From the IMG/VR virus record IMGVR_UViG_3300011115_000879, positions 95,568-159,567 of that record: DNA of 64,000 bases, one strand, 5' to 3'. The stretch's first letter is position 1. Each line of letters opens with the position of its first letter. The notes beneath the pieces were generated by a model. That model saw only the letters and a program-made list of their open reading frames with translations, did no database searches and was not told where the DNA came from. Source of the stretch: a virus. Shown here piece after piece: positions 1-64,000 of this stretch. The position numbers and the translations under genes were made by a program.

Positions 1-81
1 CCATCAAAAGACTATAGTAAAATTAATTCATTAATAACTGAAATAATTTGCACTCACACAGGTGTATGTGCATTATGTTAA
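1..81 (+). CDS. Possible 3' end of an upstream gene (partial)
   Basis: The first frame is open from base 1 to a TAA at 79-81, while the other two + frames stop early. The 26-residue tail ends in a cysteine-containing stretch (C-T-H-T-G-V-C-A-L-C). A late-promoter-like motif follows at once, as expected after a gene end. The product cannot be identified, and a chance open frame of this length is possible. Confidence 0.3.
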   Translation, partial: PSKDYSKINSLITEIICTHTGVCALC

Positions 82-89
82 TATTTATA
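81..89 (+). promoter_or_regulatory. Late-promoter-like motif ATATTTATA
   Basis: The motif ends 15 nt before the start of the capsid-targeted gene at 105. It is one of at least 18 matches to ATATTTAT(A/T) placed upstream of genes in this window. Confidence 0.5.
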
Positions 90-104
90 CAAAAATAACC
101 CCAA

Positions 105-1031
105 ATGAAACAACCAATTAACGAAATTAAAAGAATGCAGCAATTAGCTGGTCTTATTACTGAATCACAGTTAAATGAAGTAGAATCGTCTTTACAAACA
201 TATTTAACAAGTATAGAAAAAAATTTAAAAAGTAAACCTGAAGAATTAACAAAAAAGATTACAGATTATTTACATTCTGTTTTTGTTGTAGGAAACGGAA
301 TACCAGGAGTTATAAGTGTCCCTAATCATATATACTATGTTATCCCAAGTAAAAAAGGTGATAACTTTATAACAGTAATGGGATACACAGATAGAGATAA
401 AGGATTTATAGTTAATGATCAAATTTTAAAATGGTTGGTAAGCGCAGATCCATTTTTAAGTAATGAGGCCGCTGAAAAAGTAGTACAATCTTACATACAA
501 GATTCAAAATTAAATACTGGAGGAAAATGGGGAGGATTTGAAAAAATGGGGGATATGTTGAAAAATCAATTTGAAACTAATAAAAAACCAGCAACTGAAC
601 CACAACAAGAATCACAACTAAATGAATACGACGAATATGATGACATCGACACACCAGAATTTGATGACGATCACGACATAGATGCTCAAAAGAAATTCGA
701 TGATATGATAGTAGACGTACCAAGACTACATCAATTGATAAGTAGCTCTCATCACAGAGGAAAAGAAGTAACAATAAATGGTGTTAAAGTTACAGATGTA
801 ACTGGAATAGGAAACATTTTTCTAGAAAATGGTGAAAAATTAAATAGTAAAGAATTTGCTAATGGTGTTCCTGATATCAAAATCAATAACGAACCAATTA
901 ACATTCCATTCACATCATCAAAACCACCAGCACCATTAAATTATAAATCAAGTGATGTATACCCTGCTGGAAGTTATATGGATGAAGTGGTTAATAAAGC
1001 TTTAAAAGAACACCGCAGACAACAAAAATAA
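105..1031 (+). CDS. Capsid-targeted accessory protein, unknown function
   Basis: A 308-residue protein. Its first 20 residues (MKQPINEIKRMQQLAG, then LITE-S) nearly match the N-terminus of the protein at 40193 and resemble the last residues of the scaffold at 1242. The I-T-E/S junction fits the I/L-x-E cleavage rule of T4-type prohead proteases, so the mature protein is probably trimmed and packaged. A second Q-L-N-E junction near residue 173 precedes a very Asp/Glu-rich stretch. No enzymatic domain is recognised. It has its own promoter-like motif and a terminator, so it is a single-gene unit just before the head genes. The packaged role is inference. Confidence 0.75.
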   Translation: MKQPINEIKRMQQLAGLITESQLNEVESSLQTYLTSIEKNLKSKPEELTKKITDYLHSVFVVGNGIPGVISVPNHIYYVIPSKKGDNFITVMGYTDRDKGFIVNDQILKWLVSADPFLSNEAAEKVVQSYIQDSKLNTGGKWGGFEKMGDMLKNQFETNKKPATEPQQESQLNEYDEYDDIDTPEFDDDHDIDAQKKFDDMIVDVPRLHQLISSSHHRGKEVTINGVKVTDVTGIGNIFLENGEKLNSKEFANGVPDIKINNEPINIPFTSSKPPAPLNYKSSDVYPAGSYMDEVVNKALKEHRRQQK

Positions 1032-1059
1032 CCCCTTTATATATAGAATATATAAACCG

Positions 1060-1100
1060 ACGCCTCCCCTAAAAAGGAGGCGTTTCGCTTTGCGGTTTTC
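1060..1100 (+). terminator. Rho-independent terminator
   Basis: An 8-bp stem, ACGCCTCC (1060-1067) with GGAGGCGT (1076-1083), has an 8-nt loop and is followed by a T-rich tract. It lies 28 nt after the stop at 1031. Confidence 0.75.
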
Positions 1101-1111
1101 CATACTTACAC

Positions 1112-1120
1112 ATATTTATT
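1112..1120 (+). promoter_or_regulatory. Late-promoter-like motif ATATTTATT
   Basis: The motif follows the terminator and is 121 nt upstream of the scaffold gene. A transcript starting here would have an unusually long leader. Confidence 0.45.
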
Positions 1121-1124
1121 ACTA

Positions 1125-1241
1125 GCCTATAATAGCTACCCACATCACAACTCCCCATGGTAGCTCGGCATTTTATAAACCCCACTATTAAGATTCATAA
1201 TAATCTTATTTCCGTAAAATAAATTTAAGGAGAAAATCACA
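1125..1241 (+). promoter_or_regulatory. Structured leader with Shine-Dalgarno before the scaffold gene
   Basis: Two hairpins can form: AGCTACC (1134-1140) with GGTAGCT (1159-1165), and TAAGATT (1189-1195) with AATCTTA (1202-1208). AAGGAG at 1227-1232 sits 9 nt before the ATG at 1242 and is the only clear Shine-Dalgarno noticed in the window. The leader may set the high expression of scaffold relative to its neighbours; that is inference. Confidence 0.45.
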
Positions 1242-2306
1242 ATGAGTACAAACAAAAATTTGTTCAAAGAAGCAATCGCTGACGCTAAAGCCGTTCGTGA
1301 AGCTGCGTTAGCAAACGCAAAAGTTGCCCTTGAAGAAGCTTTGACTCCGAAACTTCAATCTATGTTATCTGCAAAGTTACAAGAAATGGAGTCATACGAA
1401 GAAGGTGCAATGGGTGGCTACACAGATGAAAATCTGGATGAAGAAGATTACATGCAACCTTTAAACACAGCTGACGAAATGGGTCAGTCTGGTTTCGGAG
1501 CTAGAGAGCAAGGTAAACCTGGTTTTGGAGATTTAGGTTTTGAAGAAGAAGATTTGGAAGAAGATTTCGATTTATCTGAAATTTTAGCTGAACTTAACGA
1601 AGCTGATGAAGAAGAAGCTGAGGAAGAAGGCGAAGAAGAAGAGGATGAAGAGGAAGAAGAAGAAGAATCTGAAGAAGGCGAAAACGTTGCTGACATGTCT
1701 GTTGAAGACTTAAAAGATCTTATCAAATCAATCGTTGATCAAGAATTGGAAGCTGAAGAAGCAGAAACACCTGCTGAAGAAGAAGCTGAATATGCTGATG
1801 GCGAAGAAGCTGGTGAAGAAGCAGGCAACGAAGACGAAATCGATTTAGAAGAATTACTTGCTGAATTAGATTCTTTAGGTGAAAATGATGACGAAGACGA
1901 TATCATGGAAGCTAAAAAGAAAGCTAAAGACACTAAGAAAGAAAAAGAAGCTAAAGAAGAAATGAAAGAAGCAGTAGCTACTATCAATGCTCTTCGTAAA
2001 GAAATGAACGAAGTTAATTTATTAAACGCTAAATTACTTTACGTAAACAAAATCTTCAAAGCTAAGAATTTAACTGAATCACAAAAAGTAAAAGTAATTG
2101 CTTCATTTGATAAAGCAACTAACGTTAAAGAAGCTAAAGTAGTATTCGAATCATTAAATAGTGCTTTACGTGCACCTGCTAAAAAAGCAATTAAAGAATC
2201 CTTTGGATTTGCTTCAAAAGCATCAGGTGTTGCTCAAAACAGAACAATAGTTGAATCAAACGATGCTATTAAACGTATGCAAAAACTTGCAAACATCATT
2301 AAATAA
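1242..2306 (+). CDS. Prohead core scaffolding protein (gp22-like)
   Basis: A 354-residue protein immediately upstream of the capsid gene, the position of T4 gene 22. It has an Ala/Lys/Glu-rich helical N-terminus, a strongly acidic middle (about residues 100-225, long Glu/Asp runs) and a basic helical C-terminal region. That composition is typical of T4 core proteins such as gp22, gp67 and gp68. Its last residues, I-V-E-S-N-D-A-I-K-R-M-Q-K-L-A-N-I-I-K, contain a cleavage-like I-V-E/S site and a K-R-M-Q-K-L-A motif that recurs as the N-terminal tag of the proteins at 105 and 40193. The assignment rests on synteny and composition. Confidence 0.7.
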   Translation: MSTNKNLFKEAIADAKAVREAALANAKVALEEALTPKLQSMLSAKLQEMESYEEGAMGGYTDENLDEEDYMQPLNTADEMGQSGFGAREQGKPGFGDLGFEEEDLEEDFDLSEILAELNEADEEEAEEEGEEEEDEEEEEEESEEGENVADMSVEDLKDLIKSIVDQELEAEEAETPAEEEAEYADGEEAGEEAGNEDEIDLEELLAELDSLGENDDEDDIMEAKKKAKDTKKEKEAKEEMKEAVATINALRKEMNEVNLLNAKLLYVNKIFKAKNLTESQKVKVIASFDKATNVKEAKVVFESLNSALRAPAKKAIKESFGFASKASGVAQNRTIVESNDAIKRMQKLANIIK

Positions 2307-2334
2307 TTTAATTAACAAACAAAACTCGTTTAAA

Positions 2335-3960
2335 ATGAACGTACAACAATTATTAGAATCATCAAACCAATACAAAACGGTTTCTGATGATGCAAAAAAA
2401 CTTAGTTCCAAGTGGACTAGATCGGGCCTCTTAGAAGGTATTAAAGGCGAAAACGATCGCAATACTATGGCCATGTTGCTTGAAAATCAAGCAAAACAAT
2501 TAGTAACTGAAGCCTCTTCAACTGGTACTGCCTCTCCAGGTAGTGGTGGTTATAATGGTGAATCTTGGAATGGCGTTGCCTTACCATTAGTTCGTCGTGT
2601 ATTCGGTGAAATCGCTGCTAAAGAATTCGTTAGTGTACAACCAATGAACTTACCTTCAGGTCTTGTATTTTATCTTGACTTTAAGTACGGTACTGGTGTT
2701 AAACCATTTGCTCAAAATAGTTCTTTGTATGGCGCTAACGCAACTACAAACGTAACTGATATCGCTTCTGCTTCATTATATGGTGCTGGTAGATTTGGTT
2801 ACTCACTTAACCCATATACAGCTTCTGTAGCTTCTATTTCTTCATCTCTTACTTGGACTGATTTTAATTTTGATGCTGATTATTCAGCTTCTGCCGCTGC
2901 TGGTACTTACAGAAAAATTCAAGTTCCTTTACCGGCTGGATACGATACAAATGGTGTTCGTGCTTTTACAGTTACTTCAGGTTCAACTGATTTACAAGTT
3001 TTAAGTGCATTTACAACTGTAGCTAGTAATACTGGTTCTTTCATTGTAACTGGTTCTTTACTTGCTGGTGTTGTTGGTACTGGTGTAGGTAACTTAATTT
3101 TATCTTATACATTTGCTCCTCAAGATTCTGGTAGTGGTCAATTCCGTGGTGATTTTGAAGACGGCGTTACTAAGAATCCAGGTACTGCTGCTCCATCTAC
3201 AATTGCAATCCCAGAAATTAACGTACAGTTAAAATCTGAACCAATCGTTGCTAAAACTCGTAAGTTGAAAGCACAATGGACACCAGAATTTGCTCAAGAT
3301 TTGAACGCTTACCATAGTGTTGATGCTGAAGCTGAATTAACTGGTATCTTATCTCAATACATTTCAATGGAAATTGATTTGGAATTGATGGATATGTTGA
3401 TTCAAAATGCATTCACTGTTGATTACTGGAGCGCTCAAAACAATACTACTGTTACTGCTGCTGGTGGTGTAGTTGCAAATGCTGCTGCTCAATCCTTCTA
3501 TAACACACAAGGTGGATGGTTCCAAACTTTAGGTACTAAATTACAAAAAGTTAGTAACAAAATTCATCAATTGACATTACGCGGTGGCGCTAATTTCATG
3601 GTAGTTTCTCCAACAGTATCTACTATTTTGGAATCAATTCCAGGATTTGCTGCTGATGGTGATGGTGATAAAATGGAATACAACTTTGGTATTCAAAAGA
3701 TTGGTAGCTTGAACAGTCGTTACAAGGTTTACAAAAACCCATACATGACTGAAAATGTTATCTTGTTAGGATATAAAGGTGCTCAGTTCTTGGAATGTGG
3801 TGCTGTATTTGCTCCATACGTTCCATTGATCATGACTCCATTATTGTATGATCCAACTACATTTACTCCACGTAAAGGTCTTATGACTCGTTACGCGAAG
3901 AAAATGATCCGTCCTGATTACTACGGTAAGATCTATGTTAGTGGTTTGAACACTATCTAA
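2335..3960 (+). CDS. Major capsid protein (gp23-like), copy 1
   Basis: A 541-residue protein. The ATG at 2335 was chosen because its N-terminus (M-N-V-Q-Q-L-L-E-S-S-N-Q-Y) matches that of the second copy; a longer frame from 2251 would overlap the scaffold gene. It has two likely maturation sites: L-L-E/S at residue 8 and L-V-T-E/A at 59-60, close to the E65/A66 site of T4 gp23. The C-terminal part (from about residue 310) is nearly identical to the protein at 4034, whereas residues about 115-310 diverge strongly and probably form the exposed insertion domain. It follows the scaffold gene and is followed by a terminator. Confidence 0.9.
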   Translation: MNVQQLLESSNQYKTVSDDAKKLSSKWTRSGLLEGIKGENDRNTMAMLLENQAKQLVTEASSTGTASPGSGGYNGESWNGVALPLVRRVFGEIAAKEFVSVQPMNLPSGLVFYLDFKYGTGVKPFAQNSSLYGANATTNVTDIASASLYGAGRFGYSLNPYTASVASISSSLTWTDFNFDADYSASAAAGTYRKIQVPLPAGYDTNGVRAFTVTSGSTDLQVLSAFTTVASNTGSFIVTGSLLAGVVGTGVGNLILSYTFAPQDSGSGQFRGDFEDGVTKNPGTAAPSTIAIPEINVQLKSEPIVAKTRKLKAQWTPEFAQDLNAYHSVDAEAELTGILSQYISMEIDLELMDMLIQNAFTVDYWSAQNNTTVTAAGGVVANAAAQSFYNTQGGWFQTLGTKLQKVSNKIHQLTLRGGANFMVVSPTVSTILESIPGFAADGDGDKMEYNFGIQKIGSLNSRYKVYKNPYMTENVILLGYKGAQFLECGAVFAPYVPLIMTPLLYDPTTFTPRKGLMTRYAKKMIRPDYYGKIYVSGLNTI

Positions 3961-3973
3961 TATAATAACATAA

Positions 3974-4008
3974 AAAACGGCTGGGTGTAACAACCTGGCC
4001 GTTTTATT
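3974..4008 (+). terminator. Rho-independent terminator
   Basis: AAAACGGC (3974-3981) pairs with GCCGTTTT (3998-4005), and the inner bases can extend the stem. It lies between the two capsid genes. Confidence 0.75.
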
Positions 4009-4033
4009 TAATAACACATTCAATTCATTTAAA

Positions 4034-5737
4034 ATGAATATTCAATCTCTATTAGAATCATCAAACCAATATAAAACGGTTTCTGATGATGCAAAAAAAC
4101 TTAGCACCAAATGGGCTAAGTCTGGCCTTTTAGAAGGCATTAAAAGTGAGAATGATCGTAATACGTTATCTATGTTGCTTGAAAACCAAGCAAAACAACT
4201 TGTAACTGAAGCTTCATCTACAGGTACAGCAGCCGCGGGTGCTGGATCTTATAGTGGTGAAAGTTGGAACGGAGTTGCATTGCCTCTCGTACGTAGAGTA
4301 TTTGGTGAAATTGCAGCAAAAGAATTCGTTTCAGTTCAACCAATGAACTTACCTTCAGGTCTTGTATTTTATCTTGATTTTAAATATGGCACAAATGATG
4401 TTCACTTCAATAACGGTGATTCATTATATGGTGCCAATGCAACTAATAACGTAACTAACATCGCAGGTGAATCACTTTACGGTGCTGGTCAATTCGGCTA
4501 CTCAATCAATAACTTCTCAGCTTCTGTTACTTCTGTAACCGGTGCTTTAGCTACTTGGGTAGATTTTAACTTTAACGATGACTTCTCAGCTTCAGCTGCT
4601 AGTAGCCAGTATAAAAAGATTTTAGTTCCATTACCAACAACAGCCGATACAAATGCTGTTCGTTCATTTTTCATTAGTGGTAGTATTATATCTGGATCAG
4701 TAACAAGTTTTGGTGGGTACGGTGTAACTAATACATCTACTAATTTACTACAAGATTTTACTACTGTAACAAATAATACAGCTTCATTCTTATTAACAGC
4801 ATCTTTATTTACTAATAGTGTTGCTAGTGGTTCTAATCCTACACAAACAACACTTTTATACTTTACTGTAGCTCCAACAACTACAACTCGTGGTGATTTT
4901 GAAGATACTACTTCAGGTGGTGGTTCTGGTACAGCTGGTGGTAATGGTGGTTACCCATCTTTCCAATCCAATAGTACAATCGTTATCCCAGAAATTAACG
5001 TACAGTTAAAATCTGAACCAATTGTTGCTAAGACAAGAAAATTAAAAGCACAATGGACACCGGAATTTGCTCAAGATTTAAATGCATATCATAGTGTTGA
5101 TGCTGAATCAGAATTGACAGGAATTTTATCTCAATATATCTCTATGGAGATTGATTTAGAATTAATGGACATGCTAATTCAAAATGCATTTACAGTAGAT
5201 TATTGGTCAGCACAAAATAACACAACTGTTACTGCTGCTGGTGGTGTAGTTGCAAATGCTGCTGCTCAATCGTTTTATAACACTCAAGGAGGATGGTTCC
5301 AAACACTTGGTACTAAACTTCAGAAAGTATCTAATAAAATTCATCAATTAACACTGAGAGGCGGTGCTAATTTCATGGTAGTTTCTCCAACAGTATCTAC
5401 TGTTTTGGAATCAATTCCTGGATTTGCAGCTGATGGTACAGGTGAAAAACTAGAATATAACTTTGGTATCCAAAAAATAGGTTCATTAAATAGTCGCTAC
5501 AAGGTTTACAAAAATCCTTACATGACTGAGAATGTAATTTTATTAGGATACAAAGGTGCACAATTCCTAGAGTGTGGTGCTGTATTTGCTCCATACGTTC
5601 CATTAATTATGACTCCACTTCTTTACGATCCAAGTACATTCACACCTAGAAAAGGTTTGATGACTAGATACGCTAAAAAGATGATTCGTCCTGATTACTA
5701 CGGTAAAATCTACGTTAGTGGTTTAAATACTATTTAA
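4034..5737 (+). CDS. Major capsid/vertex protein paralogue (gp23/gp24-like), copy 2
   Basis: A 567-residue tandem paralogue of the preceding capsid protein, with the same L-L-E/S and L-V-T-E/A cleavage sites. The first ~115 and last ~240 residues are almost identical to copy 1, while the central region differs and is longer. T4 has a gp23 paralogue, gp24, for the vertices, but gp24 is far more diverged than this. The second copy could therefore be a vertex protein, a host-range variant of the lattice protein, or a co-assembling subunit. No promoter motif lies between the copies, so expression may depend on read-through of the terminator. Confidence 0.88.
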   Translation: MNIQSLLESSNQYKTVSDDAKKLSTKWAKSGLLEGIKSENDRNTLSMLLENQAKQLVTEASSTGTAAAGAGSYSGESWNGVALPLVRRVFGEIAAKEFVSVQPMNLPSGLVFYLDFKYGTNDVHFNNGDSLYGANATNNVTNIAGESLYGAGQFGYSINNFSASVTSVTGALATWVDFNFNDDFSASAASSQYKKILVPLPTTADTNAVRSFFISGSIISGSVTSFGGYGVTNTSTNLLQDFTTVTNNTASFLLTASLFTNSVASGSNPTQTTLLYFTVAPTTTTRGDFEDTTSGGGSGTAGGNGGYPSFQSNSTIVIPEINVQLKSEPIVAKTRKLKAQWTPEFAQDLNAYHSVDAESELTGILSQYISMEIDLELMDMLIQNAFTVDYWSAQNNTTVTAAGGVVANAAAQSFYNTQGGWFQTLGTKLQKVSNKIHQLTLRGGANFMVVSPTVSTVLESIPGFAADGTGEKLEYNFGIQKIGSLNSRYKVYKNPYMTENVILLGYKGAQFLECGAVFAPYVPLIMTPLLYDPSTFTPRKGLMTRYAKKMIRPDYYGKIYVSGLNTI

Positions 5738-5743
5738 CATAAC

Positions 5744-5799
5744 TTAACCCCGTAAGGTTAAAATAAGAACCCAAGTCGCAAGGCTTGGGTTTCTTTTTG
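5744..5799 (+). terminator. Double-hairpin terminator
   Basis: The first hairpin is TTAACC (5744-5749) with GGTTAA (5756-5761). A stronger one follows, AACCCAAG (5768-5775) with CTTGGGTT (5784-5791), then TCTTTTT. Confidence 0.85.
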
Positions 5800-5800
5800 C

Positions 5801-5809
5801 ATATTTATA
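5801..5809 (+). promoter_or_regulatory. Late-promoter-like motif ATATTTATA
   Basis: It abuts the preceding terminator and ends 18 nt before the PhoH-like gene. Confidence 0.5.
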
Positions 5810-5827
5810 TAAAACAAATCATATAAT

Positions 5828-6499
5828 ATGTCTACGCAACAAGATGAAAAGTTTAAACAAAAGAAAGTTTTGAAAAACGAAATCAAGTATCAAATCCAAC
5901 TAAACGAAGAACAAAAAGAGGCAAAACGATTAATAAGAGAAAATCAAATCGTAGTGATAACAGGTAGAGCAGGCTGTGGTAAATCCTTAGTATCAGCTCA
6001 AACCGCATTAGACTTTCTATTTAAGAAAGAATGCGATTCTATACATGTTACACGTGCTGCTGTAGAAGTAGGCCACTCATTAGGATTCCTACCAGGTAGC
6101 TTAAATGAAAAATTTGATCCATACTTGGAAGCGTTTCAAGAAAATCTAATTAAATGCTATGACAAGGTTAAAATTAACCAACTTATCAACGACCAGAAAG
6201 TTATCGCTCTTCCTGTCCAGTTTATACGCGGAAAAACAGTGGATGATGTACTTGTGGTGGAAGAAGCACAAAATCTTACTAAAGCAGAAATGCTTGCTAT
6301 TCTTACACGACTTGGTAAGAATGGCCGGATTATAATCAATGGAGATAATGAACAAAAAGACATTAGAGATGAATTTAACGGTTTATCTTATGTTATAGAG
6401 TTATCAAAAAAGATAGAAGAAATCAAATGGATTAAACTCAAACACAACCATAGATCTGATATAGTAGGTAAGATACTAGATTATGAATACAGCAAATAA
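5828..6499 (+). CDS. phoH: PhoH-like ATPase
   Basis: A 223-residue P-loop ATPase of the PhoH family. Walker A (G-R-A-G-C-G-K-S) is near residue 46 and the Walker B-like V-V-E-E-A-Q-N near residue 143. The downstream I-I-N-G-D-N-E-Q and H-R-S-D motifs are typical of superfamily 1-like PhoH proteins. Such genes are common in T4-like phages of aquatic bacteria; their role is unsettled (RNA- or phosphate-related activities have been proposed). It is placed in the head/neck region with its own promoter-like motif, which suggests late expression. Confidence 0.88.
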   Translation: MSTQQDEKFKQKKVLKNEIKYQIQLNEEQKEAKRLIRENQIVVITGRAGCGKSLVSAQTALDFLFKKECDSIHVTRAAVEVGHSLGFLPGSLNEKFDPYLEAFQENLIKCYDKVKINQLINDQKVIALPVQFIRGKTVDDVLVVEEAQNLTKAEMLAILTRLGKNGRIIINGDNEQKDIRDEFNGLSYVIELSKKIEEIKWIKLKHNHRSDIVGKILDYEYSK

Positions 6500-6512
6500 T
6501 AATAGTTTTATT

Positions 6513-6521
6513 ATATTTATA
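6513..6521 (+). promoter_or_regulatory. Late-promoter-like motif ATATTTATA
   Basis: Ends 22 nt upstream of the structural gene at 6544. Confidence 0.5.
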
Positions 6522-6543
6522 CGTGTTAAATACTAGTTAGACA

Positions 6544-8565
6544 ATGGCAATAAACCTAAAAGATCTTTACGACCAATATGGTGGTAATCCGAATAAACTT
6601 TCTCCTATAAAGGGTAACTGTCCTTTAGGATATTATGATAATGACCCTGAATTCAGCAATGATGCATTGGGAGCTGCTAGATTTGTAGCTCAACGTTTAG
6701 GTGTTACAGGTCCTCAATATAATTTTACAACTAAAACATATAAGGCAAGCCCCGCTACGCTTAACATTACTGATTTAACAGTATATGCAGCATTTGAAGA
6801 AGCAGTTACTACATATGGTAATATGGTTTATCAATTTAAAATTAGAGATAATTATATTAATTTAGAAGGATCAGATACATTACCATTCTTTCATAATCTC
6901 ATTACGTATGTTAGAAGTACAGAAGTAGGTTCACCGGTAACATGGTCCGCTCCTAGACGATCAACATTTGCCGAAGTTGATTCTGATTCTGCTTATCTTC
7001 AATCAATAAATGATGGAGAAATATACACTATATCATCATCAGTAGCAGATTATATTGCACCTAATTTAGATTTAATTAAGTCATTTAACTTAGCAGATAC
7101 TTATTACAGTTCCGGTTCTAATAGAACATATAACTTAAGTTCATTTATATATAACCAATTTAACTCAGTAGGAGGAGCAACAATATTTACTCCATTTTAT
7201 AATCCAAACAGTGGATCATATGATTTCTCTAGTTACACAAGTAATGATAGTATATTTTCAATAACAGGAAGTAATACAGTAGCAGTACAATTTAAAATTA
7301 CTTCATCTGTACCAACAGATACACCAACTACATTTTATGTAGCTAGCGGTAGCACAGCTGCTCTTACGGCATTTAATATTGCTAATAAAATTACTAGCAT
7401 ATCTTATGGTACATTTGGTACAACAGTAGCAGTAAATACAGGATCAACAGCTACTACACTTAATTTTACATCATCTACCTCAGCATATGATATTAGTAAT
7501 TTTAAAGTAAATAGTACAGCTATATTTTCTAATGTAACATCCGGATCTACAGCAACAATCCCAGAAGGAAATACACACATATATTTCCGTACTATGCGAA
7601 ATGATATATTTAGTGGATCTCCATTCTTTATATCGGCTTCTATAACACAATCTATACCAACAGTATACATTCAATCAAATATTAATCCTGCATTAAATAA
7701 TAGATTAGTAAGTAATAACTTAACAACTATTACAACACGTATTGCTGAAGATTATGCTGCTGAAGCTGGTGTAGGAGGTAAATATGACATAAAGAAGGGA
7801 ATAATAAACATGAAAGGTGGTATTCAAGACTATGACCTAAATGCATGGGCAGCAGCATCCGCTTCATTAGTAAATGGAGATAGTATTGAAGTTAGAAGAG
7901 TATTTTATGAAGGACCACCAGCAATAGCTCGTTATTTTGATCCATATGCTGGTACAGGTACAGGTATACAATCACTACTTGAATCATTTGGATTTGGTCA
8001 AATGTCTCCTGGTATTAATTTTATGTTAATGCCTATATCGTTTGATGTATTAAAACTTCAAGCAATTGAGTTAAATGATCAGATAAGAAAAGCAGCATAT
8101 TCATTTGATTTACAAAATAACCAATTAAAGATATTTCCTGTCCCTACAGTTGACATGCCTTTAATGTTTGAATACGTTAAAATAAGTCAAAAAAGTCAAG
8201 CAGTAAGGGATAACAGAACAAACGTTGTAACAGATATAATGAATGTTCCATATAGAAATCCTATATACTCTAATATCAATGCTGTAGGTAGATTATGGAT
8301 TCTTAAATATACATTAGGATTATGTAGAGAAATCGAAGCACATATTCGTATCCAATCAGCTAATTTAAGCATTGCTGGTATTGGTCCACTACAAGGTAAT
8401 GAATTAATTGCGGATGCTAGAACAGAAAAACAAAGTTTAATTGATGAACTAAAAGAGATGCTAAATGAAGTATCACGTAAATCGCAATTAGAACGTAAAC
8501 AAATGGAAGCTGGCTTTACACGTGATACTTTAACAAATGTTCCCATGACAATTTATATACTTTAA
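6544..8565 (+). CDS. Virion structural protein, probable neck protein (gp13-like position)
   Basis: A 673-residue protein. The N-terminal ~120 residues are mainly helical and contain A-F-E-E-A-V-T-T-Y-G, a pattern seen in neck and head-completion proteins. The middle is Ser/Thr-rich and low in complexity (about residues 190-390). The conserved C-terminal half has Y-F-D-P-Y-A-G-T-G and a hydrophobic stretch around F-M-L-M-P-I-S-F-D-V. It lies between the head genes and a gp14-like gene, where T4 has gene 13. It is about twice the length of T4 gp13, so the exact role is inference from position. Confidence 0.5.
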   Translation: MAINLKDLYDQYGGNPNKLSPIKGNCPLGYYDNDPEFSNDALGAARFVAQRLGVTGPQYNFTTKTYKASPATLNITDLTVYAAFEEAVTTYGNMVYQFKIRDNYINLEGSDTLPFFHNLITYVRSTEVGSPVTWSAPRRSTFAEVDSDSAYLQSINDGEIYTISSSVADYIAPNLDLIKSFNLADTYYSSGSNRTYNLSSFIYNQFNSVGGATIFTPFYNPNSGSYDFSSYTSNDSIFSITGSNTVAVQFKITSSVPTDTPTTFYVASGSTAALTAFNIANKITSISYGTFGTTVAVNTGSTATTLNFTSSTSAYDISNFKVNSTAIFSNVTSGSTATIPEGNTHIYFRTMRNDIFSGSPFFISASITQSIPTVYIQSNINPALNNRLVSNNLTTITTRIAEDYAAEAGVGGKYDIKKGIINMKGGIQDYDLNAWAAASASLVNGDSIEVRRVFYEGPPAIARYFDPYAGTGTGIQSLLESFGFGQMSPGINFMLMPISFDVLKLQAIELNDQIRKAAYSFDLQNNQLKIFPVPTVDMPLMFEYVKISQKSQAVRDNRTNVVTDIMNVPYRNPIYSNINAVGRLWILKYTLGLCREIEAHIRIQSANLSIAGIGPLQGNELIADARTEKQSLIDELKEMLNEVSRKSQLERKQMEAGFTRDTLTNVPMTIYIL

Positions 8566-8566
8566 T

Positions 8567-9187
8567 ATGGCTTATTCAATACGAAAAACATATTGGGCAC
8601 CAGGAGGTGAAGGATTAGGAGGTGGTGGAGGAATAGATGGCCCTTCATCAACAGCAACACCAGATGATGGAACACCCGCAACACCTCCTATAGACCAAGG
8701 TGGAGGAACAGAAACACCATCTGGAGGAGGAGCAGGACCAGCAGATACAGCACTTCAAACAGCAGTAGATTATAGTAATATGAGTGTAATGTATTACAAG
8801 ATCAATCTTGAAAGTACAAAAACTAATATGTATGGTGAGGCGCTAGAAAAATGGTATTACCCACCACTACAAACAAAATGTTTAATTACAAGGGATGCTA
8901 TAACAAATAGCGACGATGAATTTGGTGTAACTGTAGCTAATACTATAACAGTATCTATCCCTAGGATTACATTAGATGGATATCAATTCCTACCAGAAGT
9001 AGGAGATATATTAATGGATAGAGAGAAAATGTATGAAGTAAATAGTATAGACCAAAACTTTATAACATTACCTGGAGGATCAGGACAAGCTCAATCAAAT
9101 GGTACAGCAGGTGTTACTGTTATATTTGTATTAAGCTGTTACTTAACTAGACTTACAAAACTTAATTTAATAGAATATTACCAATGA
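8567..9187 (+). CDS. Neck protein (gp14-like)
   Basis: A 206-residue protein with a Gly/Pro-rich N-terminal arm (about residues 12-60). A compact domain follows containing T-N-M-Y-G-E-A-L-E-K-W-Y-Y-P-P and later G-D-I-L-M-D-R-E-K-M-Y-E-V. The T-N-x-Y-G-E-(A/S)-x-E-K pattern is characteristic of T4 gp14-type neck proteins that close the head after packaging. It starts one base after the preceding stop and overlaps the next start, so translation is probably coupled. Confidence 0.6.
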   Translation: MAYSIRKTYWAPGGEGLGGGGGIDGPSSTATPDDGTPATPPIDQGGGTETPSGGGAGPADTALQTAVDYSNMSVMYYKINLESTKTNMYGEALEKWYYPPLQTKCLITRDAITNSDDEFGVTVANTITVSIPRITLDGYQFLPEVGDILMDREKMYEVNSIDQNFITLPGGSGQAQSNGTAGVTVIFVLSCYLTRLTKLNLIEYYQ

Positions 9188-9522
9188 TAAAATTAACAGA
9201 TTTACTATTAGAATCAACCAATCTGTTTAGAATGGATGCCCTAATTAAAACAACTACTGGTATAAACAAAGTAGAAATATATAATCAAATCAGAGCAATT
9301 ACTGGTGTGGTAGTAATGACTATAGAACAAAGCGAATATTTGGATAGCCAAGCAACAGATAAATTTGAATATTCTTTATTACATATTAAATATTTAGTAA
9401 CATCCGACCCTAAAACAGATATAGAGAAAATTAAAAAAGACGCTCTAATCACAAATAGAATACCAGGGCTATTACAATTTATACCAAGATTAAATACAGC
9501 TAAACAACTAGGAAAATATTAA
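9184..9522 (+). CDS. Small capsid-targeted protein, unknown
   Basis: A 112-residue protein beginning M-I-K-L-T-D-L-L-L-E/S, a prohead-protease-type cleavage site shared with the genes at 9527, 49171 and 49820. The remainder (about 102 residues) is a small alpha/beta protein with no recognised family. The start overlaps the preceding stop (ATGA). Packaging into the head is inferred from the tag; its place among neck genes could instead mean that it is a neck component. Confidence 0.7.
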   Translation: MIKLTDLLLESTNLFRMDALIKTTTGINKVEIYNQIRAITGVVVMTIEQSEYLDSQATDKFEYSLLHIKYLVTSDPKTDIEKIKKDALITNRIPGLLQFIPRLNTAKQLGKY

Positions 9523-9526
9523 TATA

Positions 9527-9874
9527 ATGATAAAACTAACAGATCTAATACAAGAATTAGACGTACCACAAAACATATATAAACCAGGAGTAAAACCAGA
9601 ATCTGATGATGAATTCATGAAAAAAGGATTCAAAATGAGTCAAACTACTGTTGATCCTGAAACCGGAGCTTCTACATCAAATGTAGAATATTTACCATCA
9701 TTTGAACAAATTCGTAAAGATATCATAATGACACGTAGAGAATTTCAACCATTTAAATTTTCATCTAATCCTGATATAGCTAAATTGGCTAAAGATATTA
9801 ATATGCACTTAACTAAAGCTTCTAACATGATTTTCGCTTTAGATAAAATGGTTGAATTACAAAGAAAAGGATAA
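9527..9874 (+). CDS. Small capsid-targeted protein, unknown
   Basis: A 115-residue protein beginning M-I-K-L-T-D-L-I-Q-E/L, so it carries the same tag and I/L-x-E site as its neighbour at 9184. The C-terminal ~35 residues look helical and basic. No domain is recognised. It is tightly packed between 9522 and 9877, consistent with one operon from the neck to tail completion genes. Confidence 0.68.
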   Translation: MIKLTDLIQELDVPQNIYKPGVKPESDDEFMKKGFKMSQTTVDPETGASTSNVEYLPSFEQIRKDIIMTRREFQPFKFSSNPDIAKLAKDINMHLTKASNMIFALDKMVELQRKG

Positions 9875-9876
9875 CA

Positions 9877-11145
9877 ATGCCAAGACAAGATAAACCAATA
9901 CCAAGAACCGCACTTGAAATAACGCAAGAGCAAATCACACCATACCTAGCTAATCTAGGTACTCCGGTTAGTGAACAACATGCTTTTGCTCATAATCGCG
10001 GTACAGATTATTCTGCAAAGAATGAATTTGTAAAGGATATTAGTATTGGTTTAGAGGATATAGACAACGCAATGTTATACTATTTTGATAACTTTATTAA
10101 ACCTACTGTAATTCAAGATGGTAATAGAATGGCAGTAAGAACAATATATGGTTCACCAGAACGTTGGAAATCAGTTCAGGCAGATGGCTTTCATAGAGAT
10201 GGAAACGGACAAATTATAGTCCCTATTATAATGTTTAAACGCGATACAGTTGAAAAAACTAGAGGTTTAGGCAATAAAATAGATGGTAATACAGTAGCAT
10301 TATATCAAACAGTAGGTACATCATATAATAGAAATAATGTATATGATAAATTTGATATAATAAATAATAGAATACCATCAAAACGCTACTACCTAACTAC
10401 AGTACCAGATTATGTTACATTAACGTATAGCTGTATTATATTTACCAACTTTGTAGAGCAAAACAATAAAATAGTAGAAGCAATTGAATTTGCTTCCGAT
10501 TCATATTGGGGAGACCCAGCACGTTTTAAATTTAGAACAAGCATTGATACATTCAGTACAACAGTACTAATGGAATCAGGTACAGATAGAGTAGCAAAAT
10601 CAACATTTACATTTAAAGTAAATGGCTATATAATACCAAACACTATTAATAAAGACTTATCAACAATACGCAATAAATTCTATACTAAATCACAAGTAGT
10701 ATTTGATTTAGAAGTAATAGACGCGGCCGGTGTAACAACTAATGTAGACGCATTAACATTTGCAAACAAACCAGCAGCACAAAATTCAGCTGGTTCTACG
10801 TCATTCGTTGGAGGCGGCATTAATGTAACTAATAACATAGGAGCTAGTAATGCCGATTTATCATATATAAATGCAAATAAACAATTAACAGCTAATACTT
10901 TAACAACAAATACAGCCATATTTACAGGAGCAGTATTATTAAATCCACCAGATGGTTCCACACTTCCTGCAACATCAGCTGCTAATTTTGCAGTTTATAT
11001 TAATAGTGTATATGTTTCACCATCATATATAACTAATATTACATCAACAGCAGGTAATGTAATATTTACTTTTGACACAACAAGCTTAGGATACACATTA
11101 GATAACACAACAGATACAGTAGTAGCAATCGGTAAATTTCAATAA
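9877..11145 (+). CDS. Tail sheath stabiliser / tail completion protein (gp15-like) with C-terminal extension
   Basis: A 422-residue protein. Residues ~60-280 follow the order of conserved features in T4 gp15: a Y-F-D-N-F segment, V-R-T-I-Y-G-S-P-E-R-W, V-P-I-I-M-F-K-R, a Y-S-C-I-I-F-T-N-F segment and T-F-K-V-N-G-Y-I-I-P. T4 gp15 caps the tail tube and joins it to the neck. The last ~130 residues are Thr/Asn/Ala-rich and fibre-like and have no counterpart in T4. It follows the gp14-like gene, as gene 15 follows 14 in T4. The match is from recalled pattern, not an alignment. Confidence 0.6.
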   Translation: MPRQDKPIPRTALEITQEQITPYLANLGTPVSEQHAFAHNRGTDYSAKNEFVKDISIGLEDIDNAMLYYFDNFIKPTVIQDGNRMAVRTIYGSPERWKSVQADGFHRDGNGQIIVPIIMFKRDTVEKTRGLGNKIDGNTVALYQTVGTSYNRNNVYDKFDIINNRIPSKRYYLTTVPDYVTLTYSCIIFTNFVEQNNKIVEAIEFASDSYWGDPARFKFRTSIDTFSTTVLMESGTDRVAKSTFTFKVNGYIIPNTINKDLSTIRNKFYTKSQVVFDLEVIDAAGVTTNVDALTFANKPAAQNSAGSTSFVGGGINVTNNIGASNADLSYINANKQLTANTLTTNTAIFTGAVLLNPPDGSTLPATSAANFAVYINSVYVSPSYITNITSTAGNVIFTFDTTSLGYTLDNTTDTVVAIGKFQ

Positions 11146-13007
11146 TGAGCAACAAAATACTTAATAAACAAATACAATTTCCATTATCAGGATCATTTAC
11201 TGGATCTTTATTTGGTACTGCATCTTATGCCACAACAGCCTCTTATGTAATAGGAGGTGGTGGAAGTGGAACAGGATTTCCATTTAGTGGCAGTGCTGTT
11301 ATTACAGGAAGTTTACTTGTAAGCGGTAGCGGATTAACTATAACAGGATCTTTAAATGTAACTAACGGAATAACAGGATCATTATTAGGTACTGCATCAT
11401 TTGCAACAACAGCATCCAACATAACACCAGCCTTTACAGGCATTATCGCCAATACAAATAACAACGTACTAACATCAAACGGTGATGGTACAGTAACGGG
11501 TGAATCCAATTTGTATTTTGATGGAACTAATTTAGGTATTGGTAAAACAAATCCATCAGTTCCGTTAGATGTATTAGGTAATACTAACTTATCAGGTTCA
11601 TTAAATATATCAGGATCCACAACAACAAATGGAAATTTTACATTTACAGCTGTAAATAGGAGTATTGTCGGTAGTAATTCAACTACTACTGTCGCATTTG
11701 GAGGTTCTCTTGAATTAGGTGGATTTAGCAATATACTATTAAAAGTTAACGGTGCCATAAGAGGAACTATTTACGATAAAGGAAATTTCACCATTGCTAA
11801 CAATGCTAACGATGTAACTGATAGAGGATATAGAATAGCAGCAATATCGTCAGGATCTGCTACTGCTCAAGTATCAGGATCACTATACACAGAGGGATTT
11901 GTGTATCATTCAGGTATAATATCTGGGTCAGCTGTAGCAAATAATCCATCATCATCTATAATGCAAATAGGTGGCACAATTACGCCTACAGGTTCATTAA
12001 CAGGAGCAAGTGCAATATTCATCAACCCAATAATGTCAGCAAGTGCTAATAATCAGACATTAAACGGGTTAGATATTGCTCTTACAGTTAATACGGGAAG
12101 TTCTACTGGAACTATTTCAAATGCAATTAGGGTCGGAGGTAACATTACACCATCCAGTAATAATATCTACAGTATAGGAGCAACAAATTTTAGATTTTCA
12201 AATATCTTTACCGGAGGTTCAATATATACACCAGCAATTAGGGCAACCACATTAGTATTTGGTAATGAGGGTGGAACTGAGTATGGAAGATTTACATCGA
12301 ATGGTAACTTCCTAGTAGGTACAACAGCAGACACGGGCTACAAAGTGAATATAGGAGCGACAGGTACATCAGGCTCACTATTCGTATCAGGCTCATCTAC
12401 ATTTGCTGGTAATATTATAGTAACAGGATCATTAACAGTCAGTGCCTCAACAGCACAATTCCTAGCACAAAATGGAACAGTTACTAATCCGGCATATTCA
12501 TTTAGTAATGATACTAATACTGGGTTTAGGGGTGTAGGTAGTGGAGGCACTCAATATGTAGCAAGTGGATTAGGTTATATTAATTTTTATGGTGATAGTA
12601 TTAGAGTAAACACAACAAATATCACAATTCGTGATACTGCAGCAAACCACTTATTAGGATTTAGAAGTGTTAACCTAAATTCAAATGGAAAAAACAACTA
12701 TATTAGATTAGCAAATGCTGATACAGGTAGTGCTACTAATCCAAGAATAGAAGTAACTACTAGTGGTACTGATACGAATATATCATTAGATATAGTTCCA
12801 TTAGGTACGGGAAGCATTAACTTAATAGGAATAACTAGAATAACAGGATCAGCTATAGTAACAGGATCACTTATAATGGATCCATCTGGTTCATTTACAT
12901 TACCACTTACATCATCAACGTTACCATCCACAGGTAGTATGTATTGGAGTGGATCATTATTGTTTGTATATAATGGTACTAGATATATGAGTGCTAGCTT
13001 TGTATAA
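11145..13007 (+). CDS. Tail fibre-like protein A (Ser/Gly/Thr-rich)
   Basis: A 620-residue protein built from short beta-rich motifs: T-G-S-L-F-G-T-A-S-Y-A, A-V-I-T-G-S-L-L-V-S-G-S-G and similar, plus a longer mid-section with L-G-I-G-K-T-N-P-S, common in phage fibres and trimeric adhesins. Its start shares one base with the previous stop (TAATG). The 57-bp cassette at 11277-11333 recurs in two other fibre genes. It is probably surface-exposed and involved in host recognition; no receptor-binding tip can be named. Confidence 0.72.
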   Translation: MSNKILNKQIQFPLSGSFTGSLFGTASYATTASYVIGGGGSGTGFPFSGSAVITGSLLVSGSGLTITGSLNVTNGITGSLLGTASFATTASNITPAFTGIIANTNNNVLTSNGDGTVTGESNLYFDGTNLGIGKTNPSVPLDVLGNTNLSGSLNISGSTTTNGNFTFTAVNRSIVGSNSTTTVAFGGSLELGGFSNILLKVNGAIRGTIYDKGNFTIANNANDVTDRGYRIAAISSGSATAQVSGSLYTEGFVYHSGIISGSAVANNPSSSIMQIGGTITPTGSLTGASAIFINPIMSASANNQTLNGLDIALTVNTGSSTGTISNAIRVGGNITPSSNNIYSIGATNFRFSNIFTGGSIYTPAIRATTLVFGNEGGTEYGRFTSNGNFLVGTTADTGYKVNIGATGTSGSLFVSGSSTFAGNIIVTGSLTVSASTAQFLAQNGTVTNPAYSFSNDTNTGFRGVGSGGTQYVASGLGYINFYGDSIRVNTTNITIRDTAANHLLGFRSVNLNSNGKNNYIRLANADTGSATNPRIEVTTSGTDTNISLDIVPLGTGSINLIGITRITGSAIVTGSLIMDPSGSFTLPLTSSTLPSTGSMYWSGSLLFVYNGTRYMSASFV

Positions 13008-13015
13008 TATTTATA
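13007..13015 (+). promoter_or_regulatory. Late-promoter-like motif ATATTTATA
   Basis: It overlaps the last base of the preceding stop codon and ends 58 nt before the next fibre gene. Confidence 0.45.
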
Positions 13016-13073
13016 GACAGCTTACATAAGCCGTAATATCAAGATATATATCTAACAAACTGATTCCATACAT

Positions 13074-16000
13074 ATGGCTAGCAATATAGAAATAAAACGG
13101 AGTGCCGTCCCTGGCAAAGTCCCAACAACATCATCCCTACAACTAGGACAGATAGCCCTTAACACATACGAAGGTAAAGCATATCTTAAAAAAGATAACG
13201 GTGTTCAATCTATTATAGAAATAGGTAGCGCAACATTCCCGTATATAGGAAATGCCGTTATTACAGGCAGTTTAACTGTAAGTGGTAGTGGAATAACTGT
13301 AATAGGCAATCAAACAATAACTGGATCACTCAAAGTAACTGGTTCTTATACACTAACCGGAACTACATCATTAACAGGTAGTGTTAGTATTAGTGGATCT
13401 ACGACTATAATAGGTACAACTAATTTTAGTAATTCATCAACTACGATAACAGGTTCATTATTAGTAAGTGGCTCTACAACTCAAATAGGCAACAACACTC
13501 TAACAGGTAATACTAGTTTAAGTGGTAGTATTAATATTAGTGGTTCAAGTACAATACGAGGAACCACTTCAATGACTGGTTCATTATTAGTAAGTGGTTC
13601 TACAACACAAATTGGTAATAATACTCTAACAGGAAATACCCTATTAAGTGGTAGTATTACAATATCAGGATCGTTTCCTATAGGTAGTTATTCATCATCT
13701 GTAAACATATACGGAGATACATCAATGACGGGTTACTTAAAATTTAACCCTCAATCTACAAATATAAACACATCCATATCATCATCGTATATCTATGTAT
13801 CAGGTTCAACAAATGATTTATATTTTAGCCAAAACAGTAATGGATTTAGTAATATAACTCGTTTACGTTGGTTAGAAGGTAATCTATACACAGGTTTATT
13901 AAATGGGGGAATAATCACAACACAATCATCCACAGTATATCAAGTACAAAGCGGTAGTGGTATTATTGTTACAATGAATGCTTCACTAGGCAGTGACCCA
14001 TACCCTACAGTACAATACATTAACTGGCCAACTTTATCATCCAGTATAGCATCATTAAGTGCATCATATGACCAGCAATTTGTTGCTATAAATACATCAG
14101 CACAAATATTTGCTCAAGGAATACCATATTATGACGGTGATTATAATACTAAAATACCACTTGGTATTGTAATACATCAAAATCACTCAACAATAAATGC
14201 CGTACAAACATTTCCAAGTGTAGGATATGGCTGGAAACAAAGATCATATGATTTTATTAAAGCATTTGGCCCATTAAAAACATCAGGTTATACTTTACAA
14301 GCAAGTAGCTCACTTGGATTATTATTAGGAGGAGGTACTGCATGGGTTGATGGTAGAAATTATACAGTAGACCCAAATAATCCAAGTTACATTACAGAAG
14401 CAACAGGTATAACAACATCAAAGATATACTACTACTATCAAACAGGATCCGATTTTAAATATGATACAAATGGTGGAAACGGATATACAAACGTAACAGC
14501 ATCGTTGTATTCAAATAATGGTGTATTAACTGCCTTATCAACCAATAATAAGTGGTCAATACAAAGAGTATATTATTTCCCTAATAGTGCTACAAAAGCA
14601 TTTTACATTTATTATGGTAATGTTCAATATGATACCTATGCAGAGGCTTTAGCAGGTATATCTACAGAAGCATTTACCGAAGCACCAAACACAGCAGCAA
14701 ACGCCATCTTTGTGGGATATATGCTGTTACAAAAAACAGCAAATTTTACTACAACTCCTGGACCAACAGGAACATGGGAATTTAGAGCAGGTAGCTTATT
14801 CAGAGCAGGAGGTAGTGGAGGAGCTAGTGGTGGTGGCGGCGGTGGTGCAACATCATTAACTGGTTTAACTGATGTATCTATAACTTCACCAACTAATGGA
14901 CAACCATTAACATATAATGCTACTACAACAAAATGGAGTAATAGCAGCGCTATAACAGCTAGTGTATTAGGTAATTTAACTGGTACAGCAGCAACAGCAT
15001 CCTATGTAACAGCATCTGCTGTAGTAGGAACTGTAGCAAGTAGTTCATATGCTTTAACAGCATCATATGCAATGAATGGTGGTGGCGTTACATCGATAAT
15101 AGCAGGTAGTGGTATAAGTGTAAATCAATCAACAGGAAATGTAACTATTACAAACACAGGTGGTGGTGGTTCAACATTTCCCTATATAGGAAATGCTGTC
15201 ATTACAGGTAGTTTGACTGTAAGTGGTAGTGGAATAACAGGATCATTATACGGTGTAGCAGAATCTGCTTTAGTTAAATATGAATTAGCAACATATAACT
15301 TTGGAGGTAGTAACTATAAAATTAGTGATTTTCAAAATTCTATTATGGGTGTTTATTCAAATTTTAATCCCAATATATCAAATGCTGGTGATAGTATACC
15401 TACTTTATTACCATATCTATATGTAGATATATTAGACTATACTAATCAAACAGCATATTATAAACAAACATTCAGTACTTTATCTAGTTTAAGTAGTTCA
15501 TTATCTTCAAGAGGAGTCGTTACAGGTAAATTAATCTTCTATTCATATCAAAATGATACTAAAAATATGAAAGTAGGAGGTATTAATATATTATATTCAT
15601 CAATAGGCAATAATAAAATCCAATCAAGAAAATCAATTAACCCTGATACAGGATCAGCAGCATATACTGCACTTAATAATTTCATATCAAGTTCATTAGT
15701 TACATATGGTTCATCTAATATACCTAATTTTACTACTAATTATATTAATCAAAATCAAGTTAATACAATACATACAGGTAAAGTTATAGGAATGGTACCT
15801 ATTAACAAATATGAAAAAAGACATATAAAAAATTTCTATTATTACAATCCTAAACCTAATAGCTCAGTTAATTCAAGTAATAGCTTAGTAACACCTGCAA
15901 CAACACGTAGTAAATTATTAGCCCATATACTCTGTTCAGTCGTTATAACTAAAACAACAGTACCCGTTTTTAATTTTAGTTTTGTAGCACTTAATACAAC

Positions 16001-16463
16001 ATATAGATATTCTTGGGATAATAGTGGAGTATTTAAAGCTAATGGCAACCAAGGATATTTCCATATTTATATATTCGAAACAGATCCAGGACTGCGAAGC
16101 ATAGCAGTTGAAGCCTTAACAATAGATCAATTAAACTTACCCTTTTCATCGCGGTCAGGAGATGCTACTGGTGCTCATTCTAGCTATATGTATTTACTCA
16201 AGAAAAATAATACTATAGCTGTAAGTACATCTCATACAAGAACCGATACTCAATTAGACATAGACGGAGTAAGTTTAATAGATAATACATTTAATATAAA
16301 TGGTAATTTTTTCTATAATGATAAAAATAATAACGATATAACAGCTATTAGATTTTATTCAAATAAAACATGTGATGTATTTAATAGATGTTGTAGATTA
16401 GAATATAATAAGTATAATGGAACTAAACTAAATTATTTTAAATTAAATTATAATAGTCCTTAA
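13074..16463 (+). CDS. Tail fibre-like protein B (large)
   Basis: A 1129-residue protein. The N-terminal ~50 residues (K-R-S-A-V-P-G-K-V-P-T-T-S-S-L-Q-L-G-Q-I-A-L-N-T) form a module I associate with tail-fibre attachment ends in marine T4-like phages. Residues ~55-205 are T-G-S/S-G-S repeats, including two 42-residue units. A globular stretch follows, then a Gly-rich hinge near residue 585, a second A-V-I-T-G-S-L-T-V-S-G-S-G cassette near 702, and a distinct Asn/Tyr-rich C-terminal domain from ~735 that probably carries the receptor-binding surface. The C-terminal domain has many Asn/Ile/Lys codons and may be of different origin. Confidence 0.72.
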   Translation: MASNIEIKRSAVPGKVPTTSSLQLGQIALNTYEGKAYLKKDNGVQSIIEIGSATFPYIGNAVITGSLTVSGSGITVIGNQTITGSLKVTGSYTLTGTTSLTGSVSISGSTTIIGTTNFSNSSTTITGSLLVSGSTTQIGNNTLTGNTSLSGSINISGSSTIRGTTSMTGSLLVSGSTTQIGNNTLTGNTLLSGSITISGSFPIGSYSSSVNIYGDTSMTGYLKFNPQSTNINTSISSSYIYVSGSTNDLYFSQNSNGFSNITRLRWLEGNLYTGLLNGGIITTQSSTVYQVQSGSGIIVTMNASLGSDPYPTVQYINWPTLSSSIASLSASYDQQFVAINTSAQIFAQGIPYYDGDYNTKIPLGIVIHQNHSTINAVQTFPSVGYGWKQRSYDFIKAFGPLKTSGYTLQASSSLGLLLGGGTAWVDGRNYTVDPNNPSYITEATGITTSKIYYYYQTGSDFKYDTNGGNGYTNVTASLYSNNGVLTALSTNNKWSIQRVYYFPNSATKAFYIYYGNVQYDTYAEALAGISTEAFTEAPNTAANAIFVGYMLLQKTANFTTTPGPTGTWEFRAGSLFRAGGSGGASGGGGGGATSLTGLTDVSITSPTNGQPLTYNATTTKWSNSSAITASVLGNLTGTAATASYVTASAVVGTVASSSYALTASYAMNGGGVTSIIAGSGISVNQSTGNVTITNTGGGGSTFPYIGNAVITGSLTVSGSGITGSLYGVAESALVKYELATYNFGGSNYKISDFQNSIMGVYSNFNPNISNAGDSIPTLLPYLYVDILDYTNQTAYYKQTFSTLSSLSSSLSSRGVVTGKLIFYSYQNDTKNMKVGGINILYSSIGNNKIQSRKSINPDTGSAAYTALNNFISSSLVTYGSSNIPNFTTNYINQNQVNTIHTGKVIGMVPINKYEKRHIKNFYYYNPKPNSSVNSSNSLVTPATTRSKLLAHILCSVVITKTTVPVFNFSFVALNTTYRYSWDNSGVFKANGNQGYFHIYIFETDPGLRSIAVEALTIDQLNLPFSSRSGDATGAHSSYMYLLKKNNTIAVSTSHTRTDTQLDIDGVSLIDNTFNINGNFFYNDKNNNDITAIRFYSNKTCDVFNRCCRLEYNKYNGTKLNYFKLNYNSP
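13449..13672 (+). repeat. Internal 126-bp direct repeat in fibre B
   Basis: Units starting at 13449 and 13575 encode T-G-S-L-L-V-S-G-S-T-T-Q-I-G-N-N-T-L-T-G-N with only a few third-position changes. The 126-bp period equals 42 codons, so the frame is kept if units are gained or lost. Confidence 0.7.
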
Positions 16464-16470
16464 TATTATA

Positions 16471-16479
16471 ATATTTATA
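16471..16479 (+). promoter_or_regulatory. Late-promoter-like motif ATATTTATA
   Basis: It lies 8 nt after the stop of fibre B and 122 nt before the next gene, with hairpin elements in between. Confidence 0.45.
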
Positions 16480-16548
16480 AATAGAAGCTACTGACTAAAA
16501 TGTGAGTTTCTATTTTGGATACGCTGTTTAAAATACAATATCCTATTA

Positions 16549-16585
16549 AGTCCCTGCTGTCCAAAATGCAAGGGACTTTTTCTAT
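16549..16585 (+). terminator. Terminator-like hairpin, possibly the end of a short RNA
   Basis: AGTCCCT (16549-16555) pairs with AGGGACT (16571-16577), followed by TTTTTCT. It lies downstream of the promoter-like motif at 16471 and upstream of the gene at 16602, so it would end a transcript of about 100 nt or attenuate the next gene. Confidence 0.55.
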
Positions 16586-16601
16586 CTAATTAATATCGAA
16601 T

Positions 16602-17669
16602 ATGCAAAATAGTATTTCATTTAAAAAACCAAACGACCTAAATGCTTACCAACTCATCAAAAGTGGTAGCACACTACAACTAAACTACTACTCAGCTAGT
16701 ATTGTACCGGTATCTGGAGGAATTTTAAATATAAGCTCAAGTATAAATGTGACCGGAGGTATAACAGGATCATTATTTGGAACTGCAACTACAGCATCAT
16801 ATATTTTAAATGCAGTAAATGCTGGTAATGGATTTCCATTTAGTGGAAGTGCCATTATTACAGGTAGTTTAGTTGTAAGTGGTAGTAGTGGTTTAACAGT
16901 ATTAGGACCATCAGTTTTTAAAGCAACTGGATCAGGTGTAAAAGTATTTTCCCTACAATCATCTGATTATATTGCTGGTTCAGCAGGAACTTCTCTAGAA
17001 ATAGATGCACCTTCTGGGAGTCCTTCTACTTCTACTATAACAGTTAAACAAGCAGGTGGGAATGTTGCTGCAAACTTAACTTTATCAACAAGTACTAATT
17101 TAATATTACCAAATAGTTCATTAGCTATAGGTAAAACATCACCATCTACTACATTAGATGTATTAGGTACTACCAACCTTTCAGGTTCATTATCTGTAAA
17201 AGGAACCGCAGCTATAACAGGCTCATTATCAGTAAGCGGCTCAACAACTATTAGAGGGTTAGGTAGTAATGATTTTACAATATTAGCACCTGACTTTGTT
17301 GGAAGTTCTACCGGAACAGAAATATTAATTACTGCCCCTGCCTCAAACGCCTCTGCTACATTAAGTGTTAGAACCGGTGGAGGGCCAGGCGGTGGAAATT
17401 TAACAATATCATCAGGAACTACTATAATAGGATCATTTAGCGGATCTTTAGTAGGTACTGCATCAACAGCGTCATTTGTAACAGGATCTGTATTTAACAG
17501 TGCTAATCTAGCATTAAGTGCATCGTATGCTTTAACAGCATCCTACATACTACAGGCAGTAAGTGCTTCATTCGCAACAACAGCTTCATTCGCTTTAAAT
17601 GCAGGAACAGCAGGTATTTCACAAGGTAAAGTAGTAGCAATAGCAACAGGATATTCAAATTTATTTTAA
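16602..17669 (+). CDS. Tail fibre-like protein C
   Basis: A 355-residue Ser/Thr/Gly-rich fibre protein. It has its own N-terminal ~40 residues, then the shared cassettes (T-G-S-L-F-G-T-A, and P-F-S-G-S-A-I-I-T-G-S-L-V-V-S-G-S encoded at 16833-16889), and ends with Ala-rich heptad-like T-A-S-Y/F-A repeats that could form a trimeric stalk. It resembles the N-terminal part of fibre A, which suggests duplication and shuffling. Function in host attachment is inferred. Confidence 0.68.
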   Translation: MQNSISFKKPNDLNAYQLIKSGSTLQLNYYSASIVPVSGGILNISSSINVTGGITGSLFGTATTASYILNAVNAGNGFPFSGSAIITGSLVVSGSSGLTVLGPSVFKATGSGVKVFSLQSSDYIAGSAGTSLEIDAPSGSPSTSTITVKQAGGNVAANLTLSTSTNLILPNSSLAIGKTSPSTTLDVLGTTNLSGSLSVKGTAAITGSLSVSGSTTIRGLGSNDFTILAPDFVGSSTGTEILITAPASNASATLSVRTGGGPGGGNLTISSGTTIIGSFSGSLVGTASTASFVTGSVFNSANLALSASYALTASYILQAVSASFATTASFALNAGTAGISQGKVVAIATGYSNLF

Positions 17670-17681
17670 AATATATAAACA

Positions 17682-18113
17682 ATGGCCGTAAACACAAACC
17701 CAATTTATTCCGGTACTGGACAAATAGGATTTACCACAGTTTTAACAGCAGCAAACGCATCTTATGATGCAACTGCAGCAAATGCAGTAACATTAATTAA
17801 TGCTAGTGTATCAGGTAGTTTCATACAAAGAATCAGATTTAAAGCATCAGGCTCAGCAACAGCAACAGTAGCACGTGTATTTCTTAATAATGCTGGTGGT
17901 GTAACAAGTAGCGCAGCAAGTAGTGTATTATTTGATGAAATTACATTAGCAGCAACTACAGCAACACAAACAGCAGCAACCGCAGTATATGAACTACCAA
18001 TGAATATAGCTTTACCATCAGGAAGTGCTATTGTAGTAGCAATTGCTACTGCCCAAGCTGGAGGTGGTGGATGGTATGCATCTGCTATAGGTGGTTCTTA
18101 TGTTCCTCAATAA
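17682..18113 (+). CDS. Small probable virion/fibre protein
   Basis: A 143-residue Ala/Thr/Ser-rich protein, predicted beta, ending G-G-G-G-W-Y-A-S-A-I-G-G-S-Y. It begins 12 nt after fibre C in an ACAATG context. It has no recognised family; position and composition suggest a fibre-associated or decoration protein. Confidence 0.55.
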   Translation: MAVNTNPIYSGTGQIGFTTVLTAANASYDATAANAVTLINASVSGSFIQRIRFKASGSATATVARVFLNNAGGVTSSAASSVLFDEITLAATTATQTAATAVYELPMNIALPSGSAIVVAIATAQAGGGGWYASAIGGSYVPQ

Positions 18114-18128
18114 TAAAATTATAATAAT

Positions 18129-18305
18129 ATGAGATATATGCTAATACAGGATGATGCAAATCCTGAAGTACAAATGTATTACGTAATGGAAGATGGTATA
18201 AATCAACTAATAAAAGTAGTTGATATGAATTGCAATGAATGCGGAGCCCCCGCAGCGCATTCTGTTATAGATAATAATCCACCATTACCCCCTTGCGCTG
18301 AATAA
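18129..18305 (+). CDS. Small protein with C-x-x-C pair
   Basis: A 58-residue frame (M-R-Y-M-L-I-Q-D-D-A, ending P-P-C-A-E) with the pair C-N-E-C and a Pro-rich tail ending in a third Cys. It fills the gap between the genes at 17682 and 18318 with normal spacing, which argues that it is real. It may bind metal; no family is recognised. Confidence 0.55.
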   Translation: MRYMLIQDDANPEVQMYYVMEDGINQLIKVVDMNCNECGAPAAHSVIDNNPPLPPCAE

Positions 18306-18317
18306 TAATTCTAAGTT

Positions 18318-19238
18318 ATGTTAGATCTCTTTAATATACCGTCTAATACAGATAGTACTAAAATATTTTATGTTCAAGGAGCAACAACTTGGCAAACATG
18401 GGTAAAACCACGTAATGCCAAGTTTATACAAATTGTTTGTATAGGTGGTGGTGGTGGAGGAGGCGGTGGAAGAGGAGCAAATGGAACCGCTACAGTTAGA
18501 GGTGGTGGTGGTGGGGGTGCTAGTGGTGGTATTACACAAGGTCTATACCCAGCATTCCTACTACCAGACACTTTATATGTACAACCAGGAATAGGAGGAG
18601 CAGGTGGACCCGGAGGTAATCTAGTAGGAGGAACAGCGGGTACAGCAGGAAGTACTAGTATAGTAACCTTACTTCCAACATCATCTGCTATAAGTAACAT
18701 ATGCATTGCTGCTGGAGGTAATGGAGGTGGTGCTGGTGCTACAGGAAATGCTGCAGGGGGAACTTCAACAGCCGCACAAACAGTAACAAATGCTCTTTTT
18801 TTAACACATGCTATCTTTACATCTTATGCTACAGTAGCAGGTAGTCAAGGAGCAGGTGTAGCCGGCGGCGCACCAGGAGCAGGCCAAACAGCATTAAATA
18901 CAGCAATAATAACTGGAGGAGGAGGAGGAGGAACAGCAACCGCTGGACCTGGAGGATCAATACTACCAGCTTCGGTAATACTATTATCTGTTGTTAGTGG
19001 CTCACCAGCACAAACTTCACCTAGTGTTAGTATACCTGCAGATAGTGGATACGGCTCTTTAACACCATTCTGCGGAACTGGAGGAGGTGGAGGTGGAGGA
19101 AACAATGCATTTACCGGAAGTGCAGGTGGAAGTGGATATTACGGGTGTGGTGGAGGTGGAGCCGGAGGAGGACAAAACGTTGGTGGAAGAGGCGGAAAAG
19201 GCGGAGACGGTTTAGTAATAATAACAACAATAACATAA
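18318..19238 (+). CDS. Glycine-rich tail protein, tandem copy 1
   Basis: A 306-residue protein. The N-terminal pattern F-Y-V-Q-G-A-T-T-W-Q-T-W-V-K-P-R-N-A-K-F is followed by V-C-I-G-G-G-G-G-G and long poly-Gly tracts, typical of phage glycine-rich tail/adhesin domains. Its C-terminus ends with G-G-K-G-G-D-G-L-V-I-I-T-T. It is the first of three tandem paralogues. By analogy with the polyglycine sandwich adhesins of some T4-like phages it may form a receptor-binding tip; this is inference. Confidence 0.7.
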   Translation: MLDLFNIPSNTDSTKIFYVQGATTWQTWVKPRNAKFIQIVCIGGGGGGGGGRGANGTATVRGGGGGGASGGITQGLYPAFLLPDTLYVQPGIGGAGGPGGNLVGGTAGTAGSTSIVTLLPTSSAISNICIAAGGNGGGAGATGNAAGGTSTAAQTVTNALFLTHAIFTSYATVAGSQGAGVAGGAPGAGQTALNTAIITGGGGGGTATAGPGGSILPASVILLSVVSGSPAQTSPSVSIPADSGYGSLTPFCGTGGGGGGGNNAFTGSAGGSGYYGCGGGGAGGGQNVGGRGGKGGDGLVIITTIT

Positions 19239-20101
19239 TGTTAGATTTAGGATATTTTCAAAATAGCGGAAATGTAAATACACAAACATTTACAAACGCA
19301 GGCTCTTGGGTAACATGGCTTAAACCAAGAGGTGCTAAGTTTGTAAATATATTTTGTATTGGTGCCGGATCCGGTGGTGGTGGAGGATTTTTAACAGGAT
19401 CTGGAGCTAAATCAGGTGGTCAAGGTGGTTCAACTGGTGGTTATGTAAGATTACAATTACAAGCATCGATCCTACCAGATCTACTATACGTACAAACTGG
19501 AGTAGGTGGAACAGGAGGAACAGGAGGAAACCCATCAACTGCCGGAGGTAACGCAACAAAATCATATGTTTGTTTAATACCAGACACATCAAGTGCTTCT
19601 AATATAGTTTGCACATCAGGTAACGTAGTCGCAACAGGAGGAGTAGGAGGATCAACTATAACAGCAACGGGGGGTGTAGCAGAATCAATAGCTACAACAG
19701 CTAATATGGTATTTGCGAATTTAGGAACTTTCTTAGCAAGCCCGGGTGCTGGTGGACAAGCAGGAGGATTGACAACCGGTGGTAATGTTGGTACGAGTAC
19801 CTTCCTAATAGCAGGTTCGGGAGGAGGAGGAACAACTACGGGTGGTACGATGGTAGCGAATGGCCCCTTTCCTGGACTTCTAACTACAGCTGCTAATGCA
19901 AGTGGAGCAAATGGAATAACATTATATAAACCAATTTTATTATTCTCAGGAGGCATGGGCGCTGGAGGCGGTACAAATGGAGGTAAAGGCGGTGATGGAG
20001 CGCAATGTTGCGGTGGTGGAGGTGGAGGAGCAGGCACCGCATCAGCAGGTAACGGAGGTAAAGGTGGAGATGGATTAATAATAATAACAACAAGTTTTTA
20101 A
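19238..20101 (+). CDS. Glycine-rich tail protein, tandem copy 2
   Basis: A 287-residue paralogue of the previous gene. The ATG at 19238 was chosen because M-L-D-L-G-Y-F matches the start of its neighbours and it overlaps the previous stop by one base; a frame extending back to 19145 reads through the neighbour's poly-Gly codons and is spurious. It keeps the S-W-V-T-W-L-K-P-R-G-A-K-F motif and poly-Gly tracts, but the exposed variable parts differ. Confidence 0.7.
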   Translation: MLDLGYFQNSGNVNTQTFTNAGSWVTWLKPRGAKFVNIFCIGAGSGGGGGFLTGSGAKSGGQGGSTGGYVRLQLQASILPDLLYVQTGVGGTGGTGGNPSTAGGNATKSYVCLIPDTSSASNIVCTSGNVVATGGVGGSTITATGGVAESIATTANMVFANLGTFLASPGAGGQAGGLTTGGNVGTSTFLIAGSGGGGTTTGGTMVANGPFPGLLTTAANASGANGITLYKPILLFSGGMGAGGGTNGGKGGDGAQCCGGGGGGAGTASAGNGGKGGDGLIIITTSF

Positions 20102-20105
20102 AAAT

Positions 20106-20948
20106 ATGTTAGATGTATTTAATATACCGGGACAGCAAGATAACGTAAAGATATTTTATGTTCAAAGAAGTTCCAATTCATGGCAAACATGGCAAAAACC
20201 AAGAAACTGTAAGTTTATTTGGATGATGTGTATTGGTGGTGGAGCTGGAGGTAATGGAGGAGCTAGCAATGCGGTTGCTGGTGGATCTAATGGTGGAGGC
20301 TCAGGAGGAGTAGTAAGAGCACTATTCCCAGCAAATATACTACCAGATACCTTATATATACAACCTGGATTAGGAGGAGTAGGAGGTAGTGCTGGGTCAG
20401 GTACTGGTGGTGATGGAGCAAAAAGTTATGTAACAATAACCTCAAGTACAGCATCAATAATGAATATAGTTTGTACATCGGGGGCGGTAGCAGCTACCGG
20501 CCTTACTGGTGAAACAATAGCTACAACAGCAAATGCCGGATTATTAAGTTTAGGAAATTTTATAGCAATAGCTGGGCAATCATATGCTTTTGCACCTGTG
20601 ACTCCACTAACATTAACCTTTGTTAGTGCGGGATCAAATGGAGGTAATTCAACCTCCTCTCCTCCTAATGATGGAGGATCAATACTTGCTACAAACATAT
20701 CACCCGTAATACTCGGAGGTGCTTCAAATACTATGGTAGGAGGTAGCGGAATTGTATCTTGGAAACCATTTTATTGTCTTGGAGGAGCCGGAGGGTGGGG
20801 TAGTAACTCTGTTGACGCCGGGATTGGTACTAATGGAGGTAATGGGGCTTTTGGTTGCGGTGGGGGTGGTGGAGGTTCATCTACTTCTAGTACGGGTGGT
20901 GTTGGTGGAAATGGAGGTAATGGTTTAGTATTTATAGCAACTTTCTAA
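20106..20948 (+). CDS. Glycine-rich tail protein, tandem copy 3
   Basis: A 280-residue third paralogue with S-W-Q-T-W-Q-K-P-R-N-C-K-F near the N-terminus, poly-Gly tracts and a G-N-G-G-N-G-L-V-F-I end. It begins 4 nt after copy 2. Three co-transcribed copies with conserved ends and divergent middles suggest variation of receptor specificity or a hetero-oligomeric tip. Confidence 0.7.
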   Translation: MLDVFNIPGQQDNVKIFYVQRSSNSWQTWQKPRNCKFIWMMCIGGGAGGNGGASNAVAGGSNGGGSGGVVRALFPANILPDTLYIQPGLGGVGGSAGSGTGGDGAKSYVTITSSTASIMNIVCTSGAVAATGLTGETIATTANAGLLSLGNFIAIAGQSYAFAPVTPLTLTFVSAGSNGGNSTSSPPNDGGSILATNISPVILGGASNTMVGGSGIVSWKPFYCLGGAGGWGSNSVDAGIGTNGGNGAFGCGGGGGGSSTSSTGGVGGNGGNGLVFIATF

Positions 20949-20956
20949 TATTTATA
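20948..20956 (+). promoter_or_regulatory. Late-promoter-like motif ATATTTATA
   Basis: It overlaps the end of the preceding gene and ends 13 nt before the ATG at 20970. Confidence 0.5.
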
Positions 20957-20969
20957 TAAAACAACAATA

Positions 20970-21362
20970 ATGAACATCAACGACGTAACTTACGATTGGA
21001 ACTTTAACCCATTTGAAGCATACCCACAATATGCAGAACAAACAGATGTTGTATTTACAATACATTGGCAATTATATGCATCAACTGGATCTTATAGCTC
21101 AAAAGCAATTGGTACAATAGGTGTACAATATAATGAAGGACAACCATTTACTCCTTTCAATGAATTAACTAAAGAAACAGTACAAGCTTGGGTAGAAGGA
21201 GCTATGAACAAACAAAGTGAAGGATCAGTAGATACTCTTAAAGCTAATCTTGCTCAACAAATCCAAGATCAGATAACTCCATCAATAGTTGTACTGACAG
21301 CACCTTGGAATGTCGCTCCAGTAGTAGAAGAAACACCAGTAGAAGAAGACTATAGTATATAA
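20970..21362 (+). CDS. Conserved hypothetical protein
   Basis: A 130-residue protein. The N-terminal half is beta-rich and aromatic (F-T-I-H-W-Q-L-Y-A-S-T-G-S-Y), the C-terminal half is helical, and the tail is acidic. Similar small proteins are found near tail genes of aquatic T4-like phages, but I cannot name a function. It has its own late-type motif. Confidence 0.6.
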   Translation: MNINDVTYDWNFNPFEAYPQYAEQTDVVFTIHWQLYASTGSYSSKAIGTIGVQYNEGQPFTPFNELTKETVQAWVEGAMNKQSEGSVDTLKANLAQQIQDQITPSIVVLTAPWNVAPVVEETPVEEDYSI

Positions 21363-21391
21363 AAAATTTGGTTGGCTTTATTTTCTTGTAT

Positions 21392-21400
21392 ATATTTATA
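21392..21400 (+). promoter_or_regulatory. Late-promoter-like motif ATATTTATA
   Basis: Ends 23 nt before the ATG at 21424. A TTTG at 21367-21370 lies exactly 20 nt upstream of TATATTTA (21391-21398), so this site could also be read as a Bacteroidota-type promoter. Confidence 0.5.
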
Positions 21401-21423
21401 TCAAACAAATAAAACAATCATTT

Positions 21424-21681
21424 ATGTTAATTATTATTTTAGTCGCTGTTCTAGTAATAGGCGCAATTGCTGGTAACATTTACACTATTAAAAAAGATCG
21501 TAAAGATAAGGTAGATCCAATTACACAACATGTAAAGGAACTAGCACCAGAATCAACACCAGCTCCATCTGCGGTTGAAGCTATTAAAACTAAAACAACA
21601 CCAAAGTCAAAAGCACCAAAAAACGCTCCAAAACAAAAGCCATTGGCTAAGATGGAAGCAAAACCAAAAGCTAAAAAATAA
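21424..21681 (+). CDS. Small membrane-anchored basic protein
   Basis: An 85-residue protein. Residues 1-21 are a hydrophobic membrane segment (M-L-I-I-I-L-V-A-V-L-V-I-G-A-I-A-G). The rest is a Lys/Pro/Ala-rich tail, probably cytoplasmic and possibly nucleic-acid or envelope associated. It could act in lysis or host takeover; nothing specific supports either. Confidence 0.55.
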   Translation: MLIIILVAVLVIGAIAGNIYTIKKDRKDKVDPITQHVKELAPESTPAPSAVEAIKTKTTPKSKAPKNAPKQKPLAKMEAKPKAKK

Positions 21682-21914
21682 TGCTTAAGATAGTAGAAAT
21701 AGCTAAGGCGTGGATCGCATCAGAAAATCCAACACCAGAGCAAAAAGCTATAGCAGAATATAGAGCCGCTACATGCGACGAATGCCCTCATAAATCATAC
21801 TCAAAAGCATTTGATGTTTATACTTGTGGTTTATGTGGATGTCCATTAGCACGTAAAATATTTAGCCCTAAACCAGGACAAGAAGCATGTCCAGATCATA
21901 GATGGAAACAATAA
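21681..21914 (+). CDS. Small zinc-ribbon-like protein
   Basis: A 77-residue protein with C-D-E-C-P-H and C-G-L-C-G-C, plus a final C-P-D-H, consistent with a metal-binding ribbon. The start overlaps the previous stop by one base (TAATG). Family unknown. Confidence 0.6.
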   Translation: MLKIVEIAKAWIASENPTPEQKAIAEYRAATCDECPHKSYSKAFDVYTCGLCGCPLARKIFSPKPGQEACPDHRWKQ

Positions 21915-21933
21915 AAACAATAAAATAAAGACT

Positions 21934-22209
21934 ATGTCAGAATCAGTAAAAAAACTTACAGAAGAAGAATTACAAAGCATTAAAGAACTACAAACACAAT
22001 ACAATAAATTTGTATTTGAATTAGGTAGTATCGAAGCACAATTGCAGGGTTTACTAGCTCAAAAAACACTAATCGAAGAAGAGAAAGCAAACATCATTCT
22101 TGATCTTAAAAAATTAGGTGATAGAGAGAAAGAAGTAGTAACAACACTACAAGAAAAATATGGTGTAGGAAATATTAATCCTGAAACAGGCGAAATAACA
22201 GCATTCTAA
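21934..22209 (+). CDS. Small coiled-coil protein
   Basis: A 91-residue protein; residues ~5-75 are heptad-like and rich in Glu, Leu and Lys. It ends N-P-E-T-G-E-I-T-A-F. It is located just upstream of the sheath gene; no family is recognised. Confidence 0.55.
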   Translation: MSESVKKLTEEELQSIKELQTQYNKFVFELGSIEAQLQGLLAQKTLIEEEKANIILDLKKLGDREKEVVTTLQEKYGVGNINPETGEITAF

Positions 22210-22251
22210 ACAAACAAACAGATAACTTCTGCGTTTTGTATATCTTTGTAA

Positions 22252-22260
22252 ATATTTATT
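22252..22260 (+). promoter_or_regulatory. Late-promoter-like motif ATATTTATT
   Basis: Ends 45 nt before the sheath gene. Confidence 0.45.
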
Positions 22261-22305
22261 GCTAGGTCAATCCTAAATAATAAATCTAAAAAACAATTAT
22301 ACAAA

Positions 22306-24399
22306 ATGGCAGAAATTATCATGTCCCCTGGTGTATTCCAGATTGAATCGGACCAAAGCCTGTATACAACAGCACCAGCTGCTCTTGGAGCGGCTATTGT
22401 TGGTCCTACAGTAAAAGGTCGTCCATATGTCCCAACATATGTTAATACGTACAGTCAGTACTTATCACTATTCGGTGATATTTTTAAGAGTGGTAGCTAC
22501 TACTACGAATATTTCACATCACAGGCTGCAAAAGAATATTTTGCAAATGGTGGTCAATCATTATTAGTAACTAGAATTATTAGTGGTTCAGCTAATGTTA
22601 GTACTTATGCTCAATCTATTGTAGCACAAACTGGTACCAACGCAACAGGTAGTATAAATATTGCTACTGGTATTACAGACGGGACATCATTTTCAATAAG
22701 TGGTTCTGCTGATGGAACTAGTGTAAGTTCCTATTTATTATTAGTAACATCAAGTACAGCTATATTCTCATCACCAACATATTCTATTTCTTCTGGGTCT
22801 ACATTAGCTACTACTGTTACAAATATAGTATCTACAATTAATTCATTATATTCTACATTCCATATTAATGCTGCCGTATCCGCTTCAACAGGTATAGCAC
22901 TTACAGCTAGTTTAAGTCAATTTGGATGGGAAGATCAAGGAAATTCATTTAAATTTGTATCTGGTAGTACCACAATTAATTTAGCAGGTGGGCTTACAGG
23001 TAGTCCATCATTTACACTTGAAGCATTAGCTTGGGGTGATCAAATGAATAACGCTTCTACATCATCTGTAAACGGTGCTTTGACAAGTGGTTCTCAATAT
23101 AATGTTCGTTGGGAAGTAGTAAATTCAAATACCGGCTCAAATGGTGGTACATTTACAATTATAGTACGTCGTGGTGATGATAATGATTCTCAAAAGAATA
23201 TATTAGAAACATGGGCTAACGTAAGTTTAGATCCACAACTACCTAACTATATATCTCGCGTTATTGGTGATTTAAAACCAGTATATGTAGCAGCAACAGC
23301 AACAGATTCAGCTTATATTAATTATACAGGAACTTATCCAAATGCATCACAATATGTTCGTGTAGCATCTGTAGGTACTCCAAACGTAGATTCAATTGAT
23401 AATAACGGTAATTTCAAAACTGGTTCTTACGCTAGCACAATACCATTCCCGGGTGATGGTAGAAACAATGGTGGATTTGATAGTGGTAAAGTAGATACAT
23501 TATCTCAAAAATTAATGAATGAGAATACTACAATAACAAACATTCAAGGATTTGCACCAGCTGATTACAATACAGCATTTACCTTATTATCGAATAGAGA
23601 CGAATATCAATTTAATGTATTAATGGCACCAGGAGTTGGATTAGATTGTTCTGCAGCTACAAATATGATTGCTTGTGTTGAAGGTAGAGGTGATGCAATT
23701 GCACTCACAAGTGCTGGTAAATATGGTACATCAATTACAGCAGCTACCACAGCAGCAGCTGGTCAATCAAGTAACTACGCCGCAACTTATTATCCATGGA
23801 TCCAATTATATTCAGCTGGATTAGGTAAAGTTGTATGGTGTCCTCCAACTACAGTAATGGGTGGTGTATTAGCCTTCAACGACCAAGTAGGAGCTGAATG
23901 GTTTGCACCAGCTGGTCTTAACAGAGGTGGTGTTCCATCAGTAGTAAGAGCAGAACGCAGATTACAACAAACAGATAGAGATACATTATATAGCGGAAAC
24001 GTAAACCCATTAGCAACATTCCCAGGAACTGGAGTTTGTGTTTGGGGTCAGAAAACACTACAACGTAAACCAACATCATTAGATCGCGTAAATGTTCGTC
24101 GTTTATTGATTGCCTTAAAAGGATATATTGGTGGTGTTTCACGTAATTTGGTATTTGAACAAAATACAACAGTAACAAGAAATTCATTCTTAGCTAGAGT
24201 TAATCCATACTTAGAATCAGTAGTACAACGTCAAGGTTTGTATGCTTATAAAGTAGTAATGGATGAAACAAACAACACAGCTGATGTTGTAGATCGTAAC
24301 CAATTAGTAGGTCAGATCTATATTCAACCAACTAAAACTGCCGAATTTATTATCTTGAACTTTAACATCCTTCCAACTGGCGCTACATTCCCTGCATAG
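22306..24399 (+). CDS. Contractile tail sheath protein (gp18-like)
   Basis: A 697-residue sheath protein. The N-terminal M-S-P-G-V-F-Q-I-E-S-D and A-A-I-V-G-P-T-V-K-G-R motifs and the C-terminal conserved domain (G-V-C-V-W-G-Q-K-T-L-Q, then N-V-R-R-L-L-I-A-L-K, and the tail-end F-N-I-L-P-T-G-A) are characteristic of T4 gp18. The middle (about residues 100-260) is a Ser/Thr-rich protruding insertion. It is followed by the tube gene, as in T4. Confidence 0.95.
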   Translation: MAEIIMSPGVFQIESDQSLYTTAPAALGAAIVGPTVKGRPYVPTYVNTYSQYLSLFGDIFKSGSYYYEYFTSQAAKEYFANGGQSLLVTRIISGSANVSTYAQSIVAQTGTNATGSINIATGITDGTSFSISGSADGTSVSSYLLLVTSSTAIFSSPTYSISSGSTLATTVTNIVSTINSLYSTFHINAAVSASTGIALTASLSQFGWEDQGNSFKFVSGSTTINLAGGLTGSPSFTLEALAWGDQMNNASTSSVNGALTSGSQYNVRWEVVNSNTGSNGGTFTIIVRRGDDNDSQKNILETWANVSLDPQLPNYISRVIGDLKPVYVAATATDSAYINYTGTYPNASQYVRVASVGTPNVDSIDNNGNFKTGSYASTIPFPGDGRNNGGFDSGKVDTLSQKLMNENTTITNIQGFAPADYNTAFTLLSNRDEYQFNVLMAPGVGLDCSAATNMIACVEGRGDAIALTSAGKYGTSITAATTAAAGQSSNYAATYYPWIQLYSAGLGKVVWCPPTTVMGGVLAFNDQVGAEWFAPAGLNRGGVPSVVRAERRLQQTDRDTLYSGNVNPLATFPGTGVCVWGQKTLQRKPTSLDRVNVRRLLIALKGYIGGVSRNLVFEQNTTVTRNSFLARVNPYLESVVQRQGLYAYKVVMDETNNTADVVDRNQLVGQIYIQPTKTAEFIILNFNILPTGATFPA

Positions 24400-24415
24400 G
24401 GGATGTAGTTGCTTA

Positions 24416-24424
24416 ATATTTATT
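24416..24424 (+). promoter_or_regulatory. Late-promoter-like motif ATATTTATT
   Basis: Ends 24 nt before the tube gene, giving the tube its own transcript beside that of the sheath. Confidence 0.5.
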
Positions 24425-24448
24425 AACAGCAATAAAATATAACATAAA

Positions 24449-24934
24449 ATGGCAGTAATTAATCCTAATGAAATAATGTTTACAGCTTTTGAACCACAAG
24501 TTCAAAATAGGTTCATTATGTATATAGATGGTATCCCAGCTTACCTAATCAAGAAAGCCAGTGCCCCTGGATTTGATGCTGGTGAAGTAATATTAGATCA
24601 CATTAACGTTTACCGTAAAGTAAAGGGTAAAGTTAAATGGAATGATATGACTTTAGAATTATATAACCCTGTAACCCCAAGTGGTGCACAATCCGTAATG
24701 GAATGGGCTCGTTTGGCTCACGAATCTGTAACAGGACGTGATGGTTACTCTGATTTTTACAAGAAAGACGTTACATTGAACGTTTTAGGACCAGTAGGTG
24801 ATATCGTTGGAGAATGGATCGTTAAAGGCGCTTACGTTAAGTCAGCTACTTTTGGTGATTTTGATTGGAGTTCAGAAGCTGCTGCTACAATTAGTGTAAC
24901 ATTAGCTATGGACTATTGTGTATTAAACTTCTAA
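24449..24934 (+). CDS. Tail tube protein (gp19-like)
   Basis: A 161-residue protein, the expected size for T4 gp19 (163 residues). Typical features are N-R-F-I-M-Y-I-D-G-I-P-A-Y-L-I-K-K-A, W-N-D-M-T-L-E-L-Y-N-P and the final V-T-L-A-M-D-Y-C-V-L. It polymerises into the inner tail tube. It is followed by a strong terminator. Confidence 0.93.
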   Translation: MAVINPNEIMFTAFEPQVQNRFIMYIDGIPAYLIKKASAPGFDAGEVILDHINVYRKVKGKVKWNDMTLELYNPVTPSGAQSVMEWARLAHESVTGRDGYSDFYKKDVTLNVLGPVGDIVGEWIVKGAYVKSATFGDFDWSSEAAATISVTLAMDYCVLNF

Positions 24935-24955
24935 GGAAAAACCATCAACATAAAA

Positions 24956-24991
24956 GAAGAGCATTTGCCTATTTGGTAAGTGCTCTCTTTC
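24956..24991 (+). terminator. Rho-independent terminator
   Basis: AGAGCA (24958-24963) pairs with TGCTCT (24981-24986). The inner TTGCC and GGTAA extend the stem with one G-U pair, and a CTTTCT tract follows. Confidence 0.75.
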
Positions 24992-24996
24992 TGCAT

Positions 24997-25005
24997 ATAT
25001 TTATA
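24997..25005 (+). promoter_or_regulatory. Late-promoter-like motif ATATTTATA
   Basis: Directly follows the terminator and ends 23 nt before the gene at 25029. Confidence 0.5.
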
Positions 25006-25028
25006 TACGAACAAAATAAAAACGTTAC

Positions 25029-25787
25029 ATGGCAGAATTAAAATTACCAACAGAAATCGTTACATTACCATCAAAAGGTTTATTGTATCCTAAAGAATCC
25101 CCACTTTCCAAAGGCGAAATTGAAATGAAGTACATGACAGCAAAAGAAGAAGATATTCTTACTAACGCTAACTTCATCCGCCAAGGCACAGTAATAGATA
25201 AACTATTACAAGCGTTAATCGTTACTAAAATCAACTATGATGAATTATTAATAGGCGATAAAAACGCAATATTAATAGCAGCTCGCGTACTTGGATATGG
25301 TGCTGATTATTCGTTTAAATATACCGATGAACGCGGACAAGAGGTAGAAGCAAGTGTTGATCTATCATCATTAGAAGAAAAAAAAATAGACGAATCACTA
25401 TTTAAAGCAGGTATAAATGAATTTACATTCAACTTACCTAAATCAGGAAATGTAGTTACATTTCGATTACTAACTCATGGTGAGGAAAAAAAGATTGAGC
25501 AAGAAATTAAAGGATTGAAAAAAGTAAATCCAAATAGCTCATCAGATATTACAACACGTATGAAATATGTAATTACTTCTATTAATGGTGATCGTGAAAT
25601 TAAATCTATACGTGAATTTGTAGATAATTTTTTACTAGCACCTGATGCCAGAGCATTACGTGAATATTATGCAGAGGTACAACCTGATATTAATCTTAAA
25701 TTTATGCCTGAGGATGAAAATTATACAGGGGGGGGTATAGCGATTCCAATTTCGCTTAACTTTTTTTGGCCTGACGCCAGCCTATAG
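25029..25787 (+). CDS. Baseplate hub/tail assembly protein (gp26-like), candidate tail chaperone
   Basis: A 252-residue protein of the T4 gp26-type baseplate family: L-P-S-K-G-L-L-Y-P near the start, then M-T-A-K-E-E-D-I-L, then a C-terminal helical region. It lies just upstream of the tape measure gene. The normal frame ends N-F-F-W-P-D-A-S-L. In the +1 frame from the T7 run at 25761-25767, coding continues for another ~90 residues (see the next entry), an arrangement like the G/GT tail chaperones of other phages. Confidence 0.7.
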   Translation: MAELKLPTEIVTLPSKGLLYPKESPLSKGEIEMKYMTAKEEDILTNANFIRQGTVIDKLLQALIVTKINYDELLIGDKNAILIAARVLGYGADYSFKYTDERGQEVEASVDLSSLEEKKIDESLFKAGINEFTFNLPKSGNVVTFRLLTHGEEKKIEQEIKGLKKVNPNSSSDITTRMKYVITSINGDREIKSIREFVDNFLLAPDARALREYYAEVQPDINLKFMPEDENYTGGGIAIPISLNFFWPDASL

Positions 25788-26037
25788 ACCACATTTATTT
25801 AAACAAATTCATGAAATAGTATTTCATGGTGGTGGAGGATATGATTGGGATACTGTTTATAATATGCCTTTATGGTTAAGAAGAACTACATTTAATTTAT
25901 TAAATGAACATTTTACTAAGCAAAATGAAGAAGCTGAAAAGCAACAAAATATGCTTAAAAACAAATCTAGTAAAGAAATATCACGTCCAAACATAGCACC
26001 ATCTCCAACATATACATCAAAGGCCCCACGAAAGTGA
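25741..26037 (+). CDS. Frameshift extension (T-like / gp51-like), no own start
   Basis: This frame is open from 25741 to TGA at 26035-26037 and has no ATG before 25864. The protein from the T run on reads F-G-L-T-P-A-Y-R-P-H-L-F-K-Q-I-H, then an H-G-G-G-G-Y-D-W-D segment, then M-P-L-W-L-R-R-T, then a charged helix. It looks like real protein both before and after the first ATG. A +1 (or -2) shift on TTTTTTT at 25761-25767 would fuse it to the gp26-like protein. In T4, gene 51 follows gene 26 here. A homopolymer sequencing error is the main alternative. Confidence 0.6.
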   Translation, partial: RFQFRLTFFGLTPAYRPHLFKQIHEIVFHGGGGYDWDTVYNMPLWLRRTTFNLLNEHFTKQNEEAEKQQNMLKNKSSKEISRPNIAPSPTYTSKAPRK

Positions 26038-26044
26038 GGCCTTT
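26019..26044 (+). terminator. Terminator-like hairpin overlapping the frameshift ORF stop
   Basis: AAAGGCC (26019-26025) pairs with GGCCTTT (26038-26044), with a further C-G pair inside. There is little T tract beyond the TTT. It sits immediately before a promoter-like motif. Confidence 0.6.
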
Positions 26045-26045
26045 A

Positions 26046-26054
26046 ATATTTATA
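26046..26054 (+). promoter_or_regulatory. Late-promoter-like motif ATATTTATA
   Basis: It abuts the preceding hairpin and ends 17 nt before the tape measure gene. Confidence 0.5.
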
Positions 26055-26071
26055 CTATATACTAATATAAT

Positions 26072-28591
26072 ATGGCTACACCATCAACACCCACACCACA
26101 AGAACTTCAAAAACTAGTTGATCTATTTAAAAGCGTAGAAGGCTATACAGATAGAACAGCTAAGGATATGGCTGATATAGTAGTTAGTGCAGGGAATTGG
26201 CAGAAAAAAACAGCAGCTCTTGAAAGAGATTTTTATTCAATGGGAGATTCATTTTCTAGTATGGCTAGATCATTGAAAGATTCTATTCAAGAATTTCAAA
26301 AAATGGATACACATGCTGCTTCTACTAAAAAATCATTTGGAGCTTTACAAAGTATATCTTCTAAATTAGCTAGTGACCAATCTGGATTTTCACGATTGTC
26401 TGAAAAAGAACTTAAAACTTTAAAACAAAAAGTTGCATTAGAATCTACAAGTATAGCAAATAATATAAAATCATTAAGCGGTGGTCAAAAACAAGAAGCA
26501 ATAGAAGTACTTAGTCAAACAAAAAAATTAACAGAATTAGTAGAAGAAAGACTAGATAGAGAAAAAGAAGTAACAAAAGCTGTAGGTCTTACCGGAAACG
26601 CTCTTACATTACTAAATAAACTACCAGGTATTGCTGGTGCTCTCAAAACAGAAGAAGCACTAGAGGAAATGAAGGATCTTGCCGATAAAATGAAAGATGA
26701 AGGCAAAAATATAAATAGTTTTGGAAATAAATTAAAAATAGCAGGAGTTGGTTTTAAAAAAGCATTTTCAGGATTAAAAGAATCTTTAACGGATCCTGTA
26801 GCTATTTTAACATTTATAGTTACACAAGCATTAAAAGCAAATACCCAGGTAGTTGAGATGGGTAAATCTTTAGGCAAAGATTCATCAACATATAGAGAAA
26901 ATATAGCGAGTATTGCTAGAAATTCTACTAATATTAATATGACTACCGCTAATTTAGTTGAGTCATATAGTGAATTGGTAAAAGCAACAGGATTAGCATA
27001 TGAGTATAATGAAGATCAACTTACAACTCAGACTAAATTAACTAAACAAGTAGGATTAACAGCTGAAGAAGCAAGTAATATAGCACGTTTAGGAATATTA
27101 AATAATAAAACATCCGAATCAACATATAATAGTTTTGTTAAGGGGTTAGTAGCATCTAGAAATCAACTTAAAGTTGGTATTGATTTTAAAGCAACTTTAG
27201 CTGAAGCAGCAAATGTATCAGGTCAATTAGCTGCTAATTTAGGATACAACCCAGAACGTATAGCTAAAGCAGTGGTAACTGCTAAAGCATTCGGTATGAC
27301 TTTAGAACAAGTAGCTAAAGCCGGAGATTCATTATTAAATTTTGAATCATCACTTGAAAATGAATTAAAAGCTGAATTATTAACAGGTAAACAATTAAAT
27401 CTTGAACGAGCTAGAGCAGCAGCTCTATCTGGTGACCAAGTAACACTAGCTGAAGAATTAGCAAAAAATGTAGGTACATCTGCTGAATTCTCTAAAATGA
27501 ATGTATTACAACAACGTTCATTAGCTGAGGCTGTTGGTATGACAGCAGATGAATTGGGGAATACATTAAAGAAAAGAGAAGAAGCATTAAAGAGTGGCAA
27601 ATCATTAGCTCAGGTAAATGAAGAAGAAGCTAAAAAAGCACTTGAACGCCAAAGTATACAAGATAAATTTAATGCATCTATACTTAAATTACAAGATTTC
27701 TTTGGTAATCTAATGGCAGGACCTGTTGGCCAATTGTTGGATGTTATAACTACAATAGTTGGATTAATATCAGATGTACTACAACCCATACTTAATGTTG
27801 TATTTACTCCTATTAGATGGGCTGCTCAACTATTAGAAAAAATGGGAGGGAGTCTAAAATATCTTGTGGGGTTAGCTATTATATATAAAGGAGTTCAATT
27901 AGGAATTAATATAGCTAAACAAACCCAATTTGGTCTTGATGTCGCTAGCATGATGAAAGAAGAGGGTAGTTTAGGTTTTAAAACAGCATCGGCATTAGTA
28001 GAAAAAGAATCATTAGCTACAAAAATAGCAACATATGCCGTAACAGGAGGTATGTTAGTTTATGAAAAAGCTAAACAAGCTGTATTATTTGTACAAGAAG
28101 GTATTGAAGGTGCAATATTAGCAATTAAAGAAAGTTCATTATTATTAACTATTAGAGAAGCATGGAAAAGCATAGCAGGAGCTGCAGCATCAGCATACGA
28201 ATCTGCTGCTAAAATCCCATATGTTGGTTGGCTTTTAGGAGGAGTAGCAGCCGCCGGTGCAATAGCATTAGGAGCTTCATTAATGAGTAAAGGAGATGAC
28301 GTTATGTCATCACCAGGATACGGTAATAGAGTTTTATCAACTGGTGAAGGATCAATAGCATTAAATAATAAAGATACAGTTGTAGCTGGTACAGATTTAT
28401 TTGGAGGAGGCGGAAATAAAGCAGGTGGTGAATCAATACAAGGTCCATCAATAGACCTAACACCAATGATAATAGCAATAAATGCTGTTAAAGCATCAGT
28501 AGACCGTTTATATCATAAAGATCAATCAGTTCACATGGATGGTAAAAAAGTAGGTACTACCTTATCACAAGGCTCACATAAGGTAGCATAA
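26072..28591 (+). CDS. Tail tape measure protein (gp29-like)
   Basis: An 839-residue protein. The N-terminal ~500 residues are almost wholly helical and charged. Hydrophobic segments follow (about residues 545-600 and 710-745), and a Gly-rich end contains V-H-M-D-G-K-K-V-G, a pattern common at tape-measure C-termini. T4 gp29 is 590 residues, so a longer tail is possible. The context (sheath, tube and gp26-like upstream; baseplate genes downstream) supports the call. Confidence 0.75.
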   Translation: MATPSTPTPQELQKLVDLFKSVEGYTDRTAKDMADIVVSAGNWQKKTAALERDFYSMGDSFSSMARSLKDSIQEFQKMDTHAASTKKSFGALQSISSKLASDQSGFSRLSEKELKTLKQKVALESTSIANNIKSLSGGQKQEAIEVLSQTKKLTELVEERLDREKEVTKAVGLTGNALTLLNKLPGIAGALKTEEALEEMKDLADKMKDEGKNINSFGNKLKIAGVGFKKAFSGLKESLTDPVAILTFIVTQALKANTQVVEMGKSLGKDSSTYRENIASIARNSTNINMTTANLVESYSELVKATGLAYEYNEDQLTTQTKLTKQVGLTAEEASNIARLGILNNKTSESTYNSFVKGLVASRNQLKVGIDFKATLAEAANVSGQLAANLGYNPERIAKAVVTAKAFGMTLEQVAKAGDSLLNFESSLENELKAELLTGKQLNLERARAAALSGDQVTLAEELAKNVGTSAEFSKMNVLQQRSLAEAVGMTADELGNTLKKREEALKSGKSLAQVNEEEAKKALERQSIQDKFNASILKLQDFFGNLMAGPVGQLLDVITTIVGLISDVLQPILNVVFTPIRWAAQLLEKMGGSLKYLVGLAIIYKGVQLGINIAKQTQFGLDVASMMKEEGSLGFKTASALVEKESLATKIATYAVTGGMLVYEKAKQAVLFVQEGIEGAILAIKESSLLLTIREAWKSIAGAAASAYESAAKIPYVGWLLGGVAAAGAIALGASLMSKGDDVMSSPGYGNRVLSTGEGSIALNNKDTVVAGTDLFGGGGNKAGGESIQGPSIDLTPMIIAINAVKASVDRLYHKDQSVHMDGKKVGTTLSQGSHKVA

Positions 28592-28598
28592 TATTTTA

Positions 28599-28607
28599 AT
28601 ATTTATA
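28599..28607 (+). promoter_or_regulatory. Late-promoter-like motif ATATTTATA
   Basis: Ends 15 nt before the ATG at 28623. Confidence 0.5.
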
Positions 28608-28622
28608 TCAAATAACAATACA

Positions 28623-28964
28623 ATGGCAATAATAGATCAATTATCAGAAAGCAACTTAAGCTTAGCAGGCAACGGTTTCAACCCACAACCTCATTCACCA
28701 GCCTGGGGATATGTAGATAATACTGGTAATCTCGACCCAGCAGCAAGTAGTCTACAAGACACATACTCAGTAAATGGTATCCCTAATGTTAAATTAGTAG
28801 ATTTTAACAAAAATGGTGTATCTAATGTAAACGCTGAGAGTAGATTAGATGAATTAGATTCTCGCGCTCCAAAATTAACACCACGCGGAGTAGTATCACA
28901 AGCATATAAATCAAGAACAGGCAATAGATACAAAGACTTAGGACCAGCAGGAGGACGCTACTAA
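28623..28964 (+). CDS. Hypothetical tail/baseplate-region protein
   Basis: A 113-residue, largely polar protein with a basic C-terminus ending D-L-G-P-A-G-G-R-Y. L-S-E/S near residue 9 resembles a cleavage junction, but the rest of the capsid tag is missing. It is probably co-transcribed with the baseplate genes that follow. Function unknown. Confidence 0.55.
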   Translation: MAIIDQLSESNLSLAGNGFNPQPHSPAWGYVDNTGNLDPAASSLQDTYSVNGIPNVKLVDFNKNGVSNVNAESRLDELDSRAPKLTPRGVVSQAYKSRTGNRYKDLGPAGGRY

Positions 28965-28974
28965 TACTACATAA

Positions 28975-31431
28975 ATGGGTTTAATAGACTTAAAAACAGA
29001 CCTTAAATCACTTAGGTACGGACAAGATCGTCCTGGAGGGGGAGATAGTGGTCAACCTTACATTAAAACTAATATTAATACTGTTAGTAATGGTAAATTA
29101 ATCAAAATTGATGATGGTTTAGTTAGAGGTGGATTTCTTGGTTCACAAGCAAAATCCGCTACTGATACATTGCGTATTAGTAAATTTTTAATAGACGCTC
29201 CTAGAGGCCCATTATTTATAGTTAAACAAATAGGATTACAATTATCAGGTCCTCGTTTAGAATCAAAAGAATTAAAAGTAGATAAAGCTACTAAGGGAGG
29301 TGGTTTCTTTAAGAATGCTACTAACCTTATATCTAATGTAGTAAATAAAATAGAAAACGCAGTAGGACCTACTCGTATATATAATTTAGGAATAAATACA
29401 TTAGCACAAGTACAAGTAAATGCATTAGGAGGTCATATAGTAAGACATGGTTTTCTACCCATAGAAGATCCAAGTAAATATTATGAATCTGTAGTAAAAA
29501 ATAATGCTGGATTAATAGATGATAATGTTAATCATGCTATAAGCTCAAATAGACTATTAAAACTATCAACCAGATTTTCTCTAGGACGATTTGGAGCTGA
29601 AGAAAATTTAAAAATAAATACAATAATATCTAAGAATAGAAGCATATTCCAAGTAGCTGGTATGTTTCTTCTTAATACAAATCCCCTAATACCGTTAACA
29701 TCATCTGATAAACAATCATTAGCCGCTAAATACGCCACTAGTAAATTCCCAGCATTTAATGGAGATGATGGAATATTAAATCAATATATAGGGGGACCAG
29801 GATCTGTTTATGGCATTGGAAGTACTGTTATTAAAAGAGCAACAGGAGGTGAAACTGGTCAAACAATATCAAAAGCAAATGCTAAAAAGAGAAGTAATGC
29901 AGGTACTATATCAGGAACAAAAATTACAGATACATTTGATTGGGGTATATCTACAATTACAGGATCAAAATATAAGGCCAATGGTAGGTTAACATTTGAT
30001 TTATTACAAGATCCAAAAAATCAACTAAATGGTTCTTTTATAGATAATGTATCTAGTGATAGTGATAGACGTGTTGACTATATCCATAAAACAAACGCAA
30101 TCTATAATGCTAATGCTGAACTTAGATATAATACTAAATTTTACTTTGGCGTTTCAAATTACGCTTCCTCATCTTTAACAAACACAACATTTGATACAAA
30201 TAGATCAAGTAGTATATCTGATAAATCAAATAATAGTCCCATAACATTAAATGATAGGACAGCTATTTCTGATCTATCTGGAGATAAATCGGGGTTATAT
30301 AAAATCCCTACTACTGTAAATTATTATGGTACATTAGGACTATCAAATCAGTATTTTAGTAGTAGTGAAGCGGCGGATGTGGGAGTTAATCCCCAAACTA
30401 AACGTAAAACTGTTGATAATGCTTTTACTAATACATTAAAAGAAATAAATAAGTTAACTACATCTATTACTATACCTAATAATCTTACCACCGCTACTGT
30501 ATCAGCAGGTATATTTAATCCTCAATATCGAACCTATAGAAAAATAATTGATAATAGGCAGTTTAGAGAAAATATAGATGACGGAATAAACGAATTTGGA
30601 ATATACGGTGAAAATGCAACAAACGCTAAAACTTTAAGTTTCTATAAAAACGGTATACTTCCAACCTCTACTAATTATCCAAAATATAAAAATGCATATG
30701 GTGATATAGTAACCCAAAAAATACAATGGAATGAGGCCTCACGCGAAATTAGAATTGGGAGCGGCAGAACTGATAGTGTAAATTTAACACCAATATTGGA
30801 TGGTGTTGAAAGTTATGATGGACAGGATGTAAGGGGAGGTCATGATTATAGAGATTTAGTTAAATTTAAAATACAAGCAATAAATACAGATACTCCTGAT
30901 ACAACATCATTAATGGTATTTAGAGCATATTTAACAGGATTATCAGATAGTGTAGATGCATCATGGCAAGATATAAAATATGCTGGTAGAGGAGATAAGT
31001 TCTACATATATGATGGATTTACTAGAAAAATGAGTGTATCATTTAAAGTAGCAGCATTATCTGTAAAAGAAATGCAACCAATGTATCGAAAATTAAATTT
31101 TTTAATGGGTAATTTAATGCCTGATTATAAAGATAATTTAATGAGAGGTCCACTTGTTAGAATGACTATAGGTAACTATATTGATGCCCAATTATGTAAA
31201 CTAGACTCAGTATCATACACAATACCAAACGATTCACCATGGGAAATAGCAATGGATGAACCAGAAGGTGGAGCTAGAACATTAATATTACCTCATATTA
31301 TAGAAGTACAATTAAGCTTTACTCCTATTGGATCTGAATCTAATGGAAGTAATAAAATACAAAGTAAATCTCAAACTACATCTCATATTGCTCAAAATAA
31401 CACTGGTACTCTGTATCAATATATACAATAA
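28975..31431 (+). CDS. Baseplate tail-tube initiator protein (gp48/gp54-like)
   Basis: An 818-residue protein. The C-terminal ~200 residues resemble T4 gp48-type proteins that start tube assembly on the baseplate: K-E-M-Q-P-M-Y-R-K-L-N-F-L, then R-M-T-I-G-N-Y, then Y-T-I-P-N-D-S-P-W-E-I, and a final I-E-V-Q-L-S-F-T-P-I. The N-terminal ~500 residues are variable and have no T4 counterpart. It overlaps the next gene by one base. Confidence 0.6.
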   Translation: MGLIDLKTDLKSLRYGQDRPGGGDSGQPYIKTNINTVSNGKLIKIDDGLVRGGFLGSQAKSATDTLRISKFLIDAPRGPLFIVKQIGLQLSGPRLESKELKVDKATKGGGFFKNATNLISNVVNKIENAVGPTRIYNLGINTLAQVQVNALGGHIVRHGFLPIEDPSKYYESVVKNNAGLIDDNVNHAISSNRLLKLSTRFSLGRFGAEENLKINTIISKNRSIFQVAGMFLLNTNPLIPLTSSDKQSLAAKYATSKFPAFNGDDGILNQYIGGPGSVYGIGSTVIKRATGGETGQTISKANAKKRSNAGTISGTKITDTFDWGISTITGSKYKANGRLTFDLLQDPKNQLNGSFIDNVSSDSDRRVDYIHKTNAIYNANAELRYNTKFYFGVSNYASSSLTNTTFDTNRSSSISDKSNNSPITLNDRTAISDLSGDKSGLYKIPTTVNYYGTLGLSNQYFSSSEAADVGVNPQTKRKTVDNAFTNTLKEINKLTTSITIPNNLTTATVSAGIFNPQYRTYRKIIDNRQFRENIDDGINEFGIYGENATNAKTLSFYKNGILPTSTNYPKYKNAYGDIVTQKIQWNEASREIRIGSGRTDSVNLTPILDGVESYDGQDVRGGHDYRDLVKFKIQAINTDTPDTTSLMVFRAYLTGLSDSVDASWQDIKYAGRGDKFYIYDGFTRKMSVSFKVAALSVKEMQPMYRKLNFLMGNLMPDYKDNLMRGPLVRMTIGNYIDAQLCKLDSVSYTIPNDSPWEIAMDEPEGGARTLILPHIIEVQLSFTPIGSESNGSNKIQSKSQTTSHIAQNNTGTLYQYIQ

Positions 31432-31730
31432 TGGCACGATATTCAAACTCAACAATATTAAAAACATCAACAGGTACACCATATTATAGAGGTAAACTTT
31501 ACCCTATTATGCCATTATCTGAAGATGATAATTATGTTATCACAACAGTTGGAGATAGACTTGATAATTTAGCATATCAATATTATCGTGACTCCGAATT
31601 ATATTGGATTATATCAATTGCTAACAACAATATAACAAAAGGATCAATATTCCCCATACCTGGTACACAATTAAGAATACCAGGAAATATAAACCCATTT
31701 TTAAATCTATTCAGTCAGACCAATAGATAA
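31431..31730 (+). CDS. LysM-like baseplate protein (gp53-like)
   Basis: A 99-residue protein containing T-V-G-D-R-L-D-N-L-A-Y-Q-Y-Y-R-D, then L-Y-W-I-I-S-I-A-N-N, then I-P-G-T-Q-L-R-I-P. This is a LysM-type fold as found in baseplate proteins such as T4 gp53 and in P2-type gpX. It is positioned between the tube initiator and the hub. Confidence 0.7.
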   Translation: MARYSNSTILKTSTGTPYYRGKLYPIMPLSEDDNYVITTVGDRLDNLAYQYYRDSELYWIISIANNNITKGSIFPIPGTQLRIPGNINPFLNLFSQTNR

Positions 31731-31735
31731 ATGTT

Positions 31736-34669
31736 ATGTCAATATTTAAAGATACATTTAAAAAAGGAATTAGTGACCAACTAAAGATACGCCAGGATGC
31801 TATAAATACTCGTAGTTTCCAAAATCTAACATACTTAAATTCGCGTAATGCGTGGATTAAAATGACATCTTCCGTTAATGTAGGAGGTACAGCAGATTTA
31901 GCTGTTAAATACATTCTACAGGGAGGAATTTTATCTGGGGGTAAATTAAGATCAGGATTAGGAGCAAATGGAGCTTATAATAATATTAGTCCAAATGGAC
32001 AAAATTATGGCCAAATGGACAATTCACGATCCTTAACAGCAGGAACCTCTGGTATAAGACCAATGCCTGGTATTACTGATATTAATGTTAAATCAAAAGG
32101 AGCCTATGGTTCATTAAGAGAAGTAACAGTAAATTTCCAATGTTGGGATATCCATCAATTAGAAGATCTAGAGCTACTATACATGAGACCAGGATATTCA
32201 GCTTTAGTAGAATGGGGTTGGTCTCCATATCTAGATAATAGCGGTAAACTTATATCTACAGTAGATACTACCCAAGTTAATATATTAAGCAACAGTGGAG
32301 GTAAGAAAACCAAAGAAGATGTATGGAAATCCATATTTGATAAATCATCAACAGATGGAAACTATGATGCTGTATATGGTATTATAAAAAACTTTGGTTG
32401 GTCAGCACGTCCTGATGGGGGGTATGACTGTCATTCTACGCTCATTACTATGGGTGAAATACTCGAGTCTCTAAAAATAAACCACGGTGATTTTACCTCA
32501 AAAATAAGTACAGAAGGGATATTCGGTAAATTAACTACCCCATTTGATGCTGACAGTAGTATTGCTAAATCCTACTCTCAAAACGCATTAGCAGGAGCAA
32601 TCAATGAATTATATTTGATAATGAAAGATAATGAAGCAATAGATAACCTTACAGGAAAATCATTTACCTTCAATTCAGAAACATATAACTTTTTTAGATT
32701 TGACGTTACTGTCGATAATGCTAAAAATACAGATAGCGATTTTGATGATGCTATCCAAATATATATTACTTTAAAAGATTTTATAAAACTACTCAATAAC
32801 CATATTACCCTACATGATAAAGTTAATGGTAAACCAATGGTTGAAGTATCTGTTACTGAAGGTATGCATATGGGTACACCGGGGGCTGATCTCTTATGCT
32901 TAGGACACCCGCTTCAGCTATCAACAGACCCTACAGTGTGTATGATAAAAAACCTAGCATGGACAAACCCAGAAGCTTTAGGATTTGCAGCAGGAACATT
33001 TGATGATTTTTCAACGATAAAAAATATTATGAATGGAATACCAGATGAATATAACTACTGGTATAATAAAGACTATACTACTACTCAATTTGGTATTATA
33101 GGAAACATATATGTTAATTTAGGATACATCTACTCACTAGTAACAAGTGATGACTTAGCATCACAAGATCCTAAAGAAAAAAAAGATATAGCACTGTTTG
33201 ATTTTCTAAAAAACATGATGAGCGGCATAAGTACTGCCATAGGAAATGTAGCTACATTTGAAATATTTGTAGATCCTCAGGATTCAATAGCTAGAATAAT
33301 AGATGTAAATTATGTCGATAGTACAAAAAGAAATGATGCTTACGATAACGCTACTATTATCGAAATGCAAAATACTAAATCAACAGTTAGATCATATAAG
33401 CTAGAATCACAAATATTCCCAGATCAAACAACAACGATAGCTATTGGTGCACAGGTAAAGGGTGGAGCACTAGGTTCAAACACAAACACATTAGTAGATT
33501 TTAATCAAAATTTAATAGATAGAATAATCCCTGTAAAAGAATTACCATCCGTCCAAACAACATCTAATGTAGATGCTGATCTTAAAGAACAAGTAAAGAA
33601 CTTAAAAGATAATGTTGCCCTTATAGTTAGCTTTCTCAACCAGATAGATGCAGATTGGTATGAATATTTTACTCAGGGTGATTTTGACACCAGTAATGCC
33701 TCTAAATATGCTAATGCTTTAAAAGATATTATTAACTTTTATACTTCTCTTGTAAAAAACGATAATAAAAATAGAAGTATTATCCCAACAAAATTATCCA
33801 TTGAGATGGATGGTATCGGGGGATTGGTAATAGGTAATCTATTTAGAATACCAGATGATTTATTACCAAGAGGATACAAGGGGGGAGGTGCAGGCCCCTC
33901 TAAAATAGGATATGTGCTCACAGGAATAGGTCATTCCATTCAAAACAATGATTGGAAAACTAATATGGATGCTCAATTTATCATATTAGATGAACCAAAA
34001 GGAGGATTATCGTTAGCAGATTTAGTTGCTATACAAACTATAACTAGAGCAGTAACTCAGAAAGAAGAAGAGGAAGCTGTTGTAGTAGTTAAAGAGGTAA
34101 AAAAAATAATAGAAGAAAAAAGTAAAACTCCTGTTGTTAAAGGAAGTAAAGGAGGAGGAGGTAATACTGGGGGAGCAACTAAAATTATTAATGGAAAAGT
34201 AAGAAAAAATGGAGATATAAATGACCTACTAGTACCTATCAGATCAGATCTATACAGCAGACATTGGAGCTCAGTATGTCAAAGTGATGGTAAACGTATA
34301 AGATTACAACCCGCTGCTATGCAAAATTTAGAAAAATTATTAACAGATGCATATGCCGAAAAAGTACTCATTAAGGTAAACTCAGCATATAGAACAAGAG
34401 GCGATCAAGATAGAGTATGGGCAGATCACTGTTCAAATGCACCCGGTACAGGAAAATGTAAAAAAACTGGAGAATCAGCAGCAGCAGTTCCCGGAACCTC
34501 AAATCATGGTTTTGGTTTAGCAGTCGATTTGGCCAATTCTGGTGGAGCTAGGATTAATCCAAATAAGACACCTAAAGAATGGAAATGGATACAGGCAAAT
34601 AAACATAAATATAGCTTTCAAAATATTGATAATTCTGGTGAATCACACCATTATAACTTTTTAGGATAA
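31736..34669 (+). CDS. Baseplate hub protein fused to an M15 (VanY-type) peptidase
   Basis: A 977-residue protein. The first ~760 residues form a hub module shared with the gene at 35249. A charged linker follows (about 770-815), then a C-terminal peptidase of the M15/VanY type (about 830-977). The peptidase shows S-A-Y-R-T-x-x-D-Q near 882, N-H-G-F-G-L-A-V-D (H-x6-D zinc ligands) near 921 and E-S-H-H near 969, matching the catalytic E-x-x-H. It would cut peptidoglycan peptides during tail penetration. T4 does this with a lysozyme in gp5, so the chemistry here is different. Confidence 0.78.
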   Translation: MSIFKDTFKKGISDQLKIRQDAINTRSFQNLTYLNSRNAWIKMTSSVNVGGTADLAVKYILQGGILSGGKLRSGLGANGAYNNISPNGQNYGQMDNSRSLTAGTSGIRPMPGITDINVKSKGAYGSLREVTVNFQCWDIHQLEDLELLYMRPGYSALVEWGWSPYLDNSGKLISTVDTTQVNILSNSGGKKTKEDVWKSIFDKSSTDGNYDAVYGIIKNFGWSARPDGGYDCHSTLITMGEILESLKINHGDFTSKISTEGIFGKLTTPFDADSSIAKSYSQNALAGAINELYLIMKDNEAIDNLTGKSFTFNSETYNFFRFDVTVDNAKNTDSDFDDAIQIYITLKDFIKLLNNHITLHDKVNGKPMVEVSVTEGMHMGTPGADLLCLGHPLQLSTDPTVCMIKNLAWTNPEALGFAAGTFDDFSTIKNIMNGIPDEYNYWYNKDYTTTQFGIIGNIYVNLGYIYSLVTSDDLASQDPKEKKDIALFDFLKNMMSGISTAIGNVATFEIFVDPQDSIARIIDVNYVDSTKRNDAYDNATIIEMQNTKSTVRSYKLESQIFPDQTTTIAIGAQVKGGALGSNTNTLVDFNQNLIDRIIPVKELPSVQTTSNVDADLKEQVKNLKDNVALIVSFLNQIDADWYEYFTQGDFDTSNASKYANALKDIINFYTSLVKNDNKNRSIIPTKLSIEMDGIGGLVIGNLFRIPDDLLPRGYKGGGAGPSKIGYVLTGIGHSIQNNDWKTNMDAQFIILDEPKGGLSLADLVAIQTITRAVTQKEEEEAVVVVKEVKKIIEEKSKTPVVKGSKGGGGNTGGATKIINGKVRKNGDINDLLVPIRSDLYSRHWSSVCQSDGKRIRLQPAAMQNLEKLLTDAYAEKVLIKVNSAYRTRGDQDRVWADHCSNAPGTGKCKKTGESAAAVPGTSNHGFGLAVDLANSGGARINPNKTPKEWKWIQANKHKYSFQNIDNSGESHHYNFLG

Positions 34670-34671
34670 TC

Positions 34672-35193
34672 ATGAGGATAAGAATACCACAAAATCAAAT
34701 AATAACAGGTAAATATACTATAGGAAAGGAGTATGTGATATTATCTTCACATACTCCTTATCAAGGGTATTATTATGAATTAAATAATAAAACATTCGCT
34801 GGAAAAGAATTTAGTACTAAAGCTCCTGAAATAATAAAAATATTTTCTAATAAATTTAATTCTTTACTAAGCAATTCAAATACTTCTGTTTATGCTAAAA
34901 TATCTAAAATAAAATTAGATAACCAAACACCATCTTCTATTATATATCAAAATGATTTAAATGTTAGATATTTTTCATATCAAGTTATAAATAAGTTAAT
35001 TAAAGAAATAAATAAAGAAACTTTTGATAGATTTAAAAATAACCCATTATATATTATATTAGAATTATCATACACATCAGGATTTAATGAAATCGAACTA
35101 GATCAAGCCGAGCTTAAAGCACCCGGAATAAAATTATTTGCTCAATCTTCTTATACATCTCCTCTAACAGAAGATGATGGAACTATAGGTTAA
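34672..35193 (+). CDS. Hypothetical protein between hub paralogues
   Basis: A 173-residue, Lys/Asn/Ile-rich protein with an aromatic motif G-Y-Y-Y-E-L-N-N-K-T-F-A-G-K-E-F. It starts 2 nt after the first hub gene. It has no known family; its position suggests a hub accessory or a chaperone for the adjoining lytic domains. Confidence 0.55.
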   Translation: MRIRIPQNQIITGKYTIGKEYVILSSHTPYQGYYYELNNKTFAGKEFSTKAPEIIKIFSNKFNSLLSNSNTSVYAKISKIKLDNQTPSSIIYQNDLNVRYFSYQVINKLIKEINKETFDRFKNNPLYIILELSYTSGFNEIELDQAELKAPGIKLFAQSSYTSPLTEDDGTIG

Positions 35194-35248
35194 ACAAAAT
35201 TATTAAATTAAATTCATTCCTAAACATATTAAACAATATATAGATGTT

Positions 35249-38200
35249 ATGTCAATATTTAAAGATTCATTTAAACAAGGAATTAAGGATCAGTTAAAAG
35301 TACGCCAGGATGCTATAAATACTCGCAGTCCCCAAAACTTAACATATATGAATTCACGCAATGCGTGGATTAAAATGACATCATCAGTTAACGTAGGCGG
35401 AACTGCTGATTTAGCTGTTAAATATATTCTACAAGGAGGAATTTTATTTAATAATAATTTAAGATCGGGATTAGGAGCAAATGGAGCCTATAATAATGTT
35501 AGTCCAAATGGACAAAACTACGGGCAAATGGGTAATTCAAGATCATCTACTGCTGGAGCTGGTGGTATAAGACCAATGCCCGGTATTACTGACATTAGCG
35601 TTAAATCAAAAGGAGCATACGGTTCCTTACGAGAAGTAACAGTAAATTTTCAATGTTGGGATATCCACCAGTTAGAAGATTTAGAATTACTATACATGAG
35701 GCCTGGATATTCTGCATTAGTAGAATGGGGTTGGTCTCCATACTTAGACAATAATAATAGTCTTATATATAATGTAGATACATCTCAAGTCAATATATTA
35801 GGTAATAATGGTGGTAAAAAAACTAAAGAAGAAGTATGGAAAGCTATATTTACTAAATCATCAGAAAACGGAAATTATGATTCCGTATACGGTATTATAA
35901 AAAATTATGGATGGTCAGCACGTCCTGATGGAGGATATGATTGTCATACCACCCTTATCACCATGGGTGAAATACTTGAATCTTTAAAGATTAATCATGG
36001 TGATTTTACCTCAAAAATAAGTACAGAAGGGATATTCGGTAAATTAACTACTCCTTTTGCCTCTGACAGTAACATTGCTAAATCCTACTCTCAAAACGCA
36101 TTAGCAGGAGCAGTTAATGAATTATATTTGATAATGAAAGATAATGAAGCAATAGATAACCTTACAGGAAAATCATTTACCTTCAATTCAGAAACATATA
36201 ACTTTTTTAGATTTGACGTTACTGTCGATAATGCTAAAAGTGAGGATAGTGATTTTGATCATGATGCTCAAATATACATTACCTTAAAAGATCTTATAAA
36301 ATTACTTAATAACCACATCATTTTACATGATGGTGGTACACCAATAGTAGAAGTATCTGTTACTGAAGGTATGCATATGGGTACACCGGGGGCTGATCTC
36401 TTATGTTTAGGACATCCTTTACAATTATCAACAGATCCAACTGTATGTCTAATAAAAAATCTAGCATGGAAAGATCCAGGATCTTTAGGATTTGCAGCTG
36501 GATTTACAGATGATTTTTCAACAATAAAAGGTATTATGGAGGGAATACCACCGGAATATGATTATTGGTATAATAAGGATTATACTAAAACTCAGTTAGG
36601 TGTTATAGGAAACATATATGTTAATTTAGGATACATCTACTCACTAGTAACAAGTGATAATCTAGCATCAAAGGATTCTAAGGAAAAAAACGACATTGCC
36701 TTATTTGATTTCTTAAAAAACATGATGAGCGGCATAAGTACTGCCATAGGAAATGTAGCTACATTTGAAATATTCGTAGACCCTCAAGATTCAATAGCTA
36801 GAATAATAGACGTAAATTACGCTGACAGCACAAAAAGGAGTGATGCTTATACCAATGCAGCCATCATCGAAATGCAAAATACTAAATCAACTGTCAGATC
36901 GTACAAATTAGAATCACAAATATTTCCAGATCAAACAACAACAATAGCTATTGGTGCACAGGTAAAGGGAGGTGCCTTGGGGTCAAATACAAATACACTG
37001 GTGGACTTCAACCAAAATCTAATAGATAGAATAATTCCTGTAAAAGAATTACCATCCGTCCAATCTACATCAAATCCAGATGCTGATCTTAAAGAACAAG
37101 TAAAGAACTTAAAAGATAACGTTGCCCTTATAGTTAGCTTTCTCAATCAAATAGATGCAGATTGGTATGAATATTTTAGAGGTGCAGGGGATTTTGATAC
37201 TGATAATGCTTCTAAATACGCTAACGCTTTAAAAGACATTATTAATTTTTTCACTTCACTTACAAAAAACGATAATAAAAATAGAGGTATTATTCCTACA
37301 AAACTATCTATAGAAATGGATGGCATTGGAGGACTAGTAATAGGTAACCTATTTAGAATACCGGATGATTTATTGCCAAGAGGATACAAGGGAGGGGGTG
37401 CAGGCCCATCCAAAATAGGGTACATAATTACTGGTATAGGTCATTCTATTCAAAACAATGATTGGAAAACTAATATAGACGCCCAGTTTATTATACTAGA
37501 TGAACCAATAGGAGGATTATCTTTATCAGATTTAGTTACTATACAAGCTTTAATTAGAACTGTATCTGCAAGAGTAGAAAAAGTATTAGAGGAAGTCATT
37601 ACAGATATTAAAACAATATTATCAATAAAAGGTAAAACTTCTACTAAAAGAAATGGAGGATCCACTACCGTTTGTAATGGAGCTTCAACAGCTACTGTAG
37701 ATCAAGTATATCCTAGATCTGTTAGTTTTTATGGAAACGCACCAGTAATAATACAATTTAAGGCAAATGGTATTCCTAACGTAACAGTAAAATTATCTCA
37801 ACAACCTGAAGTAAAATATTCAAAAACTATCGTAACTCCTCAAGACTATATATTAGCAGCTGAGAAAGTAATAACTAAAATAATACCAGGTGCTAGTAAA
37901 GAAAATAAAAAACAAGTTTTAATATCAGCATTTGCTATAAGCAGAAGTGAACAAGGATATGGAAAAGGTTTTAAAGGATTTAATAATAATCTATCAGGAG
38001 TAGAATCAAGTGGGTTTAGTGTTTTTAGTACATCCGATGTTGTAGGTAAAGTTAAACTTACTGAGGGGGGGACAGGTAAAGTTAAATATTACTATGCCTT
38101 TTCTAACCTTTCAGCAGGATTAACTCCATTAATATCAAGTATTGTAAAAAGAAATATGTTTGCTACAAAAGGCAACCCAGGAGAATGGACATGGCGTTAT

Positions 38201-38332
38201 TATAGAGATTGGAATGGGTATGGTGCTCGAACTAAAACTACATTCAAATCTGACTGTGATGTAGTAGAATCTCTATTATCTATTTATAAAGCCGCTGAAA
38301 CTCAGGTGAATAAATATAGTGTATATAGATGA
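35249..38332 (+). CDS. Baseplate hub protein paralogue with a different C-terminal domain, putative peptidoglycan hydrolase
   Basis: A 1027-residue paralogue of the hub at 31736, sharing residues ~1-760 with long nearly identical stretches. The C-terminus lacks the M15 peptidase. From ~860 it carries another domain with S-A-F-A-I-S-R-S-E-Q-G, F-N-N-N-L-S-G-V, W-T-W-R-Y-Y-R-D-W and conserved aromatics. The E after S-R-S could be catalytic, as in muramidase- or glucosaminidase-type enzymes, but this is inference. Hub trimers could be mixed or alternative. Confidence 0.72.
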   Translation: MSIFKDSFKQGIKDQLKVRQDAINTRSPQNLTYMNSRNAWIKMTSSVNVGGTADLAVKYILQGGILFNNNLRSGLGANGAYNNVSPNGQNYGQMGNSRSSTAGAGGIRPMPGITDISVKSKGAYGSLREVTVNFQCWDIHQLEDLELLYMRPGYSALVEWGWSPYLDNNNSLIYNVDTSQVNILGNNGGKKTKEEVWKAIFTKSSENGNYDSVYGIIKNYGWSARPDGGYDCHTTLITMGEILESLKINHGDFTSKISTEGIFGKLTTPFASDSNIAKSYSQNALAGAVNELYLIMKDNEAIDNLTGKSFTFNSETYNFFRFDVTVDNAKSEDSDFDHDAQIYITLKDLIKLLNNHIILHDGGTPIVEVSVTEGMHMGTPGADLLCLGHPLQLSTDPTVCLIKNLAWKDPGSLGFAAGFTDDFSTIKGIMEGIPPEYDYWYNKDYTKTQLGVIGNIYVNLGYIYSLVTSDNLASKDSKEKNDIALFDFLKNMMSGISTAIGNVATFEIFVDPQDSIARIIDVNYADSTKRSDAYTNAAIIEMQNTKSTVRSYKLESQIFPDQTTTIAIGAQVKGGALGSNTNTLVDFNQNLIDRIIPVKELPSVQSTSNPDADLKEQVKNLKDNVALIVSFLNQIDADWYEYFRGAGDFDTDNASKYANALKDIINFFTSLTKNDNKNRGIIPTKLSIEMDGIGGLVIGNLFRIPDDLLPRGYKGGGAGPSKIGYIITGIGHSIQNNDWKTNIDAQFIILDEPIGGLSLSDLVTIQALIRTVSARVEKVLEEVITDIKTILSIKGKTSTKRNGGSTTVCNGASTATVDQVYPRSVSFYGNAPVIIQFKANGIPNVTVKLSQQPEVKYSKTIVTPQDYILAAEKVITKIIPGASKENKKQVLISAFAISRSEQGYGKGFKGFNNNLSGVESSGFSVFSTSDVVGKVKLTEGGTGKVKYYYAFSNLSAGLTPLISSIVKRNMFATKGNPGEWTWRYYRDWNGYGARTKTTFKSDCDVVESLLSIYKAAETQVNKYSVYR

Positions 38333-38387
38333 TAAACAAATGGCTAAACTCTTATCGTATATTCAATCAAACAAAAGGTTATGAAAT

Positions 38388-39680
38388 ATGTTCTATATCA
38401 TCGAGCGCAAAGACCAATTAGACCAACTTGGACCATTCAACGATTGTCTCGTTAAATTCATCCAATACAACGACAATTATCACCCCAAATTAAGCAAATT
38501 AAGTTTAATCTATATTAGAGATATATCCGAACATAAAGGATATATTCTATGTCTAGATCACAACGAATCATTTGCTTTAAATACAAAAGAAACACTCAAT
38601 TGGTTATTAGGAAATACAGATAGATTATTTGTATTGAATAAGAAAGAAGCACTATATCACTTCCCCTACCCAGATAAACTATATGATGTCAATTTCATTG
38701 AAAATGTAGATTTATCCGCTGTAAATAATAACTGTGTCAATTATTATTATCGCAAACACAACAATTTACCAAACGTCAATACGCTAATTCCAATTAGTAA
38801 ACATTACGAAAACTGCGAGAATATATTCACTGCAATACTACCTACAATACGCAAATATCGCGTTGAAAACGTCGTTTATGCGTTTAATAACGGTCCTTTA
38901 ACGCGTGTATTTCACACAATAGAATCACAAGGTATTACTGTAGACAAACAATGCTTCATCGATTGCTATGGTGCTGATTTAAAAAATCCTGAATTTAACC
39001 TCAGCAAAGGAAAAATATATAGCCAATACAATCTATACACAACTACCGGAAGACCATCAAACACATATAATAGTATCAACTTTGCCGCATTAAATAAAAC
39101 AAATGGTGAACGCTTATGCTACAGACCAGCAAATGATATGTTTATTGAATTCGATATGCAGGGATATCATCCACGCCTAGTAGCTGAAATGATTGATTTT
39201 GAATTTACAGATAAAAACACATATGAAACGCTAGGTGAATTATTAGATGTAACAACACAAGAAGCTAAGGAATTAACATTTAAACAACTATATGGTGGGG
39301 TTTGGGATGAATATAGTAACAAACCATTCTTTAAGGATATTGTAACATTAACAGAAGGGATATGGGATGATTATCAATACTCCGGACAATATCCAACTAA
39401 AAATAAAATATTTATACGTAATGATGAAATGACACAATCTAAACTACTGAATTACATTATTCAGAGTAATGAAACGTCAACTAACGTTACCATATTAGAA
39501 CAAATATTAGACTATCTTAAAGATAAACAAACAAAATTAGTATTGTATACCTATGATGCATTTCTATTTGACTATAGTAAAGTAGATGGAAAACAATTAC
39601 TAATAGATATAACAAATCTAATCAAATACCCAGTAAACGTTAAACAGGGTATATCTTATCACGAACTAAATAAAATATAA
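38388..39680 (+). CDS. Divergent family A DNA polymerase-like protein
   Basis: A 430-residue protein. Polymerase A palm/finger motifs occur in order: Y-T-T-T-G-R-P-S-N near 216; motif A E-F-D-M-Q-G-Y-H-P-R with Asp 256; motif B A-K-E-L-T-F-K-Q-L-Y-G-G near 293-304; motif C V-L-Y-T-Y-D-A-F-L-F-D with Asp 390. Both metal-binding Asp residues and the finger Lys are present. The Glu of classic motif A (D-Y-S-Q-I-E-L-R) is replaced by His. No proofreading domain is visible. The genome also carries a full family B polymerase, so this may be a repair, priming or lesion polymerase. It overlaps the next gene by one base. Confidence 0.68.
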   Translation: MFYIIERKDQLDQLGPFNDCLVKFIQYNDNYHPKLSKLSLIYIRDISEHKGYILCLDHNESFALNTKETLNWLLGNTDRLFVLNKKEALYHFPYPDKLYDVNFIENVDLSAVNNNCVNYYYRKHNNLPNVNTLIPISKHYENCENIFTAILPTIRKYRVENVVYAFNNGPLTRVFHTIESQGITVDKQCFIDCYGADLKNPEFNLSKGKIYSQYNLYTTTGRPSNTYNSINFAALNKTNGERLCYRPANDMFIEFDMQGYHPRLVAEMIDFEFTDKNTYETLGELLDVTTQEAKELTFKQLYGGVWDEYSNKPFFKDIVTLTEGIWDDYQYSGQYPTKNKIFIRNDEMTQSKLLNYIIQSNETSTNVTILEQILDYLKDKQTKLVLYTYDAFLFDYSKVDGKQLLIDITNLIKYPVNVKQGISYHELNKI

Positions 39681-40150
39681 TGAGTAACAAAATATCATTA
39701 GTGAACAATCCTAACATATTTATGGGTAATGAATGGCAACCCAACACAGATTTAATGAACAAACTATTTTGTACTTTTACCTTACTAATTGACTTAGAGG
39801 AGACAGTAACCGCGATTAACAGGAAATATTCAATATTATTTGGTAAAATATTTATCCTTGAATCACCACAGAGCGACGAATTGATATGCACATACAATAT
39901 CGATACTAACAACATGGCGACAACGCCAATGGATAATACAATCCTATTACATCGTAAAAAGGAATCCAATACATTATACACCATTAATGCCTTAAACACA
40001 TTGATTAAATCATTGAATGAAGGGTATTTAGATAAAAATTACATGGTGAATTGGGCTGACTATAAAAACAGTATATTATTAACTAATGGTCCTGAATTAA
40101 GGAAATTAGATACATCAATCCATAAAATAGTAGATTTTAGTAGAAATTAA
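39680..40150 (+). CDS. Hypothetical protein coupled to the PolA-like gene
   Basis: A 156-residue protein of no known family. Its start shares one base with the stop of the PolA-like gene, suggesting translational coupling and a shared function, for example as a polymerase accessory. Nothing in the sequence proves this. Confidence 0.55.
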   Translation: MSNKISLVNNPNIFMGNEWQPNTDLMNKLFCTFTLLIDLEETVTAINRKYSILFGKIFILESPQSDELICTYNIDTNNMATTPMDNTILLHRKKESNTLYTINALNTLIKSLNEGYLDKNYMVNWADYKNSILLTNGPELRKLDTSIHKIVDFSRN

Positions 40151-40158
40151 TATTTATA
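40150..40158 (+). promoter_or_regulatory. Late-promoter-like motif ATATTTATA
   Basis: It overlaps the last base of the preceding gene and ends 34 nt before the capsid-targeted gene at 40193. This gives a late signal inside the replication region. Confidence 0.5.
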
Positions 40159-40192
40159 GGCACAACCCATTACTTATATTTAATAAAAAAAA

Positions 40193-40702
40193 ATGAAACA
40201 ACCGATCAACGAAATCCGCAGAATGCAGCAATTAGCTGGGTTAATTGTGGAGGCATTTAATTCTTTTTTAGATACAGATATGGGAGGGTGGATAAGAGAA
40301 TATATTGATGATGTTGTTGAAGATAATATGGGCGAACCAGAATCATTAAATTTAGAATATCGTTCTGATTTTGATATAGCTTTTAATTTAGCTCTTTCTA
40401 AGCTTTCCCAAGAACAATTTCCATTATATATATCAGATGATTCTAAATTAGCTCCTGGATTTATTGAACCTAAAGGAATTGGATTTGTAATGAATAATAA
40501 TAAAGAAACAATAACACCAGAAATGGTTCAAATATTTAATAATAATTATGGTATAATTGATATTAACTATATTAGAGATTTCTTTACAAACGCAAATAAT
40601 TGGAAGATGATTACTGATGAAAATGATATATCTAATTATAAAAAATTATATTTAATTGATACTAAAAGTAATCAAATAGGTAATAAAGAAAGTTTCTTTT
40701 AA
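40193..40702 (+). CDS. Capsid-targeted accessory protein, unknown function
   Basis: A 169-residue protein. The N-terminal tag M-K-Q-P-I-N-E-I-R-R-M-Q-Q-L-A-G-L-I-V-E/A is nearly the same as in the gene at 105 and ends at an I-V-E/A cleavage-type site. The following ~150 residues are acidic and Asn-rich, with no recognised domain. A late-type motif just upstream fits a virion protein although the flanking genes are replicative. Injection with DNA is inferred. Confidence 0.72.
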   Translation: MKQPINEIRRMQQLAGLIVEAFNSFLDTDMGGWIREYIDDVVEDNMGEPESLNLEYRSDFDIAFNLALSKLSQEQFPLYISDDSKLAPGFIEPKGIGFVMNNNKETITPEMVQIFNNNYGIIDINYIRDFFTNANNWKMITDENDISNYKKLYLIDTKSNQIGNKESFF

Positions 40703-40730
40703 TAGAAATAAGTTTTGAAAGTCAAAATAA

Positions 40731-40769
40731 GAATCATAGATTCACTTTAATATCGTGTTCATAGAACAC
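40731..40769 (+). promoter_or_regulatory. Tandem hairpins in the SSB leader, candidate translational operator
   Basis: GAATC-ATA-GATTC (40731-40743) is followed by GTGTTC-ATA-GAACAC (40755-40769). Both are perfect stems with an ATA loop, and an unpaired A-rich stretch runs to the ATG at 40792. T4 gp32 represses its own mRNA through a structured element followed by an unstructured leader; this arrangement is similar. Confidence 0.4.
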
Positions 40770-40791
40770 TTCACACTTAAAACAACATAAC

Positions 40792-41622
40792 ATGGACTTA
40801 AGTCTCATCAAACAGAAGCTCGCCTCTTCTCAAAATAAAGGCCAAAAAAGAGAAAAAGTAGATTACTCCAAAATCTTCTGGAAACCTAAAGCAGGTAAAC
40901 ATCAAGTACGAATTCTCCCCTCTAAATTCGACAAAACAAACCCATTCCGCGAAGTGTATTTTCACTATGGTTTCTCTAAAGGACCAATCCTCGCATTAAC
41001 TAACTGGAATGAAAAAGACCCAATTGTAGAATTTGCAAAATCTCTCCGTAAATCATCTGATAAAGACGATTGGCAATTAGCTAAAAAAGTAGAACCAAAA
41101 TTACGTTACTTTGCACCTGTACTTATTCGTGGTGAAGAAGCACAAGGCGCTCGCTTATGGGAATTTGGTAAATTAATTTATGAACAATTACTAGGCATTG
41201 CTTCAGATGAAGATTACGGTGATTACACAGACATTACTGACGGTCGCGACTTTACAGTTGAAGCTGTTGAAGAAGTAATTATGGGTAGAAAAGGTATTAA
41301 ATGTAATTTGCGTGTTAAACCTAAAACAACTCCAATCTCCGAAGATGCTACAGTAGTAGGTAACTCACTAAATGAACAACCCGATATCTTCAGTATCAAT
41401 AAACGTTACACGTTTGATGAATTGAAAGATCTACTAGACAAATGGTTGAATCCGGACGATGAAGAAACTACAGAAACTCCAATCGCTTCTAAAACAGAAG
41501 ATGAAGAGGAAGAAGATGATTTCCTAAAAGAAATGAATGCACCTGTAGAAAAGACGTACATTCTAGATACAAGCGCCGCTAAAGTTAGTAACGCAGACAA
41601 GTTCGACGATTTATTCAACTAA
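40792..41622 (+). CDS. Single-stranded DNA-binding protein (gp32-like)
   Basis: A 276-residue SSB of the T4 gp32 type. An N-terminal basic arm leads into F-W-K-P-K-A-G-K-H-Q-V-R-I-L-P, the usual gp32 core opening. The core ends near 190, and a strongly acidic C-terminal tail (E-D-E-E-E-E-D-D-F) is expected to bind other replication proteins. The Cys/His zinc site of T4 gp32 is absent. It precedes uvsX; recombination and replication are coupled in T4. Confidence 0.9.
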   Translation: MDLSLIKQKLASSQNKGQKREKVDYSKIFWKPKAGKHQVRILPSKFDKTNPFREVYFHYGFSKGPILALTNWNEKDPIVEFAKSLRKSSDKDDWQLAKKVEPKLRYFAPVLIRGEEAQGARLWEFGKLIYEQLLGIASDEDYGDYTDITDGRDFTVEAVEEVIMGRKGIKCNLRVKPKTTPISEDATVVGNSLNEQPDIFSINKRYTFDELKDLLDKWLNPDDEETTETPIASKTEDEEEEDDFLKEMNAPVEKTYILDTSAAKVSNADKFDDLFN

Positions 41623-41636
41623 TATAAAATTAAGTT

Positions 41637-42743
41637 ATGGCTAAAGCAACTAAGCCTGGAGACACACTTTCAAGTGTGATCTCCAAGGCTATAAACTCCA
41701 AAGAGGGTTTCAGTTTAGATAATTTCAAAAAATCTAAATTTTTAAATCAATCTGTAAAGTTTAAACAACAAAAATGGATTCCATTTTCAACTGCACTACA
41801 AGAAGCATTAGGAATTCCAGGAATACCAACAGGTGGTATTACACTATTACGTGGCCATTCAAATACAGGTAAATCAACAACGCTATCTGAAATTGCAGCT
41901 AACGCTCAGAAAATGGGTATTCTACCCGTTTATATTATTACTGAGATGAAACACGATTGGGACTTCCCAAGAAAGTTAGGGTTTCAAATGGAAGAAGTAG
42001 TGGACGAAGCAACAGGCGAAGTAATCGATTATAAAGGTTTCTTCATGTATGTTGATAGAGGTTCACTGAATAGTATTGAAGATATGGCTGGATTTATTGC
42101 TGATCTATTAAACGAACAAGCACAAGGTAAACTACCATACGATTTATTATTCTTGATTGATAGTATTGGTTCAATTCCATGTAAAATGAGTATTGAAGCA
42201 AACAGCAATAACCCACAATGGAACGCTGGAGCATACAGTCAGCAATTTGGTAACTTTATCAATCAAAGAATCACATTATCTCGCAAGGAAAATCAACCAT
42301 ACACTAACTCATTAGTATGCGTTAATAAAGTATGGGTTTCACCCGCTGAAACGCGATTCTCTCAACCTAAAATGCGAAATAAAGGTGGAGATACAATGTT
42401 CTATGATGCTTCATTAGTACTAACATTTGGTAATATTACAAATTCAGGTGTAAGTAAGATTAAAGCAACTAAGAATAAGAAAGAAGTTGAATTTGCAGCT
42501 AGAACTAAAGTAAGTTGCGATAAAAATCACGTAACTGGTATTACTACTAAGTCTACAATTATAATGACACCACATGGTTTCATTGAAGATGAAGCTAAAG
42601 CTATCGACAAATATAAGAAGGAACACAGTAACGAGTGGGTACCTATATTAGGAGCAGCAGGCGAAATTGAAATTGTAGAGGACAACTCAGAATGGGACGA
42701 AGATAATAAAAACATTCCCGTAATAGGAGTAGAGGAAAACTAG
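41637..42743 (+). CDS. uvsX: RecA-like recombinase UvsX
   Basis: A 368-residue recombinase. Walker A (G-H-S-N-T-G-K-S-T) is near residue 73, Y-I-I-T-E-M-K near 99-105, and the Walker B region L-L-F-L-I-D-S-I-G-S near 175. It drives strand exchange in recombination-dependent replication. It starts 14 nt after the SSB gene in the GTT-ATG context common to early genes here and is followed by a hairpin. Confidence 0.92.
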   Translation: MAKATKPGDTLSSVISKAINSKEGFSLDNFKKSKFLNQSVKFKQQKWIPFSTALQEALGIPGIPTGGITLLRGHSNTGKSTTLSEIAANAQKMGILPVYIITEMKHDWDFPRKLGFQMEEVVDEATGEVIDYKGFFMYVDRGSLNSIEDMAGFIADLLNEQAQGKLPYDLLFLIDSIGSIPCKMSIEANSNNPQWNAGAYSQQFGNFINQRITLSRKENQPYTNSLVCVNKVWVSPAETRFSQPKMRNKGGDTMFYDASLVLTFGNITNSGVSKIKATKNKKEVEFAARTKVSCDKNHVTGITTKSTIIMTPHGFIEDEAKAIDKYKKEHSNEWVPILGAAGEIEIVEDNSEWDEDNKNIPVIGVEEN

Positions 42744-42759
42744 TATGAAAAATAAGTAA

Positions 42760-42782
42760 GGAGGACACATAGTGTGTCCTCC
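42760..42782 (+). terminator. Perfect 10-bp hairpin after uvsX
   Basis: GGAGGACACA (42760-42769) pairs with TGTGTCCTCC (42773-42782) around a 3-nt loop. No T run follows, so it may act as a processing or stabilising hairpin as well as a terminator. Confidence 0.6.
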
Positions 42783-42793
42783 ATATACTTATA

Positions 42794-42802
42794 ATATTTA
42801 TA
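42794..42802 (+). promoter_or_regulatory. Late-promoter-like motif ATATTTATA
   Basis: Ends 14 nt before the HNH endonuclease gene. Confidence 0.5.
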
Positions 42803-42816
42803 GGAAATAATAAAAT

Positions 42817-43212
42817 ATGTACGATCCGCAAAAAAGCAAAGAATACTATGCTAAAGTAAGAGAACAAAAAATAAAAAAAACTATAGCATATACTAAGAAA
42901 AAAATTCAAGAAGATCCTGAATATAAACTTAAACATTATTTAGGAATTAAAATGTGTACTTTTATTCGTTCTATTAAAGGAGCAAATGAATTTATAGGGT
43001 GTGATATTATTCAATTTATTAAACATATTGAATTTCAGTTTACTAAAGAAATGAATTGGGATAACCATGGTATAATATGGGAATTAGATCATAAAAAACC
43101 AATGAGTTCTTTTAATCTATCTAATCTTGAAGAACAAAAATTATGCTTTCATTACACTAATCTTCAACCTTTACTTAAAAATGATAATAGAACTAAATCA
43201 AATAAATTATGA
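42817..43212 (+). CDS. HNH homing endonuclease
   Basis: A 131-residue protein. The N-terminal Lys-rich helix is followed by an HNH motif in the C-terminal half: W-E-L-D-H-K-K-P (D-H), then N-L-Q-P-L and a final N-x-x-K. Such free-standing HNH genes spread between phage genomes by cutting near their own insertion site. It lies between uvsX and the small gene at 43209, overlapping the latter by 4 bases, and has its own late-type motif and an upstream hairpin, so it looks like an inserted unit. Confidence 0.82.
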   Translation: MYDPQKSKEYYAKVREQKIKKTIAYTKKKIQEDPEYKLKHYLGIKMCTFIRSIKGANEFIGCDIIQFIKHIEFQFTKEMNWDNHGIIWELDHKKPMSSFNLSNLEEQKLCFHYTNLQPLLKNDNRTKSNKL

Positions 43213-43463
43213 GTAAAGAAATAACCGAAGATGAACTACATCAACTAACATACAAAGCCATAGATGAACTATACGAAGTATATGAAATAAACCACTCATT
43301 CACAATGTGCCTCTATTTGAGATTTAATGGCGATGCTGAACACCCAGGCGAATTGCTAACCAAAGAAGAATTTAAAAAATTATGTACTGATGGTGGTCAA
43401 TGGACTACAGCATATGACGCACTTTTTCAATACATTGTAAAAGAATATAGATTAAAAAAATAA
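43209..43463 (+). CDS. Hypothetical protein
   Basis: An 84-residue, mainly helical acidic protein. Its ATG overlaps the HNH stop (ATGA). No family is recognised. Position just before the FEN nuclease gene suggests an early operon member. Confidence 0.5.
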   Translation: MSKEITEDELHQLTYKAIDELYEVYEINHSFTMCLYLRFNGDAEHPGELLTKEEFKKLCTDGGQWTTAYDALFQYIVKEYRLKK

Positions 43464-43469
43464 AAAATT

Positions 43470-44486
43470 ATGAAAAATAAATATGCCGATATATTATCCA
43501 AAGTAAATAATGATCAGCGTAATATTTCTGATTCTATATTAATAGTGGATGGTTTAAATACATTTCTTCGATCATTTACCATGATTAACCATATTAATCC
43601 GGAAGGTCATCATATTGGAGGATTAACAGGTTTCTTAAAATCATTAGGTTATGCTATCAAGACAATAGACCCAACAAAAGTAATTATAGTATTTGATGGT
43701 ATAGGAGGATCTAATAGTAAAAAGAATCTTTATCCTGACTATAAGGCAAATAGAGGCGGTAGTCGCATGACGAATTACGCTATATTCTCTAATAAAGAGG
43801 ATGAAAAAGAAGCTATCAATAACCAAATGTCAAGATTAATTGAGTATCTTCAATATCTACCAGTATCAATGATATGCATAGACGGAATTGAGGCAGATGA
43901 TGTAATAGGTTATTTAGTTGGTAAATTTGAAAAATTCAAATCAACTAGAGAAATAACAATAATGTCCTCCGATCAAGATTTCATTCAATTAGTAAGTAAT
44001 AAAACAAAAGTATATTCACCTACTAAGAAAAAAATATATACACCTGCAGAAGTATTAGATGAGTATAAAGTTTATCCTCACAACTACGGTCTGTATAAAG
44101 TGTTTATGGGAGATAAAGGTGATAACATTCCTAAAGTAAAGGGATTCGGTGAGGAAAAACTATTTAAGATATTACCTAGTATAAGAGAAGAAACACCACT
44201 AACACTATCAGAAAGTCTAGAATTAATAGATCCGAACGATAAATGGGGGATGCAAGTATTAAATTACAAACATCAATTAGAAATTAATAGTCAGCTCATA
44301 GATTTAAAGACAATACCAATATCACAAGGTAACGAAGAACATATTAAACATAGTTTTAATACACAGTATGAACTGAATACACGCATATTTATGCAAATGT
44401 ACATCTCAGATCAATTAGGAGAATCACTTCCTAATACTGCAAGCTGGTTAAACCAAGTATTTGGTTCTCTAAGCTCTTTTAAGTAA
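43470..44486 (+). CDS. rnh: FEN-like 5'-3' exonuclease / RNase H
   Basis: A 338-residue nuclease of the FEN/T4 RNase H family. Metal-binding acidic motifs are I-L-I-V-D-G-L-N near 25, V-F-D-G-I-G-G near 72, I-E-A-D-D-V-I-G-Y near 142, S-S-D-Q-D-F near 168, and G-D-K-G-D-N-I-P in the helix-hairpin-helix entry near 215. It removes RNA primers and flaps during lagging-strand synthesis. It lies between recombination and helicase genes. Confidence 0.9.
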   Translation: MKNKYADILSKVNNDQRNISDSILIVDGLNTFLRSFTMINHINPEGHHIGGLTGFLKSLGYAIKTIDPTKVIIVFDGIGGSNSKKNLYPDYKANRGGSRMTNYAIFSNKEDEKEAINNQMSRLIEYLQYLPVSMICIDGIEADDVIGYLVGKFEKFKSTREITIMSSDQDFIQLVSNKTKVYSPTKKKIYTPAEVLDEYKVYPHNYGLYKVFMGDKGDNIPKVKGFGEEKLFKILPSIREETPLTLSESLELIDPNDKWGMQVLNYKHQLEINSQLIDLKTIPISQGNEEHIKHSFNTQYELNTRIFMQMYISDQLGESLPNTASWLNQVFGSLSSFK

Positions 44487-44506
44487 TTTTATAAAAACAA
44501 TAGGTT

Positions 44507-44764
44507 ATGGAAGTAAAAGAAACATATAACCCATACTGTCCAGTTTGTGATGGATGTGGAGAAGATGGATGTTGCAGTGCAATGCATTGTGAACAAAGCC
44601 CAGAAGGTTCATATTGTGAAACATATTTAAGAGATTTGAAATTTGGATATTTCATGCATAACTTAATTATTGAAAAGATTTATAATGAAAAAGAGAAGTA
44701 TAAAGAGCTAATTGAGTTCTTTAAAGAAGCAGTTGATACTAATTACAATAAAATTTACAAATAA
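44507..44764 (+). CDS. Small Cys-rich protein
   Basis: An 85-residue protein. The N-terminal half has eight Cys and one His (C-P-V-C-D-G-C-G, G-C-C-S-A-M-H-C, S-Y-C), so it probably binds one or two zinc ions; the C-terminal half is helical. The start is in a GTT-ATG context. It could act as an adaptor beside the helicase, but no family is recognised. Confidence 0.6.
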   Translation: MEVKETYNPYCPVCDGCGEDGCCSAMHCEQSPEGSYCETYLRDLKFGYFMHNLIIEKIYNEKEKYKELIEFFKEAVDTNYNKIYK

Positions 44765-44773
44765 ATAGGTTAT

Positions 44774-46156
44774 ATGGCTACATTAAATAAACTTAATCAG
44801 TACGGAAACGCTTTCCAGATTAAAGTATTAGGCGCACTACTAACACAACGAGATTTCCTGTTAAATATAGCAGATTCACTTGACAGTGAATATTTCGAAT
44901 CACAAGCACATAAGTGGGTTATAGAATACATTATTAAATACTTCACTCAATACCATACGTATCCGACTGTAGAAACACTATCAATCGAAATTAAAAAGAT
45001 TGATAACGAAGTACTAAGAATATCGCTTACAGATTCATTGCGTGAAGCCTATAAAATGTCTGATGTAAGTGATCTAGAATGGGTTGAGAAAGAGTTTAGT
45101 GACTTCTGTAAGAATCAACAAATGAAGAAAGCCATTATGACATCAGTAGATTTACTGAGTCTAGGCGATTACGATGGTATCAGAGGTTTGATCAACGATG
45201 CAATGAAAGCAGGCGAAGACAAAAATGTTGGTTTAGATTACACAGTAGATATTGAAACTAGATATCGTGAAGATGATAGAAGAGTAATACCATTCCCATG
45301 GAAAACATTTAACGACTTAACACAAGGTGGTTATGGTAAAGGTGATCTAGTATTACTATTCGGTAACCCAGGTGGAGGTAAATCATGGGGTGTAATGGCA
45401 ATGGGCGCTTATGCAGCAGCATTAGGATTTAATGTAGTACATTACACACTAGAATTATCTGAAGGTTATGTAGGTAAACGCTACGATGCTATATTCTCAG
45501 GTATCGATGTTGATAAATTAAAAGACCATCGTGCTGAAGTAGAAGCAGCAATCAGTAAAGTGAAAGGTAAGATTATGGTTAAAGAGTATGCACCTAAACG
45601 AGCATCACTAGATACAATCGAAGCACACATTCAACAACTAGAACATCAAAACGAATTCAAACCAGATCTAATCATTATTGACTATCTAGATTTACTACGC
45701 ACTAAAGGTAGAAAAGAACGTAAAGATGAGATTGATGACGTTTACACAGATGCTAAAGGATTAGCTAAAGAATTAGGAATACCAGTAGTATCACCATCAC
45801 AAGCAAATAGAACAGGTGCTGAAGAAGGTATTTTACAAGCGAAAAATGCGGCTGGCTCTTACGACAAAATAATGATCGGAGATATTATTATCTCATTAGC
45901 TCGCGGCCGTAAAGACAAAGTTAACGGTACTGGTAATTGGCACATCATCAAAAACAGATATGGTGCTGACGGATTAACATTTGGATCTAAAATCAACACA
46001 GCAAACGGCTACATAGACATTAATGATCATCCAATGGATGATGATGAAATAGATTCAAAAGCTAACAATAAACCAACAAACAACTTCTCAGAAATAGGTG
46101 TAGAAGATCGTTACGTTCTTCGCAGCAAGTTCATGAAACTAGAAAAGGAACAATAA
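44774..46156 (+). CDS. Replicative DNA helicase (DnaB/gp41-like)
   Basis: A 460-residue hexameric helicase. The N-terminal ~160 residues form the helical domain, and the C-terminal RecA-like domain carries Walker A (G-N-P-G-G-G-K-S) near 198, a Y-T-L-E-L-S motif, and Walker B I-I-D-Y-L-D-L-L near 297, followed by V-S-P-S-Q-A-N-R. It unwinds DNA 5' to 3' ahead of the replisome. No separate primase was found in this window. Confidence 0.92.
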   Translation: MATLNKLNQYGNAFQIKVLGALLTQRDFLLNIADSLDSEYFESQAHKWVIEYIIKYFTQYHTYPTVETLSIEIKKIDNEVLRISLTDSLREAYKMSDVSDLEWVEKEFSDFCKNQQMKKAIMTSVDLLSLGDYDGIRGLINDAMKAGEDKNVGLDYTVDIETRYREDDRRVIPFPWKTFNDLTQGGYGKGDLVLLFGNPGGGKSWGVMAMGAYAAALGFNVVHYTLELSEGYVGKRYDAIFSGIDVDKLKDHRAEVEAAISKVKGKIMVKEYAPKRASLDTIEAHIQQLEHQNEFKPDLIIIDYLDLLRTKGRKERKDEIDDVYTDAKGLAKELGIPVVSPSQANRTGAEEGILQAKNAAGSYDKIMIGDIIISLARGRKDKVNGTGNWHIIKNRYGADGLTFGSKINTANGYIDINDHPMDDDEIDSKANNKPTNNFSEIGVEDRYVLRSKFMKLEKEQ

Positions 46157-46164
46157 TATTTAAT

Positions 46165-46173
46165 ATATTTATA
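46165..46173 (+). promoter_or_regulatory. Late-promoter-like motif ATATTTATA
   Basis: Ends 22 nt before the thioredoxin gene; unexpected in a nucleotide-metabolism operon. Confidence 0.45.
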
Positions 46174-46195
46174 ACTACAACAATAAATAAAGATT

Positions 46196-46453
46196 ATGAT
46201 AACAGTAAAAAGATTTACAGCAGCTTGGTGTGGTCCATGCAAACAACTAGCCCCAGTCATTGAACAACTACAAAGAGAAATGTCTAGTGTTAATTTTGAA
46301 ACCATAGATGTAGACGCTAGCCCAGACATAGCAATGAAATATGATGTAAGGTCAGTACCTACTTTAATATTTGAGAAGGGGGGGCAAGAAGTAAAGCGTA
46401 CCTTAGGAGCACAGACAAAAGCATCTCTTATTTCAACTATAAATTCACTTTAA
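46196..46453 (+). CDS. Thioredoxin
   Basis: An 85-residue compact thioredoxin with active site W-C-G-P-C near residue 13 and the cis-Pro loop R-S-V-P-T near 52. It is shorter than E. coli thioredoxin (109 residues). The stop is followed by the nrdB start within one base (TAATG), so it very probably reduces the phage ribonucleotide reductase encoded next. Confidence 0.92.
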   Translation: MITVKRFTAAWCGPCKQLAPVIEQLQREMSSVNFETIDVDASPDIAMKYDVRSVPTLIFEKGGQEVKRTLGAQTKASLISTINSL

Positions 46454-47403
46454 TGATCACAGATCCACGTTTATTTTACAAACCATTTGAATACCAAGAG
46501 GCATTCGGCTTCTATAAAGACCAACATAGGGCACATTGGTTAGCTGATGAAGTTCCATTAGCATCTGATCTAAACGATTGGAAACAAAAATTAACCGAAT
46601 CTGAAAAGAATCTAATCGGTAATATCTTAAAGTCATTCGCTCAAACTGAAGTACACGTAAATGATTACTGGTCAACTAAAGTATCGTTATGGTTTCCAAA
46701 ACCAGAGATACAAGCAATGGCTCGTGTGTTTGCTGACTTTGAAAGTATCCATGCTGAAGCATATGCTCGCTTAAATGAAGAATTAGGATTAGATGATTTT
46801 GAAGCGTTTATGGAAGATGAAACATCTAAAGCTAAAATTGATCGCTTAATTGAAGTACCAGGTACTAACATTGAAGAAAAAGCACTATCATTAGCTATAT
46901 TCTCCGCGTTTACTGAAGGTGTAAATTTATTCTCATCATTCGCTATCTTAATGTCATTTCAATTAAGAAACTTAATGAAAGGTACAGGACAGATTGTTGA
47001 GTGGAGTGTAAGAGACGAATCATTACATTCAAGAGCAGGATGTTGGTTATTTAATAAATTACTAGAAGAACAACCTGAACTTAACACCCCAGAAATGAGG
47101 AATAACGTCATTGAAGCATGTAATTTATCAGTACAATTAGAATACGATTTCATTGATAAAGCATTTGAAATGGGTGATATTGAAGGTTTAAATAAAGAAC
47201 AATTAAAAGCTTTCATCAAAGCTAGAGCAAACGAAAAGATGATTGAATTAGGTTATAATGCAATCTACAACGACATCGATCCCAATTTATTGAAACAAAT
47301 GGAATGGTTCGGACATTTAACAAGTGGTAAAACACACCAAGACTTCTTCGCAGGTCGCGTAACAAATTATTCCAAATCAGTAGCAGATTGGTCAGATCTT
47401 TAA
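46453..47403 (+). CDS. nrdB: Class I ribonucleotide reductase beta subunit
   Basis: A 316-residue R2 protein. Metal ligands can be placed: E in Q-T-E-V-H, E and H in F-E-S-I-H, E in F-T-E-G-V, E and H in R-D-E-S-L-H. The radical Tyr is in A-E-A-Y, 7 residues after the E of F-E-S-I-H. The first ligand aligns with Asp 84 of E. coli NrdB but is Glu here, as in Chlamydia-type enzymes, while the Tyr is kept. It lies between thioredoxin and nrdA. Confidence 0.93.
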   Translation: MITDPRLFYKPFEYQEAFGFYKDQHRAHWLADEVPLASDLNDWKQKLTESEKNLIGNILKSFAQTEVHVNDYWSTKVSLWFPKPEIQAMARVFADFESIHAEAYARLNEELGLDDFEAFMEDETSKAKIDRLIEVPGTNIEEKALSLAIFSAFTEGVNLFSSFAILMSFQLRNLMKGTGQIVEWSVRDESLHSRAGCWLFNKLLEEQPELNTPEMRNNVIEACNLSVQLEYDFIDKAFEMGDIEGLNKEQLKAFIKARANEKMIELGYNAIYNDIDPNLLKQMEWFGHLTSGKTHQDFFAGRVTNYSKSVADWSDL

Positions 47404-47417
47404 AATAAAAATATAAA

Positions 47418-49142
47418 ATGAGCATACAAGTAGACACAGATAACTGGATTAAAGGAAAGAACTATCCAGTTTGGATGGATGAAATAGCGGTAAGTATGAT
47501 ATCAAAAGGATATCTATTACCAGATGAAGATGTATTTGATGCTTATAAAAGAGTAAGTAAAGCAGCAGCACGTAGATTAAGACGTAAAGACTTACAACCG
47601 TTCTTCAACGAAGCAATTGTAAAAAACTGGTTATGTTTAGCATCACCTGTATTATCAAATTTAGGTACTGAACGTGGAATGCCTATTTCATGTTTCGGAA
47701 TTGATGTAGGTGATGCTATTGAAGGTATTGCTGATGCAAATTCAGAATTAATGCGCTTATCATCTCAAGGTGGTGGTGTTGGTATTAGTGTATCTCGTAT
47801 TAGAGGTAGAGGTAAAACTATTAGAGACAATGGTACATCTGAAGGTGTAGTTCCATGGTGTAAAATTTATGATTCAACTATCCTAGCAACAAATCAAGGA
47901 TCAGTTAGAAGAGGAGCAGCATCAGTTAATTTATCTATTAACCACCCAGACGTTGAAGAATTTTTAGGAATCCGTAGACCAAAAGGTGATGTAAATCGTC
48001 AATGTTTAAATCTACACCAATGTGTAGTAATTGATGATTCATTCATGGAAAAATTAGAAAACAAAGACGAACGCTCAATGCGTTTATGGGGTGAAATTTT
48101 AAAAACACGTCTTGAAACAGGTGAACCTTATATCATGTTTGAAGATAATGTTAATAAAGCTAATCCTGAAGGATATAAGAAACTGAATCTACACGTTTCA
48201 ATGACAAACATCTGTAGTGAAATTTCATTATACACAGATGAATTACATTCATTCATTTGCTGCTTATCATCATTGAATTTAGCACGTTGGGATGAATGGA
48301 AAGAATATAAGTTTGAGAATGGAATGTCATTACCTGAATTGACATGTTGGTTTCTAGAAGGTGTACTACAAGAATTCATTGATAGAGCTAAGAACATTAA
48401 ATTCATGGAAAATACAGTTCGCTCCGCATCTAAAGGTAGAGCAATTGGAATTGGCGTTTTAGGATGGCATACATTACTACAATCAAAGAATTTACCATTT
48501 GTAGGAATACAAGCATCAGCATTAACAAGAATCATCTCAGCATTCATTGAAACTGAAGCATTAAAAGCATCACGCGATCAAGCAGTACAATACGGAGAAC
48601 CAGAATGGTGTAAAGGTACTGGATTGAGACACTCACATCATTTAGCGATTGCACCAACAGTATCAAACGCTCATATTTCAGGTGGTGTATCTCCATCAAT
48701 TGAACCTATTCCAGCTAATGTATACAATCTTAAAACGGCGAAAGGAGTATTTATCAAACGAAATAAAATACTAGAAGCGTTATTAGAGAGTAAGGGTTAT
48801 AACATTGATAGCGTTTGGGATCAGATTTTAAAAGATCAAGGATCAGTAATTAATATTCCTAGCTACATCTTAACAGATGAAGAAAAAGCAGTATTCTTAA
48901 CATTTAAGGAAATTAATCAATTAGAAATAGTAAAACAAAACGCTATTAGACAAAAATACGTTGATCAAGCTATTTCATTGAATTTATGTTTCGATCCAAA
49001 CGATACTCCAAAATTCATATCTCAAGTACATAAAGAAGCACATAAATTAGGAATTAAAACATTATACTACCTACGTACTGAATCAGTATTGAGAGGAGAT
49101 AATTTACAAAGGTTATCATCTTGCGTATCTTGTGAAGGATAG
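47418..49142 (+). CDS. nrdA: Class I ribonucleotide reductase alpha subunit (short)
   Basis: A 574-residue R1 protein, short because no N-terminal ATP-cone is present. It keeps the key residues: C in P-I-S-C-F-G, N-I-C-S-E and C-C-L-S-S-L-N-L for catalysis, the Tyr pair in T-L-Y-Y-L-R, and a C-terminal S-C-V-S-C pair that is re-reduced by thioredoxin. Loss of the ATP-cone means overall activity is probably not shut down by dATP, useful for a phage (inference). Confidence 0.93.
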   Translation: MSIQVDTDNWIKGKNYPVWMDEIAVSMISKGYLLPDEDVFDAYKRVSKAAARRLRRKDLQPFFNEAIVKNWLCLASPVLSNLGTERGMPISCFGIDVGDAIEGIADANSELMRLSSQGGGVGISVSRIRGRGKTIRDNGTSEGVVPWCKIYDSTILATNQGSVRRGAASVNLSINHPDVEEFLGIRRPKGDVNRQCLNLHQCVVIDDSFMEKLENKDERSMRLWGEILKTRLETGEPYIMFEDNVNKANPEGYKKLNLHVSMTNICSEISLYTDELHSFICCLSSLNLARWDEWKEYKFENGMSLPELTCWFLEGVLQEFIDRAKNIKFMENTVRSASKGRAIGIGVLGWHTLLQSKNLPFVGIQASALTRIISAFIETEALKASRDQAVQYGEPEWCKGTGLRHSHHLAIAPTVSNAHISGGVSPSIEPIPANVYNLKTAKGVFIKRNKILEALLESKGYNIDSVWDQILKDQGSVINIPSYILTDEEKAVFLTFKEINQLEIVKQNAIRQKYVDQAISLNLCFDPNDTPKFISQVHKEAHKLGIKTLYYLRTESVLRGDNLQRLSSCVSCEG

Positions 49143-49157
49143 GCAAAACAAAAACAT

Positions 49158-49201
49158 TAAATTCACAACAATGATAAAATTAATTGATTTACTAAACGAA
49201 G
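49158..49201 (+). repeat. 44-bp exact direct repeat over start region and capsid tag, copy 1
   Basis: Identical to 49807-49850. It covers the leader, the ATG and the codons for M-I-K-L-I-D-L-L-N-E. An exact repeat at DNA level, including non-coding bases, points to recent duplication or recombination at the tag. Confidence 0.85.
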
Positions 49202-49809
49202 ATATTAATGGGGGTATTGTTTATACCTATAGAAGTCAAAAAAGCCTACCAGATATAGAAGCTAATGGTATAAAAATGTCAGATAAAAATAAACAAAATT
49301 CTGAAGATTATAACATTCCTGATTATGGGTATACTTATTATACTTCTACTAGTAAAGATCCTAATTGGATTGATAAAAACCCATATGGAGATGCTAATGC
49401 TCCGTATACTGTAAGAATATCTATAGATTTAAATAAAATAAAAAACGATAAAAACTATAGTTTTAAAGATTTAGATGATGTAGAAGAATGGAACTACCCA
49501 GAATATCAAGAAGTAAGAATATACTCTAATACAAAAAATAGAATACCTTTAGAATATATTAGTTCTATTGATATTCTTAGAAGAAGATCAGGAGATGAGT
49601 ATGGATGGGACTTTACTGGTCAACTTAATTTAGAACCAGAAGTAAAAACATATATTGATAATACTTTTAAAGATAATCCAGACTTAGATGAAGATTCTTT
49701 TCCATATGATGAAATGTATGATTACTTTACAGAATTTTGGAATCATGAAGATGAATCTTATGATAGTGCTTCTCAAGAAGTTAAGGACTATATAAAATCT
49801 AAAAAATAA
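49171..49809 (+). CDS. Capsid-targeted Alt-like ADP-ribosyltransferase (putative)
   Basis: A 212-residue protein. The ATG at 49171 gives M-I-K-L-I-D-L-L-N-E/D, the shared capsid tag; a frame from 49132 overlaps nrdA and lacks the tag. The body shows R-S-E-type transferase signs: T-Y-R-S-Q-K-S-L-P (T4 Alt has L-Y-R-S-Q-T-M-L-P), then Y-Y-T-S-T-S, then E-Y-Q-E-V-R-I. In T4, Alt is processed in the head and injected to modify host RNA polymerase. The same route is inferred here; the activity is not proven. Confidence 0.65.
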   Translation: MIKLIDLLNEDINGGIVYTYRSQKSLPDIEANGIKMSDKNKQNSEDYNIPDYGYTYYTSTSKDPNWIDKNPYGDANAPYTVRISIDLNKIKNDKNYSFKDLDDVEEWNYPEYQEVRIYSNTKNRIPLEYISSIDILRRRSGDEYGWDFTGQLNLEPEVKTYIDNTFKDNPDLDEDSFPYDEMYDYFTEFWNHEDESYDSASQEVKDYIKSKK

Positions 49810-49850
49810 ATTCACAACAATGATAAAATTAATTGATTTACTAAACGAAG
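49807..49850 (+). repeat. 44-bp exact direct repeat, copy 2
   Basis: Second copy of the sequence at 49158-49201. It begins on the stop codon of the upstream gene and ends after the tag codons of the downstream gene. Confidence 0.85.
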
Positions 49851-50206
49851 CCGCACAAGGAAATGTTTTATATCACTATACGGAAGAATGGCAATTGAAA
49901 AAAATTATAGAAAGTAATATTTTAAAAGGACCTGTTAGCCTAACTAGAAGTAAAGACTCAATTGTAAAAAACTGGATGGGGAATGTACCAATAATAGTTT
50001 TAGATAAAGATAAATTACGTACTAATTATAAAATAAAACCATATCAAAGTTATGATGATGAAGGCAATTTTGAAGATGAAATGGAAGAAGTAATAGATAA
50101 AAGTATTACTAATTTAGACAAATATATAGTTAATATTATTTTACCTAAAGCTAACCCAGAAATTGAGTCTTTATTAAAAGAAAAAAATATTAAATTCACG
50201 TTATGA
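49820..50206 (+). CDS. Capsid-targeted small ADP-ribosyltransferase-like protein (putative)
   Basis: A 128-residue protein with the tag M-I-K-L-I-D-L-L-N-E/A. The body starts V-L-Y-H-Y-T, followed by an L-K-K-I-I-E-S-N-I-L helix and S-L-T-R-S, the usual opening of small transferase-fold (H-type) proteins. Near residue 90 it has D-E-M-E-E-V-I-D, where a catalytic Glu would be expected. It is not homologous to its neighbour beyond the tag, so the two may hit different targets. Enzyme activity is inference. Confidence 0.58.
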   Translation: MIKLIDLLNEAAQGNVLYHYTEEWQLKKIIESNILKGPVSLTRSKDSIVKNWMGNVPIIVLDKDKLRTNYKIKPYQSYDDEGNFEDEMEEVIDKSITNLDKYIVNIILPKANPEIESLLKEKNIKFTL

Positions 50207-50376
50207 AATTAGAAGAACTAGATAAACAAGTTAAAGATCTACAACAAGTAGACTTTAGCCAGTATACACCAGAACAACTAAATGAACTGGTAGATAAGTT
50301 ATTATCATTTGTGGATGAAGGAGAAACATTATTAGAAAATATAAAAATAGAAGACAATGAATCAGACACTATATAA
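50203..50376 (+). CDS. Small acidic helical protein
   Basis: A 57-residue frame starting M-K-L-E-E-L-D-K-Q-V in a GTT-ATG context and overlapping the previous stop (ATGA). It is rich in Glu, Leu and Asp and probably coiled-coil. It overlaps the next gene by 20 bases. No family is known. Confidence 0.55.
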   Translation: MKLEELDKQVKDLQQVDFSQYTPEQLNELVDKLLSFVDEGETLLENIKIEDNESDTI

Positions 50377-50566
50377 TATTGCTTACATTGTAGGTTTAGT
50401 AGCACTATCCATAGTAGTTTTAGGATTTCCATTAATGGTAGTATGGAACTGGCTAATGCCTACTATATTTAATCTACCAGAAATTACATTCTGGCAAGCA
50501 ATAGGACTTAACTTCCTATCAATACTACTATTCAAACCAACAATCAAAACAAACAATAAAGATTAA
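50357..50566 (+). CDS. Small membrane protein
   Basis: A 69-residue protein with two predicted membrane segments (about residues 8-35 and 42-60) and a short Lys-rich tail. Its start lies inside the end of the previous gene, giving translational coupling. It could be holin-like, but no lysis partner is adjacent. Confidence 0.55.
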   Translation: MNQTLYNIAYIVGLVALSIVVLGFPLMVVWNWLMPTIFNLPEITFWQAIGLNFLSILLFKPTIKTNNKD

Positions 50567-50567
50567 T

Positions 50568-51026
50568 ATGTTTCAATCAACAAAATTATTTGACGGATTT
50601 AGCTGTGTATTCCGTCAATGGAAAGCAGAAAGTACACACTGCCGATTTCTCCACGGTTATGGAGTATCATTCAGAGTATGGTTTGAAGGCGAATTAGATG
50701 AGAAAAATTGGATTTGGGATTTTGGAGGTATGAAACGCGCTAAAGGTACTATCGATGGTATGAATCCTAAAGCATGGATGGATTATATGTTCGATCACAC
50801 TACAATTGTAGCAGAAGATGACCCAGGATTAGTAGGCTTTAAAACAATGGATCAACTAGGAATCGCTCAAGTTAGAGTAATACCAGCAGTTGGAGCAGAA
50901 AAATTTGCAGAGTATATCTTTAACAAACTAAATCCATTCATCCAAGAAGAAACTGAAGGGAGAGTTAAGGTGAAACGAGTAGAATTTATGGAGCATGCTA
51001 AAAACACAGCTATATATGAAGGTTAG
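50568..51026 (+). CDS. queD: 6-carboxy-tetrahydropterin synthase-like protein (QueD)
   Basis: A 152-residue QueD/PTPS-family enzyme. It has C-R-F-L-H-G-Y-G (zinc-binding H in H-G-Y-G), then W-I-W-D-F-G and F-D-H-T-T, all family marks. It converts dihydroneopterin triphosphate, made by FolE, to carboxytetrahydropterin on the way to preQ0. With the QueC, QueE, FolE and DpdA-like genes nearby it forms a DNA 7-deazaguanine pathway. Confidence 0.88.
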   Translation: MFQSTKLFDGFSCVFRQWKAESTHCRFLHGYGVSFRVWFEGELDEKNWIWDFGGMKRAKGTIDGMNPKAWMDYMFDHTTIVAEDDPGLVGFKTMDQLGIAQVRVIPAVGAEKFAEYIFNKLNPFIQEETEGRVKVKRVEFMEHAKNTAIYEG

Positions 51027-51038
51027 AATTAAATAGTT

Positions 51039-51278
51039 ATGACACCAAAAGAAAAAGCAGAGGAACTGATAGAAACGTTTTATTACCCTACTTTAAAATG
51101 GGCATTAATTCATGCTAAAGAGTGTGCCTTAAAAGCAACAGATGAGGTATTAAAAGAATTATCACCATTAGAGCAACATCCTTTAGGAACTTATACTAAT
51201 CCAAAAATAGAGTATTGGCAAGAAGTAAAACAAGAAATAGAAAATTATAATAAAAATGAGGGAGACAGTAAAATATAA
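51039..51278 (+). CDS. Hypothetical protein
   Basis: A 79-residue helical protein. Starts in a GTT-ATG context 12 nt after queD and ends where a late-type motif begins. No family is recognised. Confidence 0.5.
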   Translation: MTPKEKAEELIETFYYPTLKWALIHAKECALKATDEVLKELSPLEQHPLGTYTNPKIEYWQEVKQEIENYNKNEGDSKI

Positions 51279-51286
51279 TATTTATT
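51278..51286 (+). promoter_or_regulatory. Late-promoter-like motif ATATTTATT
   Basis: Overlaps the last base of the preceding gene and ends 12 nt before the GIY-YIG gene. Confidence 0.45.
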
Positions 51287-51298
51287 ATAAATAATATT

Positions 51299-51913
51299 AT
51301 GATAGGTATCTATAAAATTACAAATCCTGAAAATAAAGTCTATATTGGTTATACTACAAACTTATATAAACGTGAAAATTATTATAAGGTAAATAAAGGT
51401 ATAAGACAAACTAAATTATATAATTCTATTATTCAACATGGTTGGGAACAACATAAAGTTGAATTAATTGAAGAATGTATTAAAGATGAATTAAGAGATA
51501 AAGAACAATATTGGATTAAATGTTATGACAGTTGGAATAACGGCTTAAACTCAAATCCAGGAGGTGGTGGAATAATAACACATACTGAAAAAACAAAACA
51601 ACTTATAAGTAAAAAAGGACGAGCTCATAAAGGAAAACGAATTGAATCTCATTGGAAAGGTAAAAGTAGAGGTGAAGAATTTGCTTACAATATGTCATTA
51701 GCTAGAACAGGTAAATCTAACCCTAAAAATGCTAAACAAGTATTACAATACGATATAGAAGGAAATTTCATTAAAGAATGGTTTTCTATCAGAGAAGCCA
51801 ACTTATATTTAGGTAAGAATAAAGATAGCGGGCATATAAACGCATGCTGTAAAGGACAAATTAAATCAGCTTATAAATTTAAATGGACATATAAATATGA
51901 AGAGATTTCATGA
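51299..51913 (+). CDS. GIY-YIG homing endonuclease with NUMOD-type DNA-binding tail
   Basis: A 204-residue protein. The catalytic domain opens I-G-I-Y-K-I-T and K-V-Y-I-G-Y-T, with an Arg in Y-K-R and an E in E-Q-Y-W-I. The C-terminal half has Q-V-L-Q-Y-D-I-E-G-N-F-I-K-E-W, a NUMOD1-like module, and H-I-N-A-C-C-K-G. It is a mobile endonuclease inserted between modification genes; its end overlaps the DpdA-like start by 17 bases. Confidence 0.88.
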   Translation: MIGIYKITNPENKVYIGYTTNLYKRENYYKVNKGIRQTKLYNSIIQHGWEQHKVELIEECIKDELRDKEQYWIKCYDSWNNGLNSNPGGGGIITHTEKTKQLISKKGRAHKGKRIESHWKGKSRGEEFAYNMSLARTGKSNPKNAKQVLQYDIEGNFIKEWFSIREANLYLGKNKDSGHINACCKGQIKSAYKFKWTYKYEEIS

Positions 51914-52682
51914 GATGCCTTTATCATTAATGCATCATAGTAAAGAATGGACAGATGGAGAATATTGCTTACCACATCTAGTAGATAAATACGAGCAATA
52001 TAGAATTCATTTCCAAGTAGCACGTTTAAATAAACGTTTTATTATGATGGATAATGGTTTATTTGAAGGAGTAACACATACAACTAAAGATTTACTATCT
52101 AAAATTAATCTAATCAGACCAAATATATTCATTGTACCTGATGCTTGGAATGATTCAACAACTACCTTAGTAAATGCTAAAAACTGGATATTAAATCATA
52201 AACCTAAACTACCAGAAGGAACACATTTAATGGCTGTACTACAAGGTAAAACATTAACTGAATTAATAACTAGCTATCAAACGCTAGTAGATATGGGATA
52301 TAAACATATTGCTTTTAACCATTCTAGTATTGCTTATCAGGATATGTATCTTGGATCAGGTGTTTTAAAAGCTCAAATGCTTGGTAGGATAGAATTAATC
52401 AGGAAATTAGTAGAAACAGATACAATTGTTAAATCAGCCTATCATCATCTACTAGGATGTTCATTACCTCAGGAATTTATGACCTATAAAGATTGGGACT
52501 TTATTAAATCAGTAGATACATCAAACCCAATTCTAGTAGGAGCTGAAGGTAAACGCTATGAAGATAAAGGTATAGATTGGAAACCAGCTGAAAAACTAGA
52601 ATATTATTTTGAGAAAGATTTAAGTGGGCAAAAAGAAGATATTATGTTTAATGTAAACAAATTTAAACAATTTATAAAATAA
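51897..52682 (+). CDS. dpdA: DpdA-like DNA preQ0 transglycosylase (putative)
   Basis: A 261-residue TGT-like protein. Features that fit tRNA-guanine transglycosylase/DpdA are M-M-D-N-G-L-F-E near 50, I-V-P-D-A-W-N-D near 80, a G-Y-K-H-I-A-F segment, H-H-L-L-G-C-S-L-P near 183, and S-V-D-T-S-N-P-I-L-V near 205, where the D would be the nucleophile. DpdA exchanges guanine for preQ0 in DNA, which blocks restriction enzymes. The neighbouring genes make preQ0, and that supports the call strongly. Zinc ligands of TGT are not evident. Confidence 0.7.
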   Translation: MKRFHEMPLSLMHHSKEWTDGEYCLPHLVDKYEQYRIHFQVARLNKRFIMMDNGLFEGVTHTTKDLLSKINLIRPNIFIVPDAWNDSTTTLVNAKNWILNHKPKLPEGTHLMAVLQGKTLTELITSYQTLVDMGYKHIAFNHSSIAYQDMYLGSGVLKAQMLGRIELIRKLVETDTIVKSAYHHLLGCSLPQEFMTYKDWDFIKSVDTSNPILVGAEGKRYEDKGIDWKPAEKLEYYFEKDLSGQKEDIMFNVNKFKQFIK

Positions 52683-52688
52683 AAAGTT

Positions 52689-52967
52689 ATGGTATCATTA
52701 TTTGATTATTTAGGCAGCGCAGCTGGAAACGAATTAGGAAAAAAAGTAGCAGAATACGCTAAAATCAGAAAAGCTAAATATGGTATTAAAAATGTAGAAA
52801 ATAAAGCTTATAAAGGTATTGTTCTGATGTACGAACATGACTTTATTAAAGAATTCTTTGAAGTACAAAATTTATTTAAAGGAAAACAAGAAGATTATAC
52901 CGAAATTAATACAATGTTGACGGAAGAAAGCTTCAAACAACACTCAGACGAAGGATTAGTATATTAA
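52689..52967 (+). CDS. Hypothetical protein
   Basis: A 92-residue protein, basic in the N-terminal half (K-I-R-K-A-K-Y-G-I-K) and acidic at the end. It follows the DpdA-like gene by 6 nt in a GTT-ATG context, so it could assist the transglycosylase. No family is recognised. Confidence 0.5.
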   Translation: MVSLFDYLGSAAGNELGKKVAEYAKIRKAKYGIKNVENKAYKGIVLMYEHDFIKEFFEVQNLFKGKQEDYTEINTMLTEESFKQHSDEGLVY

Positions 52968-52970
52968 TAA

Positions 52971-53004
52971 AGGTTCGTAACTCCATAACCTACAATACCG
53001 GAGT
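52971..53004 (+). promoter_or_regulatory. Possible H-type pseudoknot upstream of queC
   Basis: AGGTT (52971-52975) can pair with AACCT (52987-52991). The loop bases ACTCC (52980-52984) can pair with GGAGT (53000-53004). This gives stems of 5 bp with loops of 4, 2 and 8 nt. The order and the G-G-U-U-C string recall preQ1-I riboswitches, but the rest of the consensus is not matched. A sensor for preQ0/preQ1 is a hypothesis. Confidence 0.3.
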
Positions 53005-53025
53005 ATATATTTTAATTATTTAGAA

Positions 53026-53883
53026 ATGAGAAAACAAGCAGTATTAAGTCTGTCAGGTGGGATGGACTCCTCAACACTATTACTTCATTTACTAGCAAAT
53101 GGTTACGAAGTAACAGCATTAGGATTTGATTATGGTCAAAAACATAAAGTCGAATTAGAACGAGCAGAATCATTAGTAGAGTATATTAATGATATTATGT
53201 TTAGAACTAAACAAGACAACTATGTAAAACACCAAATTATCAAATTGGATGGACTATCTAAATTATTAAATTCAGCATTAGTTGAAGGTGGTAAAGATGT
53301 TCCTGAAGGTCATTACGAGCAAGACAACATGAAAGAAACAGTTGTCCCTAATCGTAATAAAATCTTTAGTTCATTAATTCAAGCAGTTGCATTATCTCTT
53401 GCAACTAGAGATTTAGGAGATGGACAACTAGAAAAAAGAGATGTAGCTATTGCATTAGGAATCCATGCAGGTGATCATGCTATCTATCCAGATTGTAGAC
53501 AAGAGTTTAGAGATGCAGATATGGAAGCATTTAGAATTGGAAATTGGGATAGTGAATTAGTATCGTTTTACACTCCATACTTAGACACTGATAAATTCGG
53601 TATTTTAAAAGATGGAGAAGAATGTTGCAAGCAACTAGGATTAGATTTTAATGAAGTATATGCTCGCACAAACACATCTTACAAACCAATTAAATTAACA
53701 GACGGTATTTGGCTATCTGATTTTAAATCAGCAGCATCTGTAGAACGTGTAGAGGCCTTTATTAAATTAGGTCGTCCTGATCCTGTATTATACGGTGAAG
53801 TATTAGAAGACGGTATAAGAACAGTTAAATGGGAAGAAGTAAAAGCATCAGTACAAGCAGTATTAGATTCTCACACAAAATAA
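53026..53883 (+). CDS. queC: 7-cyano-7-deazaguanine synthase (QueC)
   Basis: A 285-residue QueC. The ATP pyrophosphatase loop S-L-S-G-G-M-D-S-S is near residue 7, and G-F-D-Y-G-Q-K-H follows near 34. The zinc-binding Cys-rich end of typical QueC is much reduced here (C-C near 205). It turns carboxydeazaguanine into preQ0 using ammonia and ATP. It is longer than E. coli QueC (231 residues) because of internal insertions. Confidence 0.88.
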   Translation: MRKQAVLSLSGGMDSSTLLLHLLANGYEVTALGFDYGQKHKVELERAESLVEYINDIMFRTKQDNYVKHQIIKLDGLSKLLNSALVEGGKDVPEGHYEQDNMKETVVPNRNKIFSSLIQAVALSLATRDLGDGQLEKRDVAIALGIHAGDHAIYPDCRQEFRDADMEAFRIGNWDSELVSFYTPYLDTDKFGILKDGEECCKQLGLDFNEVYARTNTSYKPIKLTDGIWLSDFKSAASVERVEAFIKLGRPDPVLYGEVLEDGIRTVKWEEVKASVQAVLDSHTK

Positions 53884-53884
53884 G

Positions 53885-53916
53885 TTTGGAGAATACAAAG
53901 TAGTAAATTATCTTTA
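53885..53916 (+). promoter_or_regulatory. Candidate Bacteroidota-type promoter TTTG-N20-TATCTTTA
   Basis: TTTG at 53885-53888 and TATCTTTA at 53909-53916 are 20 nt apart. Bacteroidota housekeeping promoters are described as TTTG and TAnnTTTG at about this distance; only the last base differs. It lies 21 nt upstream of the HTH gene. Confidence 0.4.
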
Positions 53917-53937
53917 ATTATAAACAAAAACACAGTT

Positions 53938-54174
53938 ATGAGTTATCAAACAAAAGTTCGTGCAAATTACATGAACAGAACAGCAAAATTAGCTTTCTTT
54001 AAAGCCCGCAGACGTACAGGTGATGTTACTAAAGTAGCAGAAACAACCGGCTACTCAGTTAGTCATGTATCTAATACAATTAGTGGCGCTAGAAAAATTA
54101 ACAATACAATTGCAGATTCAATGTATTCGTTGACACGTCGTCGCATTAAAAACAGTGAATTAACAAACGCTTAA
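53938..54174 (+). CDS. Small HTH DNA-binding protein
   Basis: A 78-residue basic protein. Residues ~29-52 (D-V-T-K-V-A-E-T-T-G-Y-S-V-S-H-V-S-N-T-I-S-G) fit a helix-turn-helix recognition motif. It has a candidate promoter and a strong terminator, so it is a single-gene unit. It is probably a regulator; whether of phage or host genes is unknown. Confidence 0.7.
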   Translation: MSYQTKVRANYMNRTAKLAFFKARRRTGDVTKVAETTGYSVSHVSNTISGARKINNTIADSMYSLTRRRIKNSELTNA

Positions 54175-54185
54175 TTCCAATATCC

Positions 54186-54230
54186 AAGATCCCGGTTACC
54201 CCGTAAGGTAATTGGGATCTTTATTTATTT
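54186..54230 (+). terminator. Rho-independent terminator
   Basis: AAGATCCC (54186-54193) pairs with GGGATCTT (54214-54221). An inner stem TTACC/GGTAA completes the hairpin, and TTATTTATTT follows. Confidence 0.8.
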
Positions 54231-54240
54231 AAACTAAAAC

Positions 54241-54420
54241 ATGGAGGATAAACCAATGAAGTGCATTAAGAATTTAAAAACAGGAAACATTATCAGAGTA
54301 ACTGATCAACAAGCAGACCAAACAGTAGGTAGAGAATGGAAATTCGTTCCTAAATCAGAGTGGAAAAACAAAGACACTGCTGAAGTAAGTCATCAAGTAG
54401 AAACTAAAAAAGCTAAGTAA
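54241..54420 (+). CDS. Small basic protein
   Basis: A 59-residue frame, M-E-D-K-P-M-K-C-I-K, with an internal start at the M after P. It contains T-G-N-I-I-R-V-T and W-K-F-V-P-K-S-E-W-K, a pattern of small beta-rich phage proteins. The stop shares a base with the next start (TAATG). Function unknown. Confidence 0.6.
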   Translation: MEDKPMKCIKNLKTGNIIRVTDQQADQTVGREWKFVPKSEWKNKDTAEVSHQVETKKAK

Positions 54421-54542
54421 TGGAAGCAATCCTTCACACACTAGGTTTATGTGGAGAGAAGCACATAAATCTTATAGCACTATTATCTGAATGGCCAAGT
54501 CTATTTCATACATTCAGCTACATTAAAAATATATTTAAATGA
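54420..54542 (+). CDS. Very small protein coupled to queE
   Basis: A 40-residue frame beginning M-E-A-I-L-H-T-L-G-L-C-G. It overlaps the previous stop by one base and the queE start by four bases (ATGA). The double overlap argues for real translation, but no function is recognised. Confidence 0.55.
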   Translation: MEAILHTLGLCGEKHINLIALLSEWPSLFHTFSYIKNIFK

Positions 54543-55402
54543 GTAAAATTGATTCAAATAAACTACTAATCAGTAGCGACTTCTATTCAGTACAAGGTGA
54601 AGGTATATCAACAGGTATTCCAGCATACTTCGTCCGTCTAGGTAATTGTAATCTAACATGTGGAATGTCTAGGTTATTTACTAATAGCTTACTGAAGGAA
54701 GCAGCATTAGCTGATGGTGAAATCTTTAAAGGAGATTTAGAATTAGAAGGTAAAGCATCGTGGACTTGCGATAGTACCTCACAATGGTTATGGCGTGGTG
54801 AGAATAAAGACTTTCAATATCTAATCGATCAATGGAAAGAGCAAGGTATCTATGATGATATTAAGAACGGTACTATCCATATTATTTGGACTGGTGGTGA
54901 ACCTACAATTAAAGGTCATCAAGAGGCTATTGTTAATTTCTTCCAATACTGGAGATTATTAGTAGATCCAGAAATCGAATTTGCATATAGTGGCTACCAA
55001 TCAGCTATTCCATTTAATGAAATAGAAACTAACGGTACAGTACCTATAGACGGACCTTTGTTTAGATTGATTGATCAAATCAACTGCTCTCCTAAGCTAT
55101 CTAATTCAGGTATGACAGCTAAGCAACGTATCAATCCAGAAGCAATCGAGCGTATTAAACAACATTCCAATTATCAGTTTAAATTTGTAATTAGCAATGA
55201 AGAAGACATTAAAGAACTATTCCGTGACTTTGTCGTACCATTTAGTATACCTCTTTCCAACGTTGTTTGCATGCCAGGACTAGATAGTCAGACTGATTTT
55301 CATGAGCGTACTCAATTTGTACTAGAGATGGCTAAGAAATATAAATTTAGAGGAATGACAAGATTACACATTTCAGCTTGGGATAAAACACTAAACGTAT
55401 AA
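54539..55402 (+). CDS. queE: 7-carboxy-7-deazaguanine synthase (QueE), radical SAM
   Basis: A 287-residue radical SAM enzyme: S-V-Q-G-E-G near 18, then N-C-N-L-T-C with two iron-sulfur Cys, and the third Cys ~40 residues later in W-T-C-D-S. The insertion between the second and third Cys is a feature of phage-type QueE. I-I-W-T-G-G-E-P-T near 117 is the SAM-binding motif. It converts carboxytetrahydropterin to carboxydeazaguanine for QueC. Confidence 0.87.
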   Translation: MSKIDSNKLLISSDFYSVQGEGISTGIPAYFVRLGNCNLTCGMSRLFTNSLLKEAALADGEIFKGDLELEGKASWTCDSTSQWLWRGENKDFQYLIDQWKEQGIYDDIKNGTIHIIWTGGEPTIKGHQEAIVNFFQYWRLLVDPEIEFAYSGYQSAIPFNEIETNGTVPIDGPLFRLIDQINCSPKLSNSGMTAKQRINPEAIERIKQHSNYQFKFVISNEEDIKELFRDFVVPFSIPLSNVVCMPGLDSQTDFHERTQFVLEMAKKYKFRGMTRLHISAWDKTLNV

Positions 55403-55403
55403 T

Positions 55404-55799
55404 ATGAAAAGAATACCTACCCTGATTAATAAGTGGATTGCTAGTAAACTTGGATATAAAGTAGCAATGGTAAAAGAAAGAAATCCAACTACTACTATTG
55501 CAGGAGATAAAGAATTACTTGGGTATGTAGATATACAGGGATACTTATTCAGAAATGAACTCCTATCGCGTATTCAGCCAAGTAAGGCTCCTACAACTGC
55601 TAAAGAAATGTTTTTAACTGATCCTAAAACATACAACATGATAGAAACTTGGGATGAAATCTACGACCAATATTACATGGATGAATATCCTACATTTGGA
55701 GGACCGTTCACCGATGCAAAAACATTTAGGGAGTGGTTAGAAATATACTACACACCTCCAGTAAGAAAAGATAGAGGTGAAGAAGCAGAAACAAATTAG
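55404..55799 (+). CDS. Hypothetical protein
   Basis: A 131-residue protein with a basic N-terminus and a Tyr/Asp/Glu-rich C-terminal half (Y-D-Q-Y-Y-M-D-E-Y-P-T-F-G-G-P-F). It lies between queE and folE and is probably in the same transcript. No family is recognised. Confidence 0.52.
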   Translation: MKRIPTLINKWIASKLGYKVAMVKERNPTTTIAGDKELLGYVDIQGYLFRNELLSRIQPSKAPTTAKEMFLTDPKTYNMIETWDEIYDQYYMDEYPTFGGPFTDAKTFREWLEIYYTPPVRKDRGEEAETN

Positions 55800-55819
55800 T
55801 ATATTTAAAATAAAAAATA

Positions 55820-56452
55820 ATGGAATTACTTAAAAAATCAAACGGCAACTTAGCTCGAACGCCAGAAGAAATTGAGCAAATGATTGATAAAGCAGCTACA
55901 GCATACTCTAGTTTCTTAGAAGCAGTAGGATTCGATCATACAGCAGATAGACAAACAGAAGATACACCACGTCGTGTTGCTAAAGCATGGCTTAAGGATC
56001 TAATCGTAGGTTCAGTAACAAACGAACCAAATATCACCACATTCCCTAACGATGAAGGATATGATGGATTAGTAATTCAATCAGGTATTCCTATCACTAG
56101 TATGTGTGCACATCATAATCTAGCATTTACTGGGTATGCTACAGTAGCGTATGTACCAGGCGAAACTGTAATTGGATTAAGCAAATTAAATCGTATTGTT
56201 GAATGGTTCAGCCGCAGACCACAAATGCAAGAATCATTAACACAACAAATTCATAGTTACATTTCTGATAAGATGGATTGCCCATCAGTAGCAGTAAGTA
56301 TCGCTTGTAAACACACATGCTGTTCACATAGAGGTATTAAACATGCATCTGTAATGTCTACAAATAAATTTTCAGGCGTATTTATGGAACCTGATAATCT
56401 AATCAGAGAAGAATTACTATCAGCAATTGAATTAAACGGAACTAAATTTTAA
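55820..56452 (+). CDS. folE: GTP cyclohydrolase I
   Basis: A 210-residue FolE. Zinc ligands are visible: C and H in M-C-A-H-H-N near 95 and a C in A-C-K-H-T-C-C-S-H near 163. E-D-T-P-R-R-V-A-K-A-W near 48 and G-L-S-K-L-N-R-I-V near 117 are further family marks. It makes dihydroneopterin triphosphate, the first step to preQ0, and so feeds the QueD-QueE-QueC-DpdA set. Confidence 0.93.
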   Translation: MELLKKSNGNLARTPEEIEQMIDKAATAYSSFLEAVGFDHTADRQTEDTPRRVAKAWLKDLIVGSVTNEPNITTFPNDEGYDGLVIQSGIPITSMCAHHNLAFTGYATVAYVPGETVIGLSKLNRIVEWFSRRPQMQESLTQQIHSYISDKMDCPSVAVSIACKHTCCSHRGIKHASVMSTNKFSGVFMEPDNLIREELLSAIELNGTKF

Positions 56453-56456
56453 TTAT

Positions 56457-56972
56457 ATGTTAAACGCAGCACAAATTATAGACGAAGGTCTATTGAAATT
56501 AAAACATACACAAGGTAAAGTAGCACAAGTAGGATACGATCTAACACTTAAGCAAGTAAATGAAGTTGGTGGACGACAAGGTCTAACAAGTGAACGCATT
56601 GGTAGAGTATTAAAGGAACAAACCCACCTAACAAATTACACACCATACCCACTAATGAATTTAGATGGTACTAATGGTTGGTTACTATATCCCGGAACAT
56701 ATGACATCACATTCAACGAAGGATGTAAATTACCAGATAATAGAGTAGCATTCATTAAACAACGTTCATCACTATATCGTAATGGTGCAGTTATTAATAG
56801 CCCAGTATTTGATCCCGGTTTTGAAACAGAATTCATGGGTACTATTATGTACGTACATGAAACAATATTCATTGAAGAAAATGCAAGAGTAGCACAAATC
56901 TACTTCCACGAATGCCAACCAGCTGAAAAATATGATGGTCAATGGCAAGGTGATAAACAACGTACCGCTTAA
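56457..56972 (+). CDS. dCTP deaminase / dUTPase-family enzyme
   Basis: A 171-residue protein of the dCTP deaminase/dUTPase fold. It shows Q-V-G-Y-D-L-T near 22, R-S-S-L-Y-R-N-G near 104 and S-P-V-F-D-P-G-F near 116. The deaminase glutamate position is not certain, so it may be dUTPase-like or bifunctional. It supplies or clears dUTP alongside the ribonucleotide reductase. Confidence 0.82.
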   Translation: MLNAAQIIDEGLLKLKHTQGKVAQVGYDLTLKQVNEVGGRQGLTSERIGRVLKEQTHLTNYTPYPLMNLDGTNGWLLYPGTYDITFNEGCKLPDNRVAFIKQRSSLYRNGAVINSPVFDPGFETEFMGTIMYVHETIFIEENARVAQIYFHECQPAEKYDGQWQGDKQRTA

Positions 56973-56998
56973 AATCCCAATGTAAACTGCAATAAAGT

Positions 56999-57030
56999 AT
57001 AGCTCCTCATAATGAGGGGCTATTTACTTT
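56999..57030 (+). terminator. Rho-independent terminator
   Basis: ATAGCTCCTCA (56999-57009) pairs with TGAGGGGCTAT (57013-57023), with one G-T pair, and is followed by TTACTTT. Confidence 0.75.
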
Positions 57031-57032
57031 GC

Positions 57033-57041
57033 ATATTTATA
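57033..57041 (+). promoter_or_regulatory. Late-promoter-like motif ATATTTATA
   Basis: Follows the terminator directly and ends 17 nt before the fibre gene at 57059. Confidence 0.5.
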
Positions 57042-57058
57042 TGTAAATACAATACACA

Positions 57059-59134
57059 ATGGGTTTAATATTAAGACAAACAACAACTGCAAATAGTGGT
57101 AATACGTTATCAATAAAAGGAATAGCATTATCTTACACTGAAGGTGATGGTAATTTCATGTATTTATTAACTAATATGTCTGGTAGTAGTAATAGTATTA
57201 CTGGATCTACTAGTATATTAGGTGGGTTGAATGTAACTGGAGGAATAACAGGATCATTTAGTGGATCATTATTAGGAACAGCATCGTACGCTTCAAACGC
57301 TTCTGTGCAAACAATAGGAAGCTCATTATACTCAATCAACCCATCTACATCAGGATTTAGTACTTCTAATGGTATATTTTTAGGAAGTTCTGCGGGGTAT
57401 GGGGCTACTAATGCTTCTAATACTATTATGATGGGCGAAAGCGCCGGGTATACATCAACAGATGCTTCCGTTTCAGTTTTTATAGGATCACTAGCTGGTT
57501 ATACTGCTCCCTCAGCATCACGTTCTGTTTTTATAGGACGAGAAGCCGGATATTCAGCAACAAATGCTAGTCGATCAGTATTTTTAGGAAATTTAGCAGG
57601 AGAATATGCACCTAATGCAGCAAATGCCGTTTTTATAGGAGGTAATGCCGGATTAAGTTCAACAAGTGCTAGTGGATCTGTTTTTATAGGTTTTAATGCA
57701 GGAACATCCCAAGCCAATGCTAGTTATAGTACATTTATTGGATATCAAGCAGGAACTTGGCCATCAACTCTAGGATCTAATAATATAATAATTGGTACTA
57801 ATATAACTCTCCCAGCCGGCACAAAAGATTCAATCAATATAGGTGGTATTATATTTGCTACAGGATCATATGCAACTACAACAGGCAATCCATCTTCTTC
57901 AGCAATGCCTAATACTAGAGTAGGTATAGGAATATCCACACCATCCGCATCACTCCATGTATCAGGAACAGTAATGTTCCCTAACCTAACAGCAACATCA
58001 TCTTTATCTAATGTAATATTAATTGATACTACAACAGGACAACTATACTATACTTCATCAACAGCAGGAGGTATAAGCCCATTTGTTGTAGTAAACGGAA
58101 GTCAAATATCTAATGGAACTACAGCAACTGGATTCTATAGTGGTATATATACCGCAGTAACAGGAAGTTTTGGAGCACAAACTACTGATTGGAGTCCTAC
58201 CGGACTTGCAGGTTCATATATACAAATGTCACTAAGTGGATCTACAGGTAATATCCCGGGTAAAATAGATGTAATTAATAAAGGTACATCTAGTGGATCA
58301 TTACTTCTTAATACTAATGGTGGAAGTGTAGGAATAGGAGCAACAACATTTGATAGTACAAATCCAGAAAAATTATTAGTATCCGGATCTACTATTAATA
58401 CAATAGTAGGTAAAGCAAATATTAATAGTTACACTCAATTAAATATAAGCAATAAAAATGCAGGATCATCAGCATCATCCGATGTAGTAGCTACTAACGA
58501 TATAGGAACTGAAAGTGGTAATTTCATTAACATGGGTATTAATAGCTCTACATTTAATGGGGCTATCGGAACAGCAAGTGATGCTTATCTATACAATACA
58601 GGATCCACATTGTGGATAGGAAATGCAACACCAGGAGTAAGTGGTAGTATTAAATTCTTCGCTGGTAATAACACTACTTTAGTAGCTATGTTTATTTCAT
58701 CAAGTGGTAATATAGGCATAGGAACTACAACCCCATCATCATCACTAGATATAGATGGTGATCTTACAGTAAAACATATTAAAGGTAGAACAGTAGCACC
58801 AACAATAGTATCCGGATCCGGAGCAGGAACAGGAGCGACAGTCTCAATTACAGGTAGTAACTTAGCAGGAACAATAACATTAACAACAGCTGGAACACCA
58901 GCAGCAAATGCTACTATAGCTACAATATCATATAATACAATATTAACATCAGTTGGTTATCCTTTAATAACACCCGCAAATCTTAATTCTGCTGCACTTG
59001 GAATTACAGGATCAACAAAACCAGTATATGCTGATGTTGCAACTGCCTCTAACCTATCATTTATATTAAAATCCGGTACAACAGGATTAACAACAGGATT
59101 AACATACAGATGGTTCTATCATATAATGCAATAA
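57059..59134 (+). CDS. Tail fibre/adhesin-like protein D with 17-residue repeats
   Basis: A 691-residue protein. The N-terminus (about 1-85) ends in the T-G-S-F-S-G-S-L-L-G-T-A-S-Y-A cassette shared with other fibres. Residues ~105-235 are eight repeats of 17 residues, pattern S-V-F-I-G-x-x-A-G-Y-x-A-x-x-A-S-x, like the left-handed parallel beta-roll of YadA-type adhesin heads. The C-terminal part has an L-G-I-G-T-T-T-P-S-S-S-L-D motif and ends with an aromatic tail. It is placed alone in the metabolic region, flanked by terminators and with its own late motif. Confidence 0.72.
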   Translation: MGLILRQTTTANSGNTLSIKGIALSYTEGDGNFMYLLTNMSGSSNSITGSTSILGGLNVTGGITGSFSGSLLGTASYASNASVQTIGSSLYSINPSTSGFSTSNGIFLGSSAGYGATNASNTIMMGESAGYTSTDASVSVFIGSLAGYTAPSASRSVFIGREAGYSATNASRSVFLGNLAGEYAPNAANAVFIGGNAGLSSTSASGSVFIGFNAGTSQANASYSTFIGYQAGTWPSTLGSNNIIIGTNITLPAGTKDSINIGGIIFATGSYATTTGNPSSSAMPNTRVGIGISTPSASLHVSGTVMFPNLTATSSLSNVILIDTTTGQLYYTSSTAGGISPFVVVNGSQISNGTTATGFYSGIYTAVTGSFGAQTTDWSPTGLAGSYIQMSLSGSTGNIPGKIDVINKGTSSGSLLLNTNGGSVGIGATTFDSTNPEKLLVSGSTINTIVGKANINSYTQLNISNKNAGSSASSDVVATNDIGTESGNFINMGINSSTFNGAIGTASDAYLYNTGSTLWIGNATPGVSGSIKFFAGNNTTLVAMFISSSGNIGIGTTTPSSSLDIDGDLTVKHIKGRTVAPTIVSGSGAGTGATVSITGSNLAGTITLTTAGTPAANATIATISYNTILTSVGYPLITPANLNSAALGITGSTKPVYADVATASNLSFILKSGTTGLTTGLTYRWFYHIMQ
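57371..57762 (+). repeat. 51-bp tandem repeats in fibre D
   Basis: Eight consecutive 51-bp units encode F/M-I-G-x-x-A-G repeats of 17 residues. The sequence has drifted between units, but the spacing is exact. Confidence 0.75.
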
Positions 59135-59159
59135 TATAAAACATATAAAATTTAAAGTT

Positions 59160-59183
59160 GGGAACTGCAAAGTTCCCTTCTTA
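59160..59183 (+). terminator. Rho-independent terminator with GCAA loop
   Basis: GGGAACT (59160-59166) pairs with AGTTCCC (59171-59177) around GCAA, a stable GNRA-type loop, and TTCTT follows. It separates the fibre gene from the polymerase gene. Confidence 0.8.
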
Positions 59184-59193
59184 TATTTAACGT

Positions 59194-61776
59194 ATGTATC
59201 AATCAATATATTATGATCGCCCAACGTATACTTATTATCTAAGAGATGATGAGAAAGGCTGGATGGATTTCAAATACACACCAGAGTTATATAAGATAAC
59301 TCCAAATGGACCTCTAGAAACACTAGACGGTAAACGCGCAACTCCAGTCGACAAATACGAATGGCGCGATACTTCCCTATATGAACAAGACGTTGATAAA
59401 TGCACCCGCGTATTAATCGACCTATACAAGGACAGCGATGATGCTCCTAAATTTCAAAACATAGTATATTTCGATATTGAGTGTGAAATTGGTGGAACAT
59501 TAACCTCAGAGTACATCAAAACAGCACCAATGAAGATGACTTCAGTTGCTATATACGATGCTACTACTAAAAAACACTACTGTCTAATACTAGATGAAAA
59601 ACAACAACTTACTTCTATTGAAGAAGAAAATAGACAAGTAAAACCATACACTACAGAAGCAAACATGCTTTCAGCGTTTCTAGATTTATGGGAACAACTA
59701 GACCCAACTATCATTACAGGATGGAATAGTGGATTCTTCGATGTACCTTACATGTACTATAGAATATGTAACGTATTAGGTAAAGAACAAGCAGCTCGCC
59801 TATCACCAATCCGCAAATTTAACTTTACTGAATGGAATCAATCACAACCTATTGAAATAGGAGGTATTAATCATTTAGATTATATGTTACTATTTAAGAA
59901 GTTCATTGTAAAACAAGAACCATCATATAAATTAAATGATATAGGTACTAAATACGTTAAATTAGGTAAAGTAGATTATGAGGGTTCATTAGATAAATTA
60001 TTCATAGATGATATAAATAAATTCATTGAGTATAACATTCGCGACGTTGAAATCATTATTGAATTAGAAAAGAAATTAAAATTCATTGACCTAACAATCG
60101 CTATTGGTCATCTATGTCATACACCTTACGAGAAAATATACCTATCAACATCATTAAATGATGGAGCTATATTAACATACCTCAAACGTCAAGGTATAGT
60201 ATCACCAAACAAACCTACAACAACAAACCCTGCACTTAAAGAAAGCACAGATGATGAATACGCAGGTGGATACCTAAAAGAACCAGTACCTGGTCTATAC
60301 GAATGGGTTATTGATCTAGATTTTACCTCGTTATATCCGTCCATTATACGCTCACTTAATATTGGAATTGAAACGTTAGTAGGCCGTATTGTAAATAATG
60401 GTAAATACGATAACCAATGGACATATGCTGAATTAAAGGAAATGAATGGTGATGATCTAATAGTAATAGAAAAACTAAACGAAAATTTCACAACAACTAA
60501 AGCACAAGTATCTGTAAATAAAGTTGTAAACATGATTGAATCAAATCAATGGATTACAGCAGCATCAGGAGCAATATTTAGAACAGATAAATCATCAGTA
60601 GTATGTGAAGTACTAACAGATTGGTTCAATAAGCGAGTTGAATATAAGAACCTAATGAAGAAAGCCTATAAAGCAGGCGATGCTGAGAAAGGTGAATTCT
60701 ATAATAGACGTCAACACGCCTATAAGATTAAACTGAATGACGTTTATGGCTGCTACGCCATCAACGGATGGCGCTATACAGATGGACATAAGATTATATC
60801 ATCCGCCATTACATTAACAGGACAACGAGTAACACAAGAATCCATTAAATTCGTAAATAAATGGATGAATAAAAAACTAAACACAGTAGATAAAGATTAC
60901 GTTGTAACATCAGATACAGATTCACTATTCGTACAGGTAAAAGATATATTACTATTAAAAGGTATAGACACAACTAATAAAGAGGAATGCGTTAAAGGAA
61001 CATTAGAAATCGCCACCGAAGTACAGAAAGTAGCAAACGAATATATTGCTGAATTCGCAATGGAAGCGTTTCATATTCCAACAAACAGACAACACTTCTT
61101 CGAACTTAAACAAGAAGTAGTAATTGAACGAGGATACTTTGCAGGTAAACGTCGCTATGCAATGGCAATTGTAAATAAAGAAGGTGTACCTGTAGATGAA
61201 ATGATAATGATGGGATTAGATATGATGAAATCAAATATGCCTCCATTATATAAGAAATTCGGACATAGCCTACTAACAGAAATAATGGCTGGTAAACCCA
61301 AATTAGATATTGACAAGTACATAGTAGATTTTAAAACATCATTAGATCAATTACATTGGGGTGATTTAGCAAGACCTACAGGCGTTAAACAAATTAACTC
61401 ATACATTGCTAAACGCCCATCACCTGGAGAGATATTCAGTGAATTTAAATTAAAAGCACCTATTAACACAAAGGCAGCAGTATATTATAATGATTTGCTA
61501 AAATTTAAAAAAGCAGATAAAAAATACACAAGATTCACAGAAGGCGATAAAATGAAATATGTATCGCTGAAACCCAATCCATTTAACATCAACGTAATAG
61601 GCTTTACAGGATATAATGATCCTGAATTCATCACTTCATTTATTGACAAATATGTCGATAGAGAAGATGCATTCAATTCAGTACTATTAAATAAACTAAC
61701 AGGAATATATAGTGATCTAGGATGGGACTTTCCAGTATTAAATGCTAAAGTATTAAAATTCTTTAAATTCACATAA
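59194..61776 (+). CDS. Family B replicative DNA polymerase (gp43-like)
   Basis: An 860-residue polymerase with proofreading. Exo I Y-F-D-I-E-C-E is near 92-98, Exo II has I-T-G-W-N-S-G-F-F-D, and Exo III has Y-N-I-R-D. Polymerase motif A D-L-D-F-T-S-L-Y-P-S is near 374, motif B K-L-N-D-V-Y-G near 512 and motif C S-D-T-D-S near 573-577. All catalytic Asp residues are present. It is similar in size to T4 gp43 (898 residues). This is the likely main replicase, with the clamp encoded shortly downstream. Confidence 0.95.
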   Translation: MYQSIYYDRPTYTYYLRDDEKGWMDFKYTPELYKITPNGPLETLDGKRATPVDKYEWRDTSLYEQDVDKCTRVLIDLYKDSDDAPKFQNIVYFDIECEIGGTLTSEYIKTAPMKMTSVAIYDATTKKHYCLILDEKQQLTSIEEENRQVKPYTTEANMLSAFLDLWEQLDPTIITGWNSGFFDVPYMYYRICNVLGKEQAARLSPIRKFNFTEWNQSQPIEIGGINHLDYMLLFKKFIVKQEPSYKLNDIGTKYVKLGKVDYEGSLDKLFIDDINKFIEYNIRDVEIIIELEKKLKFIDLTIAIGHLCHTPYEKIYLSTSLNDGAILTYLKRQGIVSPNKPTTTNPALKESTDDEYAGGYLKEPVPGLYEWVIDLDFTSLYPSIIRSLNIGIETLVGRIVNNGKYDNQWTYAELKEMNGDDLIVIEKLNENFTTTKAQVSVNKVVNMIESNQWITAASGAIFRTDKSSVVCEVLTDWFNKRVEYKNLMKKAYKAGDAEKGEFYNRRQHAYKIKLNDVYGCYAINGWRYTDGHKIISSAITLTGQRVTQESIKFVNKWMNKKLNTVDKDYVVTSDTDSLFVQVKDILLLKGIDTTNKEECVKGTLEIATEVQKVANEYIAEFAMEAFHIPTNRQHFFELKQEVVIERGYFAGKRRYAMAIVNKEGVPVDEMIMMGLDMMKSNMPPLYKKFGHSLLTEIMAGKPKLDIDKYIVDFKTSLDQLHWGDLARPTGVKQINSYIAKRPSPGEIFSEFKLKAPINTKAAVYYNDLLKFKKADKKYTRFTEGDKMKYVSLKPNPFNINVIGFTGYNDPEFITSFIDKYVDREDAFNSVLLNKLTGIYSDLGWDFPVLNAKVLKFFKFT

Positions 61777-61777
61777 C

Positions 61778-62011
61778 ATGATCCGTTTAAACGAAAGTAC
61801 CAAACAAATAAGAGTAGATACAACAATCCAAATTATAGAAAAAGATGGTACTGAAGTAACAGTACCAGTAGTAATACTGGTGGGTATAAGTAAATTAAAA
61901 GAACAACAACATTACAACATATATAAAATAGCAAATATATTATTCAATAAAGAATTTATATTAAATCGACAACCACTTACACCTAAAAAATCATGGTGGA
62001 AATTGTGGTAA
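61778..62011 (+). CDS. Hypothetical protein
   Basis: A 77-residue protein starting M-I-R-L-N-E-S. L-N-E/S resembles the capsid-tag cleavage site, but the tag is truncated, so packaging is doubtful. The C-terminus is basic and Trp-rich (K-K-S-W-W-K-L-W), which may suit membrane or nucleic-acid contact. It begins 1 nt after the polymerase gene. Confidence 0.55.
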   Translation: MIRLNESTKQIRVDTTIQIIEKDGTEVTVPVVILVGISKLKEQQHYNIYKIANILFNKEFILNRQPLTPKKSWWKLW

Positions 62012-62039
62012 GTCAAAATAAAAGTTATATATTTAAGTT

Positions 62040-62765
62040 ATGAAAAAGTTATATTTAGAAGACATCATTGAAAAATACTACCTAGGTGGACTAGTAGAAC
62101 GTGTTAAAATTACAATCAAAGACAAAACACTAATTACTAAGTTCATATCTACTAAGAAAAACCTAGTAGGCAGTATCGAAGCACCAAACGTTACACTCGA
62201 AGATTGTGAATTTGGAGTATACGATACTAGTCAATTACTAAAACTAATTGGTATTACTGACCATTTCCTAGTATTGAACGTTGAAAAACACGGTAAAATA
62301 GCAAATAAGCTATTAATTGCTGACAACGAATATAATCTAGAATACGCATTAGCCGACACAATGTTAACACCTTCAGTACCATCAATTGAAGAACCAGAAT
62401 ATAATATGGTAGCGGATGTAGATACCGAATTTGTAACACGTTTCCTTAAAGCAAAGAAGGCATTAGGAACAGAGGTATTTATCGTTGAACAATCAACAGA
62501 CGTTGATGATAAACAAGCAATTAAGTTTACATTAGGTGGAACAGAAGGTTATACGAATAAAATTAACTTCACATTACCAACAACAAAACATTCAAGACCA
62601 GGTAAGATTACTAAATTTACATTAGAAGAATTCGGCGAAATATTAGCCGCAAATAAAGAGTTTAAATCAAGTGAATTAAGTGTATCCGAAGATGGATTAT
62701 TAAAAATTGAATTTCAAAACGAAGAAGGAGTAAAAGCTTCATATATTCTCGTCGGTAAGGACTAA
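62040..62765 (+). CDS. Sliding clamp (gp45-like)
   Basis: A 241-residue protein close in size to T4 gp45 (228). It has a clamp-like two-domain layout with F-G-V-Y-D-T-S-Q-L-L-K-L-I near 59 and a second domain from ~120. It ends in a beta-rich segment with I-L-V-G-K-D. It holds the polymerase on DNA and in T4 also activates late transcription. The assignment rests on length, pattern and position after the polymerase. Confidence 0.72.
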   Translation: MKKLYLEDIIEKYYLGGLVERVKITIKDKTLITKFISTKKNLVGSIEAPNVTLEDCEFGVYDTSQLLKLIGITDHFLVLNVEKHGKIANKLLIADNEYNLEYALADTMLTPSVPSIEEPEYNMVADVDTEFVTRFLKAKKALGTEVFIVEQSTDVDDKQAIKFTLGGTEGYTNKINFTLPTTKHSRPGKITKFTLEEFGEILAANKEFKSSELSVSEDGLLKIEFQNEEGVKASYILVGKD

Positions 62766-62821
62766 TCCTCATATACGTATATACGCAAACATTAAGTTAT
62801 AACAATAAATAAAAGTTACAA

Positions 62822-63112
62822 ATGACAATCAAACCGTTACACAACCACGTCGTGGTTAAGCAAGTAGATGAAACCGAAACAATGTATGGTAACATCATCG
62901 TACCAGATGCAGGTAAAGAAAAACCATTAATGGGTGAAGTTATCGCAACAGGTCCCGGCATCATTAACATGAATGGAGTTTTAATTCCAAACACACTAGA
63001 AGTAGGACAAAAAGTAGTATTTCCATCATTTGGGGGACAACGTGTCGCTATTGATGGTGAAGATTATTTAATCTATAAAGAACAAGACATTTTCGCAATT
63101 TTAGAAGACTAA
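62822..63112 (+). CDS. groES: GroES co-chaperonin
   Basis: A 96-residue Cpn10. Its opening is I-K-P-L-H-N-H-V-V-V-K near residue 3. A mobile loop lies around E-T-M-Y-G-N-I-I-V-P, followed by G-E-V-I-A-T-G-P-G and a final Y-K-E-Q-D-I-F-A-I-L. It is the expected size for GroES, unlike the T4 analogue gp31 (111 residues). It is followed 12 nt later by a groEL gene. Confidence 0.95.
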   Translation: MTIKPLHNHVVVKQVDETETMYGNIIVPDAGKEKPLMGEVIATGPGIINMNGVLIPNTLEVGQKVVFPSFGGQRVAIDGEDYLIYKEQDIFAILED

Positions 63113-63124
63113 AACCAATAACAA

Positions 63125-64000
63125 ATGAGTAAAGTAATCAGTTTCGACCGTGAAGCAAAACAAAAACTTCAAGCAGGTATCGATAAAGTAAACAAAGCAG
63201 TATCCGTTACAATGGGTCCCTTCGGACGTAACGTATTAATTGAAAAAGAACACGGCCAAGTAGCATCCACAAAGGATGGTGTTACAGTAGCAAAAACCAT
63301 TACATTGGAAGATCCAATTGAGAATATGGCCGCTACAGTAATTAAACAAGCCGCAGAAAAAACAGTAAATGCAGCAGGTGATGGAACAACAACATCAACC
63401 GTATTAGCGCATTCAATCGCCTCACAAGCGCTAGATGCTACATCTTACCCATCAACAAACGCAACACAAGTAAAGCGTGGTATTGAACAAGCAGTTAAGG
63501 TAGTAGTAGAGGAATTAAAAAGAATGTCTCGTCCTATCGAAAGCGAAGATCAAATCAAACAAATCGCTACATTATCAGCTAATGGTGATACTGAAATTGG
63601 TGAATTGGTAGCAACAGCACTTGATAAAGTAGGAAGGGACGGAGTAGTAACAGTAGAAGAGTCGCGTACTGGGGAAACTAGTTTAGAAGTAGTAGAAGGT
63701 ATGCAATTTGATAGAGGCTACAAATCACACTACATGGTAACAGATAACAATACAATGTCTGCTAACCTAACAGATGCATTAGTATTGCTAGTAGATGGTA
63801 GGATTTCAGCAGTAAAAGACCTTTTACCACTATTAGAATCAGTATCATCAGATAATAAATCATTATTGATTATTGCTGAAGATATTGATGGTGAAGCATT
63901 AGCAACGTTGATTGTAAATAAGATGAGAGGTATTTTGAAGGTAGCTGCTGTTAAAGCACCTGACTTTGGAGAACGTCGCTTATTGATCTTGGAAGATATT
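63125..64000 (+). CDS. groEL: GroEL chaperonin (partial, runs off the window)
   Basis: The ATG at 63125 opens a frame with no stop to the window end, 292 codons (about 55% of a normal GroEL). N-terminal features are [16 protein letters not shown] and [10 protein letters not shown], which form the ATP site. An apical domain follows. The Asp of D-G-T-T-T (E. coli D87) is present. The C-terminal catalytic Asp would lie outside. With GroES it could form a phage-specific folding chamber, perhaps for the capsid protein, as T4 gp31 does with host GroEL. Confidence 0.95.

Follow-up and report, generated by a model that had tools for sequence, protein, structure and literature searches.

In bacteriophage T4, the prohead protease gp21 cleaves after L/I-X-E, and the capsid-targeting sequence (CTS) is about ten residues long (PMC9026906). 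The T4 ADP-ribosyltransferase (ART) Alt is cleaved at ITE-6 and LTE-619 (PMC5694885). Packaged ARTs, predicted in myovirus heads, and injected polyvalent proteins have already been proposed (PMC9503650, PMC5512222). Here we describe two tandem genes of an uncultured phage, P1 and P2, which resemble T4 Alt and the internal proteins IPI-III in having an N-terminal leader of about ten residues that ends in (L/I)-x-E (PMC9026906, PMC5694885), as well as in the S77 prohead protease encoded in the same genome, the ART as cargo, and the head-packaging logic. In contrast to the 682-aa Alt precursor, the bodies after the leader are 118 (P2) and 202 aa (P1) long; P2 is an H-type ART, unlike the R-S-E type Alt, and P1 has no significant profile similarity to Alt. 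Furthermore, and again unlike Alt and the internal proteins, the genes lie in an nrd operon, one leader type is common to many unrelated proteins, and packaging is inferred here.

The fold of P2, its LYH block and a partial Pfam match are shared with Tox-ART-HYD1 (PF15633), Tpt1/KptA and DarT, whereas P2 falls below the Pfam cut-off and carries a prohead-protease-type leader; no toxin-delivery or antitoxin context was observed in its setting. Phage polyvalent proteins, like the polyproteins described below, join ART, NMNAT-like and zincin-like modules into a single chain and are thought to be injected; for these, self-processing by the zincin was proposed by the authors (PMC5512222, PMC9503650), whereas here L/I-N-E sites of the S77 type divide the modules, and the same ART module also occurs as a free, individually tagged protein. 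In the open-access literature, we found no description of the shared leader family, of its use on many unrelated bodies, or of L/I-N-E-separated polyproteins with the same ART. We consider it likely that P1 and P2 are head-packaged effectors, predicted to work in the manner of T4 Alt and IPI-III, being cleaved and injected.

Phage Genome and Head Genes

The window (the whole stretch of DNA that was analyzed) covers the final 64 kb of an uncultured phage record that is 159,567 bases long. Judged by its predicted genes, the phage is T4-like, encoding a terminase, an S77 prohead protease, and a scaffold, together with two gp23-like major capsid proteins (MCPs) in tandem. The terminase is closest to that of Flavobacterium phage immuto (54% identity), and the host is probably a Flavobacteria-type bacterium. 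The head genes in the window are as follows (arrows mark cleavage sites, predicted in this phage):

1-81, + strand: 3' end of the S77 (gp21-type) prohead protease gene (whole gene G000:C1:95034-95648)
105-1031, + strand: tagged protein with the second leader type, MKQPINEIKRMQQLAGLITE↓S
1242-2306, + strand: gp22-like scaffold, C-terminus TIVE↓SNDAIKRMQKLANIIK, whose RMQKLA box also occurs in the second leader type
2335-3960, + strand: MCP 1, with QLVTE↓ASSTG in register with FLTE↓AEIGG of T4 gp23
4034-5737, + strand: MCP 2, with the same cleavage site as MCP 1

The protease, encoded in the same genome as P1 and P2, matches Pfam Peptidase_S77 (E=4.8e-31), aligns with T4 gp21 across the GELDHP and GISSRG blocks, and has LxE-type sites near both termini, the C-terminal one being aligned in 3/3 phages compared. 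At the T4 gp23 cleavage-site column, where both MCPs have the site listed, the MCP of the cultured relative has IVSE↓ANVTG. An S77 protease is also encoded in 7/7 records above 120 kb that carry P2-type bodies. The two tandem MCP genes (2335-3960 and 4034-5737) are both full-length and 82% identical.

Tandem Tagged Genes Behind nrdA

46165-46173, + strand: ATATTTATA box, late-promoter-like, upstream of the thioredoxin gene, nrdB, nrdA, P1, and P2
47418-49142, + strand: nrdA, ribonucleotide reductase large subunit (named from sequence), directly upstream neighbor of P1
49158-49201, + strand: 44-bp exact repeat, copy 1, comprising 13 nt upstream, the MIKLIDLLNE leader, and 1 nt
49171-49809, + strand: P1, 212 aa, leader MIKLIDLLNE↓D, ART-family-related domain (YRSQ, STS, EYQE), and C-terminal helical module
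49171-49200, + strand: P1 capsid-targeting-type leader, predicted cleavage after E10 (LNE↓D)
49807-49850, + strand: 44-bp exact repeat, copy 2, beginning with the TAA stop of P1
49820-50206, + strand: P2, 128 aa, leader MIKLIDLLNE↓A, and H-type ART domain (LYHYT, SLTR, EMEE)
49820-49849, + strand: P2 capsid-targeting-type leader, predicted cleavage after E10 (LNE↓A)

The initial annotation had described tandem open reading frames that both start with MIKLIDLLNE, lie beside nrdA, and share an exact 44-bp DNA repeat across leader and tag, and each of these features was confirmed. The P1 start was placed at 49171, and a longer GTG start at 49132 was rejected because it is not conserved in relatives. 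After the leader, the chains continue with D-I-N-G-G (P1) and A-A-Q-G (P2); in relatives, the P1 junction is LNE↓A (L001 and L003) or LKE↓N (L004).

The 30-nt leader DNA is identical in P1 and P2, with no further match at up to three mismatches and 0.00 expected in shuffles, an identity that suggests a recent copying event. The leader DNA of the six other MIKL leaders of this phage has only 19-25 of 30 nt in common with it; thus, the peptide is kept generally, and conservation of the DNA is limited to the P1/P2 pair. Because the codons differ among same-phage leaders (except P1 vs. P2), selection acts on the peptide. The upstream TAAATTCAC part of the repeat was considered as a general phage signal and set aside as weakly supported: AATTCAC occurs in 4/213 upstream regions vs. 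0.57 expected, and two of the four are those of P1 and P2.

ADP-Ribosyltransferase Bodies

P2 contains the motifs LYHYT (17-21), T42-R43, and E89-E90. Residues L17, Y18, H19, T21, T42, R43, E89, and E90 are invariant among eight homologs, and the family as a whole conserves Y18-H19-x-T21, T42-R43, and E89, with E90 nearly always present. An AlphaFold2 (AF2) model built from 37 sequences (pLDDT 82.7) was used for a fold search, in which the best 14 PDB matches are all ARTs of the Tpt1/KptA or DarT kind (prob 0.99-1.00 for Tpt1/KptA; prob 0.94-1.00 and TM 0.53-0.62 for DarT), with modest E-values, none below 0.001; sixteen viral models match at E<0.001. Against Pfam Tox-ART-HYD1 (PF15633), P2 scores 20 bits, below the curated cut-off of 25, and the match covers positions 1-22 of 97 only; a partial match at E<=0.01 is found in 10/37 members of the family, the best at 1.3e-6. 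As modeled, P2 is an ART-superfamily protein of the H-type and of the KptA/DarT/HYD1 kind, with H19, R43, and E89/E90 as the probable catalytic residues. The H-type assignment made initially is upheld, and the proposed structure prediction and fold search returned an ART fold for P2.

We regard it as unlikely that P2 is instead an RNA 2'-phosphotransferase-like repair enzyme or an NADase, not host-modifying, with P1 as a degenerate relative. The best single fold matches are indeed Tpt1/KptA, with aligned LYHGT and an IDxxxLxNKYKI stretch, and P1 is without the aligned H, but the glutamate pair E89/E90 is conserved as in transferring ARTs, the partial ART-HYD1 match recurs among the 37 members, and it is the DarT matches that have the higher TM-scores.

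PDB sequence searches with P1 or P2 singly gave no matches, tblastn against cultured phages returned nothing for P1 and weak matches only for P2, and PADLOC gave no relevant output. Among bacterial genome contigs, no P2 relative could be confirmed, which leaves a recent origin from a host without support.

In P1, the motifs YRSQ (20-23), STS (59-61), and E-Y-Q-E (111-114) are invariant in four homologs. Tagless P1 scores 36.8 against the P2-family profile, vs. at most 18.6 for 40 column-shuffled controls; by this comparison, P1 is a distant homolog of the P2 family with a different motif set, having R/STS where P2 has H/TR. The two bodies are therefore related ART-family members and not two independent classes, which corrects the earlier reading of "two different ADP-ribosyltransferase classes." The C-terminal helical module of P1 recurs in L108, a HYD1-type ART protein. 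The AF2 model of P1, made with four close homologs, has a pLDDT of 41 and was left out of the fold search.

All of the motifs named initially (YRSQ and STS in P1, LYHYT in P2) exist and are conserved in homologs. For the R-S-E type assigned to P1, the presence and conservation of YRSQ and STS held, but the similarity to Alt did not exceed the shuffled null. The YRSQ..LP.I stretch and STS align with the R and STS of Alt, with E-Y-Q-E instead of E-x-E, and these Alt-like motifs are only suggestive. When membership of P1 in the Alt family was examined, the profile comparison with 11 Alt relatives gave 17.3, vs. a column-shuffled maximum of 17.9. A YRSQ motif scan for further proteins recovered known P1 relatives only. 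The activity of P1 is predicted, and is less certain than that of P2.

A Leader Family With L-x-E Sites

Proteins starting with M[IM]K[LIF] number eight in this phage, vs. 0.27 expected, and 11 and 7 in two relatives (G003 and G005, respectively). Across seven phage records, [LIVMF]-x-E ending at residues 9-16 is found in 29/31 such leaders vs. 176/848 other proteins (Fisher p=2.7e-17), with the E exactly at residue 10 in 24 of the 31. Further tagged proteins in the window are:

9184-9522, + strand: 112-aa protein, leader MIKLTDLLLE↓S
9527-9874, + strand: 115-aa protein, leader MIKLTDLIQE↓L
40193-40702, + strand: 169-aa protein, leader MKQPINEIRRMQQLAGLIVE↓A, with a ATATTTATA box at 40150

Other phages were scanned for P2-type bodies with patterns (Q-[VFG]-[GN]-x-LYH or the KLSN-YK block) that leave the E and its preceding residues free. 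In 59/60 distinct sequences, the body lies directly behind [LIMVF]-x-E↓[GAS], in 38/39 cases with a short leader and in 21/21 within polyproteins. The sequences upstream of these bodies are unrelated, e.g., MIKLIDLLNE, MKKSQLKQIIKEEIRKVLSE, MNKEQLRMQMLAGIITE, MKRFKEFLNE, MKYYDILKLLE, or other modules running to hundreds of residues. Conversely, the leader type is found on unrelated bodies, including zeta-toxin-type kinases, and immuto, the cultured relative, has other leaders of the same kind. It is well supported by these comparisons that the leader represents a modular capsid-targeting tag of the S77-protease type; the cleavage junction read initially agrees with the leaders, the ART bodies, the S77 protease, and the MCP site alike. 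The [LIMVF]-x-E beside the ART body could be partly inherited with the domain, though the upstream sequences are unrelated. Zeta-toxin-type kinases with the leader MIKLVDLLxE are encoded at L063:7141-7938 and L013:8800-9624 and match Pfam PF06414 above the cut-off.

The P2-type ART also occurs within polyproteins of 440-1384 aa. These contain up to ten copies of L/I-N-E, vs. 0.3-1.5 expected, mostly at module joints, where they precede NMNAT-like, HEMIHH zincin-like, ART, or zinc-ribbon modules; apart from ART, these names come from motifs in the sequence, and when one polyprotein chain was scanned against Pfam, none of the motif-named modules was identified. In the polyproteins L066, L067, L069, L074-L095, L120, and L140, we observed NMNAT-like GGGFKPPTKGH, HEMIHH zincin-like, ART, zinc-ribbon ECDNCDWSW, and CWKGY..VPNCVPR modules, many of which immediately follow L/I-N-E. 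The same phage, outside the window, encodes a 1149-aa protein (G000:C1:71129-74578) with an NMNAT-like IFPGAFKPPHKGH motif and a C-terminal AHELVH zincin-like motif.

These leaders bear on another explanation, in which P1 and P2, as ARTs or proteins with an ART fold, would be expressed early with the nrd operon and act within the producing cell, their shared start being a duplicated translation-initiation cassette and not a packaging tag. Such a cassette would fit the position behind nrdA, the identical 13 nt upstream plus leader DNA, and the lack of a late-type box close by. We find it improbable: the same peptide, in other codons, heads the six further proteins of this phage, and LxE precedes the ART body inside polyproteins too, where initiation plays no part.

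With about even odds, the T4-like phages of this clade have a general code of cleavable addresses, in which several unrelated L-x-E-ended leaders and L/I-N-E-joined polyproteins load and release interchangeable injected enzymes (ARTs, zeta-type kinases, NMNAT-like, zincin-like, and zinc ribbons) via one prohead protease, the code being readable from sequence to predict head cargo. If so, a ten-residue leader and an L-x-E site would list the injected effectors of many uncultured T4-like phages from sequence alone, one ART body would move between a free tagged and a protease-separated polyprotein form, and what T4-like phages inject, along with its targets, would become testable in immuto.

Proposed Packaging and Release of P1 and P2

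Packaging, cleavage, injection, and catalysis of P1 and P2 are what we infer from these features; we found no published virion proteome for this phage group in the open-access literature. Both proteins would be made as precursors bearing the ten-residue capsid-targeting leader, which would carry them into the prohead core. There, the S77 protease would cut after L-N-E, as expected for the MCP, leaving a trimmed effector that would be expelled with the DNA and act early in infection. P2 may then transfer ADP-ribose from NAD+ to a host target (protein or nucleic acid), and P1 would belong to the same extended family as a divergent relative in which R/STS replaces H/TR.

Caution is warranted on two points. 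The P1 junction (E↓D, and LKE↓N in one relative), unlike the usual A/G/S, counts against the cleavage reading. The timing is the second: P1 and P2 lie in the nrd operon and not with the head genes, and no late-type box occurs within 100 nt of them, the nearest being 3 kb upstream, before the thioredoxin gene.

That the leader targets the prohead core or another phage structure with no cutting or no injection, the role being in assembly (e.g., modifying scaffold or capsid proteins), is a doubtful reading to which the separability of targeting and cleavage in T4 CTS work (PMC9026906), the E↓D junction of P1, and the several tagged genes among head and neck genes (9184, 9527) lend something, but the P3, P1, and P1' residues conserved in 59/60 ART homologs are most readily explained by cleavage, and the tagged bodies are of host-directed kinds (ART, zeta-toxin-type kinase).

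Turnover at the nrd Locus and Late-Type Boxes

Tagged genes, like those of P1 and P2, lie in varying arrangements beside the nrd genes of relatives. The P1 gene stands alone behind a 616-617-aa ribonucleotide reductase gene in L003 and L004, and in L001 a GIY-YIG-type endonuclease gene lies between the two. A P2-type gene is alone behind the ribonucleotide reductase gene in L009, and in L108 it sits between nrdB and nrdA, with a different tagged gene (MKKSELKQIIKEEIEKVLKE) after nrdA. The nrd region is therefore a site of tagged-gene gain and loss, and it looks like a general cargo hotspot. The role of the 44-bp repeat as a recombination handle, suggested initially, is unproven: since either gene occurs alone, or other tagged genes lie beside nrd, sometimes with a GIY-YIG gene, other exchange routes are equally open, and the turnover fits leader-mediated and endonuclease-driven exchange equally. 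GIY-YIG-type endonuclease genes (named from sequence) occur at 51299-51913 in the window, near P1/P2, and at L001:5374-6000, directly before P1.

The ATATTTATA box has 18 sites in the window (e.g., 5801, 6513, 40150, 46165), vs. 6.5 expected. Of these, 16 lie on the + strand. The box is enriched upstream of head and tail genes and is a probable late-promoter core, unlike the TATAAATA of T4.

The box [KR][KR]MQ.LA[GN]I is present in N-terminal leaders of the form MKQPINEI(R/K)RMQQLAGLI.E, and the same or a close form is found at the C-terminus of the scaffold and of two other proteins. It appears to be a second element for head targeting, one that can be used at either end of a protein. Sites occur in the window (105-1031, 1242-2306, 40193-40702), at G000:C1 81438, 86273, and 88021, and in L153 (gp083 and gp067), and the scaffold of the cultured relative ends in SRWQKLAGIIK.
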